A stretch of 64,000 nucleotides of DNA, taken from NCBI GenBank assembly GCA_021783515.1, contig JAJXTV010000008.1:44217-108216 (forward strand), written 5' to 3'. The number at the start of each line of letters is the position of its first letter. The stretch's first letter is position 1. The notes under the pieces are model-generated. The model did no database searches. It was not told the DNA's origin and saw only the letters and a list, made by a program, of their open reading frames with translations. Made by a program: the position numbers and the translations under genes. Positions 1 to 64,000 of this stretch are shown here, one piece after another. This stretch comes from Nitrospirota bacterium. GTDB taxonomy: Bacteria > Nitrospirota > Thermodesulfovibrionia > Thermodesulfovibrionales > UBA6898.

Positions 1-1176
1 AACCTGAAGGCCCGCGCAACCGAAGACATCACGGTGAAGGCAAGGCTGTTGATGTACAAGGTTTGGGGGCATGAGACCGAAGAGCCGGTCGCCGGCCCGT
101 CAAGCGCATTCTTCGCGGATAAGTTCTTCGTCTTCGACGGCAATGTCGGCCATCTCCCGGAGGACAACATCCTCAGAGTGGACCAGGCCTTCGCCACATG
201 GTCGAATATCGCAAATCAGCCGATCTGGTTCTCGGTCGGCAGAAGGCCGTCGACCAGCGGCGTACCCACGAATCTCAGGGAGAACCTCGAGAGGAGCGGA
301 AATGCCGGCGTGCCGGGACTCATGATCGACTATGCCTTCGACGGCGCGACGCTCGGGGTGGCGCCGGACATCGAGGCGCTCCCCGGCGCATACGCAAAGA
401 TCTGCTACGGCAAGGGCTTCGACAGCGGCTACAGGCCGAACAACGGCCTTGAGGACGTCGGCTTTCTCGGGATAAACGTCGCCCCCTACGATACCGACAA
501 TCTCCATGTCGAACTGCAGTGGGACAGGGCGTTCGGCCTCTTCGGCTATCCTGAGTACCGCAACGGCACGAACCTCGGCTTCGGACCCAACGTCAACCTC
601 GGGGACGTCGACCAGTACGGGATAACGGTGATGGGCAAGCTCTTCGACAACCTGAACCTCTTTGCAAGCGGCGCGCTGAGCGTTACGCATCCCAACGACA
701 ATCTCGTAACGGTCGTCGCGCCGGGCGTTCCCGGAGGGCTGCTGCCGGTCGGCGGACTCATGTACGACGCCGGCGGCGAGAGGAAAAACCATACGGGCGG
801 AGCCCTCTATCTCGGTGCGCGGTACGACTTCATCTCGACCGGAACGAAGATCGGCCTGGAGTACAACTACGGCTCGAAATACTGGCTCGCCTTCGACCCG
901 ACCTCGGACGACATGTGGACGAGCAAGCTCGGCGCCCACGGCAGCGTCTACGAGGCATACGTTATTCAGGAGATCAAGAACAAGCCGCTTTCGAAATACG
1001 GCAAGGCATATTTCCGGCTCGGCTATCAGTATTATGACTTCAAATATACCGGCAGCAACAACTGGGTCGGAGAACCGAAAAGCATGTCTGACCTGAACAA
1101 TCCGATGAACGCCCAGATGTTCCCGCCGCTCGACAAGGCGCACGACATCTACCTTACCTTCGACGTGACGTTCTGA
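1..1176 (+). CDS. Outer-membrane beta-barrel/porin-like protein (DUF3373-like), 5' truncated by window edge
   Basis: Frame open from base 1 (NLKARATEDITVKARLLMYK...); alternating aromatic/hydrophobic strands, C-terminal ...YLTFDVTF ending in Phe. Confidence 0.75.
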   Translation, partial: NLKARATEDITVKARLLMYKVWGHETEEPVAGPSSAFFADKFFVFDGNVGHLPEDNILRVDQAFATWSNIANQPIWFSVGRRPSTSGVPTNLRENLERSGNAGVPGLMIDYAFDGATLGVAPDIEALPGAYAKICYGKGFDSGYRPNNGLEDVGFLGINVAPYDTDNLHVELQWDRAFGLFGYPEYRNGTNLGFGPNVNLGDVDQYGITVMGKLFDNLNLFASGALSVTHPNDNLVTVVAPGVPGGLLPVGGLMYDAGGERKNHTGGALYLGARYDFISTGTKIGLEYNYGSKYWLAFDPTSDDMWTSKLGAHGSVYEAYVIQEIKNKPLSKYGKAYFRLGYQYYDFKYTGSNNWVGEPKSMSDLNNPMNAQMFPPLDKAHDIYLTFDVTF

Positions 1177-1192
1177 AGTACCCTCCCCCATT

Positions 1193-1219
1193 GGAGGGGC
1201 GCAAGCCCCTCCTTTTTTT
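1193..1219 (+). terminator. Intrinsic terminator
   Basis: GGAGGGGC-GCAA-GCCCCTCC followed by T7, 17 bp after the porin stop. Confidence 0.85.
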
Positions 1220-1258
1220 GCCTGACTCTATCTCCCCCTCGCCTATGCGCGGAAAGGC

Positions 1259-3169
1259 CTATCCATTCTTTTCCCTCGCCTCTTGGATGATCTTCTCGAT
1301 CTGGCCTTTTTCGAGGACCTCTTCCTTCAGGAGCGCCTCTGCAAGCGCGTCGAGCACAGGCCTGTTTCCGGCCAGGATCTTCTGCGCCTTCTCGTCTGCC
1401 TCGCTGATCAGCTTCTGGATTTCCTGGTCCATGATCCAGGCCATCTCTTCGCTATAGCGCTTCGGCATCGAGAGCTCGCGGCCGAGAAACGGGTGTTCCT
1501 CGCCCCGGCCGAGGTTCACCGGGCCGATCCTGTCGCTCATGCCCCACTGGGAGACCATCTTCTCTGCAAGCGACGTAGCCTCTTTCAGATCGCTCGCCGC
1601 GCCGCTGCTGACGTCGTTGAAGACCAGCTTCTCGGCGTTCCTTCCGCCCAAGGCCACGCAGAGCCTGTTGACGAGATAGGCCTTCGGATAATAATGCCTG
1701 TCCTCCTCGGGGAGGAGCTGGGTCACGCCCATCGCCATGCCGCGCGGGATGATGCTCACCTTATAGATAGGGTCGGTGCCCGGCAGCTCCCGGGCCACCA
1801 GGGTATGCCCCGCCTCGTGATAGGCGGTGATCTTCTTTTCGAGATCGCTGATAGTCTCTTCCCGCTTCGAACCCATCAGGATGATGTCCTTCGCCTCCTC
1901 GAAATCGCTCATCTCCACCTTTTCCTTCTTCTTCCGCAGGGCGACCAGCGCCGCCTCGTTCGCCAGGTTTTCGAGGTCCGCGCCCGTCATCCCGGGGGTC
2001 CCCTTGCCGATTGTATCGAGGTCCACGTCGTCCGACAGGATCTTGGCCCTTACGTGGATCTGAAGTATCGCCTTCCGTTCCTTCCATCCGGGCCTGTCGA
2101 CCACGATATGTCTGTCGAACCGGCCCGGCCTCAGAAGGGCGGGATCGAGCACGTCCGGCCGGTTGGTCGCCGCCATGACGATCACCTCTTCATGCGGGTC
2201 GAAGCCGTCCATCTCGCTCAGGAGCTGATTGAGGGTCTGTTCCCTTTCGTCGTGTCCTCCCCCCAGCCCCGCGCCTCTGGTCCTTCCGACCGCGTCGATC
2301 TCGTCGATAAAGATTATGCTGGGATGCGTCGTTCTGGCCTTCTGGAACATGTCCCTCACCCGCGACGCACCGACCCCGACGAACATCTCTATGAACTCCG
2401 ATGCGCTGATGCTGTAAAAAGGCACGCCCGCCTCGCCTGCGGTGGCCCGGGCAAGGAGCGTCTTGCCGGTCCCGGGAGGCCCGATCAGGAGCACCCCCTT
2501 GGGGACCTTTGCCCCGATCTTTGCGTACCTCGAAGGGTCCTTCAGATACTCGATCGTCTCCCGGAGCTCCTGCTTCACGTTGTCCATGCCGGCCACGTCC
2601 TGAAACGTCACGCCCGGCTTTTTTGTGTCGAAAAGTTTCGCCTTGCTCTGTCCGAAGGTGAAAAGACCCCCCGCCCCGCCCTGGATCTGGTGCTGGGCCC
2701 TCCTCATGATCCACATCCATACCCCGATGATCAACACCCAGGGCAGAACTCCGATCACGAACTGCCAGAAGAGCGATTTCCCCTCCTCGGGCTCGACGTT
2801 GATCACCACGTTCTTCTTTTCGAGCTCGGCGAGAAGGTCTTCTCCCTGAAACGACGGCAGATATGTCCGGAATTCGGTGACCGCCACCGGTTTCTTTTCG
2901 CCCGGATAGGTAATGTCGACCTTCCTGACGAACTCACCTGTCACCTCGAGCTTCTTTATCGAAACCGACTTGATGTTCCCGGCGCCGAGCTGCTCGATGA
3001 ACTTGGTATAGTTTATGTCGTACCGCTGAGGCCCGGAAGGGGCGAAGTACTGGCTCCACAGGAACATAACGAGGAAGACGAGCAGCACTGCAGCCGACAT
3101 TCTCCACTGGGGATTCCTGAATTTTCCGGAAATATTCTCTTTCATGCCAGGGTCTTTTGTTTCAGCCAT
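1259..3169 (-). CDS. ftsH: ATP-dependent zinc metalloprotease FtsH
   Basis: Walker [12 protein letters not shown] region, HEAGH zinc motif, N-terminal TM. Confidence 0.97.
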
Positions 3170-3345
3170 GCAGTCATTGTAACATCTTATCCGGAAATCT
3201 AGAAGCGTCCTTTTTCTCCGTCTTATATCCCCGTTGCCTCAAACAGAAATCGATGCGAAATGATATCTATGCAACCCGCCCGGAAATGGATACAATGAAA
3301 TTGAGGAAACGGAAAATACAATCCCTCAGGAGGAGAAAGGGACCT

Positions 3346-3789
3346 ATGGACAGAATAATTATCGCCGTTGATCTGGGTCGTTTCAGGGCCTATCGCGTCA
3401 CACAGGAAATACTGGAAAGTCCGCATCTGAAAATGATTGAGAGCTACGACTCGATCGAGGGGCGGACGAAGCTGATCGACAAAGTCACCGACACGGCGGG
3501 GCGTTTCAGCAGGAAGGCGTCCGGGACGAAGGTCGCAGGATACCCGGAGCAGCACAATTTGGCACTCGAAGAGGACAAGAAGATCATAAAAAAAATCGCC
3601 GATGATATCGAGGTCCTCCTTTCGAAAAACAACTCGACCGAATGGTATTTCGCCGCTCCGACGGAGATCAACGGCCGCATCATCGAAAGGCTTTCTTCCG
3701 AGGCAAAGGCTCGGCTGGCAAAGAACGTCCCGGCGAACATCACCAAGGCGAAGAAGGCGGACATCCTCTCGTATTTCGCGGCGGCATGA
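3346..3789 (+). CDS. Host-attachment-like protein (small RNase H-like/'required for attachment to host cells' family)
   Basis: MDRIIIAVDLGRFRAYRV...; RBS AGGAGGAGAAAGG before the 3346 ATG. Confidence 0.55.
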   Translation: MDRIIIAVDLGRFRAYRVTQEILESPHLKMIESYDSIEGRTKLIDKVTDTAGRFSRKASGTKVAGYPEQHNLALEEDKKIIKKIADDIEVLLSKNNSTEWYFAAPTEINGRIIERLSSEAKARLAKNVPANITKAKKADILSYFAAA

Positions 3790-4868
3790 TCATCGGCGTT
3801 CCGAAGGAGATAAAGAAGGAGGAGTACCGCGTCGGCATCGTGCCGTCGGGGGTGAAAGAGCTCAGGGCCGCGGGACATACCCTCCTGATAGAGAAAGATG
3901 CGGGCGCGGGCAGCGGCTTCAGCGATGAAGAGTACCTCGATGCCGACGCCGACGTCGTCGAACAGGGCGTCCTCTTCGAAAAATCCGATCTCATCGTCAA
4001 GGTGAAGGAGCCGCTGCCCGAGGAGTACGGCCTGCTGAGGCAGGGGCAGACGGTCTTCACCTATCTTCATCTCGCCCCGAACAGGGAACTGACCCGTTTT
4101 CTCGTCGAACGAAACATCACGGCGCTCGGCTACGAAACGCTCGAAAAAGGCGGAGCGTTGCCGCTCCTTTCGCCGATGAGCGAAGTGGCCGGAAGGATGG
4201 CGCCTCTCATGGCGGTCTACTACCTGCAGATGATCCACGGCGGCACCGGCGTGCTCGCCACCGGCGTCGCCGGCGTCAGGCCGGCGAAGGCGCTCATCCT
4301 CGGCGCCGGGGTAGTCGGCAGCAACGCCGCGAGGGTCTGCATCGGTCTCGGCATGGACACGGTCGTCATCAGCAAGGGCACCGACAAGCTTCAGCGTCTC
4401 GACGAGCTCTTCATGGGAAGGATCCATACCCTGCCGGTGACCGCGCATGACGTGGGGGAAGAGGTCAGGGACGCCGACATTGTGATAGGCGGGGTGCTCG
4501 TGCCGGGAGGCAGGACGCCGGTGCTGATCCCCAGGGCGATGCTCGCCACGATGAAAAAAGGGGCGGTGATCGTCGACGTTGCCGTCGACCAGGGAGGCTG
4601 CGTGGAGACGTCGAGGCCGACCACCCACGACAATCCGGTCTACACCGTCGACGGCATCATCCACTACGCCGTCGCTAACATGCCCGGCGCATTTCCGCGG
4701 ACCTCGACGATCGCTCTTACGAACGCAACGCTGCCGTATATAAAGATGATCGCGGACCTCGGGGTCGAAAGAGCGATCGCACAAGATCCCGCCCTCAGGA
4801 GCGCGCTGAACACCCACCAGGGCAAGATCGTCCACCCCGTAGTCGCTGCGGCTTATGCCGGTCAGTAA
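3786..4868 (+). CDS. ald: Alanine dehydrogenase
   Basis: MIIGVPKEIKKEEYRVG..., Rossmann GAGVVGSNAARV; start overlaps previous stop (ATGA). Confidence 0.95.
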   Translation: MIIGVPKEIKKEEYRVGIVPSGVKELRAAGHTLLIEKDAGAGSGFSDEEYLDADADVVEQGVLFEKSDLIVKVKEPLPEEYGLLRQGQTVFTYLHLAPNRELTRFLVERNITALGYETLEKGGALPLLSPMSEVAGRMAPLMAVYYLQMIHGGTGVLATGVAGVRPAKALILGAGVVGSNAARVCIGLGMDTVVISKGTDKLQRLDELFMGRIHTLPVTAHDVGEEVRDADIVIGGVLVPGGRTPVLIPRAMLATMKKGAVIVDVAVDQGGCVETSRPTTHDNPVYTVDGIIHYAVANMPGAFPRTSTIALTNATLPYIKMIADLGVERAIAQDPALRSALNTHQGKIVHPVVAAAYAGQ

Positions 4869-5006
4869 GGGCGTATTGCAATACGCCGCTGGCCGATAGC
4901 CCCGTCACGCCAGACATTTTCTCTCCTTCCGGTGGCATACTATAAAGGGTAAGCGTCCATCGAGACGGATCGGAGGTGCCTCATATCCCGGGATGTCGTA
5001 TTTAAG

Positions 5007-5693
5007 GTGAAAGGGCTGGCCAAACTCTACCGCATGGGAGAGGTCGAGGTCCACGCGCTCCGCGGCGTCGACCTGGACCTCTTCGCCGGGGAACTGGTCG
5101 TCCTCCTCGGCCCCTCCGGCAGCGGAAAGTCGACGCTCCTGAATATCCTCGGCGGACTCGACACCGCATCGGCCGGAGAGGTAGTATACCGGGAAAAAGA
5201 CCTCACAAGGGCCGCCGAGCGCGAGTTGACGGAATACCGCAGGCATCATGTCGGGTTCGTCTTTCAGTTCTACAACCTCATCCCGAGCCTGACCGCGCAG
5301 GAGAATGTGGCGGTCGTCACCGATATCGCGAAAAGACCGATGAAACCCGAAGACGCGCTCAGTCTCGTGGGGCTGGGGGAAAGACTCACTCACTTCCCCG
5401 CCCAGATGTCCGGCGGGGAGCAGCAGCGCGTAGCAATCGCGCGGGCGATCGCGAAAAACCCCGACGTCCTGCTCTGCGATGAGCCGACCGGCGCCCTCGA
5501 TTCCACAACCGGCATAAAGGTGCTCGAAGCGCTCGAGAGAGCCAACCGCGAACTCGCCACGACTACGGTCATCATCACCCATAACGCCGATATCGCCGGC
5601 ATCGCCGACCGCGTCATCCACCTCAGCGACGGCAGGATATCCGAAGTCAGCGTCAACGACGTGAAGAAGCGTCCGGGGGACCTCCACTGGTGA
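5007..5693 (+). CDS. ABC transporter ATP-binding protein (LolD/MacB type)
   Basis: [33 protein letters not shown]. Confidence 0.92.
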
Positions 5694-8062
5694 TTCCCCT
5701 CCCGATGCTCGACCGCAAGCTTCTGCGCGACCTCTGGAAAATGAAGGGGCAGGCGCTCGCAATCGTCCTCGTTATCGTAAGCGGCGTCGCAACTTACGTG
5801 ATGCTGATCGGCACCATGGATTCGCTGAATATGACGAGAGACAGGTTTTATCGCGACCATCGCTTCGCCGATGTCTTCGCGCAGCTGAAGCGCGCGCCGG
5901 ACTCCGTGAAGGCCCAAATCGCGGAAATACCGGGTATCGGGACGGCCGAGACCCGCGTGGCCGCCGACGTGAAACTCGACATCAAGGGTTTCCCTGAGCC
6001 TGTGACGGCGCGGATCGTCTCACTGCCGGACGTCGGTCAGCCCCTTCTCAACACGCCCTACATCAGAAAGGGAAGGATGCTCGAGCCGTACCGGTCCGAC
6101 GAAGTGCTTGTGAGCGAGGCGTTTGCCGAAGCGCACCGCCTCTCGCCGGGCGACACCTTCGGCGCGGTCATCAACGGCAGGTGGAAGACGCTCGTCATCG
6201 TCGGCACCGCCCTTTCGCCGGAATTCGTTCTCCAGTCGAGACCCGGGGCGATCAGTCCGGACTACAAACGCTATGCGATACTCTGGATGGGGCGCGACGG
6301 CCTCGGGACCGCATACAACATGAAAGGCGCATTCAACGACGTGATCCTGACCCTCTCCCGCGGCGCAAGGGCGGAGGACGTCATCCTGCGGCTCGACTCT
6401 CTCCTCGACCGGTACGGAGGTCTCGGAGCCTATGCCAGAAAGGAGCAGATATCCCACCGTTTTCTGAGCGAAGAGTTCAAGCAGCTCCAGAGAAGCGCAG
6501 ACATCTTCCCTGCGATCTTCATCGCCGTCTCGGCCTTTTTGCTGAACGTCGTCGTCAGCAGGACCGTCGGCATCCAGCGCGACCAGATCGCGATTCTGAA
6601 GGCCTTCGGATACTCCAACCTCGGCGTCGGCGTCCATTATACGAAGATGGTGCTTGTCATTGTAGTCGCAGGCATCGCGGGCGGCCTCGCCGCGGGGACG
6701 CGCCTCGGAGAGGCCCTCGGCGGCGTCTATATGGCATTTTACCGCTTCCCCTATCTCGTCTTCGAGCTGAGGCCGGGGGTCGCCCTTACCGCCGCCGGCA
6801 TCACGACCGCGGCGGCGCTGGCAGGCACGTTTTTCTCGGTCCACCGGGCCGCGACGCTCCCGCCCGCAGAGGCGATGCGTCCCGAGCCGCCCGCACTGTA
6901 CCGCCGCTCTATTGTGGAGCGTCTCGGCATCGGCAGGCTCCTCGCGCAGCCGACCCGGATGATCCTGCGGAATATCGGCAAAAGGCCGGCCCGCTCCCTG
7001 CTGATGATCGCCGGGGTCGCGCTCTCCTGTGCTATCATGATAGCAGCGACTTTTTCGAAAGACGCCGTCGACTTTATGGTCGACGTCCAGTTTACACGTT
7101 CTCAGAAGGAGGACCTCACGGTGACGTTTACCGATCCTACCTCGAAGAAAGCGGTCTACGAGTTGATGGGGCTTCGGGGTGTGACCCATGCGGAGGTCTT
7201 CAGGTCCGTCCCCGCCCGCCTCAGGTTCGGCCACCGGAGCTACCGGACGTCGATCCAGGGGATAGAGCCCGGGGGCTCTCTCAACACCCCTCTCGACAGC
7301 AGCCTGAGGCCGATCAGCCTCCCTGAAGACGGCATCGTACTCAACGACTATCTCGGCGCCATCCTCGGAATCAGGCCGGGAGACATGCTCACGGTCGAGG
7401 TGCTCGAAGGAAACCGGCCGGTCCGTCAGGTGCCGGTGGTCGGACTCGTCAAGCAGTATATCGGGCTGCAGGGGTATATGGACATCCATGCCCTCAACCG
7501 GCTCATGAAGGAAGGCGGCGCAATCTCCGGCGCCTACCTCTCTGTGGACCCGCGCTACCGGGCCGAGGTGTATAAGACCCTCGTCGAAATGCCGAGGGTG
7601 GCCGGCGCGGTCGTGAGGAAGGAGGAGATCAGGAATTTTTATGATACCCAGGCGGAGGCGCTCCTCTTTTTCACCTTTATCGCCACTATCCTCGGGGGCA
7701 CGATCGCCTTCGGCGTCGTCTATAACAGCGCACGGATCGCACTTTCCGAGCGGAGCAGGGAACTGGCGAGCCTGCGGGTGCTCGGCTACACTCGCGCAGA
7801 GATCTCGTATATCTTCCTCGGGGAGCTGGGGCTGATAACGATCGCGTCGATCCCGTTGGGAATGCTGATGGGCCGCGAGATCGCTTCGTATATCGCCAGG
7901 GCGATCAGCTCGGAGCTCTTCCGGGTGCCGATGGTGATAGGCGGCGCGACTTACTCTCTCGCCGCCGCGGTGGTGGTCGTCTCGGCGTGCTTTTCCGGCC
8001 TCATCGTGCGCCACCGGCTTGACCACCTCGATCTCGTGGCGGTCCTGAAGGCGAGGGAATAG
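5690..8062 (+). CDS. FtsX-like ABC transporter permease
   Basis: Duplicated FtsX-type TM regions; overlaps ATPase stop (GTGA). Confidence 0.9.
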
Positions 8063-8067
8063 ACGGC

Positions 8068-9261
8068 ATGAGCAGAACGAGATGGCTCCTCCTGGCCGCC
8101 GTCGCCGCGGTCGTCGTTTTTTCGATCATGTACGGCTTCATGCCGAAGCCGGCGGTGGTCGACATCGTAAAAGCCGCGAAGGGTCCGATGACGGTGACCG
8201 TCGAGGAGGAAGGCAAGACGAGGGTAAAAGACCGGTATGTCATCTCGGCGCCGGTGGCAGGCTTTCTCAGGCGCATCGACCTGGACGTGGGAGACCCGGT
8301 GAAGAAGGGGCAGGTCGTGGCCGACCTCGAATCGCAGAAGGCCCCTGTCCTTGATCCGAGAAGCCGGGCCGCAGCCGAGGCATCGGTCTCGGCCGCCGGG
8401 GCTATGCTCGCTGCGGCAGAGGAAACCGTTAGCGCCCGGACGGCCGCCGCGGACTACGCAAAGGCGAATGCCGCACGGTCAAGGAAGCTGTTTGAGTCGG
8501 GGTATATCTCGAGGGATGCAATGGACCAGTCCGAAAGCGAGGCAAAGCGCACCGCAGCCGACCTGCTTGCGGCAGAAGCCGCGGCGAAGTCCGCGCGGTT
8601 CGAGCTCGCAAAAGCGCGGAGCGCCCTCGGGTATTCCGCTGCGGAGCAGACAGTTAACCGCGGCAAGATCGTCCCTGTCCGCGCTCCGGCCCCCGGGTGC
8701 GTTCTGAAGATCTATCACGAGAGTGAAGGCTCGGTGAATGCCGGCGATCCCCTGATCGACATCGGCGATCCCGCCGGTCTGGAAGTGAAGGTGGAAGTCC
8801 TCTCCGAGGACGCGGTCAGGATAAAGCCGGGGATGACCGTACTCTTCGAACGCTGGGGCGGCGAGGGAAATCTTTTGGGAAAGGTGCGGACCGTCGAGCC
8901 GGCCGGCTTTACGAAGATCTCGAGCCTCGGCGTCGAAGAACAGAGGACGCTTGTCATCGCCGACATTACGGCTCCGCCGGAGAGTTGGCAAAAGCTCGGC
9001 GACGGTTATCGCGTCGACGCCCGCTTCGTGATCTGGGAAGGGAAAGACGTGCTTCAGGTCCCGGCCGCCGCCCTCTTCAGAAAGGGCGACGGATGGGACG
9101 TCTTTATCGTGCGCGGCGGGAAAGCCCGTCTTCAGCCCGTTCAGCTCGGACACAGGACCGGACTGGCCGCCGAGATCGTTTCAGGACTCGCTGCAGGCGA
9201 CCAGGTGATCGCCCATCCCGACGATTCGGTCAGGGACGGCTCGCGCGTAAGGCCGCGGTAA
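8068..9261 (+). CDS. HlyD/RND-type periplasmic adaptor subunit
   Basis: N-terminal TM, VSAPVAGFLRRIDLDVGDPVKKGQVVADL lipoyl-like motif, Ala-rich hairpin. Confidence 0.9.
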   Translation: MSRTRWLLLAAVAAVVVFSIMYGFMPKPAVVDIVKAAKGPMTVTVEEEGKTRVKDRYVISAPVAGFLRRIDLDVGDPVKKGQVVADLESQKAPVLDPRSRAAAEASVSAAGAMLAAAEETVSARTAAADYAKANAARSRKLFESGYISRDAMDQSESEAKRTAADLLAAEAAAKSARFELAKARSALGYSAAEQTVNRGKIVPVRAPAPGCVLKIYHESEGSVNAGDPLIDIGDPAGLEVKVEVLSEDAVRIKPGMTVLFERWGGEGNLLGKVRTVEPAGFTKISSLGVEEQRTLVIADITAPPESWQKLGDGYRVDARFVIWEGKDVLQVPAAALFRKGDGWDVFIVRGGKARLQPVQLGHRTGLAAEIVSGLAAGDQVIAHPDDSVRDGSRVRPR

Positions 9262-9273
9262 GATACAGCCCGG

Positions 9274-10086
9274 CTATCGTTCGGTCTCGACCTTCTTCAA
9301 CTCCGCCACGACCCTGCCGATCGGGACCTTTGTCTCGACCCTGACCGGGAACCTGTTTTCGTCATTCGAGAGCCAGATGCGGATGTCGCCCTTGTTCTGG
9401 AAGAGGCCGTCGGACTTGAGGACCGGCTTGACGACGATCGCGTCGATCTCGCCCTTGTCCGCGAACTTCACCCTCTCCCTGCCAAGCACGCTCACCTCGG
9501 CATTCAGAAACTTGTTGCTGTCGAATACGTCGATGAAGATCTTCTTTTCCGGCTCCAGCTGCTTCGTCCTGAGAAAATAGAATCCCGAGATCACGTCCCA
9601 GAAGACTCCCTGTTTTCCTTCGTGGTCCTTCCTGAGCCCCTTCAGATAATCGAAATAGGTGATCTTCCCGTTTTCCGCGTCGAACCTCGTCTCTTTGTCG
9701 CTCCGGTACTTGCCCTCACGCTGGCGTATCCTGAAGTTCAGCGGCAGGCCGTCTTTGACCTTGCTCTCCGCGAAATCCTCCACCTTGTAGAAGTTCGAAA
9801 GAAAGGCCGCCGAATGCACCTCGGAGGTGATCCTGACAAGCCCCCGATCTCTGCTGCCTTCGAGGACCGCGCTTCCGACATAGATACCGATCCAGTAGAT
9901 ATCGTAATAAAATTTTTCCCGCGTATAATGCAGGAGCCGTGGAACTGCTCCGGACCGGAGGACCGGGGCAGGAGCATCGCCTCCCGGCGCTGTTTCGGGA
10001 ACGACTGCCGCCGCCGCGGCATAGAGCAGCGCGCAGGACAGGAACATCGCCGTCACAAGAAACGGAAGCCGCTTCGCCCTTGTCAT
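9274..10086 (-). CDS. DUF3108 domain-containing exported protein
   Basis: Signal peptide MTRAKRLPFLVTAMFLSC; ...LLHYTREKFYYDIYWIGIYVGSAVLEG. Confidence 0.75.
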   Translation of the reverse strand: MTRAKRLPFLVTAMFLSCALLYAAAAAVVPETAPGGDAPAPVLRSGAVPRLLHYTREKFYYDIYWIGIYVGSAVLEGSRDRGLVRITSEVHSAAFLSNFYKVEDFAESKVKDGLPLNFRIRQREGKYRSDKETRFDAENGKITYFDYLKGLRKDHEGKQGVFWDVISGFYFLRTKQLEPEKKIFIDVFDSNKFLNAEVSVLGRERVKFADKGEIDAIVVKPVLKSDGLFQNKGDIRIWLSNDENRFPVRVETKVPIGRVVAELKKVETER

Positions 10087-10327
10087 CTTTGCACCGTCCC
10101 AGGCATATTCTATAGTAAATGAAGAAATCCGCCGAATACAACCAGGAGGCATGTGGTGAGCGGTCTGTGGGCCTGGGGAAGGAAAGTTTACCCTGTCGTT
10201 TCATACCGGCGGGAAAGTTCCTCACATCCTTTCTGATGCGATAGGCTTTCGGGCCGCTCCCCCCGCCTCTATGGTAATATTTCTTCAACTGGTGGGTTTA
10301 TGCGGCAAGCGTGCGAGGGACGAGCGG

Positions 10328-11431
10328 TTAGAGTCTCAGGACATCGCAGGCGTTGGTGAAAACGGATTCGTGCATGCCAAATTGCCTCACGATCCTGAGA
10401 TGGCTGTCGAGCGGATTACCCCGCTCCCTGATATGCGTCATCATCTCATGAGGACTCAACGGGTCCCTAAAGACATTGATATCCACCGCAGGCATCGGAA
10501 AGTCGCTCCCGTACAGAAACCGCCTGGGGCTGATCCTTCCCTCGGCTATCTCCTGCACGATCCGTTCGAGATACCGTATCCGCAACGGCGTGCAGCAGGC
10601 CGAAATATCGGCGAAAAGGTCCCACCTTCTCGCGTCGGCGTCCCTCAGCATCCCGATCAACTCCTCGAAATATCCCGCGTCGGACGGCATGACAGCCCCT
10701 GCCGACGGCGATGCGCAGTTCGCGATAATCACCCTGACCCCGATATCAAGTGCGCGTGTCAACTTCCTGGGATCGTTGTACCTCGCTATCCTGAAGTCCG
10801 AGGGGTGCACCGCAAATTCCGTCCCCGCATGGCAGAACAGCGGCACCCCCTCCCTCGCCAGCCGCACGTAAAAGGGAATGCATCGGTCGTCCTCGGGATT
10901 AATCTGCTGGCCCGCCGGCGCCCATACGAAAAGCGCCGCGCCTTCGGCGATGCACCGTTCCGTTTCGGCGATCATCTGTCCGGGGAGACGATAGGGGTGG
11001 ACCGAAGCCCCGAGAAGCACCCGCCCATTCTGTCGCGCCATCCCGATCACATAGTCGTTCGGGACGACGAGATGCGATTCGGAATCCACAAACTTGCCGT
11101 TTTTGTGCACCCCGTCCATCGCGAGCAGCACCGAGCGGTCCGTTTCTTCCGACGTATCGACTGCATCGATAAGCGCTTCTTTCAGCCTTTCGTCACCGGC
11201 CTCGAAAGTCGGCATATTGAAAGAAATGAGCATAGCCGCAAAGGTGGGTCCGCTCAGGAATTCCTGCGAGGCCCAGCACCCCTTGCCCGAATCCCCCACG
11301 CCGAGCGCGTGCACATGAAGGTCGATCACTTCTCTGCCGGTCAACCGGGAGGGCTGTCCCACCCCCTCAGCCTCAGCCATAAGGTCGTTTTCCGCCATCT
11401 CCTCCAACCGGTCTCCGGAAGAGCTGTTCAT
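10328..11431 (-). CDS. Amidohydrolase family protein (amidohydrolase-2 like)
   Basis: DLHVHALG metal motif, PLFCHAGT, RFLYGSDFPMP. Confidence 0.75.
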   Translation of the reverse strand: MNSSSGDRLEEMAENDLMAEAEGVGQPSRLTGREVIDLHVHALGVGDSGKGCWASQEFLSGPTFAAMLISFNMPTFEAGDERLKEALIDAVDTSEETDRSVLLAMDGVHKNGKFVDSESHLVVPNDYVIGMARQNGRVLLGASVHPYRLPGQMIAETERCIAEGAALFVWAPAGQQINPEDDRCIPFYVRLAREGVPLFCHAGTEFAVHPSDFRIARYNDPRKLTRALDIGVRVIIANCASPSAGAVMPSDAGYFEELIGMLRDADARRWDLFADISACCTPLRIRYLERIVQEIAEGRISPRRFLYGSDFPMPAVDINVFRDPLSPHEMMTHIRERGNPLDSHLRIVRQFGMHESVFTNACDVLRL

Positions 11432-11667
11432 TCGCCGCCACCGGCGGCACATTCAGCCGCGACGGAAACTGCCTGCATCCTGCTCACTACGCCCAATTTC
11501 TTCATGATATTGCCGACATGATAATTTACCGTCCTCTCGCTTATGCGAAGGATCTGCGCAATGTCCCACGATGTCTTGCCCATCTTCAGCCATTTAAGCA
11601 CTTCCTTTTCCCTCGGAGAAAGACAGTCCAGTAACTTCCCCCCACAGCCGCCCGAGCCATATCCCAT
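11428..11667 (-). CDS. LuxR-type HTH protein (short, DNA-binding domain only; ORF open upstream to 11814)
   Basis: LSPREKEVLKWLKMGKTSWDIAQILRISERTVNYHVGNIMKKLGV; start at 11667 preferred because of GGAGGGGAA SD; stop overlaps amidohydrolase start (ATGA). Confidence 0.75.
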   Translation of the reverse strand: MGYGSGGCGGKLLDCLSPREKEVLKWLKMGKTSWDIAQILRISERTVNYHVGNIMKKLGVVSRMQAVSVAAECAAGGGE

Positions 11668-11937
11668 TTCCCCTCCGTACCGGCCTTTGCGCATCCCCCA
11701 CGGCAGATCCTCAGCAAAGACCGGGCCAATAGCGGAACATATGAAAAAGGTATTGATTTTGAAGAGATTTATCCGGCGAATGCCCGGTTTCCCGGCAGGC
11801 AAGACTACAATCATTAGAGAGAGACTATATAATAATCAGAGAGTAACGGCCTTTTCCCCCGTTCACCACCCTCCGAATGCTTGCAAGCCCCCTGCCTCCC
11901 GGCAGGCAGGGGGATATGTCTGATAAACGGCGAGCCG

Positions 11938-13281
11938 CTATTTGATCCCGAATTCCTTTATCTTCGCGAAAAGCGTGGCATAGCTCATCTCGAGCATCTC
12001 GGCGGCCTTCGTCTTATTGCCTTCCGTCCTTGCAAGCGCCTCGACGATCATCTTCTTTTCGAGGTCCTTCACCGCCTCCTTCAGCGAGATGTCGCCGTAC
12101 ATGTAGCGGTCCCTCCCCCTCTGGCCCATCAGCGACTCGACGCATTCCCGCTCGATCACGTCCGTTTCGGTATGGAGCGCCGCCCTCCGCATTACGTTTT
12201 TCAGCTCCCTCAGATTGCCGGGCCATGTATACTTCGCAAGAGACGCGAGGGCGTCGGCAGAGATCTCCCTGATCTGCTTGTTCAGCTCGGAGGAGGCATC
12301 GAAGAGGAATTTGCGGGCAAAAAAGGGGATATCGTCCGCCCTCTCCCTGAGAGGCGGCAGGCAGATGATGAATTCACCGAGGCGGTAATATAAATCTTCC
12401 CTGAACTCCTTTTTCTCTACCGCATCCCTGATGTCTTTGTTCGTGGCCGCGATGATCCTCGTGTCGACGTCCAATTCGCTCGTGCCCCCCAGCGGATATA
12501 TCTTCTTCTTCTCGATAACGCTGAGGAGCTTTGCCTGCACGTGGGGCGACATATTCTCGAGTTCGTCCAGAAAGATCGTGCCGCCCTGGGCCGCCTCAAA
12601 ATAGCCCGGTTTATCCTTCTCCGCGCCGGTGAAGGCGCCTTTTTTGTATCCGAACAGCTCGCTCTCGACAAGCAGGTCAGGGATAAGGCCGATGTCTACG
12701 CTCACGAAAGGCTTGCCCGACCTCCCGCTCAGGCTGTGGACGGCCTCTGCCACCACCGATTTGCCGGTTCCGGTCTCTCCCTGGATGATCACCGAAAACT
12801 GCGTGCCCGCAACCTGCTCGATCTGCCTGATCACCGCTTTCATCGCCTCGCCCCTGCCCAGTTGGTGCTCGAGGGAAGATTTCAGCGCGTTCTGCGCCCT
12901 CTCGATCTCCTTCGATAGCCGCCGCGTCTCCAGCGCCCTCCGGAGCGTGATCACGAGTCTGCTGAAATCGGGAGGCTTCACCATGAAGTCGTAGACTCCG
13001 TTTTTCATCGCCTCGACCGCGGTCGGAATGTCGCCGTGGGCGGTGAGAATGATGATCGGGACATCGGGGGCGATCCTTCTGAACTCGCGCATCGCGTCGA
13101 CGCCGTTCATGCGGGGCATCTGAAGGTCGAGCAGCACCGCGTCGGGCGGTTCCTTTCTGAAGAGCGTGATCGCCTGCAGGCCGTCCTCCGCCTCGACGAC
13201 CGAAAAGCCCTCGTCGCCCAGCACCTCACTGACGATCCCCCTCAGGTCCTTCTCATCGTCAACAAGCAACACTCTGTCCAT
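11938..13281 (-). CDS. Sigma54-dependent response regulator, NtrC family
   Basis: Receiver domain, GETGTGKS, GAFTGA motif, Fis-type HTH. Confidence 0.96.
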   Translation of the reverse strand: MDRVLLVDDEKDLRGIVSEVLGDEGFSVVEAEDGLQAITLFRKEPPDAVLLDLQMPRMNGVDAMREFRRIAPDVPIIILTAHGDIPTAVEAMKNGVYDFMVKPPDFSRLVITLRRALETRRLSKEIERAQNALKSSLEHQLGRGEAMKAVIRQIEQVAGTQFSVIIQGETGTGKSVVAEAVHSLSGRSGKPFVSVDIGLIPDLLVESELFGYKKGAFTGAEKDKPGYFEAAQGGTIFLDELENMSPHVQAKLLSVIEKKKIYPLGGTSELDVDTRIIAATNKDIRDAVEKKEFREDLYYRLGEFIICLPPLRERADDIPFFARKFLFDASSELNKQIREISADALASLAKYTWPGNLRELKNVMRRAALHTETDVIERECVESLMGQRGRDRYMYGDISLKEAVKDLEKKMIVEALARTEGNKTKAAEMLEMSYATLFAKIKEFGIK

Positions 13282-13303
13282 TCATCGTACCTCGTCGCGG
13301 AAT

Positions 13304-14875
13304 CTATTCACTCTTATTTTCCATATCCGGCCCACTTTTTTCGAGCAGAGGGATATAGACCTTGAACATGGTGCCCCTTCCCGGCTCCGAATCGACCCAC
13401 ACCCAACCCCTGTGCTGCTTGACGATGCCGTAGACGATTGCAAGCCCGAGCCCCGTCCCCTTTCCGACGTCCTTCGTCGTAAAGTAAGGCTCGAATATCC
13501 GCTCCCTCGTCTTTTCGTCCATGCCCGGCCCGGTGTCGCTCACGGTAATCATCCCGTACCCCCCGGGGGTCGGCGGATACGAGCTTCGCGTTTCCTCCGG
13601 GGCAACGGACACGGTCCCGACCGTGATTGAGAGCATTCCCCCGTCAGGCATCGCGTCGCGGCCGTTCGTGCAGAGGTTCATCAGGATCTGGTCGATCTGG
13701 ACACTGTCGCTCATCACCATGACCGGTTCGTCCGATAAGCCGATACTCAGCCCCACGGCCTCCCCTGCCATGTTATCGAGCATCGGCTTGAGCCTTCTGA
13801 CGACGACGTTCAGGTCAACAGGCCGGAGTTCGAACTGGTGCGTTCTGCTGAAGGTGAGCAGTTCCCGGATCAGGTTCTGCGCCCTGCTGATCGAATCGTG
13901 CACCTGCGTCGTGTGCCTGCGCAGCTCGTCGCCCGCGCCCAGTTTTCTGTCGATCAGATAGACTGAACCCCGCAGCGTGGCGAGGATATTATTAAAGTCG
14001 TGCGCAACCCCCCTGGCGAGCGTGCCGACCGCCTCCATCTTCTGGGCGTATCTGAGTTTCGTCTCCAGTGCCTCTTTCTCCTCCTCCCGCCTCTTCAGGT
14101 TGTCCGACATGGTATTGAAGTCCATCGCAAGCCTTCCGATCTCGTCCATCGACTCCACCGGCAGCTTATCGACCGTCCCGCCCGCTCCGAGCGTTCGCAC
14201 CGACTCGGCAAGGTCGGTGAGCGGCCGCATGATCCTCTTCACCCCGATATAGATGGCGATACTTCCTGCAAGCAAAAAGAGCAGGGTAGCGAGCGCATTC
14301 CGGAGGAGGATCGCCCTCATTTCCGCCCTGAGTCCTCCCTTGTCCAGAACGACCTCGACATACCCGATGACGTTCTGCACGCCCTTCCCCTGCGTCTCCC
14401 CGAAATAAAGGGCCTCATCCATGTTCCGGTATGTTTCGAACACGACCGGAGAGAGGAACCCGATCGTATTGTCATCTTCGTCGCTCCTCGGCACGGCGCC
14501 CGCCCGCGCCAAAAACTTCTCCCCGCCTTCCGGGATCGGGGAAGCCGGTTTCCCGCCGGAGGCCCGCTTCTTCTCTACCATCAGGACCTGCCTGTCGGCG
14601 TTGTATACCACCACCGCAAGGACGTTTCTCTGTCCCATCACCCCCTGGACCGCGTCTTTCAGCATTTCCCTGTTTTCGGCAAAGACCCAGGTCCTGATGT
14701 TATAGGCGAGGATGCCGGTCAACATCGTTCCTTCTTTATTGAGGTCTTTCCTCGCCACGCCGCTCTGGTAGGAGACGAGGAAGCCTGAAAGGACGGTGGC
14801 CACCACAAGGACCGAGAGAACGAACGTCCTGAAGACCTTGAAGCCGAAGCTCTTTCTAAAGCTCCTAGTCGACAT
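13304..14875 (-). CDS. Sensor histidine kinase (periplasmic sensor, HAMP, HisKA, HATPase)
   Basis: GVAHDFNNILATL H-box, DTGPGMDE, GTGLGLAIVYGIVKQHRG. Confidence 0.95.
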   Translation of the reverse strand: MSTRSFRKSFGFKVFRTFVLSVLVVATVLSGFLVSYQSGVARKDLNKEGTMLTGILAYNIRTWVFAENREMLKDAVQGVMGQRNVLAVVVYNADRQVLMVEKKRASGGKPASPIPEGGEKFLARAGAVPRSDEDDNTIGFLSPVVFETYRNMDEALYFGETQGKGVQNVIGYVEVVLDKGGLRAEMRAILLRNALATLLFLLAGSIAIYIGVKRIMRPLTDLAESVRTLGAGGTVDKLPVESMDEIGRLAMDFNTMSDNLKRREEEKEALETKLRYAQKMEAVGTLARGVAHDFNNILATLRGSVYLIDRKLGAGDELRRHTTQVHDSISRAQNLIRELLTFSRTHQFELRPVDLNVVVRRLKPMLDNMAGEAVGLSIGLSDEPVMVMSDSVQIDQILMNLCTNGRDAMPDGGMLSITVGTVSVAPEETRSSYPPTPGGYGMITVSDTGPGMDEKTRERIFEPYFTTKDVGKGTGLGLAIVYGIVKQHRGWVWVDSEPGRGTMFKVYIPLLEKSGPDMENKSE

Positions 14876-15767
14876 TTTCCGCCCTCTTCAGTACCTCGCC
14901 CCTTATCCTGATGCCGAGCTTGCCGGCGATCTTCCGGTTGATCACGAGGATCGCCTTTCTGACGTCTTCCCTTACCGGCGTGTCGTTATTCCCTGCAAGT
15001 ATCCTCCGGGACATCTCGCCGGCCTGGCTCCCCATCTCCCTCGGCGAGGCGTAAAGGCCCGCCGTCGCTCCGAGCTCGACATATTTTTTCGAGAAGGTGA
15101 ATACCGGCACCCTGTTCTTGAAAGAAAAGAGAAGGAGATATTTCACCGCCTCCGGATTTACGACCGTTGCGTCGGGGAGCATCCAGAAGAGGTCGACCCT
15201 GTCCTTCATGCCGTCGAGGAGGGCAGGGAAGTCTCCCGGCCGCGAGGTCTTCTTTGCGACGAGCTCGATCCCTCTGGCCTGGCAAAAGGACTCGGCCTCC
15301 TGTATCGCCGCCTCGGAATGCTTCGCGTCGTATATTACGCCGACCCTTTTCACAAACGGGAAGACCTCGATCATCGCCGAGAGGCGTTTCTGAGGAGAGA
15401 TGTACATGCTCACTCCGGATGCGGCCTGGCCGGGACCGAAGGAGATGGAACGCGGCACCATCGAATAGATCACGGGGATGCCCGGGATCTCCTTCGCCAG
15501 GTTAAGGGCGTCGAGGCCGACGGTGAAGACCGCCGACGGTCTCATCTCCCTGATCTGGGCAAAGGCTTCCCGGCCGCCGTTTTCCGAGAGCGTGATCTGT
15601 CTCAGATCGCAGCCGCAGGACTGCTCGAATCCCTCAATCGCCTCGTCGTACGGCTGGATGTCCGCGCTTTTGATGGCCACAATCATGTGCGCCTCTGAAA
15701 ACGCGGGAAAGGCGAGAAGGAAAAGCAGCGCAAGTGCTATTACTATGCGGTATGTATCTTTACGCAT
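14865..15767 (-). CDS. ABC-type substrate-binding protein (TrpX/ABC_sub_bind-like)
   Basis: Signal peptide; VGVIYDAKHSEAAIQEAE..., bilobal periplasmic binding pattern. Confidence 0.85.
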   Translation of the reverse strand: MRKDTYRIVIALALLFLLAFPAFSEAHMIVAIKSADIQPYDEAIEGFEQSCGCDLRQITLSENGGREAFAQIREMRPSAVFTVGLDALNLAKEIPGIPVIYSMVPRSISFGPGQAASGVSMYISPQKRLSAMIEVFPFVKRVGVIYDAKHSEAAIQEAESFCQARGIELVAKKTSRPGDFPALLDGMKDRVDLFWMLPDATVVNPEAVKYLLLFSFKNRVPVFTFSKKYVELGATAGLYASPREMGSQAGEMSRRILAGNNDTPVREDVRKAILVINRKIAGKLGIRIRGEVLKRAENVD

Positions 15768-15931
15768 CCGTCCCCACGGAAAAATTACACATTTGAACTA
15801 TAACAGAAGCGGGAGAATAACACAATACCGCACGGCCCTTATTTTCCTCCTTGCCACCCCGGCCTGCGGCCCTCCCCCTTGCAAATGGAGGACGCCAGAA
15901 CAGCATCGCGCACGACGTGCTTTTGCCGTAA

Positions 15932-15974
15932 CCCCCTCCTTGGTTAAGGAGGCCAGCCTGCCGGCAGGCTGGGG
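15932..15974. repeat. Intergenic palindromic repeat, copy A
   Basis: CCCCCTCCTTGGTTAAGGAGGCCAGCCTGCCGGCAGGCTGGGG; related copy at 57396-57439. Confidence 0.7.
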
Positions 15975-16034
15975 CTGGGAAGGTGGTGTGAAACCAATGA
16001 TTTGTCTTAGAACCTATCCCAACATGGGTTCTCG

Positions 16035-17330
16035 TTAAGTCCCTGTCAGACCGTACCTGATGTCCTGCATCACGAACGCCTCGAGCGTAGCGTCGAAGAG
16101 GGCCTTCTTGCAGTCAACTCCCTCCATGGCGCCGTCGCGGACGAGCTTCATATACCTGCAGCCTCCGAAGCAGAGCGGCAGATAGGCGCAGTCGAGGCAT
16201 TTCTCGTTCTTCCAGTTATCAAGGTGATGAGAGGCGCGGCAGTCCTTCATCCCGGACCGGATGTCGCCAATCTGGTATTCTTTCCTCCCGAGAAGCCCGG
16301 GGCATTTGCAGATGCTCCCGTCGTAGTTCACCATGATATTGTCCCTGTGCTCCATCATACAGACGCCCGGACCGGTCCGCTCAAGCCTGCAGCCCCTCCT
16401 GAGTATCTCTTCTCTCAGATATACGCTCGCACCAAAAAGCCAGGGCTCATCCGCGGACATCAGCCCCTCATGAAAATCAGGCAATGCGTAATCCGCACTT
16501 TCGGCGACGACGGGAAAGAACCCCCGCATCACGACCTTCGACGGCAGAAGCCCCTCTCCGGTCAGATAATCGAGAAGCCGGGGGAACCGCCCATAGTTCT
16601 CCTTCGTGAAATTGCCTCCGGTCTGGATTTCGATCATGCCGCAGACGTCCTTGATATTCCCTATGATCCGTCTGAAGCTGCCCCTGCCTGATTTGTACGG
16701 TCTGGAGGAGTCATGGCTCTCCTCGGGCCCGTCTATCGTGACATAGGCCTCTTTCAGACCGAGCTTCTTCATCGCCTCCACGGTTTCTTTCGTCAGAAGC
16801 GTCCCGTTGGTAATGAGATAGAAGCTGAAGGGGATTCCGGCAGAGCGCGCGATCCGCTTCAGTCGCAACGCTACGAAGAGGATGAGATCCCTGCTCATGA
16901 GCGGCTCGCCTCCGTAGAAGGTGATCTGGAGCTCTTTGATCTTCGGCCGGGAGGATATCCTCTTCTTCACGAACTCTACGAAGTCGGCCGCCGCCGCCTT
17001 CGACATATAATGCCTTCCCTTCCTCGTGCCTTCGAAGCAGTACCTGCAGGCGAGGTTGCAGTCGAGGCCCATCACGAGCTTAACGCTCAGTGTCCTGTTC
17101 AGGCGGTTCAGGCCTTCGAGCCATCCGAGCATCTCTTTTCTCTCTTTTTGAGGATCGACGAGAAAGCCCCCTTTCCTGAAAAGTTCCCTGTCGCCCGCAA
17201 GGCGCGGGACGCCCTTTTTCAGGCTTGACAGTGGGATCTTGAGAATGGAGGCGTTCCTGGTGGAAAAGAGCACGAGGCCCTTCGGGTCTTCAGGATCGGG
17301 AAATGCCTTATAGTATTTCGAAAGCTGCAT
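16035..17330 (-). CDS. Radical SAM/SPASM peptide-maturase-like protein (geopeptide-maturase-like)
   Basis: CNLACRYCFE; SPASM pattern C-X2-C-X5-C-X3-C (CLDCAYLPLCFGGC) plus VDC. Track start 17339 is TTG; ATG at 17330 preferred. Confidence 0.88.
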   Translation of the reverse strand: MQLSKYYKAFPDPEDPKGLVLFSTRNASILKIPLSSLKKGVPRLAGDRELFRKGGFLVDPQKERKEMLGWLEGLNRLNRTLSVKLVMGLDCNLACRYCFEGTRKGRHYMSKAAAADFVEFVKKRISSRPKIKELQITFYGGEPLMSRDLILFVALRLKRIARSAGIPFSFYLITNGTLLTKETVEAMKKLGLKEAYVTIDGPEESHDSSRPYKSGRGSFRRIIGNIKDVCGMIEIQTGGNFTKENYGRFPRLLDYLTGEGLLPSKVVMRGFFPVVAESADYALPDFHEGLMSADEPWLFGASVYLREEILRRGCRLERTGPGVCMMEHRDNIMVNYDGSICKCPGLLGRKEYQIGDIRSGMKDCRASHHLDNWKNEKCLDCAYLPLCFGGCRYMKLVRDGAMEGVDCKKALFDATLEAFVMQDIRYGLTGT

Positions 17331-17337
17331 CTTCAAC

Positions 17338-17364
17338 AAAAAAAGGGAGGGCAGACGCCCTCCC
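17338..17364 (-). terminator. Hairpin plus U-tract between Lys-rich peptide gene and radical SAM gene
   Basis: Minus strand GGGAGGGC-GTCT-GCCCTCCC followed by T7. Confidence 0.8.
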
Positions 17365-17382
17365 CATTCTTACGGCCGGAAA

Positions 17383-17649
17383 CTACCTTACAGTCATAAC
17401 CACGCCCCTGCAGCACGGTGCCGCTGTCGCCTTTCTGGTCGTCTTCTTCGCGACTTTCTTCGCGGTGGTTTTCTTTGCAGTCGTTTTCTTTGCAGTCGTT
17501 TTCTTTGCAGCGGTCTTCTTGGCCGCGGTCTTTTTCTTCGCCGCAGGCTTCTTGGCCGCAGGCTTCTTCTTCGCCGCAGGCTTCTTGGCCGCAGGCTTCT
17601 TCTTCGCCGCAGGCTTCTTCGCGGCCGCCTTCCTGATCGTCTTCTTCAT
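17383..17649 (-). CDS. Histone-H1-like Lys/Ala/Pro-repeat protein with C-terminal APCCRGVVMTVR tail
   Basis: Very strong SD AAAGGAGGAGG two bases before ATG; MKKTIRKAAAKKPAAKKKPAAKK...TTRKATAAPCCRGVVMTVR; no plus-strand competitor with RBS. Confidence 0.85.
   Translation of the reverse strand: MKKTIRKAAAKKPAAKKKPAAKKPAAKKKPAAKKPAAKKKTAAKKTAAKKTTAKKTTAKKTTAKKVAKKTTRKATAAPCCRGVVMTVR
17455..17630. repeat. Tandem repeats encoding PAAKK/TAAKK units
   Basis: Repeats of CTTCTTGGCCGCAGGCTTCTTCTTCGCCGCAGG and TTTCTTTGCAGTCGT units. Confidence 0.85.
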
Positions 17650-17702
17650 ATCCTCCTCCTTTGATAAGAGAGTATGCTATACCCCTGAAAGGGGCTTCCT
17701 AC

Positions 17703-19589
17703 CTAGAACTTGTACCGGACTCCCGCCTCGATCCACCGGTTCAGTCCAGGCGCCACACCATCGCTATATGACGAACCGTTGAGAATGTTATGACCGGTGA
17801 AGAAGGCCTCCAGCGAGGTGTCGTTCTTCTTCAGGATCTCCTTTATCACGTTGAAATCCATCACGAAGCCGTTATACGTCGCCGCCCAGAACGAAGGGAG
17901 GTCCCACCAGAGATAATGGCCCTTCATCACCGCCCTCAAGCCCTTGCCCTCGTCATAGGAAAGAGACGTAGTGATGCCGTATCTTCTCGTCTCGTCGAAC
18001 TCCCTCTCATCAGAGAAGTTGTCCAGCCTCACGCTCTCATAATGGGTGCCGGCCTTAAGCGTAAGGCCCTTCCATTTCTTCGTGATGATCTCGAGCTCTC
18101 CGCCTATCGTCTTTTCCTTGCCGGCGTTTTCTACTGTCAGGAGGTCCCCCTCGAGGCTCTTATCGACTATGATATCGTTGATATCGTGCAGAAACAAGGT
18201 GAGCTTCGCGCTCACGACGTTTGCGACATTCGCCTCAGCCCCCACTTGATAGGACCATATCTTCTCGGTGTTCAGGCCGGGGTTCCCGACAAAGCCGAAG
18301 CCAGGGTGATCAAAAAACGATGGGATCGCCGCATCATGGAAGCCCCTGCTCACGAGCGCCCTGAGAAGGAAATCTTTCGAAACGAGATAGGTAACTCCAA
18401 GACTGGGGCTGAAGATATCGCCTCCGAGGTTGGCATGGTCGAACCTCAGACCCGGGGTGATGGTCAGAGCTCCGAGCGATATCGTGTCGTTTGCGAAGAA
18501 GGCATATTTGTTCTGGTCTACAGACCCGTCAGGATAGAAATCAGCCTTTGCCGTTCCCGTCATCACATCCGTTCCCGCTACTATACTATGCGCCCCCGTC
18601 CTCCACGTGAGGCTGCCGCTGAAGCCGTACTTGTCGAATTTCGTGCCGGAATCGAAAATCGGCTCGTTCGTGCTGACCGTCTTCTCATACATCCCCTCAT
18701 TATTGTTAAAAATCCATCCGGAGACATTAAGGTCAAGGTCCTTGCCGAACGATGTCTGAAGGGATGCCCTTCCGTAGATCTGTTCTAACTTATACGCATC
18801 GAACGCGTCATAGTCTATGAACAGCCAGTCCCACTGGACGCTGTCGTCCTTGTGGTAGAGAAACGAGAGATCGATCTTCGTCTTTTCTCCCGCATCGACC
18901 GTGAACTTCGAAAAGAAATTGTTATGATGGAAATAATGATCGCTTCTCAGTCCGTCGGAGTTCATCGCACCGCCATAGAGATATGCGCCTATTGGCCCTT
19001 TCCTTCCGATAAGCTCGGCCCTGGCGTCGCTCGTATTTCTCTCACCGTACGATGCATAGGCGGTCCCGTGCATGTGATCTCCCGGGCCCGCCGATTTCGT
19101 GATGATGTTTATCACGCCTCCGAAAGAGGACCCCCACGTGGACGACGCAGGCCCCTTTATGATCTCGATCCTCTCTATCATTTGGACAGGCAGGATGCCG
19201 CTGGCGACTGCGTTGGATTCATTCTGAAGCGGCACGCCGTCGAGGAGGACCGCGACCCTCGCATATTCGGAGCCGTGTATGCCGATACCTCCCTGTGCGC
19301 CAGGCCCGACATTGTCCGCGACCTCGACGCCTGTCACGAAATAGAGCGCGTCGGCGACGGTATGGGCGTTCATCAGTTCGATGTCCCTTGCGGTAACGAC
19401 CTCGACGTTCTCGGCGACGCGCGAAATCGACTTGAGGCTCCTCGTCGCCGAGACGACCCGAAGCTCATCTTCCTTGAAATACATGAGGAGAAAGTTGCGT
19501 TCTTCTTCGGACATTGCAAAGGCGGCTGACGAAAGGTGAGTGAGAATGAGGACGACCAACAGAACCAGCGCGGGCCTACTGAAAGACAT
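17703..19589 (-). CDS. TonB-dependent outer-membrane receptor
   Basis: Plug domain (VAVLLDGVPLQ, IERIEIIKGPASSTWGSSFGGVINIITK), C-terminal barrel ending ...RYKF. Confidence 0.93.
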   Translation of the reverse strand: MSFSRPALVLLVVLILTHLSSAAFAMSEEERNFLLMYFKEDELRVVSATRSLKSISRVAENVEVVTARDIELMNAHTVADALYFVTGVEVADNVGPGAQGGIGIHGSEYARVAVLLDGVPLQNESNAVASGILPVQMIERIEIIKGPASSTWGSSFGGVINIITKSAGPGDHMHGTAYASYGERNTSDARAELIGRKGPIGAYLYGGAMNSDGLRSDHYFHHNNFFSKFTVDAGEKTKIDLSFLYHKDDSVQWDWLFIDYDAFDAYKLEQIYGRASLQTSFGKDLDLNVSGWIFNNNEGMYEKTVSTNEPIFDSGTKFDKYGFSGSLTWRTGAHSIVAGTDVMTGTAKADFYPDGSVDQNKYAFFANDTISLGALTITPGLRFDHANLGGDIFSPSLGVTYLVSKDFLLRALVSRGFHDAAIPSFFDHPGFGFVGNPGLNTEKIWSYQVGAEANVANVVSAKLTLFLHDINDIIVDKSLEGDLLTVENAGKEKTIGGELEIITKKWKGLTLKAGTHYESVRLDNFSDEREFDETRRYGITTSLSYDEGKGLRAVMKGHYLWWDLPSFWAATYNGFVMDFNVIKEILKKNDTSLEAFFTGHNILNGSSYSDGVAPGLNRWIEAGVRYKF

Positions 19590-19742
19590 ATCGTCGAATC
19601 CTCCCGAAAGTTAGTGCGAGAATCTCTATCTGAATTTTGTTCTGTCTTTTCAATGGTCGCATTTTCAATTTTACAAAGTATATTCTAATCTAATGTCGCA
19701 TGTCCAGAAAAAAAAGATAAATAGGCGGCGACCTGTACGGCG

Positions 19743-19770
19743 AAAAAAAAAGGGCCGCACGTGCGGCCCT
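19743..19770 (-). terminator. Terminator of atp operon
   Basis: AGGGCCGCAC/GTGCGGCCCT palindrome followed on minus strand by T-run. Confidence 0.88.
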
Positions 19771-19799
19771 GCCCTATCTATCCCTTTTGGCCCGACTTC

Positions 19800-20212
19800 T
19801 TATTTGACTCTCTTAATCTCCACGACCTGCGACCTCATGACGGCGCGTTCGAGCGCGGCCTCGGCCCTGGCGAAATCAACGTTCTCGGCGTGCTTCAGCC
19901 TCTCTTCCGCCCTCTTCTTCGCAGCCATCGCCCTGTCCATGTCGATGTCTTCCGAGCGCTCGGCGCTGTCGGCGAGGATCATCACCTTCTCGGAGCCGAC
20001 CTCGGCATAGCCCCAGTTTACGAAGAAATACCTGGCCTCGCTCCCCTTCTTGCAGGTGAGCATGCCGATCTTGAGGGTCGTCACGAACGGCACGTGGCCG
20101 GGCAGTACGCCGAACTCGCCTTCGCTTCCCGTGGCGGCGACCTCGTCGACCTCCTCGCTGAACACAAGGCCCTGCGGGGTCACTATCTCAAGAAGTATCT
20201 TTCCCTCAGCCA

Positions 20213-20213
<1 letters not shown>
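19800..20213 (-). CDS. atpC: F-ATPase epsilon subunit
   Basis: [25 protein letters not shown]...[14 protein letters not shown] overlap with atpD. Confidence 0.95.
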
Positions 20214-21646
<1,433 letters not shown>

Positions 21647-21688
21647 TCATGTGTATATTCATATGGTGAGCGGCAGACCGCCTCCATA

Positions 21689-22558
21689 TTATCCTTTCAA
21701 TGCCTCGACGCCGCCGACGATGTCCATGAGCTCTTTCGTGATCGACGCCTGTCTGGCCTTGTTGTACTGAAGTGTCAGACTGCCGATCATGTCGTTGGCC
21801 GCCCTCGTCGCGTTCTCCATCGCGGCCATTCTCGCCGCCTCTTCGGATGCCTGCGACTCAAGAAGCGCACGGAAGATCTGGATCTCGACGTTCTTCGGAA
21901 CGAGCCTGCTGAAGATCTCCTGCTTGGAGGGCTCATAGATGAAATTGTAGATCGGCAGCGTCTCCTCCGCGGCCTCTATCGGCGCAAGGGGCAGGAGCCT
22001 CGTGATCACCACCTGCTGGGCGATGGCCGACTTGAACTCGTTGAAGATCAGCACGACCTCGTCGGTCGTCTCGCTGGTGTAGTTCTCGATGATCTCCGAG
22101 GCGATCTCCTGGGCGTTGGCGTAGGAGATCTTGCCCGAAATCCCGGTCCAGGCCTTCCGCATCTCGACGTTGCGTCTTTTGTAGTAGTCGCGGGCCTTTC
22201 TTCCGACGACGTCGATCGTCACCTCATACCCTTCGCGCTTCAGCTCGTCGATGTGGCGTACCGCGGCCTTCATGATATTGGTGTTAAAGGCGCCGCAGAG
22301 CCCCCTGTCGCTCGTCATCACGAGCACCTCGATATTCCTCCGGGGCCTCACCGTCAGAAGCGGATGGATCTCTCCCTCGGCGCCGCTTGCGAGACTCGAC
22401 AGAATGCCGTTCATCCGTTCGGCGTAGGGCCTCATCTCGAGCATCCGCTGCTGCGCCTTCCTGAACTTCGCGGCCGACACCATCTTCATCGCCTTGGTGA
22501 TCTTGCTGGTGCTCTCTACCGCTTTTATTCTTCTTTTGATGTCTCTCAGTGTCGCCAT
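21689..22558 (-). CDS. atpG: F-ATPase gamma subunit
   Basis: MATLRDIKRRIKAVESTSKITKAMKMVSAAK; TSDRGLCGAFN. Confidence 0.97.
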   Translation of the reverse strand: MATLRDIKRRIKAVESTSKITKAMKMVSAAKFRKAQQRMLEMRPYAERMNGILSSLASGAEGEIHPLLTVRPRRNIEVLVMTSDRGLCGAFNTNIMKAAVRHIDELKREGYEVTIDVVGRKARDYYKRRNVEMRKAWTGISGKISYANAQEIASEIIENYTSETTDEVVLIFNEFKSAIAQQVVITRLLPLAPIEAAEETLPIYNFIYEPSKQEIFSRLVPKNVEIQIFRALLESQASEEAARMAAMENATRAANDMIGSLTLQYNKARQASITKELMDIVGGVEALKG

Positions 22559-22646
22559 ATTTCTCCTCTATCGTAAAGGGTGGTGCGTAACGGGTGATGA
22601 ATGGGCCTTCACGGCCTTACCCCTCACTCCTCACTCTTCACTGTCT

Positions 22647-24155
<1,509 letters not shown>

Positions 24156-24159
24156 CAGA

Positions 24160-24699
24160 TCACCCCTTTATAAGCTCATCTTTTAACAGCCTAAGCTGGC
24201 CTTTTACGCTGCTGTCGTACATGGTGCTGCCGACCTTGACCAGCACCCCCCCGAGCAGGGACGGGTCGATGACGTATTCGATGTCGACCTCCCGCTCGAT
24301 CAATTTCTTCAACGAGGACTTCAGCCTCGCCTCATAGTCCTTGCCGATCTCGACCGGCGTCATGACGACCGCCTTCGCCCGCCTCATCCTTTCGAGATAG
24401 AGCGCGGTCGCGATCTTCAGGACGTCCGAAAGCGCCGCGACCACCCTGATCTCGGTAAGATGCATGACGAACTTGACCACCTTTTCGGAAAGACCCGCCT
24501 TCGCCGCGACCTGCTGAAACGCCTTCGCCCGCTCCTCGGCGGAAAAACCGGGGTTCACGAGCAGGCTCCTGAACTCCGCGCTCTTCTGCATCAGGTTATC
24601 GACCACGCCGAGCTCCACAAGGGCCTTCGGCATCTCCTCGACGCCCACCACGCTCATGAATGTCTTTGCGTATTTCTTTGCCTGTTTTACCGGTTTCAA
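24160..24699 (-). CDS. atpH: F-ATPase delta subunit
   Basis: C-terminal [28 protein letters not shown]. Confidence 0.95.
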
Positions 24700-25307
24700 T
24701 TTTTGCCCTCTATCTTTGCGACGGATTCCTCGAGCAGCTTCATCTGCTCTTCCCTGGTCATTTTCTCCCGCAGCTTCTTCTCGGCGAGTTCCATCGCGAG
24801 TTCGGCCGCCTCTTTCTTGATCGCCGACTTCGCCTGCTTCACCTCGAAGTCGATGTTCGTCTTCGCCTGCTCGAGGATCTTGTCCTGCAGTTTGGCGCCT
24901 TCTTCCACCAGCCTCGCCTTTTCCTTCTCGCCGGACATCCTCGCGGCGGAGATCAGCTCATCCATCTCCTTGTCCTTCACCCGAAGCCTCTCTTCCACCT
25001 GCGAAAGCGCCTTCTGTGCAAGCTCCTTCGCCTCGCGCGCCTCCTTCAGGCTCTGCTCGATCAGCTCGGTCCTCTTCTTGAAATATCCCTTGAGGTCCGC
25101 CTTCCTTATCGCGTAGACGAGGAGGACTACCAGGACAAAAAAGTTTATGACCGGCCAGAAATAAGCCTTAAAGAGAGACACCTGCTCCTCCCCGCCCTCC
25201 TGAGCGAAGGCGACGGCGGCGAAAAGGAGAATTTGAAGCGCAATAAGGAGCGGAGTGAAGAGCGCCGAACCTTGAACTTTGGACCTTAAACCTTGAACTT
25301 TCTTCAT
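24696..25307 (-). CDS. atpF: F-ATPase b subunit
   Basis: Single TM followed by charged coiled coil; overlaps atpH. Confidence 0.9.
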   Translation of the reverse strand: MKKVQGLRSKVQGSALFTPLLIALQILLFAAVAFAQEGGEEQVSLFKAYFWPVINFFVLVVLLVYAIRKADLKGYFKKRTELIEQSLKEAREAKELAQKALSQVEERLRVKDKEMDELISAARMSGEKEKARLVEEGAKLQDKILEQAKTNIDFEVKQAKSAIKKEAAELAMELAEKKLREKMTREEQMKLLEESVAKIEGKN

Positions 25308-25726
25308 GCCTTTACCAACTTCCTGACTATCTCGTCCGAGAATTTCTCAACATCGGCCCTGAGCGCCTGCCTCGCCCTGGCGACTTCGGCCTGCAACTCT
25401 TCCCTCGCCTTCTGCAGCATCGCCCCGGCCTTCGTCTCGGCGTCGGTGAGGGCCTGTTTCTGCGCATTGAGGCCTTCGTTTCTCATCGACTCGAAGGCGT
25501 CCTTCGCCTTCTTTCTCGCCTCGCCGAGATCCTTGTTCATCTGGGCGATGCCCTCTTCCTTCTTCGCGTCCATCTCCCTTGCGGCGCTGAGCGCGCCCTT
25601 GGTGGAATCTTCTCTTTCCTTGAAGATCTTCAGGAGGGGCTTGTAGAGGATGATATTGAGGACAAACATGAGAACGAGGAAATTAGCTGCCAAAATCAGG
25701 AGCCAGTTAATGTGTATGTCAAGCAT
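25304..25726 (-). CDS. F-ATPase b'-type subunit
   Basis: MLDIHINWLLILAANFLVLMFVLNIILYKPLLKIFKERE; overlaps atpF. Confidence 0.88.
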   Translation of the reverse strand: MLDIHINWLLILAANFLVLMFVLNIILYKPLLKIFKEREDSTKGALSAAREMDAKKEEGIAQMNKDLGEARKKAKDAFESMRNEGLNAQKQALTDAETKAGAMLQKAREELQAEVARARQALRADVEKFSDEIVRKLVKA

Positions 25727-25770
25727 CTTATCTCCTCTTGGAATGAGATTTTTTGCCTTGAAACTCACGA

Positions 25771-25799
25771 AGATTAGCATAGGGCCAAAAGTTTGTCAA
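25771..25799 (-). promoter_or_regulatory. Sigma70-like promoter of atp operon
   Basis: Minus strand TTGACA-17 bp-TAATCT, about 45 bp upstream of the b' ATG. Confidence 0.65.
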
Positions 25800-26039
25800 G
25801 CCTTTTTATATTTAGAAATAAGAGGTTACCTAAAAATTTATCTATAGCCTGATAAGTAATTTTTATTATTATTTCATGGGGCAAGGTTACGGGGCCGCAA
25901 ACACTGCCGCTGTCTGCCGGCGGGGGTGGTCGAAGGCCGGAGTGGTACTTGGAAGAATAGGCAGCCCGATGCAGCAGAAATTATAGTTATAGTAATATAA
26001 CAGGCATGAAAGCCATTTTTTATTTTCCGGACATATAAT

Positions 26040-28400
26040 ATGGAAACGGCTTCTCTTCAGTCGCTCGAATTCCCTCGGCTTCTCGACCTTGTGGGGGCGC
26101 ATGCCCGCAGCGAGGCCGGCCGGCGCTCCGTGCACGCTATTGTGCCCTTCGCCACGACAGAGGAGATTAAGCGCCGGCAGCAGTTGGTCGGAGAGATCAT
26201 GACGATGTCGGCGCAAGGGGCCCCGCTCCGGATGTCGGGTTTCCCGGATATCGGGCCGCTGCTCGCCAGGGCTAAGCCGGACGGCGCGGTCCTCGAGGCT
26301 CTAGAGCTGGCCGGCTTCATCCCTATGCTGGGGACATCCAAAGCAGTCGCGGAGCAGATACAGGGAAGCGACAACCTGCCGTCCCTGCAGGAGCTCGCCT
26401 CCGGACTGACCGGCTTTCCAGAAATCCTCCGCCTCCTCACACGCTCGGTAAACAGCGAAGGGGATATCCTCGACAGCGCCTCGGCCCTGCTTGCGGACCT
26501 GCGGGAACGGATAAGGAGACTCGAGGTCAGGATACAAAAGAAGCTCGAGGAGATGGTCAGGGACGAGCGGCTCGGCGTCTTCCTCCAGGACGACTTCATC
26601 ACGAAGAGGTCGGGAAGATGGGTCATCCCGGTCCGGATGGACTCCAAGGGTCAGGTGGCCGGGGTCGTCCACGACGTCTCGGGCTCCGGAGAGACCGCCT
26701 TCATGGAGCCGCTCGCGATCATCAATATCGCAAACGAGCTCGAAAACCTCGTAGCCGAGCAGAAGGCAGAGGAGATACGGATACTCAAAGCGATCTCCGC
26801 GAAGGTTCGCGCGGAGGCGGACGGGATCGCATCGGAATACGCCGTCGTCGTCCGTCTCGACCTTCTGAACGCGATATCGGAGTTCGGGAGTTCGCTCCGC
26901 ATGGAGCTCCCGGCGGTCAGCGAAGCGGGTTCTCTCTCGCTCCGCGGCGGCCGCCATCCCCTCCTCATGATCGCGCTGAAGAAGTCTGCCGGTCTCGGAG
27001 AAGTGGTCCCCCTTGATATCGCACTCGGTGGAGAGAACACCGTGATGGTGATCACCGGTTCGAACGCGGGCGGCAAGACGATCGCGATCAAGACGGTCGG
27101 CCTGCTCCTGCTGATGGCGCATGCGGGCATGCCGGTGCCGGCGTCGCCGGCATCCGTCTTCCCTCTGGCGACGAAGGTGCTGGTCGACATAGGCGACGAG
27201 CAGTCGATCGAAAGCAGCCTCTCGACCTTCTCGGCGCATATCTCCCACATCTCGGCGATCCTGAGGTCCGCCGGACCCGGATCGCTCGTGCTGATCGACG
27301 AACTCGGCACCGGGACCGACCCCGAGGAAGGCGCGGCGCTCGCCTGCGCGGTACTCAACGAGCTGAGGGCGGCGGGGGCGCTCGTCTTCGCCACCACCCA
27401 CCTGTCGGAGATCAAAGGGTTCGTCCACAGGAGCGAAGGCATGCTGAACGCCTCGATGGAGTTCGACCGCAAGACGTTCCTTCCGCTCTACCGGCTGCGG
27501 ACGGGAGAGCCGGGCCAGTCCCACGCCCTCGAGACTGCGCGCAGATACGGCCTTCCCGAAGGAATCATCGACTCGGCAAAGGCGATGCTCGGCGGGGTGA
27601 AGGCCGAGTTTGACAACCTCATCGACGACCTGCAGCGGAAGCGGGAGGAATACGAACACGCGCTCGAACGGCTCGGGGAAGAAAAGAGGGCCCTGGCCGA
27701 AAAGCTCGACCTTGCCGGCAGAAGACTGGCCGAGGCGGAGGCATCGAAGAAAGAGGCCCTTGCGAAGGCGTATCAGGATGCGGCGGGAATCGTCCTCGAC
27801 GCCAAGAGGAAGATGCATTCTCTGATGGAGGAGTTGAAAAAGGGGGACAGGGCAAAAGGCCGCGAGGTCATCCGTAAAGCGGAGGCGGTCCAGAAAGAGG
27901 TATCGCAAAAGATACGGGAATACGGCGCGGTCGAAAACAGGCCGCTGGCGCTCGAGGAGATCAGAGAGGGAGAAATGGTCTTCGTCACCTCTGTCGGCTA
28001 TGACGCCTCGGTGGTCAAAGTAGACAGGAAGGAACGGCGTGTCCGGGTCTCGGCCGGCGGCAAGGAGATCGAAGTCCCTGTGGCAGACATCTCAGCCGGG
28101 AAGGGAAAGCCCCTTGCGGGAGAAAAAGAAGTGCGGCCGGCCGTTCCGGACGAGGCTGTGACTTCGCGGATCAATCTGCTCGGCATGAGGGTGGAGGAGG
28201 CGCTCTCGAAACTCGAACCTTTCCTCAACCATGCGGCGCTCGCCGGCCTGACCGAAGTGACTATCATCCACGGCTACGGGACGGGCGCTCTCGCCCGGGC
28301 TGTACGCGAGCATCTCGAAGGCCACCCGCTGATAAAGAGTTTCAGGAAGGGAGAGCCTTCCGAAGGCGGGGGAGGGGTGACCGTGACAACGTTGAAATGA
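26040..28400 (+). CDS. mutS2: Endonuclease MutS2
   Basis: GSNAGGKT, LIDELGTGTDPEEGAAL, C-terminal Smr domain (IIHGYGTGALA). Confidence 0.97.
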   Translation: METASLQSLEFPRLLDLVGAHARSEAGRRSVHAIVPFATTEEIKRRQQLVGEIMTMSAQGAPLRMSGFPDIGPLLARAKPDGAVLEALELAGFIPMLGTSKAVAEQIQGSDNLPSLQELASGLTGFPEILRLLTRSVNSEGDILDSASALLADLRERIRRLEVRIQKKLEEMVRDERLGVFLQDDFITKRSGRWVIPVRMDSKGQVAGVVHDVSGSGETAFMEPLAIINIANELENLVAEQKAEEIRILKAISAKVRAEADGIASEYAVVVRLDLLNAISEFGSSLRMELPAVSEAGSLSLRGGRHPLLMIALKKSAGLGEVVPLDIALGGENTVMVITGSNAGGKTIAIKTVGLLLLMAHAGMPVPASPASVFPLATKVLVDIGDEQSIESSLSTFSAHISHISAILRSAGPGSLVLIDELGTGTDPEEGAALACAVLNELRAAGALVFATTHLSEIKGFVHRSEGMLNASMEFDRKTFLPLYRLRTGEPGQSHALETARRYGLPEGIIDSAKAMLGGVKAEFDNLIDDLQRKREEYEHALERLGEEKRALAEKLDLAGRRLAEAEASKKEALAKAYQDAAGIVLDAKRKMHSLMEELKKGDRAKGREVIRKAEAVQKEVSQKIREYGAVENRPLALEEIREGEMVFVTSVGYDASVVKVDRKERRVRVSAGGKEIEVPVADISAGKGKPLAGEKEVRPAVPDEAVTSRINLLGMRVEEALSKLEPFLNHAALAGLTEVTIIHGYGTGALARAVREHLEGHPLIKSFRKGEPSEGGGGVTVTTLK

Positions 28401-28415
28401 GCGCGGTTGAGGGGC

Positions 28416-29750
28416 TCAGTGTTTCTTCAGAAACGCGCCGATGTCGCGCGACACCGGATTGTCCTTCCAGTCCCAGGCCCGGGACGGCATGACATCTATG
28501 CTGACCGGCTTGGCGTCCCATCCCCCTGCGGGATAGATAAAGGCTCCCACTCCCTGGATGAATAACGACCAGGCAAAAAAGACCATGAAGGCGGCCCATG
28601 GCAGAGAACCCTTACGCGCATGTCGAAACCAGGGGATGGCCGCCAACAGGAGCATCGGCTGGACCTCGGTGAGGTACCGGGGACCAAAGCTGTAGCCGCC
28701 CCACCAGGTAGGCCATTTCGTCAGAAGCAGCACCTGCCCCGCAAAGGAGACGATCATTACCAGATAGAAACCAAGGTCAGGGACCTTCCCGCGGATTCCC
28801 CGGTAAAGGCCGGTGAATCCGAAGAAGGCAAGGGGGAAATAGAGGAAGAGTCCGCGGCCGGGACTCAAGAGCAGGCCGCCGAGCCCTTCCAAAAAATCAG
28901 CGTCGAAGGGCCGTGTGTATCCGCCCCGGAGCGTACCGAATACCGCCACATTGTATAGAGCGAGCGCCGCACCGAGCGCAGTCGCCGGGAACAGATAGTG
29001 GAGCCAAAAAGAGGGGCGTCTTATCAGTATCCATCCTCCCAAGGCGGCGGCAAACAGAACGTTGGTCGGTCTGACCGCAACTGCGAGCCCGCAGCAGAGC
29101 CCGACAAGAAGCGCCTTCCCCGCCGACGGATTATCGACGTGCGCAAGGGCAGCAAGAGCCGCCGACAGGATGAAGAGGACGCCGGGTCCGTGCTGCCAAA
29201 GCGCCTGGGATGAGATAGCCCAGGCCTGGGACGCAAAGGCGTATGCGAACGTCAGGACCCATGCCTGCCTCCGCGCCAGACCGAGTCGAAAACAGAGCAG
29301 ATAAAAGAGAACCACCGTACCCGAGGCGACAGCAGAGGCAGAAATTTTTTCGGCAATCCGGGAAAAAAATGCCCATTCCGCCGTATCCGGATGGAAGAGA
29401 TGGTAGATTCCTACCGGCAGCATATAGAACGGGGTGACGAGCAGGCCGGTGGCAACGGGGTACGCGGAGAAGATCCCGTATCTCGTTTCATGAAAGAAAT
29501 AGGGAACAGGAATGTCCTTTTGACTTCGGTACATTCCCCCGCAATAGTCGGCGTAATAACGGCTGTATCTGTCCATGCGAAGCGTCCCTTCCGTCAGAAG
29601 GGTGACGGGAATAAGAGCTGCGGGGACGCTGTCGCCGGAAGCAATCGGACGCAGGTTGATATTATAGAGAAAAAAAGCGATGAGAAAGAGAAGGATGCCG
29701 TCGCGCACCCTCTCCCCGTTGATGCTCAAACGAAAAGGCGAACAGGACAA
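28416..29750 (-). CDS. Multi-TM glycosyltransferase-like membrane protein
   Basis: About 10 hydrophobic segments, GT39/PMT-like layout. Confidence 0.6.
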   Translation of the reverse strand: MSCSPFRLSINGERVRDGILLFLIAFFLYNINLRPIASGDSVPAALIPVTLLTEGTLRMDRYSRYYADYCGGMYRSQKDIPVPYFFHETRYGIFSAYPVATGLLVTPFYMLPVGIYHLFHPDTAEWAFFSRIAEKISASAVASGTVVLFYLLCFRLGLARRQAWVLTFAYAFASQAWAISSQALWQHGPGVLFILSAALAALAHVDNPSAGKALLVGLCCGLAVAVRPTNVLFAAALGGWILIRRPSFWLHYLFPATALGAALALYNVAVFGTLRGGYTRPFDADFLEGLGGLLLSPGRGLFLYFPLAFFGFTGLYRGIRGKVPDLGFYLVMIVSFAGQVLLLTKWPTWWGGYSFGPRYLTEVQPMLLLAAIPWFRHARKGSLPWAAFMVFFAWSLFIQGVGAFIYPAGGWDAKPVSIDVMPSRAWDWKDNPVSRDIGAFLKKH

Positions 29751-29766
29751 GGCGGCTTTATCCCGG

Positions 29767-30300
29767 CTAGTCCCCTTCGAACTCGGTCAGCGAGAAGATC
29801 CGGTATCCCTTTTCGACAAGCCTCTTTTCCCCGCCCACGTCCGGAAGATTGACGATGAAGGCCATCTCCGACACTGTCCCGCCGAGCTTTTCGATCAGCG
29901 TCGCGGCCGCCAGCGCGGTACCGCCCGTCGCAAGGAGGTCATCGACAAGAAGCACCTTCGCCCCTGCCGCTATCGAGTCTTTGTGCATCTCTATCGTGTC
30001 GGCGCCGTATTCGAGCTTGTACTCGTGGCTCACCGTCTCGGCGGGAAGCTTGCCCTTCTTTCTCACCGGAATGAATCCCTTCCCGAGTGTGTAGGAAAGC
30101 GCGCCCCCTATGATGAACCCGCGGGATTCGATACCGACGATCACGTCGAACTCCACCTCCGCGGTGATGTACCGCTGGGTAAAACTGTCGATCGCGAGTC
30201 TGAACCCCACCGGGTCCTTGATCAGCGTCGTGATGTCCCGAAACATGATGCCCTTCTTCGGATGGTCGGGGATCGTCCGTATCTTCGATTTGATAGGCAT
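29767..30300 (-). CDS. apt: Adenine phosphoribosyltransferase
   Basis: DVIVGIESRGFIIGGALSY; VLLVDDLLATGGTA. Confidence 0.97.
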   Translation of the reverse strand: MPIKSKIRTIPDHPKKGIMFRDITTLIKDPVGFRLAIDSFTQRYITAEVEFDVIVGIESRGFIIGGALSYTLGKGFIPVRKKGKLPAETVSHEYKLEYGADTIEMHKDSIAAGAKVLLVDDLLATGGTALAAATLIEKLGGTVSEMAFIVNLPDVGGEKRLVEKGYRIFSLTEFEGD

Positions 30301-30314
30301 GTCGCTTCCTCCTG

Positions 30315-31079
30315 TCACCGGCATTCGCACTCCGTCCGTTCGATCGTCGTTATCGCGTCGAGGACCAGCCGTATCACATTGTCGGCGTTCTTTTTCATTA
30401 TTGAGAGTATCATGTCCCAGGTGACCGGCTCCTCGCCTTCTTTCCAGCAATCGTAGTCAGTCGACATCGCGATCGTCTGGTAGCAGATCCCGGCCTCCCT
30501 CGCAAGCGCCACCTCCGGGACCGTAGACATATTGATCACGTCCGCCCCCAGCATTCTGAACATGTGAGACTCGGCCTTCGTCGAAAACCTCGGCCCTTCG
30601 ATCGTCACCACGGTCCCCCGCGTATGGTGCCTGAGTTTCAGCCGTTTGGCGGAGTCAGTGAGGACCGAGCGGAGATACCCGCAGAAGGGCTCGGCCATCG
30701 GGGTATGGACCACCTTCTTCTCATGGAAGGTCAGCGGCCTGTGCCTCGTGAAATCGATGAACTGGTCCACAAAGACGAGGTCTCCCGGCCGTATTTTTTC
30801 GCGCAGGGAACCGACTGCGGTGGTGGCGAGGATATGGGTGCAACCCTCTTTCTTCAGCGCGTGGATGTTCGCGCGGTAATTGACGCCGGTGGGATAGATC
30901 GAGTGGTCCTTGCCGTGCCTGGCCAAAACGACCGCATCGACCCCCCTTATCTTTCCTATTGCCAATGGGGACGACGGATTACCGAAGGGCGTCTTCACCC
31001 TTTTCTCCGTCCTGTTTTTCATCAGCGAGGGGTTGTCGAGTCCGGACCCTCCGATGACGGCCACCTTGATCTTCGCCAT
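30315..31079 (-). CDS. mtnP: S-methyl-5'-thioadenosine phosphorylase
   Basis: [46 protein letters not shown]. Confidence 0.95.
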
Positions 31080-31206
31080 GAGTCTCCTCCCTAGCAGGTT
31101 TGTGTAAGAAAGATAGCCGACGACGAAACGGAATGTCAAGGCGGCCCCGCTCCCCGCTCCGGCGTCTGCGGATGCCGAATTCACATCGCCCCGCCAGTGA
31201 AGTATA

Positions 31207-33651
31207 ATGGCTGATATGAGCGCCAAGATTCTCAACGGGCTTACTTCGGAGGAGGCGGCCGGGAAACTCCGCGAGGCAGGACCGAACCTGATCTATCGGC
31301 CCGACAAGACAAGTTTATTCAGGGTCGTCCGCCACGAGGTGGCCGAGCCGATGATCCTCCTTCTGTTCGTAGTCGGATTCTTTTACAGTATATGGGGAAA
31401 GGCCGGCGATGCGGCCACGATCTTTGTCATCATCGCTCTTCTTGTCCTGGCCGAGGCATATAACGAATCCCGCGCGAAAAAGGCGATCGCCTCTCTCGCC
31501 GTGATAGCCGCCCCGCGGGCAAAGGCGATCAGAGACGGCGCGGTGGCCGAAATCCTCACGGAAGAAGTGGTGCCCGGTGACCTCATTGTCGTGGCACAAG
31601 GCGCCCTGATCCCCGCCGACGCGACGGTTGTCGCCTCCGCGGGGCTTCAGGTCGACGAGTCGTCGCTCACCGGCGAGTCCGTTCCCCAGGACAAGAAGAA
31701 AGGGAACATGATCTTTGCGGGAACAACCGTAGTCGCCGGTGAGGGCGAGGCATATGTCCTTTCGACCGGCAGGAGCACAAGGCTCGGAGGGATAGCGGCG
31801 GCGCTCAAGACCGTTCAGGCCCCGAGGACCGTCCTTCAACGGGCCATGAAATCTCTCGTAAAGAAGCTCGTCTTCGTAGCAGTCTTCTTTTCAGTCGCCA
31901 TTCCCCTTCTGGGCGTGGCCCGCGGCCAGGACGTCAGGCTGATGGTGCTGACCGGCCTTTCGCTGGCGTTTGCGACGATTCCGGAAGAACTGCCGATCAT
32001 CATCACGATGGTGCTGGGGCTCGGCGCGTATCGCCTCTCCCGGCATAAGTTCCTCGTCAAGCGCCTCCAGGGCGCCGAGACGCTCGGAAACGCAACCGTG
32101 ATCGTAAGCGATAAAACCGGAACGATTACCGAGGGGAGGATGCGGGTCGCCGAGGTATACCCGGAGAAAAGGGAGGCGGCGGTGCTCGATGCCGCCCGCG
32201 GTTCTCTCCCGGAACTCGTGCTCTCGCCTATGGAGATGGAGCTGAAAGAAGCGGCAGCGCAGAGGGGCTCGGGACGGGTGCTTCCGGAAATACTCCGCCA
32301 GAGGAACCTGGGCGACAGGGGAAAGAAGACGAAGGCGGTGGTGCGGAAGAATGAGGGCCATTTCGCGCTCTATACGGCGGGCGCACCCGAGGAACTGCTC
32401 GGCTCCTGCCGCGGAAACGGAGAAATGGGCGCGCTTCTCGCCGCCGAATCTTCGAAGGGAAGACGGGTCATCGCCGTGGCCCGGCGCGATCTTCTGCCCG
32501 GCCAGGAGACGCTGGATTTCGCAGAGATCGAGAGGGACATGGACTTCTGCGGGCTGATCTCCTTCGAGGACGCTCCGAGGGAAGACGTCGCCGAAACGAT
32601 CGCGCTCGCAGCGAAGGCCGGGATCAGGACTATCATGGTGACCGGCGACCATGCCATGACCGCATACTTTATCGCCGAAAAAATCGGCGTCCCTGCCGGA
32701 AGGGTGCTCGAAGGAAAAGACCTCGACGGGATGACAGGGGAGCAGCTTCAGGCAGCGGTCCGGGAGTGCCGGATCTTCGCTCGCACCGACCCTTCCCACA
32801 AACATCGCATCGTCAGGGCGCTTCAGGCAAACGGCGAGGTGGTTGCGGTGACCGGCGACGGCGTCAACGACGTGCTCGCACTCAAGGCGGCGGATATAGG
32901 GATCGCCATGGGCCTCAGGGGTACAGACGTGGCGAAGGACGCGGCGGATGCGGTGCTCGCCGACGACGACTTCACCACGATCGCCCGCGGCATATTCGAA
33001 GGAAGAACTTTTTTCGACAACCTCAGGAAAGGGATCGCCTATTATCTCTCGGTGAAGGCTGCGCTGATCATGATCTTTCTCCTCCCCGTCCTCATCGGCA
33101 TACCGATGCCGTTCAGCCCGATCCAGATCGTCGTACTCGAGCTCTTCATGGACCTTGCGGCGTCGGCGGGGTTCGTCTCGGAGCCGAAGGAAACGAACAT
33201 CTATTCCAGGCCTCCCCGCAACCCCCGGGAAAAGGTCCTTACCCCCCGTATCGCGGCGCGCGTCCTTGCCGGAGGGCTCGTCCTCTCCGGCTCGGTCTTG
33301 GCCGCATACTTCTATGCGCGGCATCTCGGAATGGACCTGGCCCAGACCCAGACCTTCGCGTTTTCGGCGTGGATATTCGGCCACATCTTCCTTGCCTTCG
33401 TCTCCCGCTCCGAAAGCGAACCGCTTCTGACCCTCGGAATTTTCACCAACCCCGTGATAAACCTCTGGGCGGCGGGGGCGGTTGCCTTCCTGCTTCTGGG
33501 CATCTATGTGCCCATGCTCAGCGAAAAACTGAACCTCGCATCAATAGACTTCGGCAGAATACTCGCCATCGCCGCCGCCTCCCTTGTGATCGTCGGATCG
33601 CTCGAAATGCGGAAGTACCCGGGCCGGCCCCCCCACCCGGATCGCTCATAA
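31207..33651 (+). CDS. P-type cation-translocating ATPase (HAD-IC)
   Basis: [58 protein letters not shown]. Confidence 0.93.
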
Positions 33652-33709
33652 ACTTCAGACCGTTTGCTGCACTCTTCCTCACCCGACATCAGGAGAGAAT
33701 ACCCTCTGT

Positions 33710-35320
33710 CTATTTCCTCCGTTCGCCCTCAGTTGGCGCAACTTTCCGGCGCAGCTCGTCACGGAATTCGAGGTATCCCGCCGGCGGTATCCCCTCGCTT
33801 TTTTGAATGGCCCAGTCTGCCGCGTCCAGCGCCTCCTGCAGACGGCCGAGGCGAACGAGGATTCCGGCCCTCGTCATGGAGAGCCCCGAATACTTCTCTG
33901 CGAAACCTCTTCGCCGCGCGATTGCCAGCGCTTCGTCTATGTCTTCCAGCGCTTCTGCGTACTCTCCCGCCTTAAAGCGGTATCGTGCGCGGGCATCGTA
34001 CGCGGCCCCCGCCTGATGGGGAAAGAGACCGATCTCCCTCGTTGCGACTGTTTCGGTGCTGCGCCAGACGGGAATAAGCCGTTCCGTCGCCACGGCGTAA
34101 CAGACTACCTGAGACGCCGCAACTCCGATGACGAGTGCTGCAATTGCCGGATGTCCCTTCTTCCGCATCCTCCGGATGAGCGAGGTGACTCCTGCACCCC
34201 ACAACAGCGACAATCCGAGCGACGGCAGATAGGAATACCGGTCGGCCATCCACTGACCGCCCGTCTGGACGATCCCCAGCATCGGCGCGAGAGTGACAAG
34301 GAAATAGAGCCAGGACGCGGGCCAGACCCGTCTGCCCCTGCTGACAACCGCAGCAGCGGAAAGCGCGACCACGCCGGCCGCGTAAGGAAGATATTCGGCC
34401 GCCGCGGTTTCTGCCACGTTCCCCGGATGAGGGTAATAGGGCGCCAGAGAAGCGGGCCAGACCGTTTTCCAGAGATAAAATATCGCTGCCTTACAGGCAA
34501 TGAGAAGTCTCGAAGAAAGAGTCAGGCCGGCCAGCAGAGACATCGGCTCATGTTGGGCGGATATCGTGAGCAGCGCGGAGCCGGCCGCCATCAGCAGCAA
34601 CGGCGCCTTTTCGGTCAATGCGCCACGGAAGCTGTCTCTGCCCGTGATCCGCGCAAGGGGATACCAGTCGACAATCAGCAGGACCAGAGGAAGGCTCACC
34701 GCAACCGGTTTGCTCAGCAGAGCCAGAGACGCCGAGACCAGCGTCATCCAGTACGCCCCGAAAGCCGGAAAGCCCCGCTCCGGACGGGCCGAGCGCCTCT
34801 CGACGTAACGGAGATGCCACCAAAGGGACGCGGTCACAAAGAAGATGCAGAGCACATCCTTTCGCTCGCTCGCCCATACGACCGACTCGACCCGCAGAGG
34901 ATGAAGCCCGAAGAAAAGCGCGGCGGCCACGCTGCCTGCCGCGACAAGATTCCGGTCCCGCTCCCTCCTTTCAGCGGCCCCTCTCTCCGTGCTCGACTTT
35001 TCAAGCAGGGAGGCGAAGAGAAAACAGGACAGGAACACCGTGGCGCTGTGCAATACGATATTCGTCAGATGGAACCCGAACGGGTTTTCTCCCCAGAGCT
35101 GCCGGTCGAGCGCCAGAGAGAGCATCGTAAGCGGATGCCAGTTTGCCTCGTAAAAATGTGTAAACGACCACACCACTGTATTCCCGTTCAAGGCGGCGAT
35201 ATGACGATTGTCGACGATATAGCCGACATCGTCCAGTTCCAGGAAGCCGTTCCGAAGGGCGGGGAGGAAGACCACAAACGTCGTCAGGCCGGCCAGCAAA
35301 GCGCCCGCCCATATCTTCAT
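33710..35320 (-). CDS. TMTC/O-mannosyltransferase-like membrane protein with C-terminal TPR
   Basis: LDDVGYIVDN, WHPLTMLSLALDRQLWG, HPLRVESVVWASERKDVL. Confidence 0.75.
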   Translation of the reverse strand: MKIWAGALLAGLTTFVVFLPALRNGFLELDDVGYIVDNRHIAALNGNTVVWSFTHFYEANWHPLTMLSLALDRQLWGENPFGFHLTNIVLHSATVFLSCFLFASLLEKSSTERGAAERRERDRNLVAAGSVAAALFFGLHPLRVESVVWASERKDVLCIFFVTASLWWHLRYVERRSARPERGFPAFGAYWMTLVSASLALLSKPVAVSLPLVLLIVDWYPLARITGRDSFRGALTEKAPLLLMAAGSALLTISAQHEPMSLLAGLTLSSRLLIACKAAIFYLWKTVWPASLAPYYPHPGNVAETAAAEYLPYAAGVVALSAAAVVSRGRRVWPASWLYFLVTLAPMLGIVQTGGQWMADRYSYLPSLGLSLLWGAGVTSLIRRMRKKGHPAIAALVIGVAASQVVCYAVATERLIPVWRSTETVATREIGLFPHQAGAAYDARARYRFKAGEYAEALEDIDEALAIARRRGFAEKYSGLSMTRAGILVRLGRLQEALDAADWAIQKSEGIPPAGYLEFRDELRRKVAPTEGERRK

Positions 35321-35531
35321 GTCCTTCCCGCGTTGCGTTTTCTGCATCAGGGAAAGATGACCCCGCATCCCCGCTCCGGGGTGTAACCGGACCGGGAACA
35401 CGCCTGCATATCCGAAATGCTGCGTAAGGAATCGGTACACAAAATGTGAATTTCAGGAAGTTTCATAATCAAAAGTTCACGTTGACTGCCTCTCCTGTTT
35501 CTTGGGATAGTATAGCAGCTCATCGAAGGAC

Positions 35532-35816
35532 ATGGAGGTGACGCCGAAGATGGTAGAAAAACGAAAGCATGACCGGCGCGATTTCATCGCAGTGATCGAA
35601 TACGGGGTAAGGCGGGACGCCGGGACAGAGACCTGCAAGGGGGTCGCGGCAGACATCTGCGAATCGGGGTTTTCCCTTTATCTTTTCCGGCTTCTCGCCA
35701 GGGGGGAAGAGATCATGATCAGAACGGAGCTGCCGGTTTCTCCGCGGACCGCCTCGGTGCGCTGGATCAGGAGAATCGACGGTAACATCTTCAAGGCCGG
35801 TCTGATGTTCGTTTAG
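35532..35816 (+). CDS. PilZ-domain protein
   Basis: RKHDRRDF...ADICESGFSLYL...G. Confidence 0.7.
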   Translation: MEVTPKMVEKRKHDRRDFIAVIEYGVRRDAGTETCKGVAADICESGFSLYLFRLLARGEEIMIRTELPVSPRTASVRWIRRIDGNIFKAGLMFV

Positions 35817-35864
35817 CCGGCGGCGCACCCGCCCGGTATCCAGAGTGAGGCGGCCTGATCTTAT

Positions 35865-36182
35865 GTGAGAGAAATGCGAGCGATGCAGAGGAAGAACTGC
35901 TGGGAAAAGAAGCGATGCGGGAGAGAGATGGGAGGGCAGAACGCCTATGAGCTGGGGGTATGTCCCGCCGCTACGGAGATCCGCCTCAACGGGATTCACG
36001 GTGGGGAGAATGCCGGCAGGGCATGCTGGACCATCGCCGGAACTATGTGCGAAGGCGCGGTCCACGGAAGCTTTGCCCAGAAATATCACAACTGCGGCAG
36101 TTGCGAGTTCTACAACCTGGTGAAAGAGGAGGAGGGGGACTGTTTTCGTGCGACGATCACGCTTCTGGCGAAGATCGAGTAG
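35865..36182 (+). CDS. Cys-rich 'two-CW' domain-like protein
   Basis: NCWEKKRCGRE...ELGVCPA...ACWTIAGTMC...NCGSCEFYNLV. Confidence 0.65.
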   Translation: MREMRAMQRKNCWEKKRCGREMGGQNAYELGVCPAATEIRLNGIHGGENAGRACWTIAGTMCEGAVHGSFAQKYHNCGSCEFYNLVKEEEGDCFRATITLLAKIE

Positions 36183-36185
36183 TCC

Positions 36186-36893
36186 CTATTCCTTAACCTT
36201 CTCAATCGCCTTTTTCGCCGCGCGCGCCTCGGCTTCCTTCTTCCTCTTTCCGGAGGCCGAGGCCAGCCTCCTGCCTTCCAGAAAAACCGCAACGGTGAAG
36301 ATCCTCTGGTGTTCTTCACCTTCTTCCTTGATCACCTTGTACTCGGGCAGGATCCCGTAAAGGGACTGCGTCTTTTCCTGGAGCTCCGTCTTGAAGTCAT
36401 AGAACTCTCCGGATTCGATCGCCCGCTTCACCCTGTCTTCAAAGAACCTGAGTACGACCTGCCTGGTCTTTTCATAGCCGCTGTCCAGATAGACCGCCCC
36501 GATGACCGCCTCGAACACGTCGGCGAGGATTGATTTCTTCGCCCTTCCGCCGGTGGATTCCTCGCCCTTCCCGAGAAGAATATGCCTGCCCAGAGAAACC
36601 GAAGAGGCGATCTCGGCGAGGACCGCTTCGCAGACGAGAAAGGACTTCATCTTCGCCAGGACCGATTCCTCGTACCGTTCGCCGAGGAGAAACAGGTACT
36701 CGACGACCACGAGTCCCACTACGGAATCCCCCAGAAATTCGAGGCGTTCGTTGTACGACCGGGTCTTCCCCTTGTTTTCGTGGTAGAAGGATTTATGCGT
36801 CAGCGATTCCGAAAGCAGGTCCCTGTCCCTGAAGTGATAGCCGATCTTTCGTTCGAGGTCGGAGGCTTCCCGTGACGATGCCGGAGAGGTCAA
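36186..36893 (-). CDS. rnc: Ribonuclease III
   Basis: [15 protein letters not shown] signature, dsRBD; probable TTG start at 36893 overlapping fabF stop (TTGA). Confidence 0.95.
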
Positions 36894-38134
36894 CGGGAGA
36901 ACTTCTTGAAAAGAAGGCAGGCGTTCGTCCCGCCGAAACCGAAGGAGTTCGACATGGCGCATCCAACCGCGGCCTTACGCGCCTTATTCGGGACGTAATC
37001 GAGATCGCATTCGGGATCGGGGTTGTCGAGGTTGATCGTCGGCGGGATCATCCCCTCCCGTATCGTCAGCGCGCAGACAACCGCCTCGACGCCTCCCGCG
37101 GCGCCGAGAAGATGGCCGGTCATCGACTTGGTCGAACTCACCGACACCTTATATGCATACTCGCCGAAGACCGACTTTATCGCCGCCGTCTCGAGCTCGT
37201 CGCCGTATTTCGTCGACGTCCCGTGCGCGTTTATGTAGTCCACTCCAGAGGGCTCCGTCCCGGCGTCCTTCAGTGCCATCGCCATGCACCGCGCAGCGCC
37301 TTCTCCGCCCGGAGCCGGCGAGGTAATGTGATAGGCGTCTCCTGTCAGGCCGTACCCGGCGATCTCGGCGTATATCTTCGCGTTCCGCTCGAGGGCGTGC
37401 TCCAACTCCTCGATGATCATGACGCCGGACCCTTCCCCCATAATGAAACCGTCCCTGTCCCTGTCAAAAGGCCTGCTCGCCTTTTCCGGTTCGTCGTTCC
37501 TCGTCGAAAGCGCCTTCATCGCATTGAACCCGCCGATGCCCATGGCGGTGATGCACGACTCGGCCCCTCCCGCAATCATCGCGTCTGCGTCTCCCCGCTG
37601 GATCACCTTGAATGCGTCTCCGATCGCATGGCTTCCCGTGGCGCATGCGGTCGCGGGAGCAGAATTAGGCCCTTTTGCTCCGAATTTTATCGAGACATTG
37701 CCCGCAGCGAGGTTGATGATCAACATTGGGATGAAGAAGGGGGTGATCCTTCTGGGTCCCTTTTCGAGCAAGACCTTGTGGTAATGCTCGATCGCGGGAA
37801 GTCCGCCCATCCCGGAGCCCAGGTACACGCCCACGCGGGGGGCGTTGCGGTCGTCGATCTTCAGCCCCGAGTCCTCCATCGCCATCGTCGAAGCGGCGAC
37901 CCCGAAGTGGATAAACCGGTCCATCTTCTTGATCTCCTTCGGCTCGATGTAGTCCTCGGGATTGAACCCGTCGACCTCGCCGGCAATCTGGGTAGGAAAG
38001 GCGGAGGCGTCGAACTGCGTGATTTTCCTGATGCCGGACCTGCCGGCAAGCAGGCCATTCCAGCTTTTTTCAACGCCGGCGCCCAGGGGCGTGATCAGCC
38101 CCAGTCCTGTAACGACGACCCTCCTCTTCGACAT
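36890..38134 (-). CDS. fabF: Beta-ketoacyl-ACP synthase II
   Basis: [47 protein letters not shown]. Confidence 0.97.
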
Positions 38135-38364
38135 TAAGACTGTTTGCTCTTGATATATTCGACCGCGTCCTTGACCTTGGCGATCTTCTCGGCGTCCTCG
38201 TCCGGGATTTCGATATTGAACGTCTCTTCGAAGGCCATGACGAGCTCGACCGTATCGAGCGAATCCGCTCCGAGGTCCTCGACAAACGACGCCTCCGGTG
38301 TTACTTCGGCTGCGTTTACGCCCAGCTGCTTCGCGATTATTTCCTTCACCTTTTCTTCAACCAT
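38134..38364 (-). CDS. acpP: Acyl carrier protein
   Basis: [18 protein letters not shown]. Confidence 0.98.
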
Positions 38365-38457
38365 TCCTATACCTCCCTATTCATTATTGCAATTTTAGAC
38401 TCGACAAAAAAGAACGGGGCACGCCTGCGGAAGACGCAGTCGCACTCCGTGTGTGTG

Positions 38458-39198
38458 TTACATATACATGCCGCCGTTGACATGCACCACCTGCCCCGTG
38501 ATGTACCCTGCCTCACGGGCGGCAAGGAAACAGACCGCATTGGCAACGTCATCGACCGTCCCGAAGGCGCCGACCGGTATTGATTTTAACATTTCCTGTC
38601 TCACATTTTCAGCAAGGGCATCTGTCATGGCGGTCGAAATAAAACCGGGCGCCACGGCGTTCACGGTCACCCCCCTGCTCGCGTATTCCCGGGCCACCGT
38701 CTTGGTGAGCCCGACGATGCCCGCCTTGGATGCGCTGTAGTTGACCTGGCCGGGATTCCCCATGAAGGCGACGACCGAGGCGATATTGACGATCCTGCCG
38801 TACTTCTGCTTCACCATCACCTTCACCGCCTCTTTCGAACAGAGGAAGACCCCCTTGAGGTTTATGTTGATGACCGCGTCCCAGTCCTCTTCCTTCATTC
38901 TCAGCACCAAGCCGTCTTTGGTGATGCCGGCGTTGTTGACCAGGATGTCGAGCCTTCCCCATTCCTTCATCACCGCCTCAAAGGCCTTTGAGACCTCTTC
39001 AGACCGGGAGACATCGAGCCTCACCGCCATCGTCCTGACCCCGAGGTCCGCCAGCTCCCGGGAGGCCTCTCCCGCGGTCTCCTCCGACACGTCCGCGATC
39101 ACGAGGTCCGCACCCTGCTTCGCCAGCTGTGCGGCGATCGACCTGCCGATGCCGCGGGCGCCCCCGGTGATCATTGCCACTTGTCCCTTGAAGTCCAT
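38458..39198 (-). CDS. fabG: 3-oxoacyl-ACP reductase
   Basis: TGGARGIG, NNAGI, YSASKAG. Confidence 0.96.
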   Translation of the reverse strand: MDFKGQVAMITGGARGIGRSIAAQLAKQGADLVIADVSEETAGEASRELADLGVRTMAVRLDVSRSEEVSKAFEAVMKEWGRLDILVNNAGITKDGLVLRMKEEDWDAVININLKGVFLCSKEAVKVMVKQKYGRIVNIASVVAFMGNPGQVNYSASKAGIVGLTKTVAREYASRGVTVNAVAPGFISTAMTDALAENVRQEMLKSIPVGAFGTVDDVANAVCFLAAREAGYITGQVVHVNGGMYM

Positions 39199-39325
39199 TT
39201 GCACCCCCTGGAAAAACGTCTATAATTGTAACAAAGTGCCGGTTTCTTTTCCAGTCCTTTTCTATGGTATAATTAATTTCGCCCACAATCCGTGCCATCA
39301 AATCTTTATGTACAAGAGAGGGACT

Positions 39326-40561
39326 ATGACAGGGAAAGTTTATCTGATCGACGTGACCAACAGGGACGGGGTGCAGACCTCCCGCATCCTGCTTCCCAAA
39401 CTTTCGAAAACGATGCTGAACATCTATCTCGACGAGATGGGTGTCTATCAGAGTGAAATAGGATTTCCCACTCTGCGCCACGAGGTAAATTATATCAACG
39501 GCAACCTGGAGTTGGCCAAGGCCGGGGTGATGAACCGGATCCATCTCGAAGGGTGGTGCCGGGCAGTGACGGACGACGTAGTACTGGCGTTCAGGAACTG
39601 TCCGGAGATCAAGCACCTCAACATCTCGATGTCGACGTCTGAGATCATGATCCAGGGGAAGTTCCAGGGGAAAAAGACCTGGAAAGACATCGTCAAATCG
39701 ATGGTCGAGGCGGTCAAGACCGCGCGCGAACTCGGCGCCGAGACGGTCGGCGTCAACGCCGAGGACGCATCGAGGACCGAACTCGACAGGCTGATCGATT
39801 TCGCCCTTGCCGGCAAAGAGGCGGGCGCCGACCGTTTCCGGTACTGCGATACGCTCGGGGCGGACGATCCGATCACAATCTACGACAGGATCAAGGCTCT
39901 CGCGCTTGCGACGAAATTTCCCCTTGAGATGCACTGCCACAACGACCTCGGCATGGCCGAGGCGGTCTCCTGCGCCGGCGCGCAGGGCTCCATCGAGGGA
40001 GGGGTCGATACGTATATCAATACGACGATCAACGGCTATGGGGAGCGGTGCGGAAACTGCGACCTCGTCTCGACGATCCTCGCGCTGAAATTTTCCCACG
40101 GGCTGAGCAAAAAGGTGCACCTCGACGAACACGTGGACCTGAAGAAATCCTGGAAGGTCGCGAAATACGGCTCTTACGCATTCGGCCTGCCGATCCCGAT
40201 CAACCAGCCCGGCGTCGGATCAAATGCCTTCGCCCACGAGTCCGGGATCCATGCCGACGGCGCGCTGAAAGACCGGCGCAATTACGAGCTCTACGACCCC
40301 GAGGACGTCGGCAGGGGAGAGCCGGAACTGCACGAGACCGGACGGATCATCACGACCGGGGAATATGGCGGGATCAAGGGCTTCAGACATGTCTACGACA
40401 AGCTCGGCATCCACTTTCACACCGACGACGAGGCGAGAAAGATACTCGAACTCGTCCAGTATGCCAACCTCCATACGCAGAAGCCCCTGACGGACGACGA
40501 ACTTCGGCTGGTCGCCACCCATCCCGACAGCGTCAGGAAGATTCTCACAATGAATGTGTAA
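39326..40561 (+). CDS. Homocitrate/isopropylmalate synthase family protein (NifV-like DRE-TIM metallolyase)
   Basis: DVTNRDGVQTSR; LEMHCHNDLGMAEAVSCAGAQ; INGYGERCGNCDL; HESGIHADG. Confidence 0.85.
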   Translation: MTGKVYLIDVTNRDGVQTSRILLPKLSKTMLNIYLDEMGVYQSEIGFPTLRHEVNYINGNLELAKAGVMNRIHLEGWCRAVTDDVVLAFRNCPEIKHLNISMSTSEIMIQGKFQGKKTWKDIVKSMVEAVKTARELGAETVGVNAEDASRTELDRLIDFALAGKEAGADRFRYCDTLGADDPITIYDRIKALALATKFPLEMHCHNDLGMAEAVSCAGAQGSIEGGVDTYINTTINGYGERCGNCDLVSTILALKFSHGLSKKVHLDEHVDLKKSWKVAKYGSYAFGLPIPINQPGVGSNAFAHESGIHADGALKDRRNYELYDPEDVGRGEPELHETGRIITTGEYGGIKGFRHVYDKLGIHFHTDDEARKILELVQYANLHTQKPLTDDELRLVATHPDSVRKILTMNV

Positions 40562-40580
40562 GGTCCGGAGATAAATAGTC

Positions 40581-40624
40581 AAAAAAGAAAGGGCGGAGAA
40601 AATTTTCTCCGCCCTTTCTTTTTT
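40581..40624. terminator. Perfect 44-bp palindrome, bidirectional terminator
   Basis: AAAAAAGAAAGGGCGGAGAAAA/TTTTCTCCGCCCTTTCTTTTTT between convergent genes. Confidence 0.9.
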
Positions 40625-40666
40625 GACCTGTCGGCGATATTTCCCGGCGGCCGCTGAATCCGCCCC

Positions 40667-41092
40667 TCAGTCGTTAGCTCCCTCAGGGGGGTCTTTGTCA
40701 GCACCCTCGTCCCGCAAAAGAAGCGGAAGCCGCGCGCCAGCAAGAAAGAATCCGGCGGATATAAAGACCGCGCTGCAGGCTACTGTGAAGGCAAGCGATT
40801 TCCCATGCCACAGCCCGGCAAACCAGCGTCTGAACGCGTCCGAGACAACAGCAGACTTTCCCCCAAAGACTTCCATATCATGGATATACGTCTTGGAGTC
40901 CTCCGGCGAGACCGGATACACCTGTCCGCCCGCCATTTCATACCCGGCGTCGCGTTGCGGGCCGTCGACCGCAGTCCCGTACACGGCGGCAGCGCCCGCC
41001 AGCCCCGCCAGCAGGATCGCTGCGCCGGCGATCTGCAAACGCCTGCGAAGAGCACCCTTCGGCCGCCTCCGGCGGCCGTACTTATCGCTCAT
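40667..41092 (-). CDS. Hypothetical membrane protein (2 TM)
   Basis: Two hydrophobic helices; 24 nt downstream of the kinase gene. Confidence 0.6.
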   Translation of the reverse strand: MSDKYGRRRRPKGALRRRLQIAGAAILLAGLAGAAAVYGTAVDGPQRDAGYEMAGGQVYPVSPEDSKTYIHDMEVFGGKSAVVSDAFRRWFAGLWHGKSLAFTVACSAVFISAGFFLAGARLPLLLRDEGADKDPPEGAND

Positions 41093-41115
41093 CGTCCCGC
41101 GCCGTCCGGCAGTCT

Positions 41116-43131
41116 CTATGCAAGATATTGCACCGGCACGTTGGCGTTTTCGGGCATATAGATAGGCAGGGAAATCGTAAACTTCGTACCTCTTCCCTCC
41201 TGGCTCTCGACATCGATCTTGCCTTTATGGCTCTGGATTATCTTATAGGTGATCGAGAGTCCCAGTCCTGTCCCTTTCTCCCGTTTCGTGGTGAAAAAAG
41301 GCTCGAAGATCTTCGGGAGCACCTCGTTCGGTATGCCGTGGCCGGTGTCCGATATCTCGACGAGGGCTGTTCTGTCGTTATTCGAGGTGCGGATAGTGAT
41401 CTCCTTCTGCCTCTGCCGGCCGGCCTCGACCATCGCGTGTACCGAGTTGTTCAGCACATTCAGAAAGACCTGTTTGATCTGGTTGGGATCGCCCATGATG
41501 ACCGGCAGCTCGGAGTAATGCTCATGGATCCTGATACTCGCGTCCTTCAGCTGCACCCCGATAAGGGTCACCACCTCCCTCAGCAGGCCGTTGAGGTCCA
41601 CAGCGCGTATCTCGAGCGGCCTCCGCCTCGCAAACTCCAGGAGCTGCTGCACGATGTCTCTCGCCCGCATCGACTCCTTCTCGATCACCTCAATGTCCTT
41701 CATAATGTTCTCGATGTTTCCTTCTTCCTTGATCAGCTCGGCATACCCCATGATGCTCGTCAGCGGATTGTTGATCTCGTGGGCGACATTCGAGGCAAGT
41801 TCGCCGATTGCCGCCAGCTTCGCGGCCTGCACCAGCTGCTCCTGCGTCTCTCTCAGTTCCTTCATCTGCGCCCTCAGGTCTTCGTAGAGCTTGATGTTTT
41901 CGATCGCAACCGATACGTTGTTCGAGATGATGCCGAGAAGCCGCGACGACTCCTCATGGAACTCCCCTTCCGTCTTGTTCGCCAGACGTATGACGCCGGC
42001 GAGGTCGCCTTTCAGGCTCACCCAGCCCAGAAGCAGGGTTCGAACATGCGTCGCCTGCACTCCCAGAAGTCCGGCCGGCAGACCATCCTCCCCCGGGGAG
42101 TTGACGATCATCGGCCTCCGGTTACTGGCCGCGTACAGCTTCCTCATCGCCCCGCCCGGCACCCGGATCGACCGGGCCTCGGCCTCATCCATTCCATGGG
42201 CCGGAAAGGCATGCTCAAGATACTCACCGCGCTCATCGAACAGCAGAAGGCCGCATTGCTCGACGCCTACCAGCTCGGCTACGCCCCGCGATACCTCGCG
42301 GACGATGTCCCCGATGTTCGAAACCGAGTGAAACGGGAGGGTCACCCGGTAGAGTCCGGTCAGCTTATTCATATGCTGAACGACCTTCTCGTTGCTTTCC
42401 TTCAAAGAGATGCTCATGTCGTTGATGGACGCCGCGAGTTCGCCGAACTCGGTCGTATCGGAATAGCCCGTGGTGCAGCCGAGGTTCCCCGCGGCAATCT
42501 TCCTCGATACCCCGATCAGTTCGCGCACGGGGCTTATGATGTTCCTTGTCAGCCGCGTCGCGATCCAGAGCGCGATAAGGAACGAAATAAAGAGCGTGAC
42601 GATCAGTATCCGCTGCGCCCGCCGCACGTCGTCGATCGCCTTCTGTGTCCTCTCCTGAAGCCGCTGGTTCGCGATCAGAGCCATTTCGGATGTCATGTTC
42701 AGCAACTCGGTCCCTATATTATAGGACTCCGTTTTAAGCGACCTGATCCTCTCCTCATCCGCCGAGGCGGTGATATAATAGCTCAGCGATGTCTCGAACC
42801 TGTCGATCAGCCCTCTGACATCGCGGAGTTTCTGCGTCATCAGGGGAGAGTGGTGACACTGGGTACAATGATTGATCGACTTGTCGAGGTCCGTGACGTT
42901 CGAGACTATCTTGTCGAGGCGGCTCCCCAACTCGGTATGGACGGTAAGCAGGTCCTGCTCCACGTTCTGGATCTTGATGATCAGGTCCTGTCTGAGGATT
43001 TCTACGTTGTGAAGGGTGATGATTTCCTGGAGCTGCGAGGTGGTAAAGGTGATGTACAGCATGGATATGACCGCCCCTGCCGTGAAGACCGCAAAGAGAA
43101 CAGACAGAAACGCTATGATCCTGTTTTTCAT
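41116..43131 (-). CDS. Sensor histidine kinase with periplasmic CXXCH motif, HAMP, GAF, HisKA, HATPase
   Basis: SINHCTQCHHSP between TM1 and TM2; NVAHEINNPLTSIMGYAEL; DTGHGIPNE. Confidence 0.94.
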   Translation of the reverse strand: MKNRIIAFLSVLFAVFTAGAVISMLYITFTTSQLQEIITLHNVEILRQDLIIKIQNVEQDLLTVHTELGSRLDKIVSNVTDLDKSINHCTQCHHSPLMTQKLRDVRGLIDRFETSLSYYITASADEERIRSLKTESYNIGTELLNMTSEMALIANQRLQERTQKAIDDVRRAQRILIVTLFISFLIALWIATRLTRNIISPVRELIGVSRKIAAGNLGCTTGYSDTTEFGELAASINDMSISLKESNEKVVQHMNKLTGLYRVTLPFHSVSNIGDIVREVSRGVAELVGVEQCGLLLFDERGEYLEHAFPAHGMDEAEARSIRVPGGAMRKLYAASNRRPMIVNSPGEDGLPAGLLGVQATHVRTLLLGWVSLKGDLAGVIRLANKTEGEFHEESSRLLGIISNNVSVAIENIKLYEDLRAQMKELRETQEQLVQAAKLAAIGELASNVAHEINNPLTSIMGYAELIKEEGNIENIMKDIEVIEKESMRARDIVQQLLEFARRRPLEIRAVDLNGLLREVVTLIGVQLKDASIRIHEHYSELPVIMGDPNQIKQVFLNVLNNSVHAMVEAGRQRQKEITIRTSNNDRTALVEISDTGHGIPNEVLPKIFEPFFTTKREKGTGLGLSITYKIIQSHKGKIDVESQEGRGTKFTISLPIYMPENANVPVQYLA

Positions 43132-43213
43132 AAGATTGATTTATGTCCCTACGCTACAATAAAATATAACCAATCGGGAAGAAATATAGCAATTCCTTTG
43201 AAGGAGCGTCCAG

Positions 43214-43417
43214 ATGATCGAAACAACGATACAGGTAGACGGAATGTCCTGCCAGCATTGCGTCATGAGGGTGAAAAAGGCGGTCGAAGGGCTGACGGGA
43301 ATCGCGAAGGCCGACGTGCAGGTCGGTGTCGTAAATGTAACCTTCGACGATGCAAAAATTCAGAAGAAGGAGATCGAAGACGCCATCGTCAAGGCGGGGT
43401 ACAAGATACACGGGTAG
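43214..43417 (+). CDS. Heavy-metal-associated (CopZ-like) domain protein
   Basis: VDGMSCQHCVMRVKKAVEGL. Confidence 0.9.
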   Translation: MIETTIQVDGMSCQHCVMRVKKAVEGLTGIAKADVQVGVVNVTFDDAKIQKKEIEDAIVKAGYKIHG

Positions 43418-43441
43418 GGGCAATTCATGAATTGCCCCTAC
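43414..43441. repeat. 28-bp perfect REP-like palindrome
   Basis: GTAGGGGCAATTCATGAATTGCCCCTAC. Confidence 0.9.
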
Positions 43442-45281
43442 TTCGTGGGAGCGCTACATAAAAGACCGCCCCCTCATTCGTCGTCGCTTCGGCCCATATC
43501 CGGCCCCCGTGCCGCTGGACGATGCGGTGAACGATCGAAAGTCCTATGCCCGTGCCCTCGAATTCGTTCGCGCTGCGCAGCCGCTGGAAGACCCCGAACA
43601 GCTTCTCCGCATGCTGCATGCTGAACCCGACGCCGTTGTCCCGCACAAAATAGAGGTGCTCGGCCTCGCCGCTCCTTCCCCCGACCTCGACTACCGCATC
43701 TGCCCTCTTCCTGGTGAACTTGACCGCGTTCGAGAGGAGGTTTTCGAACACCTGCCGGAGGAGCACGGGGTCTCCCTTGATCGGGGGCAGCGGCTCAACG
43801 ACAAATGAAACGGTCCTCTCCGGCAAGGCCCGCCGAGCCTCTTCGCAGAGCCCCTTCACCATCTTTTCGACGTCGACCTCGGCGACATTCATCTCCTGCC
43901 GGCCAATCCGGGAGAGGTCTAAAAGACCGTTTATCAGCCGGTCCATCTTTCCGGCGTTCGCCTCTATGGTGCCGAGGAGGTCCCTCCCTTCGGCATCGAG
44001 CCTCTCCCCGTAGTCTTCCAAAAGCGCCCGCGAAAAGCCGCCTATGATCCGAAGCGGGGCTCGGAGATCATGGGAGACCGAATAACTGAACGCCTCCATC
44101 TCGCGGTAGGCGAGTTCCAGCCCGGAGGTGCGCTCCTTCACCTTTCCCTCCAGTTCCTCGTTGAGTGCCCGCAAGGCATCCTCCGCCTCCCGCCTCATCC
44201 TCTCATTTTCGATGAAATCGACCGCAAAGGACACGTCCTCCGCAAGGGCGGTGAGCAAATCGATCTCCTCCCCGGTGAAAAACTGCGGCCTTTCCGAATA
44301 TATGGTGAATGCACCGATCACCTCCGACCCGATGCGAAGGGGGAAAGAGGCCGACGAGCGGAACCCGTGCCGCAGGGCCTTCTCCCGCCAGGGCCTCATG
44401 ATCGGATCGACCTCTGTGTCGCTGCAGATGAAATGTCTCTTATCGAAGACCGCCCTCCCGGTCGGCCCCTTTCCCTCCGGCACATCGGCGGCAATGACCC
44501 TGACCGCATCAAGATAGCCGCCCTCGTCTCCCCAACACGCCACTGGCCTCACCTCGAGCGTCTCAGGGTCTTTCATCCCTATCCACGCCATTCTGAACAT
44601 CCCGTCTTCGACCGCAATCCTGCAGACCTGCTCATATAATTTTTCGGTTTCCCGGATGCGGACGATCGCCTCATTGATCTTGCTGAGCACCGAATAGAGA
44701 CGGTTCAGGCGGAGAACGTTTTCCTGAGCCGTCTTTCGATCGGTGATATCATGGAAATAGACGGCCAGACCTTCTTTGGAGGGAAATGCCCGGACCTCCA
44801 CCCAGATAGCAAGGAGAGGGGAAAGGGCTTCAAACGATACCGGCGTCATCTCGGCCAGCGCCCTGTGGTATTGTTCGTAAAAGACCGAATCGGCCGCCCC
44901 GGGGGCCACTTCCCATATCGTCCGGCCGAGGAGTTCGTCAAGGCTTCTCCTCCAGAGCCGCGCTGCCTCATTATTGACGTAGGTAAAACGCCACTGGCGA
45001 TCAAGGGTGAAAAAACCATCGGAGATGCTCTCGAGGATATCGAGCAGTCTCTCCTGGTTCCTGCGGCCCTGCGCCTCGGCCTTGTGGCGGACGGCCATCT
45101 CCCCCCCAAGCTCCTCGTTGCGGCGGGCAAGTTCGGAGGAGCTTACACGGGGGCGAGTGGCAGCCGTTTCCTTCTTTTTTCCGGCGGAGTCCGGCACACT
45201 TCTAAATCCTTTGTCTTTCATCCCGGGGTTCCCCTTCTCCGGACCGGCGTCGCGGCCTTCCTTGGGATGCCTTTTCGCCAT
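43425..45281 (-). CDS. PAS/GAF sensor histidine kinase
   Basis: YSVSHDLRAPLRIIGGFS, VRDNGVGFSMQ, GTGIGLSIVHRIVQRHGG. Confidence 0.94.
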   Translation of the reverse strand: MAKRHPKEGRDAGPEKGNPGMKDKGFRSVPDSAGKKKETAATRPRVSSSELARRNEELGGEMAVRHKAEAQGRRNQERLLDILESISDGFFTLDRQWRFTYVNNEAARLWRRSLDELLGRTIWEVAPGAADSVFYEQYHRALAEMTPVSFEALSPLLAIWVEVRAFPSKEGLAVYFHDITDRKTAQENVLRLNRLYSVLSKINEAIVRIRETEKLYEQVCRIAVEDGMFRMAWIGMKDPETLEVRPVACWGDEGGYLDAVRVIAADVPEGKGPTGRAVFDKRHFICSDTEVDPIMRPWREKALRHGFRSSASFPLRIGSEVIGAFTIYSERPQFFTGEEIDLLTALAEDVSFAVDFIENERMRREAEDALRALNEELEGKVKERTSGLELAYREMEAFSYSVSHDLRAPLRIIGGFSRALLEDYGERLDAEGRDLLGTIEANAGKMDRLINGLLDLSRIGRQEMNVAEVDVEKMVKGLCEEARRALPERTVSFVVEPLPPIKGDPVLLRQVFENLLSNAVKFTRKRADAVVEVGGRSGEAEHLYFVRDNGVGFSMQHAEKLFGVFQRLRSANEFEGTGIGLSIVHRIVQRHGGRIWAEATTNEGAVFYVALPRSRGNS

Positions 45282-45424
45282 GAATACTCCCCGTCGTTAT
45301 TCATCGTTATTAAAGTGGTCTATAGGATAGCAAAAAATATCTGAGGAAAGAAAACAGAAAAAAAGCAGGAAAGGATGCTGCGAAGGGTGCGAAAGGAGGG
45401 CCTCGCCGGCAGCCGACCGCCGGA

Positions 45425-47485
45425 CTATACGCTCCTCAGTTCCCCGCCGGTCTTCCGGAGTATATATGCGACGAGACCCCCGTGGACAGCTTCGACCTCT
45501 TCGTCGGTCAGCGTCCTGTCGGCTGAACGGTAGGTAATCCGGTACCCCAGGCTCTTTCTGCCCTGCGGGATATTCTTCCCCTTATAGGCGTCGAAAAGTT
45601 CCACATTTTCGAGATACCCCGAGGGATAGGCCGACAGCTCCCGCATCACCTCGGCAGACGAGAGAGCGTCGTCCAGGACGATTGCGATATCGCGCTCGAC
45701 CGCCGGGTATTTCGGTATCGCAGAGTAGGCCAGTCTCCCGGGGACGGCAGCAAGAAGCCTTTCAAGGCTCAGTTCAAAGACGACGATCTCCGGCTTCGGT
45801 ATCTTGAGGGCGAGCTTCTCCACCACCCCGGGGGTCAGTTCGCCGACATATCCGATGCGTTCCCCGCTGAGAAGCGCGTCGGCAGACTTCCCCCTGTGGA
45901 GAAAAGCCTCTGACGAAGGCACGTAGGAAAGTCCTGTCATCTTCATTTCCGCGAAGAGAGAATCGATCATCCCCTTGACGACATAAAACGACGGCGCCTC
46001 CTCCTTCCACAGGGAGGGCAGATTTTCGCGGAAGAGGATGCCGCCCAGCATGAGTTCTTCGTCCGGCAGTCTGCCACCGCGGTCGATAAAGATCCTTGCC
46101 GCCTCGAAGCACCTGATATCCCGCGCACCCCTCGCCAGATTATAGAGGAAGTTTTTCACGAGCGAAGGCGTCAGCGTCGTCCGCATGAGGGAATCTTCCT
46201 GACGGAGCGGGTTCAGGACCCCCACGCTTTTCCTCCTGTCGTCACCGGGAGGGATCAGCAGCGTATCGAGGTCCGCCTCGTTCATGAAGCTGTAGTTGAT
46301 CACCTCCGTGAAACCGGTCTTTCTGACCGCCTCCTTTATCCTGCCGATGTCGCCTTCCCTCTTGTTCAGGACCCCCGCCGAAAGCCCGGTCTTCGGGTTT
46401 CTCGCCGCGATATTGCCGAAGCCGAAGGTCCTCGCCACCTCCTCGACGATATCGTAATATTCCCTCACGTCCCTGCGGTAGGGGGGAGGAACCGCGCGGA
46501 ACCTCTCGCCGAGGTCTTCGCTCCGGATGCCGACCCTCCCGATCAGCGCCCTCATCTCGTCCTTTCCGATCGACGTGCCGAGCAGGGAATTCACCTGGTC
46601 ATATCCGGCCTCGACGACCGACGGGACGTATTGTTCGGGATAGGCGTCGACGATCCCGCCGATCGCCCCGCCGCCGGTCTCCCTCATGAGCAGGGCCGCC
46701 CTGTTGAGCGCGTTTTCGAGGAACACGATATCCGTACCCCTCTCAAAGCGGTAAGAGGATTCGGTCTTAAGCCCGAGCGCCTTCGAGGTCCTTCTGACCG
46801 AGGTCGGCTCGAAATATGCGCTCTCGAGAAAGATATTCTTCGTCTCGGGCGTCACGCTCGACCCCTCGCCACCCATCACGCCGGCAATCGCCACCGGTCC
46901 GTTGCCGTCCCAGATGAGGAGCATGTCCGGAGAGAGCTCCCTCCCGGCCCCGTCGAGGGTCACGATCTCTTTCCCCTGCCCTGCCCGTCCGACACGGATT
47001 GAGGCCCCGAAGAGCTTGTCCGCATCGAATGCGTGAAGGGGATGGCCGAGTTCGAGCAGCACATAATTCGTGATATCGACGATATTGTTGTTGAGAGAGC
47101 GGACGCCGCAGCGCTCCAGCCTTGCCTTCATCCATGCGGGCGAATCGCCCACGGTCACGCCGCTGATCATCCTGCCGGCATACCGGTTGCAGAGGGCCGG
47201 ATCGAGTATCTCGACCGTCACGCCCGACGCCGGCAGCCCGCCCTCTATGGCGGTGTCCGGCATCCTGAGGGGCAGATGAAAGGCTGCTGCCAGTTCCCGT
47301 GCGACGCCGAGGATGCTGAGACAGTCGGGCCTGTTCGGCGTGACATTCACTTCCATGACGACGTCGGCGCCGGCATTCTCCATACCCTCGATCTCGAGGC
47401 CGGCCATCGTGAGCCTGTCGGCAATCTCCCCCGGGGCCGCCTGTACGTCGACGAATTCCTTCAGCCATTCAAGAGAGACTTTCAT
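45425..47485 (-). CDS. pheT: Phenylalanyl-tRNA synthetase beta subunit (short form)
   Basis: MKVSLEWLKEFVD...TPNRPDCLSILGVAREL; B5 and FDX-ACB-type C-terminus. Confidence 0.95.
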   Translation of the reverse strand: MKVSLEWLKEFVDVQAAPGEIADRLTMAGLEIEGMENAGADVVMEVNVTPNRPDCLSILGVARELAAAFHLPLRMPDTAIEGGLPASGVTVEILDPALCNRYAGRMISGVTVGDSPAWMKARLERCGVRSLNNNIVDITNYVLLELGHPLHAFDADKLFGASIRVGRAGQGKEIVTLDGAGRELSPDMLLIWDGNGPVAIAGVMGGEGSSVTPETKNIFLESAYFEPTSVRRTSKALGLKTESSYRFERGTDIVFLENALNRAALLMRETGGGAIGGIVDAYPEQYVPSVVEAGYDQVNSLLGTSIGKDEMRALIGRVGIRSEDLGERFRAVPPPYRRDVREYYDIVEEVARTFGFGNIAARNPKTGLSAGVLNKREGDIGRIKEAVRKTGFTEVINYSFMNEADLDTLLIPPGDDRRKSVGVLNPLRQEDSLMRTTLTPSLVKNFLYNLARGARDIRCFEAARIFIDRGGRLPDEELMLGGILFRENLPSLWKEEAPSFYVVKGMIDSLFAEMKMTGLSYVPSSEAFLHRGKSADALLSGERIGYVGELTPGVVEKLALKIPKPEIVVFELSLERLLAAVPGRLAYSAIPKYPAVERDIAIVLDDALSSAEVMRELSAYPSGYLENVELFDAYKGKNIPQGRKSLGYRITYRSADRTLTDEEVEAVHGGLVAYILRKTGGELRSV

Positions 47486-47486
47486 A

Positions 47487-48533
47487 TCAAAACTGCCTCA
47501 GAAACCGGATGTCGTTTTCGTAGAAGAGCCGGATATCGTCTATCCCGTATTTCAGCATCGTCATCCTCTCGACACCCATGCCGAAGGCGAATCCGGAATA
47601 TCGTGAAGGATCGTAGCCGGCCATATCGAAGACCCGCGGGTTGACGAGCCCCGAGCCCAACACCTCGAGCCAGCCGGTCGTCTTGCAGACCCTGCAGCCC
47701 TTCCCCCTGCAAAAAACGCAGCCGATGTCCACCTCGGCGCTCGGCTCGGTGAAGGGGAAAAAACTCGGGCGGAACCTGACCGGCGTCTCCTTCCCGAAAA
47801 AAATGTGGATAAAGAGCTCGAGCACCCCCTTGAGGTCGCTGAAGGAAATGCCGGTATCGACCATGAGCCCTTCGACCTGGTGGAACATGGCGGTATGCGA
47901 TACATCGGCGTCGCAGCGGTATACCTTGCCCGGCGCGATGATCTTCAGCGGCGGCCGCCTCTTCTCCATCACCCTCACCTGAACGGGGGAGGTATGGGTC
48001 CTCAGCACCACGTCGTCCGAGACATAAAAAGTGTCCTGCATATCGCGGGCGGGGTGGTCCTTCGGAATATTGAGCGCCTCGAAATTGTAATGGTCGAGCT
48101 CGACCTCGGGGCCGTCCTCTATGCCGAAACCCATCGATACGAAGATGTCTTTTATCTCGCCGAGGACCTGGTTGATGGGATGTCTTCGGCCGAAGGGAAC
48201 GGCCTTGCCCGGGAGGGTGATGTCGATCTTTTCGGTGAGGAGTCTTTTTTCTTTCTCGCCTTCGCGGAGAAGGATTTCCCTGCCCCGGATCGCCTCCTCG
48301 ACCGCCCTCTTCAGGTCGTTGAGCCTTCTGCCGAACTCCTTCTTCCTCTCAGGCTCGGCGATCGAGGAAAGGGCCTTCATCCCCGTAGTGAGAAGCCCCT
48401 TTTTCCCCGTATATTTTGTCTTGACCTGCTGGAGTGCGGCGAGATCGGCCGCCCCGTCTACGTCGGCCCGGAACTCACTTTCTAGCTGACTGAAGGAACT
48501 GAGCAGCTGCTCTGGCGAAAGAAGTTCATCCAC
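47487..48533 (-). CDS. pheS: Phenylalanyl-tRNA synthetase alpha subunit
   Basis: HPARDMQDTFYV, FHQVEGLMVD, GFAFGMGVERMTML. Confidence 0.97.
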   Translation of the reverse strand: MDELLSPEQLLSSFSQLESEFRADVDGAADLAALQQVKTKYTGKKGLLTTGMKALSSIAEPERKKEFGRRLNDLKRAVEEAIRGREILLREGEKEKRLLTEKIDITLPGKAVPFGRRHPINQVLGEIKDIFVSMGFGIEDGPEVELDHYNFEALNIPKDHPARDMQDTFYVSDDVVLRTHTSPVQVRVMEKRRPPLKIIAPGKVYRCDADVSHTAMFHQVEGLMVDTGISFSDLKGVLELFIHIFFGKETPVRFRPSFFPFTEPSAEVDIGCVFCRGKGCRVCKTTGWLEVLGSGLVNPRVFDMAGYDPSRYSGFAFGMGVERMTMLKYGIDDIRLFYENDIRFLRQF

Positions 48534-48542
48534 CGGACTGCA

Positions 48543-48902
48543 CTAGGAGGCGAGTTGGGTCTTTACTTTCTCTGCAATCAGTCCGAAGGCCTTCGGATCG
48601 CTGTAGGCGAGCTCGGCCAGAGCCCTTCTGTCGAGCGCGATCTCCGCTTTCTGCAGCCCGTTCATGAACTGGCTGTAATTGAGGCCCATCGCGCGGACCG
48701 CGGCGCTGATCCTCGTGATCCAGAGAGACCTGAATTCGCGTTTCTTCGCCTTCCTGTCCCGATAGGCGTACTGAAGCCCCTTGTCGACGGCCTCGGTTGC
48801 AGTCCTGTAAAGCCTGCTCCTGCCGCCGTAATAGCCCTTGGCCCTGTCGAGTATCTTCTTCCTTCTCTGTCTTGTTTTAAAACCGCCTTTTGCCCTCGGC
48901 AT
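48543..48902 (-). CDS. rplT: Ribosomal protein L20
   Basis: [35 protein letters not shown]. Confidence 0.98.
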
Positions 48903-49017
48903 CTCTTCCTCCTCAAAATCAGTAAAAAGTTACACGTCAAAAGTAAAAAGTCACCGCGCAGATGAGGGAACAACGATCTCCGATCCGTTCCTTTTCACCT
49001 TCTACGTTTCACCTTCT

Positions 49018-49215
49018 TTACATGTACGGCAACAGTTTCTTTATCCCGTCGTGATCGCTTTCGGAAACCAGAGCGCTCGTCCTCAGCTTCCTCGTCCTTT
49101 TGGACGGCTTGCTCGTCAGGAGATGGCTCTTATAGCCGTGCCCTCTCTTGATCTTTCCGGTGCCGGTTACCTTAAACCGTTTTGCTGCCCCTCTGTGCGT
49201 CTTCAGCTTTGGCAT
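49018..49215 (-). CDS. rpmI: Ribosomal protein L35
   Basis: [33 protein letters not shown]. Confidence 0.97.
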
Positions 49216-49367
49216 CTCTACCTCCCTAAAAGTAAACGGGAGCCGGCGCGCGGAACTCTCTCCTTCCGCCTTCTCCCTGGAAACAAGATACGTATTATAC
49301 CTTAAAAAAAAATATTTGTCACGGATGAAGGTTGCGCCGGCGTCAGCGAAATGCGCTGCCACGCGCC

Positions 49368-49880
49368 CTATGACTTGGGGGCTACCACCATCGTGATATG
49401 GTTTCCCTCGAGCCTCGGCTGCTGCTCGATCTGAAATTTTCCCGAAAGCTGCTGGCTGATCTTTTCGAAGACCTTCATCCCGAGTTCGGGCCTCACAATC
49501 TCCCTCCCCCTGAAGTACATGACCACTTTGGCCTTGTCGCCGTCTTCGATAAAACGGTTGATGTTCCGTATCTTCAGGCCGAGGTCGTGCTCGCTTACCT
49601 GCGGCCTGACCTTGACCTCTTTTAAGTCCGACGTCTTCTTCTGCGTTTGCTTCTTGTTCAGCTGATATTTATATTTCCCGAAATCAAGGATCTTGCATAC
49701 CGGGGGCACGGCGGTCGGCGATACCTCGACCAGGTCGAGTCCCCTGTCGGCCGCGCGCCCGAGCGCATCTCTTACCGACATCACGCCCAACTGCTCCCCC
49801 TCGCTGCCGATGACCCTTATCTCTTTCGCACGGATCTGTTCATTGACGCGTATGTTCTTACCGACTTCCCTGCTGCTTAT
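49368..49880 (-). CDS. infC: Translation initiation factor IF-3, probable AUA start
   Basis: In-frame upstream extension [33 protein letters not shown] to MSVRDAL...; GGGAGGT SD before ATA; ORF-track start 49790 is internal. Confidence 0.9.
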
Positions 49881-51781
49881 GTCCGCACCTCCCTGGAGTT
49901 TATCTTTTCGAGAAGAAAAGATATCAATTCATCCACGCCGAATGGGCCTATATTCTCCCCATTTCGCCTTCTGAGCATCACCGCGTTTTCAGATGCCTCT
50001 TTATCGCCTATTATAACCGAGTACGGGATCTTGCGAATAGTGCTTTTCCTTATTTTATTGCCGATCTTCTCGCTGTCTAGATCCGTCTCCACCCTCACTC
50101 CGCGGGCGCCCAGCGCGGACGCCAGCGACCGCGCATAATCGGCGTGCCGCTCCGAAATCGTCAGCACCGACACCTGCACCGGAGAAAGCCAAAGGGGAAA
50201 CGCGCCGGCATAATGCTCCACCAGCATGCCGAAGAAGCGCTCGATCGACCCCAGAAGGGCCCGGTGGATCATATACGGGCGGTGCTGCTGATTGTCCACC
50301 CCGATGTAGTTCATATCGAACCGCTCCGGCTCGTTGAAATCAAACTGCACCGTGGAGCACTGCCAGAGCCGTCCCAGCGCGTCCTTGATCTTGATGTCGA
50401 TCTTCGGGCCGTAGAACGCGCCGCCGCCCTCGTCCATCTCATAGGCGAGGCCCGCCTTGTCCGCGGCGATCCTGAGCGCCTGAGTCGCCTGCTCCCACAT
50501 CCTGTCGTCGCCCACGGCCTTTTCCGGCTTCGTGGCGATGTAGGCGGTAAACTCCTCGAACCCGAAGGTCCTGAGCATCCTGACCACAAAGCCCAGGACC
50601 TGTATGACCTCCTGCTCCATCCCCTCGGGCGCCACGAAGATATGCGCGTCGTCCTGGGTAAACCCCCTCACCCGAAGCAGCCCGTGAAGCACGCCGGAAC
50701 GCTCGAACCGGTATACCGTGCCCAACTCAGCATAGCGCATCGGCAGGTCCCGGTAGGATCGGAGCCTGTTCTTATAGATCTCGATATGGAAGGGACAGTT
50801 CATCGGCTTGACGTAAAACTCCTGCCCTTCCACTTCCATGGACGAATACATGTTCTCCTTGTAGAAGCCGAGATGCCCCGACGTCTCCCAGAGGGTCGCC
50901 CGGCCCACATGGGGGGAATATACGAAATCGTAGCCGTTCTTCTGATGCTCGTCCCTCCAGAAGTCCTCTATCGTCTTCCTTATGAGCGCGCCCATGGGGT
51001 GCCACAACACCAGTCCCCCTCCCACGTTTTCGGAAAGGGAAAAGAGATCGAGCTCCTTGCCGAGCTTGCGGTGGTCACGCTTCTTCACCTCTTCGAGGAA
51101 ATTCAGGTAGTCCTTCAGGTCCTTGGGGTTATTGAAGGAAGTGCCGTATATCCTCTGGAGCATCTTGTTCTTCTCGTCGCCCCGCCAGTAGGCGCCGGCG
51201 ATGCTGAGGAGCTTGAACGCGGCTATCCTCCCGGTCGACGCGAGATGCGGTCCCCGGCAGAGGTCGACAAAACCGCTTTCTTCATACACCGTCACCGTCT
51301 CGTCCGGAATCGCCGCCAGGAGCTCGACCTTATAGGGCTCTCCCTTCTCCGTAAAAAAGTCGGCGGCTTCCTGTTTCGACATCTCCTTCCTGACGATCGG
51401 AGAGTTCTGCCTGACAAGCTTCTCCATCTCCTTTTCGATGGCGGCGATGTCTTCGGGAGTGAAGGTCCTGCCGATGTCGAAATCGTAATAAAAGCCGTCC
51501 TCGATCGCCGGCCCGATCGCCACCTTCGCCTCGGGAAAGAGGTTCTTGACGGCGTGGGCCATGACGTGCGACGTGCTGTGCCGGTAAATCTCTTTTCCCT
51601 CTTCGGAGTCGAAGGTGATCGCCTCGACAAGGGTGCCCTCTTCGAGGGAATCGATTGAGGTGAGATCGCGGGGCAGACCGTTTATCCTGACCGCTACTGC
51701 CTTTGCCTTTTTGAGCTGTTTCTGCAATTCCGAAACATCGGCGACGTCCAGTTCTCTTCCGTCCTCTGTCCTGAGCTTAAT
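49877..51781 (-). CDS. thrS: Threonyl-tRNA synthetase, probable AUU start
   Basis: Core 49877-51727; N-terminal TGS extension IKLRTEDGRELDVADVSE in frame to ATT at 51781 behind GGAGGTAGGGAG. Confidence 0.9.
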   Translation of the reverse strand: MKLRTEDGRELDVADVSELQKQLKKAKAVAVRINGLPRDLTSIDSLEEGTLVEAITFDSEEGKEIYRHSTSHVMAHAVKNLFPEAKVAIGPAIEDGFYYDFDIGRTFTPEDIAAIEKEMEKLVRQNSPIVRKEMSKQEAADFFTEKGEPYKVELLAAIPDETVTVYEESGFVDLCRGPHLASTGRIAAFKLLSIAGAYWRGDEKNKMLQRIYGTSFNNPKDLKDYLNFLEEVKKRDHRKLGKELDLFSLSENVGGGLVLWHPMGALIRKTIEDFWRDEHQKNGYDFVYSPHVGRATLWETSGHLGFYKENMYSSMEVEGQEFYVKPMNCPFHIEIYKNRLRSYRDLPMRYAELGTVYRFERSGVLHGLLRVRGFTQDDAHIFVAPEGMEQEVIQVLGFVVRMLRTFGFEEFTAYIATKPEKAVGDDRMWEQATQALRIAADKAGLAYEMDEGGGAFYGPKIDIKIKDALGRLWQCSTVQFDFNEPERFDMNYIGVDNQQHRPYMIHRALLGSIERFFGMLVEHYAGAFPLWLSPVQVSVLTISERHADYARSLASALGARGVRVETDLDSEKIGNKIRKSTIRKIPYSVIIGDKEASENAVMLRRRNGENIGPFGVDELISFLLEKINSREVRT

Positions 51782-51822
51782 CTCCCTACCTCCGCGGGTA
51801 ACCAGTATTTGACCACACTTCC

Positions 51823-51850
51823 ATTATAATGTGAACGGAATATCTTACAA
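51823..51850 (-). promoter_or_regulatory. Sigma70-like promoter for thrS-infC-rpmI-rplT-pheST
   Basis: Minus strand TTGTAA-16 bp-TATAAT. Confidence 0.6.
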
Positions 51851-51854
51851 GAAA

Positions 51855-52360
51855 TTATTTTTTAATTTCAATGGGCGTTTTCGCGCCGCAGACCGGGCAA
51901 TCGGCACTCCGCCTGATGCGGAGCTTTCTGAACTCCATGTCCGAGGCGTTGAAGACGAGCATCCGGGAAAGCAGCGGCGGGCGAAAGCCGGTGACGAGCT
52001 TGATCGCCTCGATCGCCATCATGCAGCCGAGCATGCCGGAAACGGCCCCGAGCGCCGGTTGATGAGCCCCCTCTGCTGGTTCGTCACGATCAGTTCCGCG
52101 GCCTCCTTGCCGTGATATGTCTTGCCGCGCCAGGAGGCCCTCGAATATACCTTTTCGGCAATAAGATGCGTCAGCGCATTGATGGTAATGGTGATGCTCC
52201 TGACCCCCACCCGGAGGAGGTCTTCAATCCGTTCCGGCAGGCAGAGCCCGTTCGTCGAGACGCAGAGAATCAGTTCGGGAAACTACTTGCGGATCTCAGA
52301 CATGACCTCGAAGGTCGAATCGTTTGCGAGGGGATCGCCGGGGCCGCATCTTCCTCATGC
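51855..52360 (-). pseudogene. Fused remnant: 5' NifB-like radical SAM fragment joined out of frame to 3' HesA/MoeB/ThiF fragment
   Basis: GPGDPLANDSTFEVMSEIRK*FPELILCVSTNGLCLPERIEDLLRVGVRSITITINALT...GKTYHGKEAAELIVTNQQRGL, then frame shift to PALGAVSGMLGCMMAIEAIKLVTGFRPPLLSRMLVFNASDMEFRKLRIRRSADCPVCGAKTPIEIKK*. Confidence 0.75.
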
Positions 52361-52696
52361 AGACGAGGTCGGTGCTGCTCCAGCCGTTCCCCGCATAAAA
52401 GTTGAGGGCATCGCAATTCCGGCGGGGAAGACGCAGACCGACGCCCTCCCGGAAAGGAACATCCGGGATAATGAAGAGAGACTGTCAGGGAAGGCGCGAC
52501 CGTATTCCCGCGAAAAACAGTTGATGACTGAACGAATCGATCAACCCGGTAATAGACCGCCGGGCAAGTCCGGGAAGATCACGCCGACAGGGTATTTCTG
52601 GTCGAGCCGAAATCCCTTGAGCCGGAGAAAGAGGAGAACCTCAAAGACAGCAGGGTCGATTTCAGACTCCAATAGCTGCGCGCCCGGAGAACCCGC

Positions 52697-53062
52697 TCAG
52701 TCCTGCCCCTCTTTACCGCCGCGACTCGTCCAGTGAAGAAGCATTGCTACCTTCCATATCACAAGGACGACTAAAAGAGCGTAAAGGGCGGCCATAAGAA
52801 AGGGGTGTTTCTGAAAGCTGACCACTGTCAAAGACAAGGCGATCAGCGTGATGATCGGGATCAGGGAAACCTTCGCCGAAAGCGAGTTGCACCCGTCGAC
52901 GTACTCATAATACTTATCCAAAGCGACACGGCCGGCCACGGCGACTATGGCGGATAAGAACAGGGCCAGTTGACGCCATCTCATTAACGAAAACATTATT
53001 ATGGAAGCAAGCAGGAAGAAAAACGCCGCTTCCATAATTGCCAGCCTGGCACCCGCCTTCAT
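52697..53062 (-). CDS. Hypothetical membrane protein
   Basis: Four hydrophobic segments; start M at 53062. Confidence 0.5.
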   Translation of the reverse strand: MKAGARLAIMEAAFFFLLASIIMFSLMRWRQLALFLSAIVAVAGRVALDKYYEYVDGCNSLSAKVSLIPIITLIALSLTVVSFQKHPFLMAALYALLVVLVIWKVAMLLHWTSRGGKEGQD

Positions 53063-53385
53063 CTCGGCCCCTCCTTGCGCCTGACGCGACGGGGAAAAAA
53101 CAGGGAAGATACGATTCTTTGCATTTGTCGGACTCTCGACTAAATCATAGCGTGCTTTTATCCCATAATCAACAGGCAGAGGAAACGGCCTCTGCCGGAT
53201 CAGGGCCGCTATTGAATGTCCGGTGTCCATGCCAAAAACCCGTCTGAGTTAGCCGGCGGGGCGCTCTTTCCGCCAGCTTGCAGCGTCAGGGCATGGCGAT
53301 CTTCCGCTGCGGAAGGGGTTGCGCGGTTTTTCAAGCCGGTGTAAGATGAACTATATTCTTTACTGCCCTTTATTCCCGGAGGAAA

Positions 53386-54729
53386 ATGATGCTAACGCTT
53401 AATTTCGCGAACATGATGGAAGAAGTGATCGGCCCCAACGGGACGAACGACAAGGCGATCGAAACGCTCAGGGCCAAAACGCCGGAAATACATGCCGATA
53501 TTATCGGCCGCAAACGGAATGAGCTGGAATTCATGGGTCTCCCGGACCAGGATACGGCAGAGGTCAAAAAGCTCGGCGGCGAGGTGCGGGGTGAATCCGA
53601 TGCCTTCCTCCTCCTCGGAATAGGCGGCTCGGCGCTGGGGCCGAGGGCAGTCCTCGAGGCATTGAGCCCTCTTCATAACCTCAGGGAAGTGCCGAAGGTC
53701 TTCATCTACGACAACGTCGACCCGCGGACGCTGAGGCATATCCTTTCGGTCGTGGACCTCGGGAAAACGACCGTCAACGTCATCTCCAAATCGGGCAGCA
53801 CCGCCGAGACGGCCGCCGGGTTCATGATCCTCTGGGACGAGATGAAGAAGGCCGTCGGCAAGGATGCGGCAAGGAGATTTATCGCGACGACCGACCCGGC
53901 ATCCGGCAACCTCAGAAAGATCGCGGACGACCACGGGATGAGGACCCTGCCGATCGAAAAGGGAATCGGGGGCAGGTATTCGGTGCTCAGCCCGGTCGGC
54001 CTGCTCCTGGCCGAAGTAATAGGCGTCGACTCCCGCGAACTGCTCAGGGGGGCGGCGGAGATGCGGTCGCGCTGCTCGACGGACGACATAGGGAAGAACC
54101 CGGCGTACATGTTCGGAGGGCTGCTCTATCTCATGAATGTGAACGCGAACCGGAATGTAAACGTCCTTATCCCCTACGCCGACGGCCTCAAGTTTCTCTC
54201 GGAGTGGTTCTGTCAGCTCTGGGCCGAAAGCCTCGGGAAAGACGGCAAGGGCATGACCCCCTATCCTTCGGTCGGCACGACCGACCAGCATTCCCAGATG
54301 CAGCTCTGGATGGAGGGCCCCGGTGACAAGGTCGTCACCTTTATCAGGGTCGGCGAATACGGCGCGGACTACACGATCCCCAGGGTTTTCGAGGAAATCG
54401 AGGGAACGAGCTATCTTTCCGGTCACCGCCTTTCCGAGCTGATAAAGGCCGAAGAAGAGTCTTCCGAACTCTCCCTCGCAAAAAGGGGCCACCCGAACAT
54501 GACGATAGAGGTCCCCTCGATCGACGCCTACCATCTCGGAGAGCTCTTCCAGTTCTTCGAGATCGCCACCGCCTTCACCGGCCTTCTGATGGGGATTAAT
54601 CCCTTCAATCAGCCCGGAGTGGAGGAAGGGAAGAACTTCACCTACGGGATGATGGGGAAGAAGGGCTTCGATGCCAAGAGGGAAGAGGTCGAGAAGGCGA
54701 GGAAGGACAGGGCCGGCAGACAGGCGTGA
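53386..54729 (+). CDS. pgi: Glucose-6-phosphate isomerase
   Basis: LLGIGGSALGPRAV, VISKSGSTAET, GTTDQHSQMQLWMEGP, NPFNQPGVEEGK. Confidence 0.96.
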   Translation: MMLTLNFANMMEEVIGPNGTNDKAIETLRAKTPEIHADIIGRKRNELEFMGLPDQDTAEVKKLGGEVRGESDAFLLLGIGGSALGPRAVLEALSPLHNLREVPKVFIYDNVDPRTLRHILSVVDLGKTTVNVISKSGSTAETAAGFMILWDEMKKAVGKDAARRFIATTDPASGNLRKIADDHGMRTLPIEKGIGGRYSVLSPVGLLLAEVIGVDSRELLRGAAEMRSRCSTDDIGKNPAYMFGGLLYLMNVNANRNVNVLIPYADGLKFLSEWFCQLWAESLGKDGKGMTPYPSVGTTDQHSQMQLWMEGPGDKVVTFIRVGEYGADYTIPRVFEEIEGTSYLSGHRLSELIKAEEESSELSLAKRGHPNMTIEVPSIDAYHLGELFQFFEIATAFTGLLMGINPFNQPGVEEGKNFTYGMMGKKGFDAKREEVEKARKDRAGRQA

Positions 54730-54810
54730 AGCAATACTAGAAGGCTGGGAAGTAGGTGCCCAGGGATGAAAATAGAGTGCTGTAATACGCCAGCCGTCGC
54801 ATCGCAGAAT

Positions 54811-54837
54811 CGGCAGGGGCGCGCTGCGCCCCTGCCG
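54811..54837. repeat. Perfect 12-bp inverted repeat
   Basis: CGGCAGGGGCGC-GCT-GCGCCCCTGCCG, no following T-run. Confidence 0.7.
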
Positions 54838-54896
54838 CTATACTCCGCGGTGTCAGTCCCGACCGCCCCGGGAACCGTACCGTTTAAATCGCAAGC

Positions 54897-55376
54897 CTAC
54901 TTATAGACCGCAAACGTTGCGCCATTCTCCGGAACGAAATACCTGGTAACGCTGTCAACTCCCTCCCACCAAAAATCCGCCGATGGAAATGTACCGACCA
55001 AGGCCCCTTCATCCAGGTCCATCAACCACGTGGCGGGTACAACGAAATTATCACCCTGACTGTGCACCGAGCCGTCGGCGTTATAGGTGACCCACTTAAT
55101 GGTGAGATCAGAGTCATACTGAACGACCAGCAACTTGCCATAGCGACCTTCGTTCGTATGGTAAACCACGATGGTTCCGGCGGGAATCATGTTATTGCTG
55201 TTGTTGCTGCCGTCGATATTGGAAGAACTGAGCGTCAGCACTTTAATATCGTCCAAACTCAGAGCATCGAAAGACTTCGGCGGAACTGCCGGACTGTCGT
55301 TACTGCTGCCGCCGCACGCGGCCAAGCCGACTACCACCATCGTAAAGACTATCGCCCACAAAATGCCCTTTTTCAT
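54897..55376 (-). CDS. Putative lipoprotein, unknown function
   Basis: MKKGILWAIVFTMVVVGLAACGGSS lipobox. Confidence 0.7.
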   Translation of the reverse strand: MKKGILWAIVFTMVVVGLAACGGSSNDSPAVPPKSFDALSLDDIKVLTLSSSNIDGSNNSNNMIPAGTIVVYHTNEGRYGKLLVVQYDSDLTIKWVTYNADGSVHSQGDNFVVPATWLMDLDEGALVGTFPSADFWWEGVDSVTRYFVPENGATFAVYK

Positions 55377-55784
55377 CCTCTTTTCCTCCCTTTGCACGTT
55401 AAGCGGCCATAACCGCCCGAAATATTGACAAGCATCGGCCTCGACCACGGTTTTATTACGGTTTTATTTAAGATTCAAAAGAAGTGATGACCACTTACTC
55501 CAATCTCCATATAGCCGCTATCCTAACGCATATCGCCCCCTATCCTGGCGGCATGAAGCCGCATGTTTTATAGCACAGCGCCATATTTGGGTCAAGAAGA
55601 ATTTTCGCATCGAACCTCAATTTCCGCGTTCTGGAAGAGATACGTAGAAGTTTTGTTTAGGCAAACCACCCCGTTGCTCCGCTCCACCCCTCCTTATCAA
55701 AAGAGGGGAGTTATTTTGCGGTATTGCAGTTTACGCTCGCCCGTTTTAGTAAGGGGCAAATGCTAATGGGGATTTCCCTCACCT

Positions 55785-56876
55785 TCATTTATTCTTCTTC
55801 CTTCGGCGCCCCTCCTGGTCGGCGGCAAGCATTGCGCAGACCACGAGATCGGCAGACACGTCCGCGGCCTCGTGATGAATGAACTCTCCCTCCGCGCAGG
55901 CCCGAGACGCCGCTTTTCGCAGATCGTCGCCGGACGAGCCGGCCAGGCCGATGTCGTCGAGAGTGGTCGGCAAACCGACGGACTCACAAAAGGTGTAGAC
56001 TTCGTCTATCACTGACCCGGGCTTGCCCGTGAGAAATAATGAGGAAAGCACCCCAATGGCGACCTTTTCTCCATGATAGTAATGATGGGTCTGGGGAAGG
56101 ACGGTCAAGCCATTATGAATGGAATGGGCCGCGGCAAGGCCGCCGTTCTCAAAGCCGAGACCGCTCAGCAGGGTGTTCGCCTCGACCACATGCTCAAGCG
56201 CCGGAGTGACGGCCTTCGCCTCGCAGGAGACCTTTGCCGCGACGCCGAATTCGAGCAACGTGTCATAACAGAGCCTCGCCAGCGCGTAAGAGGTCATGGA
56301 GCCTTTTTCTCCCACCTCGTTATTTGAGAATGTGGCCCGGCAGCTTTCCGCCTCGAACCAGGTTGCCAGTGCATCTCCCATCCCCGACACCAAAAAGCGG
56401 ACCGGAGCATTCGCGATGATCTCCGTATCCACCAGGACAAGGTCGGGGTTCCTTCGCTGGCGGGCGACCGATACGACTTCACCCCGGTCGTAGACCACCG
56501 CGCAGGAGCTGCACGGGGCGTCCGTCGAGGCGATCGTAGGGACGACCGCGACGGGAACCTTCAGTCTGTCGGCAACAATCTTGCCGGTATCGATGGCCTT
56601 TCCGCCGCCGATCGCGACAACGAATTCCGTGCCGCGCTCCCTTCCGATCGAGCAAAGCCGCCCGATCTCCGCCTGGCAGCACTCCCGGTTGAACAGCTCT
56701 ATATCAAGTTGAATGCGGTCCGATCCGGCCCCCAGCTTTTCCGTGAGGGTCTTATGAGCGGAAGGGGCTAAAACGGCCAGCCCTTTCTTGCCGAACAAGG
56801 CGAGTTCGCCGCCCAGCCGATCGATCATCTTGAAGCCCTGCATGTAGCGCCCCGGGAAAACGGTCTTGGTAATCAT
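55785..56876 (-). CDS. gldA: Glycerol dehydrogenase (iron-containing ADH family)
   Basis: VAIGGGKAIDTGK, PTIASTDAPCSS. Confidence 0.88.
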   Translation of the reverse strand: MITKTVFPGRYMQGFKMIDRLGGELALFGKKGLAVLAPSAHKTLTEKLGAGSDRIQLDIELFNRECCQAEIGRLCSIGRERGTEFVVAIGGGKAIDTGKIVADRLKVPVAVVPTIASTDAPCSSCAVVYDRGEVVSVARQRRNPDLVLVDTEIIANAPVRFLVSGMGDALATWFEAESCRATFSNNEVGEKGSMTSYALARLCYDTLLEFGVAAKVSCEAKAVTPALEHVVEANTLLSGLGFENGGLAAAHSIHNGLTVLPQTHHYYHGEKVAIGVLSSLFLTGKPGSVIDEVYTFCESVGLPTTLDDIGLAGSSGDDLRKAASRACAEGEFIHHEAADVSADLVVCAMLAADQEGRRRKKNK

Positions 56877-56953
56877 CGAAAGCCTCCCTCTGTAATGTTC
56901 TTCTCCTGATCGCCAGTCATGACCGCCGGCAATCACATCCGACACTTGAGTTA

Positions 56954-57406
56954 TCAGTGACCGAGCAACTTCGCGACCGACCTATCGAGACCCGCCAGAA
57001 AGGAGTCCACGGCTTTGGTATAGTCCTGCTTTTCCCCTAATCTCTGATTAATGTCTTTGTGCGAAAGGTCCTCCTTCAACACGGTTGCCCGCACACCCAG
57101 AGACTGCGCCTTCGATACGAACCGCCCAGCCTGATCGCAGGAAGCGAAACGCCTTGTCGAGCAGACGGCAAGGATCGGTTGTCCTTTTCCGGTTAATGCG
57201 TAATATGGCGAGGCCGACTTCCAATACGCCGGATCGCTGCCGAACGCGCGGTCATAAAAACGGGCGTGTCCCTCCTTCATGATACGAGAGACATCAAGCG
57301 CAGCGCTGTCGAGCAGGACCGTCCCAAGCCAGGGAAGGGCTCCCGCCTTATAGGCAAGGGAAGGAGACGCGGCCAGCAGTGCAGCGAGATGCGCGCCCCC
57401 TGTCTG
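56954..57406 (-). pseudogene. 5'-truncated alpha/beta hydrolase
   Basis: Begins within nucleophile-elbow region (GGAHLAALLAASPSLA...); first half incl. Ser replaced by palindromic repeat. Confidence 0.6.
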
Positions 57407-57439
57407 CCGGCAGGCAGGCCTCCTTAACCGGGGGGGGAG
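57396..57439. repeat. Intergenic palindromic repeat, copy B
   Basis: Minus strand GGTTAAGGAGGCCTGCCTGCCGGCAGACAGGGGG, matches copy A at 15932-15974. Confidence 0.7.
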
Positions 57440-57500
57440 TTTATGGTTGCCGGGGAGCACATTTTCATTTCATCCACCTCTAAGGTAATATATCGGCACC

Positions 57501-58805
57501 ATGTACAACCTGGTGAGTTTCTCGGGGATATTCGTGCTGATGGCGGTGGCGTGGGTGCTTTCGGCCGACAGGCGGGTGATCAACTGGCGGGTGATTATCT
57601 GGGGGCTTGTCCTTCAGCTCGTCTTCGCCTTCTTCATCTTCGTCGTGCCGATAGGCTCTCAGGTCTTCCTCGTCGTCAACGACGCGGTCGTGAAGGTGCT
57701 CGACAGCGCCATGGCGGGCACGAAGTTCGTCTTCGGCAGGCTCGCCCTTCCTCCCGGCATGAAGAACGAGGCAGGGGAAGAATCCATAGGCTTCATCCTC
57801 GCCTTTCAGGCCCTGCCGACGATCATCTTCTTTGCGAGCCTCATGTCTGCGCTCTACTACATCGGCGTGATGCCCTGGCTGATAAAGATCTTCTCCCGCG
57901 CCTTCACCCGGCTGATGAGGATAAGCGGCGCGGAGTCCCTCAGCGTCTCGAGCAACATATTCGTCGGCGTCGAGTCGAACATGACGATCCTGCCGTATCT
58001 CGGGACGATGACCCGCTCGGAGTACTGCACGATCCTCGCCGCCGGAATGGCGACAACCGCCTCGAACGTCCTTGCGCTCTACGTCTTCCTTTTAAGGGGC
58101 ACGTTCCCGACGATCGCCGGCCATCTCGTCTCCTCCTCTCTCCTTTCGGCCGTCGGGGCGATCGTCATGTCGAAGATCATCATGCCCGAGACCGGCAGAC
58201 CCGAGACACTCGGCAAAGAAATCCCTCCCCATTATGAAAAAGAGTCTACGCTCATGCAGTCGGTGATCACCGGGGCGAACGAGGGGATGAAGATGCTCGT
58301 CGGCATCGTGGCGCTGCTCCTGGCGTTCCTCGGCATCGTGGCGCTGGCCGATTCCGTGATCGGCGGCATCGGACTCAGGATAAACGAGCTGACCGGCCTA
58401 GGCGTCGACTGGTCGCTGAAGGGGCTCCTCGGCTACCTCTTCTACCCCCTCACACTCGCGATCGGGGTGCCGCCGGCCGACGCCTTCGAGGTCTCGAAGC
58501 TGATCGGGGAGCGGGCTGTCCTCACCGAGGTGAAGGCCTATCAGGACCTCGCGGTGCTGCTATCAAATCACACGCTGAAGGACCCGCGTTCCGCCGTCCT
58601 CGCCTCATACGCCCTGAACGGCTTCGCCCATTTCGCGTCGCTGGCGATCTTCGTCGGCGGGACGGCGGCCCTCGTTCCCAAGAGGACGAAAGACATTTCG
58701 GATGTCGGCTTCAGGGCGCTCATCGCCGCAACTCTGGCGACCCTTATGACCGCCGCGATGGCCGGCACCTTCTTCACCTCCGGCTCGATACTGCTGGGGA
58801 AGTAA
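57501..58805 (+). CDS. Divergent CNT/NupC-type nucleoside transporter-like protein
   Basis: SSNIFVGVESNMTILPYLGTMTRSE, ALNGFAHFASLAIFVGG. Confidence 0.75.
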   Translation: MYNLVSFSGIFVLMAVAWVLSADRRVINWRVIIWGLVLQLVFAFFIFVVPIGSQVFLVVNDAVVKVLDSAMAGTKFVFGRLALPPGMKNEAGEESIGFILAFQALPTIIFFASLMSALYYIGVMPWLIKIFSRAFTRLMRISGAESLSVSSNIFVGVESNMTILPYLGTMTRSEYCTILAAGMATTASNVLALYVFLLRGTFPTIAGHLVSSSLLSAVGAIVMSKIIMPETGRPETLGKEIPPHYEKESTLMQSVITGANEGMKMLVGIVALLLAFLGIVALADSVIGGIGLRINELTGLGVDWSLKGLLGYLFYPLTLAIGVPPADAFEVSKLIGERAVLTEVKAYQDLAVLLSNHTLKDPRSAVLASYALNGFAHFASLAIFVGGTAALVPKRTKDISDVGFRALIAATLATLMTAAMAGTFFTSGSILLGK

Positions 58806-58862
58806 CCCCTAGGGCGACTATTTCCACAAGGGACACTCTCCCCGCCGTATGCAGCAACAAGC

Positions 58863-59717
58863 TCAATACTCCTTCATGACCTTATAGACCGCCGAGAAGT
58901 CGAGCCCCTCCATCCCCCTTGCCATGGTCATCCCGAAGAGCTCTTTCGCGATGCTGCCGGTGAAAAGAGGCATCTTCAGCGACCCGGCGAGGTCCTGCAG
59001 GAAATGCAGGTCTTTATAGATAAGGGAGCAGGAGAAGTGGGTCGAAAAATCCTCCTTGAGCAGTTTTTCCTTCTTTGCGGTCAGGACCAGCGAATTGCCG
59101 GCCCCTGCGGAGAGTATGTCCAGCACCTGCGCCTTATCGATTCCCGCCTTCTCTCCGAATGCAACTGTCTCCGCAAGAGCGGCCATAAAGGCCCCAAGGG
59201 TCAGATTGTTGATCAGTTTCATCTTGATGGCGAGCGACGGCTTTTCGAGATAAAAGATATGATTGCCGATTTTTTCGAGCAGGGGCTTCGCCTTTTCATA
59301 CGCCGAGGACTCGCCGCTCACCAGCACCGTCAGGTTTCCCCGGGCCGCAGGGACGACGCTCCCGAGCACGGGAGATTCGAGATACGACCCTCCCCGCTCC
59401 CGGAGCATCTCATGAAAAGAGAGCACATCCCTGAAGTGGTTCGTCGTCGTGTCGATGACGATCTTCCCTTTGCAGTCCGCCTCCAAGAGGCCGCCCTTTT
59501 CCGTCAAGACCGCTCTCACAGCGGCGCTGTCGAAGAGGTTCAGGAAAACAACGTCGGCCTTCGCCGCTGCGGCAGAGGGGCTCCCGGCGATCTCCGCCCC
59601 CAGGTCCGCTGCCTTTTCCTTCGTCCTGTTCCAGACGATCAACTCCACTCCCTCGGACATCAAGCGCTTCGCCATCGCCTTGCCGAGATGCCCGAGTCCG
59701 ATAAATCCTGTTTTCAT
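58863..59717 (-). CDS. NAD(P)-dependent beta-hydroxyacid dehydrogenase
   Basis: FIGLGHLGKAMAKRLMSEG; KLINNLTLGAFMAALAE. Confidence 0.9.
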   Translation of the reverse strand: MKTGFIGLGHLGKAMAKRLMSEGVELIVWNRTKEKAADLGAEIAGSPSAAAAKADVVFLNLFDSAAVRAVLTEKGGLLEADCKGKIVIDTTTNHFRDVLSFHEMLRERGGSYLESPVLGSVVPAARGNLTVLVSGESSAYEKAKPLLEKIGNHIFYLEKPSLAIKMKLINNLTLGAFMAALAETVAFGEKAGIDKAQVLDILSAGAGNSLVLTAKKEKLLKEDFSTHFSCSLIYKDLHFLQDLAGSLKMPLFTGSIAKELFGMTMARGMEGLDFSAVYKVMKEY

Positions 59718-59877
59718 GACGCCTCCCCATTCACGATGATTACGCGGAACGAGAGTTCCGCTTCCCTTATTATCGCTCGAAAAGCAGCCGCTGCACAGAT
59801 GGGGAATCTTCACTTTTCCCTTTTCATGTTCTCTGTCTTGTGCTAGAGTGATGGTAAAAAGACCGAAGGAGGGCGCA

Positions 59878-60333
59878 ATGTTCAAGGAATTCAAGGAATT
59901 CGCGGTAAAGGGGAACGCCGTCGATATGGCGGTAGGCATCGTCATCGGGGCGGCATTCGGCAGTATAGTAAGTTCTCTTGTCAAAGACGTCATTATGCCG
60001 CCCATCGGTCTGCTCCTCGGCAACGTCGATTTCGCCAACCTTTTTGTCGTCCTGAAACAGGGCACGGTTGCCGGACCCTATGCCACGCTTGCCGAGGCGA
60101 AAAAGGCCGGAGCGGTCTCGATCGATTACGGGATTTTCCTCAATACCGTGATAAGCTTTCTCATCGTCACCTTTTCGGTCTTTCTCCTCGTTCGGGGCAT
60201 CAACCGGATGAGACGCGAGGAGCCGCCCCCCCCTCCTCCGGCAACGACAAAAGAATGCCCTTACTGCCTGTCGGTCATCCCGGTAAAGGCGACCCGCTGC
60301 GGCCACTGCACCTCGGACCTCGGGGGAAAATAG
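59878..60333 (+). CDS. mscL: MscL mechanosensitive channel with C-terminal zinc ribbon
   Basis: [67 protein letters not shown]. Confidence 0.95.
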
Positions 60334-60392
60334 AAAGGACCCCGCACGCCTCCCCTTGACACCGGTTGTTTGGATGGCCGACACTATCAGGG

Positions 60393-60575
60393 ATGGATTT
60401 CTGCGACATGGACTGCAAATACGCGCGTTTTTCGGATTCGGACTCGGTCGACGGGTCCCGCAGCTGCCGCACCTTCGTCGCCCTCTACTGCGGCCTCAGA
60501 AAGACTCTCGTCCACAAGAACCTGCCCTGCGCCGACAGGAGACAACGGAAGGGAAGAAAAGGGCGCCGGACATGA
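60393..60575 (+). CDS. Small Cys-rich protein
   Basis: MDFCDMDCKYARFSDSDSVDGSRSCRTFVALYCGLRKTLVHKNLPCADRR; stop overlaps next start (ATGA). Confidence 0.65.
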   Translation: MDFCDMDCKYARFSDSDSVDGSRSCRTFVALYCGLRKTLVHKNLPCADRRQRKGRKGRRT

Positions 60576-61864
60576 CCGTGTCTGACGCCGCTTTCCATTT
60601 TCTCCTTCCTCGTGTCGCGGAGACCGCCTCCGGCATTCCCTCCCCCGACGGGCAGGCGCGCACCGGCCTTTTCTATCTGCTGCTCATCGCCCTCGTACCG
60701 GTATGTATCGCACTTTTCTTTCTCATCAGGTTCGTTTACAGAAATACCATCGGCGAGAGGATGAAGACCACTTTGCTCGAAGACTACCGGAAGGAGGCGG
60801 CGGAATACGAAAGAAAAGGGAAATTCGTATCGGCGGCCGCGGTATACGAAGAAAAGCTGAAAGACCGTAAAAAGGCCGCCGCGCTTTACGAAAAAGGCGG
60901 CGATCACCGGAGGGCCGCCCTCCTGTACGAATCGCTCGGGATGTCCCAAAAGGCAAAAGAGATGTATGAAAAGCAGGGCGATGCGGAAGGGGCCGCAGGG
61001 GTTTCGATCCAGGAAGGGGAATACGAAGAGGCGGCAAAGATCTACGACAAGGCCGGCAAAAAAATCGACGCCGCTATGGTGCTCGAAAAGGCGGGCAGAA
61101 GGCTGGCGGCGGTGAGGATCTACCGGGAGGCGGGACACTACAAGCGGGCGGCGGCGCTTCTGGAACAGGAGGGCCTGATGAAAGAGGCCGCGGAGATGTT
61201 CGGACTGGCGCTCGCTGGAAAGAATATCTCCCCTTCGCATATCGCCGATTTTTATGCCTATGCGTTCAAACTCGAAAAGGCCGGGGATGCCGGGAGGGCG
61301 GTCGAGGTCCTGCGTGAGATCGACAAGGCGGACCCCGCCTATAAAGATGTCAGGGAAAGGCTCCATGGCTTGTCGACGGGCCCGGTGGCAAAAGAGACGG
61401 TCCCCAAGGGGGTTGCGACGCTCAGAAATTTTATCAGGAGCGGAAAGATAGAGCCCCGGTACAGCCTGAAGCTCTGGGTGCAGATACTGAAGAAACTGCA
61501 GGATGCGTATAAACGCGGACGCAGGCCGGGCCTTTTGAGCCCCGACAACATCACGATCGACGCGCAGAACACCATCGCTTTCCTCGGCGTCCCGGTTTCT
61601 TCCGCCTATGTCTCGCCCGAGGTCACCAAAGGACTGGAGCCGGACGCGAGGGCTGACGTGTACGCGGCAGGTGTGATCCTCTACGAGATGCTGACCGGCG
61701 ACCTTGAAGGGCTGGGCTCCACGCGCGTCATCGACATGGTCGGGGATGTTCCCGACTGGCTCGACGAGATCGTCATACGCTGCATCAGAAAGGTGCGCGA
61801 GGACCGGTATCAGAGCATAGAAGAGATCTTCACGGACCTCAAGACCCTCTCGAAGGGCGGATGA
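60572..61864 (+). CDS. Membrane-anchored TPR protein with degenerate protein-kinase C-lobe
   Basis: N-terminal TM, TPR-like repeats, YVSPEVTKGLEPDARADVYAAGVILYEMLTG. Confidence 0.8.
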   Translation: MTVSDAAFHFLLPRVAETASGIPSPDGQARTGLFYLLLIALVPVCIALFFLIRFVYRNTIGERMKTTLLEDYRKEAAEYERKGKFVSAAAVYEEKLKDRKKAAALYEKGGDHRRAALLYESLGMSQKAKEMYEKQGDAEGAAGVSIQEGEYEEAAKIYDKAGKKIDAAMVLEKAGRRLAAVRIYREAGHYKRAAALLEQEGLMKEAAEMFGLALAGKNISPSHIADFYAYAFKLEKAGDAGRAVEVLREIDKADPAYKDVRERLHGLSTGPVAKETVPKGVATLRNFIRSGKIEPRYSLKLWVQILKKLQDAYKRGRRPGLLSPDNITIDAQNTIAFLGVPVSSAYVSPEVTKGLEPDARADVYAAGVILYEMLTGDLEGLGSTRVIDMVGDVPDWLDEIVIRCIRKVREDRYQSIEEIFTDLKTLSKGG

Positions 61865-61883
61865 TCCGGGGTATCACGCTCCT

Positions 61884-62525
61884 ATGCGCAGGATATCTGC
61901 AGATGAATTCAGGGCGGCCTTTCCCGCGTTCGACAGATCGCCGGGCAAGCTTGTCTCGGATATACTGGCCGTCGCCCGCCTGCACGCCTTTCCGAAGGAC
62001 GCCCGGATATACTCGGAGGGAGATGTTTGTTCGGCCATCGCCTTTTTGCTTTCGGGCGAACTCCGCGTGTACAAGGCGGGAGAATCGGGACGGGAGATCA
62101 CCCTGTACGAAATCACCGCAGGCGAGACCTGCATCCTCAACGCCTCCTGCATCCTCTCCGGCATGTCATACCCCGCAAACGCGGTCTCTCTCGCTGAAGG
62201 GGAAATGCTCCTGATTCCCGCTTCTGATTTCCGCGGGCTGATGGACCACCACGAAGAAATGAGGGAGTTCGTCTTCACGGTGCTGAGCAGAAGGTTGTCC
62301 GCCGTGATGTCCCTTATCGAAGAGATCGCCTTCGGGAAGATGGACGAGCGGCTTGCGTCGTACCTCCGGGAAAAGGCCGAAGGCGGCATGCTGCAGGCGA
62401 CTCATCAGAAGATCGCCGACGACCTCGGGACGTCACGCGAAGTCGTCAGCCGTATATTGAAGGACTTCGAGAGAAAAGGAATGGTCTCCCTTTCGAGAAA
62501 CCTGATATCTCTTCTCAGCCGCTGA
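61884..62525 (+). CDS. Crp/Fnr-family transcriptional regulator
   Basis: cNMP-binding fold, HQKIADDLGTSREVVSRILKDFERKGMVSLSR. Confidence 0.93.
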   Translation: MRRISADEFRAAFPAFDRSPGKLVSDILAVARLHAFPKDARIYSEGDVCSAIAFLLSGELRVYKAGESGREITLYEITAGETCILNASCILSGMSYPANAVSLAEGEMLLIPASDFRGLMDHHEEMREFVFTVLSRRLSAVMSLIEEIAFGKMDERLASYLREKAEGGMLQATHQKIADDLGTSREVVSRILKDFERKGMVSLSRNLISLLSR

Positions 62526-62953
62526 GCTGCTTTGCAGACCGCCTAAACATTATCACGCCAGCGGCGTTACATCGTCTTTGGCAGGTCATTCCCCCACTTG
62601 ATCGGAAAATCCAGTCTTTGCTGCAGTTTTCGGGCCACAATTTCTGCCACCCCTTCCGATCGCTTCCAGCCATCCGTTCCGATTTAAACCTGCTACCGAG
62701 CAGTCCCTCCTGAACGTATTGCAGCATTCTTCCTCAAGCGTTGGGTTACTTTCGGAAAGAAGCATGTTCTGGTGTGTCACCGGAAAGAGGTGTGCCCCTC
62801 CTACTCCGCAAAATGCCCGTGCGGCCGACAGTATCAGTTTCCGCTGCTAATGCGTTGTCCAGAAGCGCACACAGGGGAAAGTCGACCCCGGTATGCGTCT
62901 CGCCAGTTCAATTACTACCTATACATAAGCCGGTTCCCTGGCTACGGAGTCCC

Positions 62954-64000
62954 CTAGAGGCCGTATGCCGCTCCCTCCCAGTACTCAAGGAGTGAGTCGA
63001 TCTTAAGCCTGATGTCCATAGTATCGCTGTCGGTGATAAACAACAGGGAATCGACAGCATTTAGGAGATCTGAGATATTCATCTCGACATCGTCTATTCC
63101 GGTAATTGTCCTCGTCTGGACGTTCTGGATGTATTTGATTGCATTGTCGGCCTTCGCCTTCTGCTGTCCCGACAGGGTAAGGGCATTCAGCCGGCTCAAT
63201 ACGTCTCCTGTCACCGTCGGAATATCCTTCTGCACGGTGATATCGGCGGTAAGCGTCTGATAGAAGTTATACACGCCGTTTTCGATGAAGCCGACTTCGG
63301 TCCGGGTGCTGAAGGTCCCCGCCTCATCCGGCGTGAGCGCATAGTAAAGAACGGTCTTCGTCTCGTCCGGTTCGAGGTGGACGCTCGTTATCCAGGGGTT
63401 ATCGATGACCCATGAGCCGGTCGCAGGATCGTACAGGCTCAGGGCAGAAGGATAGCTCTCGGTCAGCTGGAGATCGAAGGCGGCCCCGAGACTCGTCAGG
63501 GTTATACCGACCGGCACGAGCTGCTGCGGCCCGATAGCTGCCGTATCCAGAGGAGTATGAACATGGGCCAGGGAATTCTTAAGGAGTGTGGCGAAAGCCC
63601 CGTAATCGCCGCTGCTCATGCCGAGGTCGAAGGCGTAGTAAAGGACCTTGCCTTTCCCGTATTGCCGCTCGATGATACCGGGGTATTCGTTCGTCCCCTT
63701 CTTCGTCGTCTCGACTATCCAGCCGACTACTTCCAGCGGATCGAGCGCATCCACCTTCAGCGCATTCCCTGATGACTGGAAGACTCCTGCCGAAGCCAGG
63801 TCGCTGTCCAACAGCTCAATGGGGTAATTACTTCCTGAAAGGCCACTCTTGCCTCCTATGCCGAAGACGTCGGCATCGAGGTTCTGTCTTTCGAACATCG
63901 AGGCGACCAGCCCCTTCCCGGAATAAACCTGTTCTCGCAGCTCCTCGGAGAAGTGGTCTTCGATGGGGAGCTGGTTTCCCAGGATGAGGAAGTCGGTATA
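62954..64000 (-). CDS. Large extracellular protein of unknown function, C-terminal part (runs off window)
   Basis: Frame open to base 64000 (YTDFLILGNQLPIEDHFSEELREQVYSGKGLVASMFERQN...). Confidence 0.7.
   Translation of the reverse strand, partial: YTDFLILGNQLPIEDHFSEELREQVYSGKGLVASMFERQNLDADVFGIGGKSGLSGSNYPIELLDSDLASAGVFQSSGNALKVDALDPLEVVGWIVETTKKGTNEYPGIIERQYGKGKVLYYAFDLGMSSGDYGAFATLLKNSLAHVHTPLDTAAIGPQQLVPVGITLTSLGAAFDLQLTESYPSALSLYDPATGSWVIDNPWITSVHLEPDETKTVLYYALTPDEAGTFSTRTEVGFIENGVYNFYQTLTADITVQKDIPTVTGDVLSRLNALTLSGQQKAKADNAIKYIQNVQTRTITGIDDVEMNISDLLNAVDSLLFITDSDTMDIRLKIDSLLEYWEGAAYGL

Follow-up and report, generated by a model that had tools for sequence, protein, structure and literature searches.

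A complete geopeptide locus of Thermodesulfovibrionia-type Nitrospirota whose precursor carries a probably added histone H1-like module

The stretch of DNA analyzed here (the window; 64,000 nucleotides of contig JAJXTV010000008.1 from the Nitrospirota assembly GCA_021783515.1) holds a complete geopeptide locus of Thermodesulfovibrionia-type Nitrospirota, with a precursor to which an H1-like module has probably been added. On the minus strand, a TonB receptor gene is followed by the precursor, a hairpin and T-run of attenuator type, the maturase, a binding protein, a sensor kinase and a sigma-54 regulator (Table 1), with the open reading frames of the binding protein and the kinase overlapping by 11 bp as coupled genes. 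A reading made from the sequence alone (the sequence-only reading) had described a two-gene system; the pair of precursor and maturase stands, but the set numbers at least six genes, as the surveyed neighbors are conserved. The promoter candidate upstream of the receptor is weak, since the two sigma-70-like candidates observed there compare with 1.9 expected and are not above chance, and sigma-54 promoters proved no more frequent upstream of the receptor than in coding controls, which leaves the NtrC-type regulator a candidate controller of the operon. The gene for this regulator is immediately followed by a small open reading frame for a LuxR/GerE-type regulator that lacks a receiver domain (window 11428-11814, minus strand). 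ATP synthase genes (window 19800-24155) are located just upstream of the geopeptide locus, a neighborhood kept in the related loci L039, L040, L041, and L056.

Table 1. Features of the geopeptide locus, in window coordinates.
Feature	Position	Strand	Basis
Sigma-70-like promoter candidate, weak, upstream of receptor	19677..19706	(-)	10/12 matches
TonB-dependent receptor, first gene of the operon	17703..19589	(-)	PF07715/PF00593
Precursor, geopeptide-type, 88 aa	17383..17649	(-)	ORF, survey of relatives, codon comparison
Attenuator/terminator hairpin and T-run between precursor and maturase	17344..17365	(-)	Similar hairpins in gaps of relatives
Radical SAM/SPASM geopeptide maturase, 431 aa	16035..17330	(-)	TIGR04280 score
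Periplasmic substrate-binding protein, without ABC permease/ATPase	14865..15767	(-)	PF04392
Membrane sensor histidine kinase	13304..14875	(-)	HAMP, HisKA, HATPase_c
NtrC-type sigma-54 response regulator	11938..13281	(-)	PF00072, PF00158, PF02954

The open reading frame of the maturase extends to a TTG (16035-17339, minus strand), three codons upstream of the methionine at 17330 (MQLS) from which homologs align. With the start at 17330 the previously described 52-nt spacing between precursor and enzyme holds; a TTG start would leave 43 nt. The CX3CX2C motif corresponds to C94-x3-C98-x2-C101, and the SPASM C-terminus, likewise recognized beforehand, proved to carry the full seven-cysteine set (C327-x13-G-x4-C346, C381-x2-C384-x5-C390-x3-C394, and C410); both are invariant in 18 aligned homologs. 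A likeness to geopeptide maturases, suggested by the sequence-only reading, was borne out by profile search, in which the enzyme scored 509.7 bits against TIGR04280, 'geopeptide radical SAM maturase' (cut-off 400), over model positions 1-427 of 428, while the runner-up NCBIfam family reached 153.6 bits against its cut-off of 525. By profile score the enzyme is a member of TIGR04280, a model of the type 'hypoth_equivalog'. PapB and CefB also rank at the top among its NCBIfam relatives, with YhhB and DynA among the lower-scoring ones. In an AF2 model built from 13 homologs (pLDDT 80, pTM 0.82), the N-terminal domain (approximately residues 4-82) is predicted to precede the barrel and to consist of three strands followed by three helices, as in an RRE; the best solved match of the model is CteB (5why, 5wgg), which is also the best by sequence.

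The 88-residue, Lys-rich reading frame with KKPAAKK/TTAKK repeats and a Cys-Cys tail is present as first described, and a strong Shine-Dalgarno sequence, AGGAGGAGGAT, lies just ahead of its ATG. The H1-like repeats (approximately residues 7-66), encoded by tandem DNA units, are followed by a short juxta-Cys stretch, VAKKTTRKATAAP, and the core CCRGVVMTVR, the protein ending in ...TAAPCCRGVVMTVR. The closest ortholog is that of the L039 locus (enzyme 78% identical), which differs in repeat number and is identical at the start of the tail, CCRG. The 52 alignable codons contain 46 base differences, distributed 11, 6, and 29 over the three codon positions, and give a dN/dS of 0.06 (NG86) or 0.38 (YN00); this third-position bias and dN/dS indicate selection on the repeat gene at the level of the protein. 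The HC2 profile (PF07382) matched the protein at 31.8 bits (gathering cut-off 40) and reached 40.8 bits in a six-frame genome search, low-complexity matches in both cases, and the H1-like models NF038052 and NF038053 likewise remained below their curated cut-offs at the protein level. There was no match to the 22-residue geopeptide model TIGR04229 (cut-off 30 bits). As judged from these comparisons, the precursor is geopeptide-like by position and core, outside TIGR04229 by score and H1-like by composition.

Eighty loci from named genomes (Nitrospirota, Geobacterales, Desulfobacterales, and others) were surveyed together with loci taken from genomes related to that of the window. A small open reading frame with a plausible ribosome site, ending in CC and a short tail, was found upstream of 84 of the 88 maturases, and the CC-tailed frame beside the window maturase is therefore not a chance neighbor. 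Homologs lacking such a neighbor, or a tail not conserved among them, had been named as observations that would count against the proposal, and this is not the pattern encountered. No CC frame was found near the maturases of L047, L028, and L029, and the fourth exception, L082, begins at a contig end. The tail extends 7-14 residues past CC, mostly 8-9, and a core pattern common to H1-like and classic precursors, CC-x-G-(A/G)-x-x-(P)-x-(R), is matched by CCRGVVMTVR. Classic geopeptide precursors form the majority; they are about 30-40 residues long with IxVLDxG...CC, and those that match TIGR04229 do so at only 11-28 bits (cut-off 30), the others giving no match. An H1-like Lys-rich N-terminal part is present in ten precursors (window, L039, L040, L041, L042, L043, L045, L022, L053, and L055), all from Nitrospirota records or from genomes of the window's family. 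A further full locus, L140, lies in the window's own genome, and its precursor is of the classic type (MVKEEIEVLDGGIDLTVVGPMGACCGAALIPIK).

Two further arrangements were seen in the survey. Two CC-tailed precursors lie near one maturase in L067 and L068. The maturase is fused to a C-terminal domain of about 290 residues, common to all three cases, in L076 (3628-5793), L086 (2635-4806), and L106 (10001-12181, plus strand); searches with this domain from L086 and L106 gave no NCBIfam and no Pfam match.

The locus combines an encoded precursor with a variable leader and a conserved core, and an adjacent modifying enzyme with an RRE-like domain, by which a RiPP is recognized. With a TIGR04280 maturase and a CC-tailed frame upstream in 84 of 88 cases, the RiPP-type interpretation is well supported, and the window probably encodes an H1-like variant of the geopeptide system in which the CC tail is the target of the enzyme. 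The 88-residue protein might instead be an ordinary H1-like nucleoid protein, the neighboring enzyme modifying something else. The HC2/H1-like profile matches would fit this, as would other H1-like tails in the genome, on a SWIB-type protein (L135, 1450-1857, minus strand) and in a 31-residue KKAAPKK frame (L136, 1498-1593, plus strand); however, neither of these has a CC tail or a maturase, a CC tail of near-fixed length precedes 84 of 88 maturases mostly without any H1-like part, and a classic precursor occupies the syntenic slot in L056. An ordinary nucleoid protein is thus very improbable.

On a quick tree of the enzymes, a single clade for the ten H1-type systems was rejected (p-AU 0.0003, at a cost of 124 log units), and three changes are needed to account for the H1-like label, indicating that the module arose more than once. 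ATP synthase genes (atpD/atpG) precede the loci of the window, L039, L040, and L041; the same holds for L056, which matches them in gene order and type of regulator and has a classic precursor (MKKRIKVLDKGMSKREIAESTVCC...). Because this syntenic slot holds a classic precursor, the switch to the H1-like form most likely took place in situ. A profile without gaps, built from basic classic leaders and scored against shuffles, detected the classic register immediately ahead of CC in L043 and L022 (p <= 0.0004) and more weakly in L039, L040, L041, and L042 (p 0.01-0.04); with this profile it was not found before CC in the window (p 0.50), L045, L053, or L055, and a slid register scores equally high in several H1-like precursors. 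In L040 the sequence behind the repeats is RSIGVSKAEVAGAACC, and in L053 and L055 the repeats lie between CC and a start, KRIAVKKKAM, that resembles the classic N-terminus. Because a classic-like leader motif persists between repeats and CC in several relatives, the H1-like part looks like an N-terminal module added in front of a decaying leader, and a leader role for the repeats, which the sequence-only reading had considered, is improbable.

The relationship between leader and enzyme was considered through charge. Across 73 classic systems, the net charge of the leader runs opposite to that of the N-terminal domain of the enzyme (Spearman -0.61, p 8e-9), in a test that was chosen after the data were seen. 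Phylogenetic contrasts retain the relationship (r -0.33, p 0.004) and give none between leader charge and the rest of the enzyme (r -0.04, p 0.75); an independent-pairs sign test was not significant, with too few pairs. That the opposition of charge is confined to this RRE-like domain supports the view that the leader docks there. H1-like leaders carry +9 to +33, yet the N-terminal domain has a charge of -3 to +7 in nine of the ten enzymes, the exception being L041 (leader +9, domain -13). H1-type enzymes thus mostly lack the expected acidic RRE domain, making the polycation an unlikely docking element in most of them.

These observations bear on whether the Lys-rich stretch is merely leader, grown by repeat slippage from a basic Nitrospirota leader (KRIVVLKKGVEKKE) and functionless in itself. 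The nearest tree relatives of the H1-type enzymes do have basic classic leaders, the repeats are tandem in the DNA with a number varying between the window and L039, and the opening of L053 and L055 resembles a classic N-terminus. Slippage is nevertheless rather unlikely to be the whole explanation, given the third-position bias and purifying selection in the repeat gene, the more than one origin of the H1-like part, and RRE domains without the opposite charge seen alongside basic classic leaders. Instead of acting as the leader for the RRE-like domain, the H1-like part, a polycationic N-terminal extension, may bind a polyanion (nucleic acid, polyphosphate or the envelope) and so alter the location or handling of the precursor, a role that we propose tentatively, as possible without being probable.

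Clustering of neighbors in 83 loci placed the TonB receptor family in 76, the binding protein in 55 and the kinase/regulator genes in 55, counts that are lower bounds as many contigs are cut. The partner genes occur in two arrangements, following the enzyme or running divergently ahead of the receptor, and in some loci the genes for the binding protein and kinase are absent or located elsewhere. Among 27 genomes of the family, a close relative of the receptor (E <= 1e-60) is present in 17 of 17 with the maturase versus 0 of 10 without (Fisher p 1e-7); the binding protein coincides with the maturase less strictly. No peptidase or full exporter is conserved among the neighbors in the 83 loci. 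A half-size MFS protein of 185-201 residues, matching only the N-terminal half of PF07690 and possibly half of an exporter, directly follows the maturase in about 12 loci, among them L140 (7520-8077, minus strand) and L070 (11305-11871, plus strand). A conserved CxC in the binding protein was considered as a partner for the peptide's CC and rejected, each Cys being present in only 30 of 58 and 25 of 58.

The GC-rich, terminator-like hairpin and T-run between precursor and enzyme have similar counterparts in 58 of 79 homologous intergenic gaps versus 0.3 expected from mononucleotide shuffles. Such an element would act as an attenuator, so that precursor is made in excess over enzyme. Docking of the precursor would fall to the RRE-like domain at the N-terminus of the maturase, and SAM radical chemistry by the SPASM enzyme may cross-link one or both cysteines of the pair to residues close by in the 8-residue tail. 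We infer a thioether link, as in CteB, from homology to that enzyme. SPASM enzymes include epimerases and cyclophane formers, and the lower-scoring relatives of the maturase include YhhB and DynA; the CC tail might be modified otherwise, by epimerization or a C-C cross-link, or be left unmodified with its thiols binding metal. This is unlikely in view of the invariant Cys pair in the substrates, the thioether-forming CteB as the nearest solved structure and fold, and top NCBIfam relatives, PapB and CefB, that are named for Cys-containing peptides.

Once matured, the tail itself, or else a metal or some other ligand that it binds, would be taken up through the TonB receptor, and the binding protein would report ligand or peptide to the kinase and regulator. 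For this role in uptake and sensing the prospects are evenly balanced; a metal-binding or signaling peptide that is recovered by the receptor and sensed by the kinase is the reading that would use all of the parts. Metallophore or signal systems pair a TonB receptor with two-component sensing, and the window locus similarly has a receptor, a periplasmic binding protein, and a sensor kinase beside the maker of a small molecule, but it has no ABC importer and no protease was found in it, nor is an exporter or peptidase conserved among the surveyed loci. A more elaborate arrangement is distinctly unlikely: the maturase may act on the core of a polyanion- or DNA-bound protein, yielding a modified Cys-Cys on a chromatin-like protein, or a polyanion may scaffold the basic enzyme and its basic substrate, with the product sensed by the TonB receptor and two-component system.

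Several known systems resemble parts of the locus. The maturase passes TIGR04280, and the position of the CC core, the length, and the gene order are shared with geopeptide systems, as is the classic-type precursor at the genome's second locus; the window precursor differs in its H1-like extension and in having no TIGR04229 match. CteB/SCIFF-type maturases (TIGR03974) share the combination of radical SAM, SPASM, and N-terminal RRE-like domains, but the window enzyme scores 92 bits against a cut-off of 425, and its substrate has one CC pair whereas SCIFF has six Cys and no H1-like part. Bacterial H1-like proteins (PF07382, NF038052, NF038053) share the Lys/Ala/Thr/Pro repeat composition; unlike them, the precursor has a CC core at its end and a maturase gene as its partner. 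We know of no characterized RiPP with an H1-like precursor architecture. In the literature searched, no papers were found on geopeptides, TIGR04280/TIGR04229, or H1-like proteins with radical SAM enzymes, and Geobacter is mentioned in PMC4289311 for lasso peptides only. Geopeptides are thus a named family with two curated model names that is apparently uncharacterized, and the H1-like precursor is a new and unusual variant within it. The survey provides this family with a hypothesis of function, in which uptake and sensing would proceed through dedicated partners, as well as a definition of the core, a putative attenuator and a charge rule linking leader and RRE, while the repeated origin of the H1-like variant raises the question of what role a polycationic tail plays for a modified peptide.
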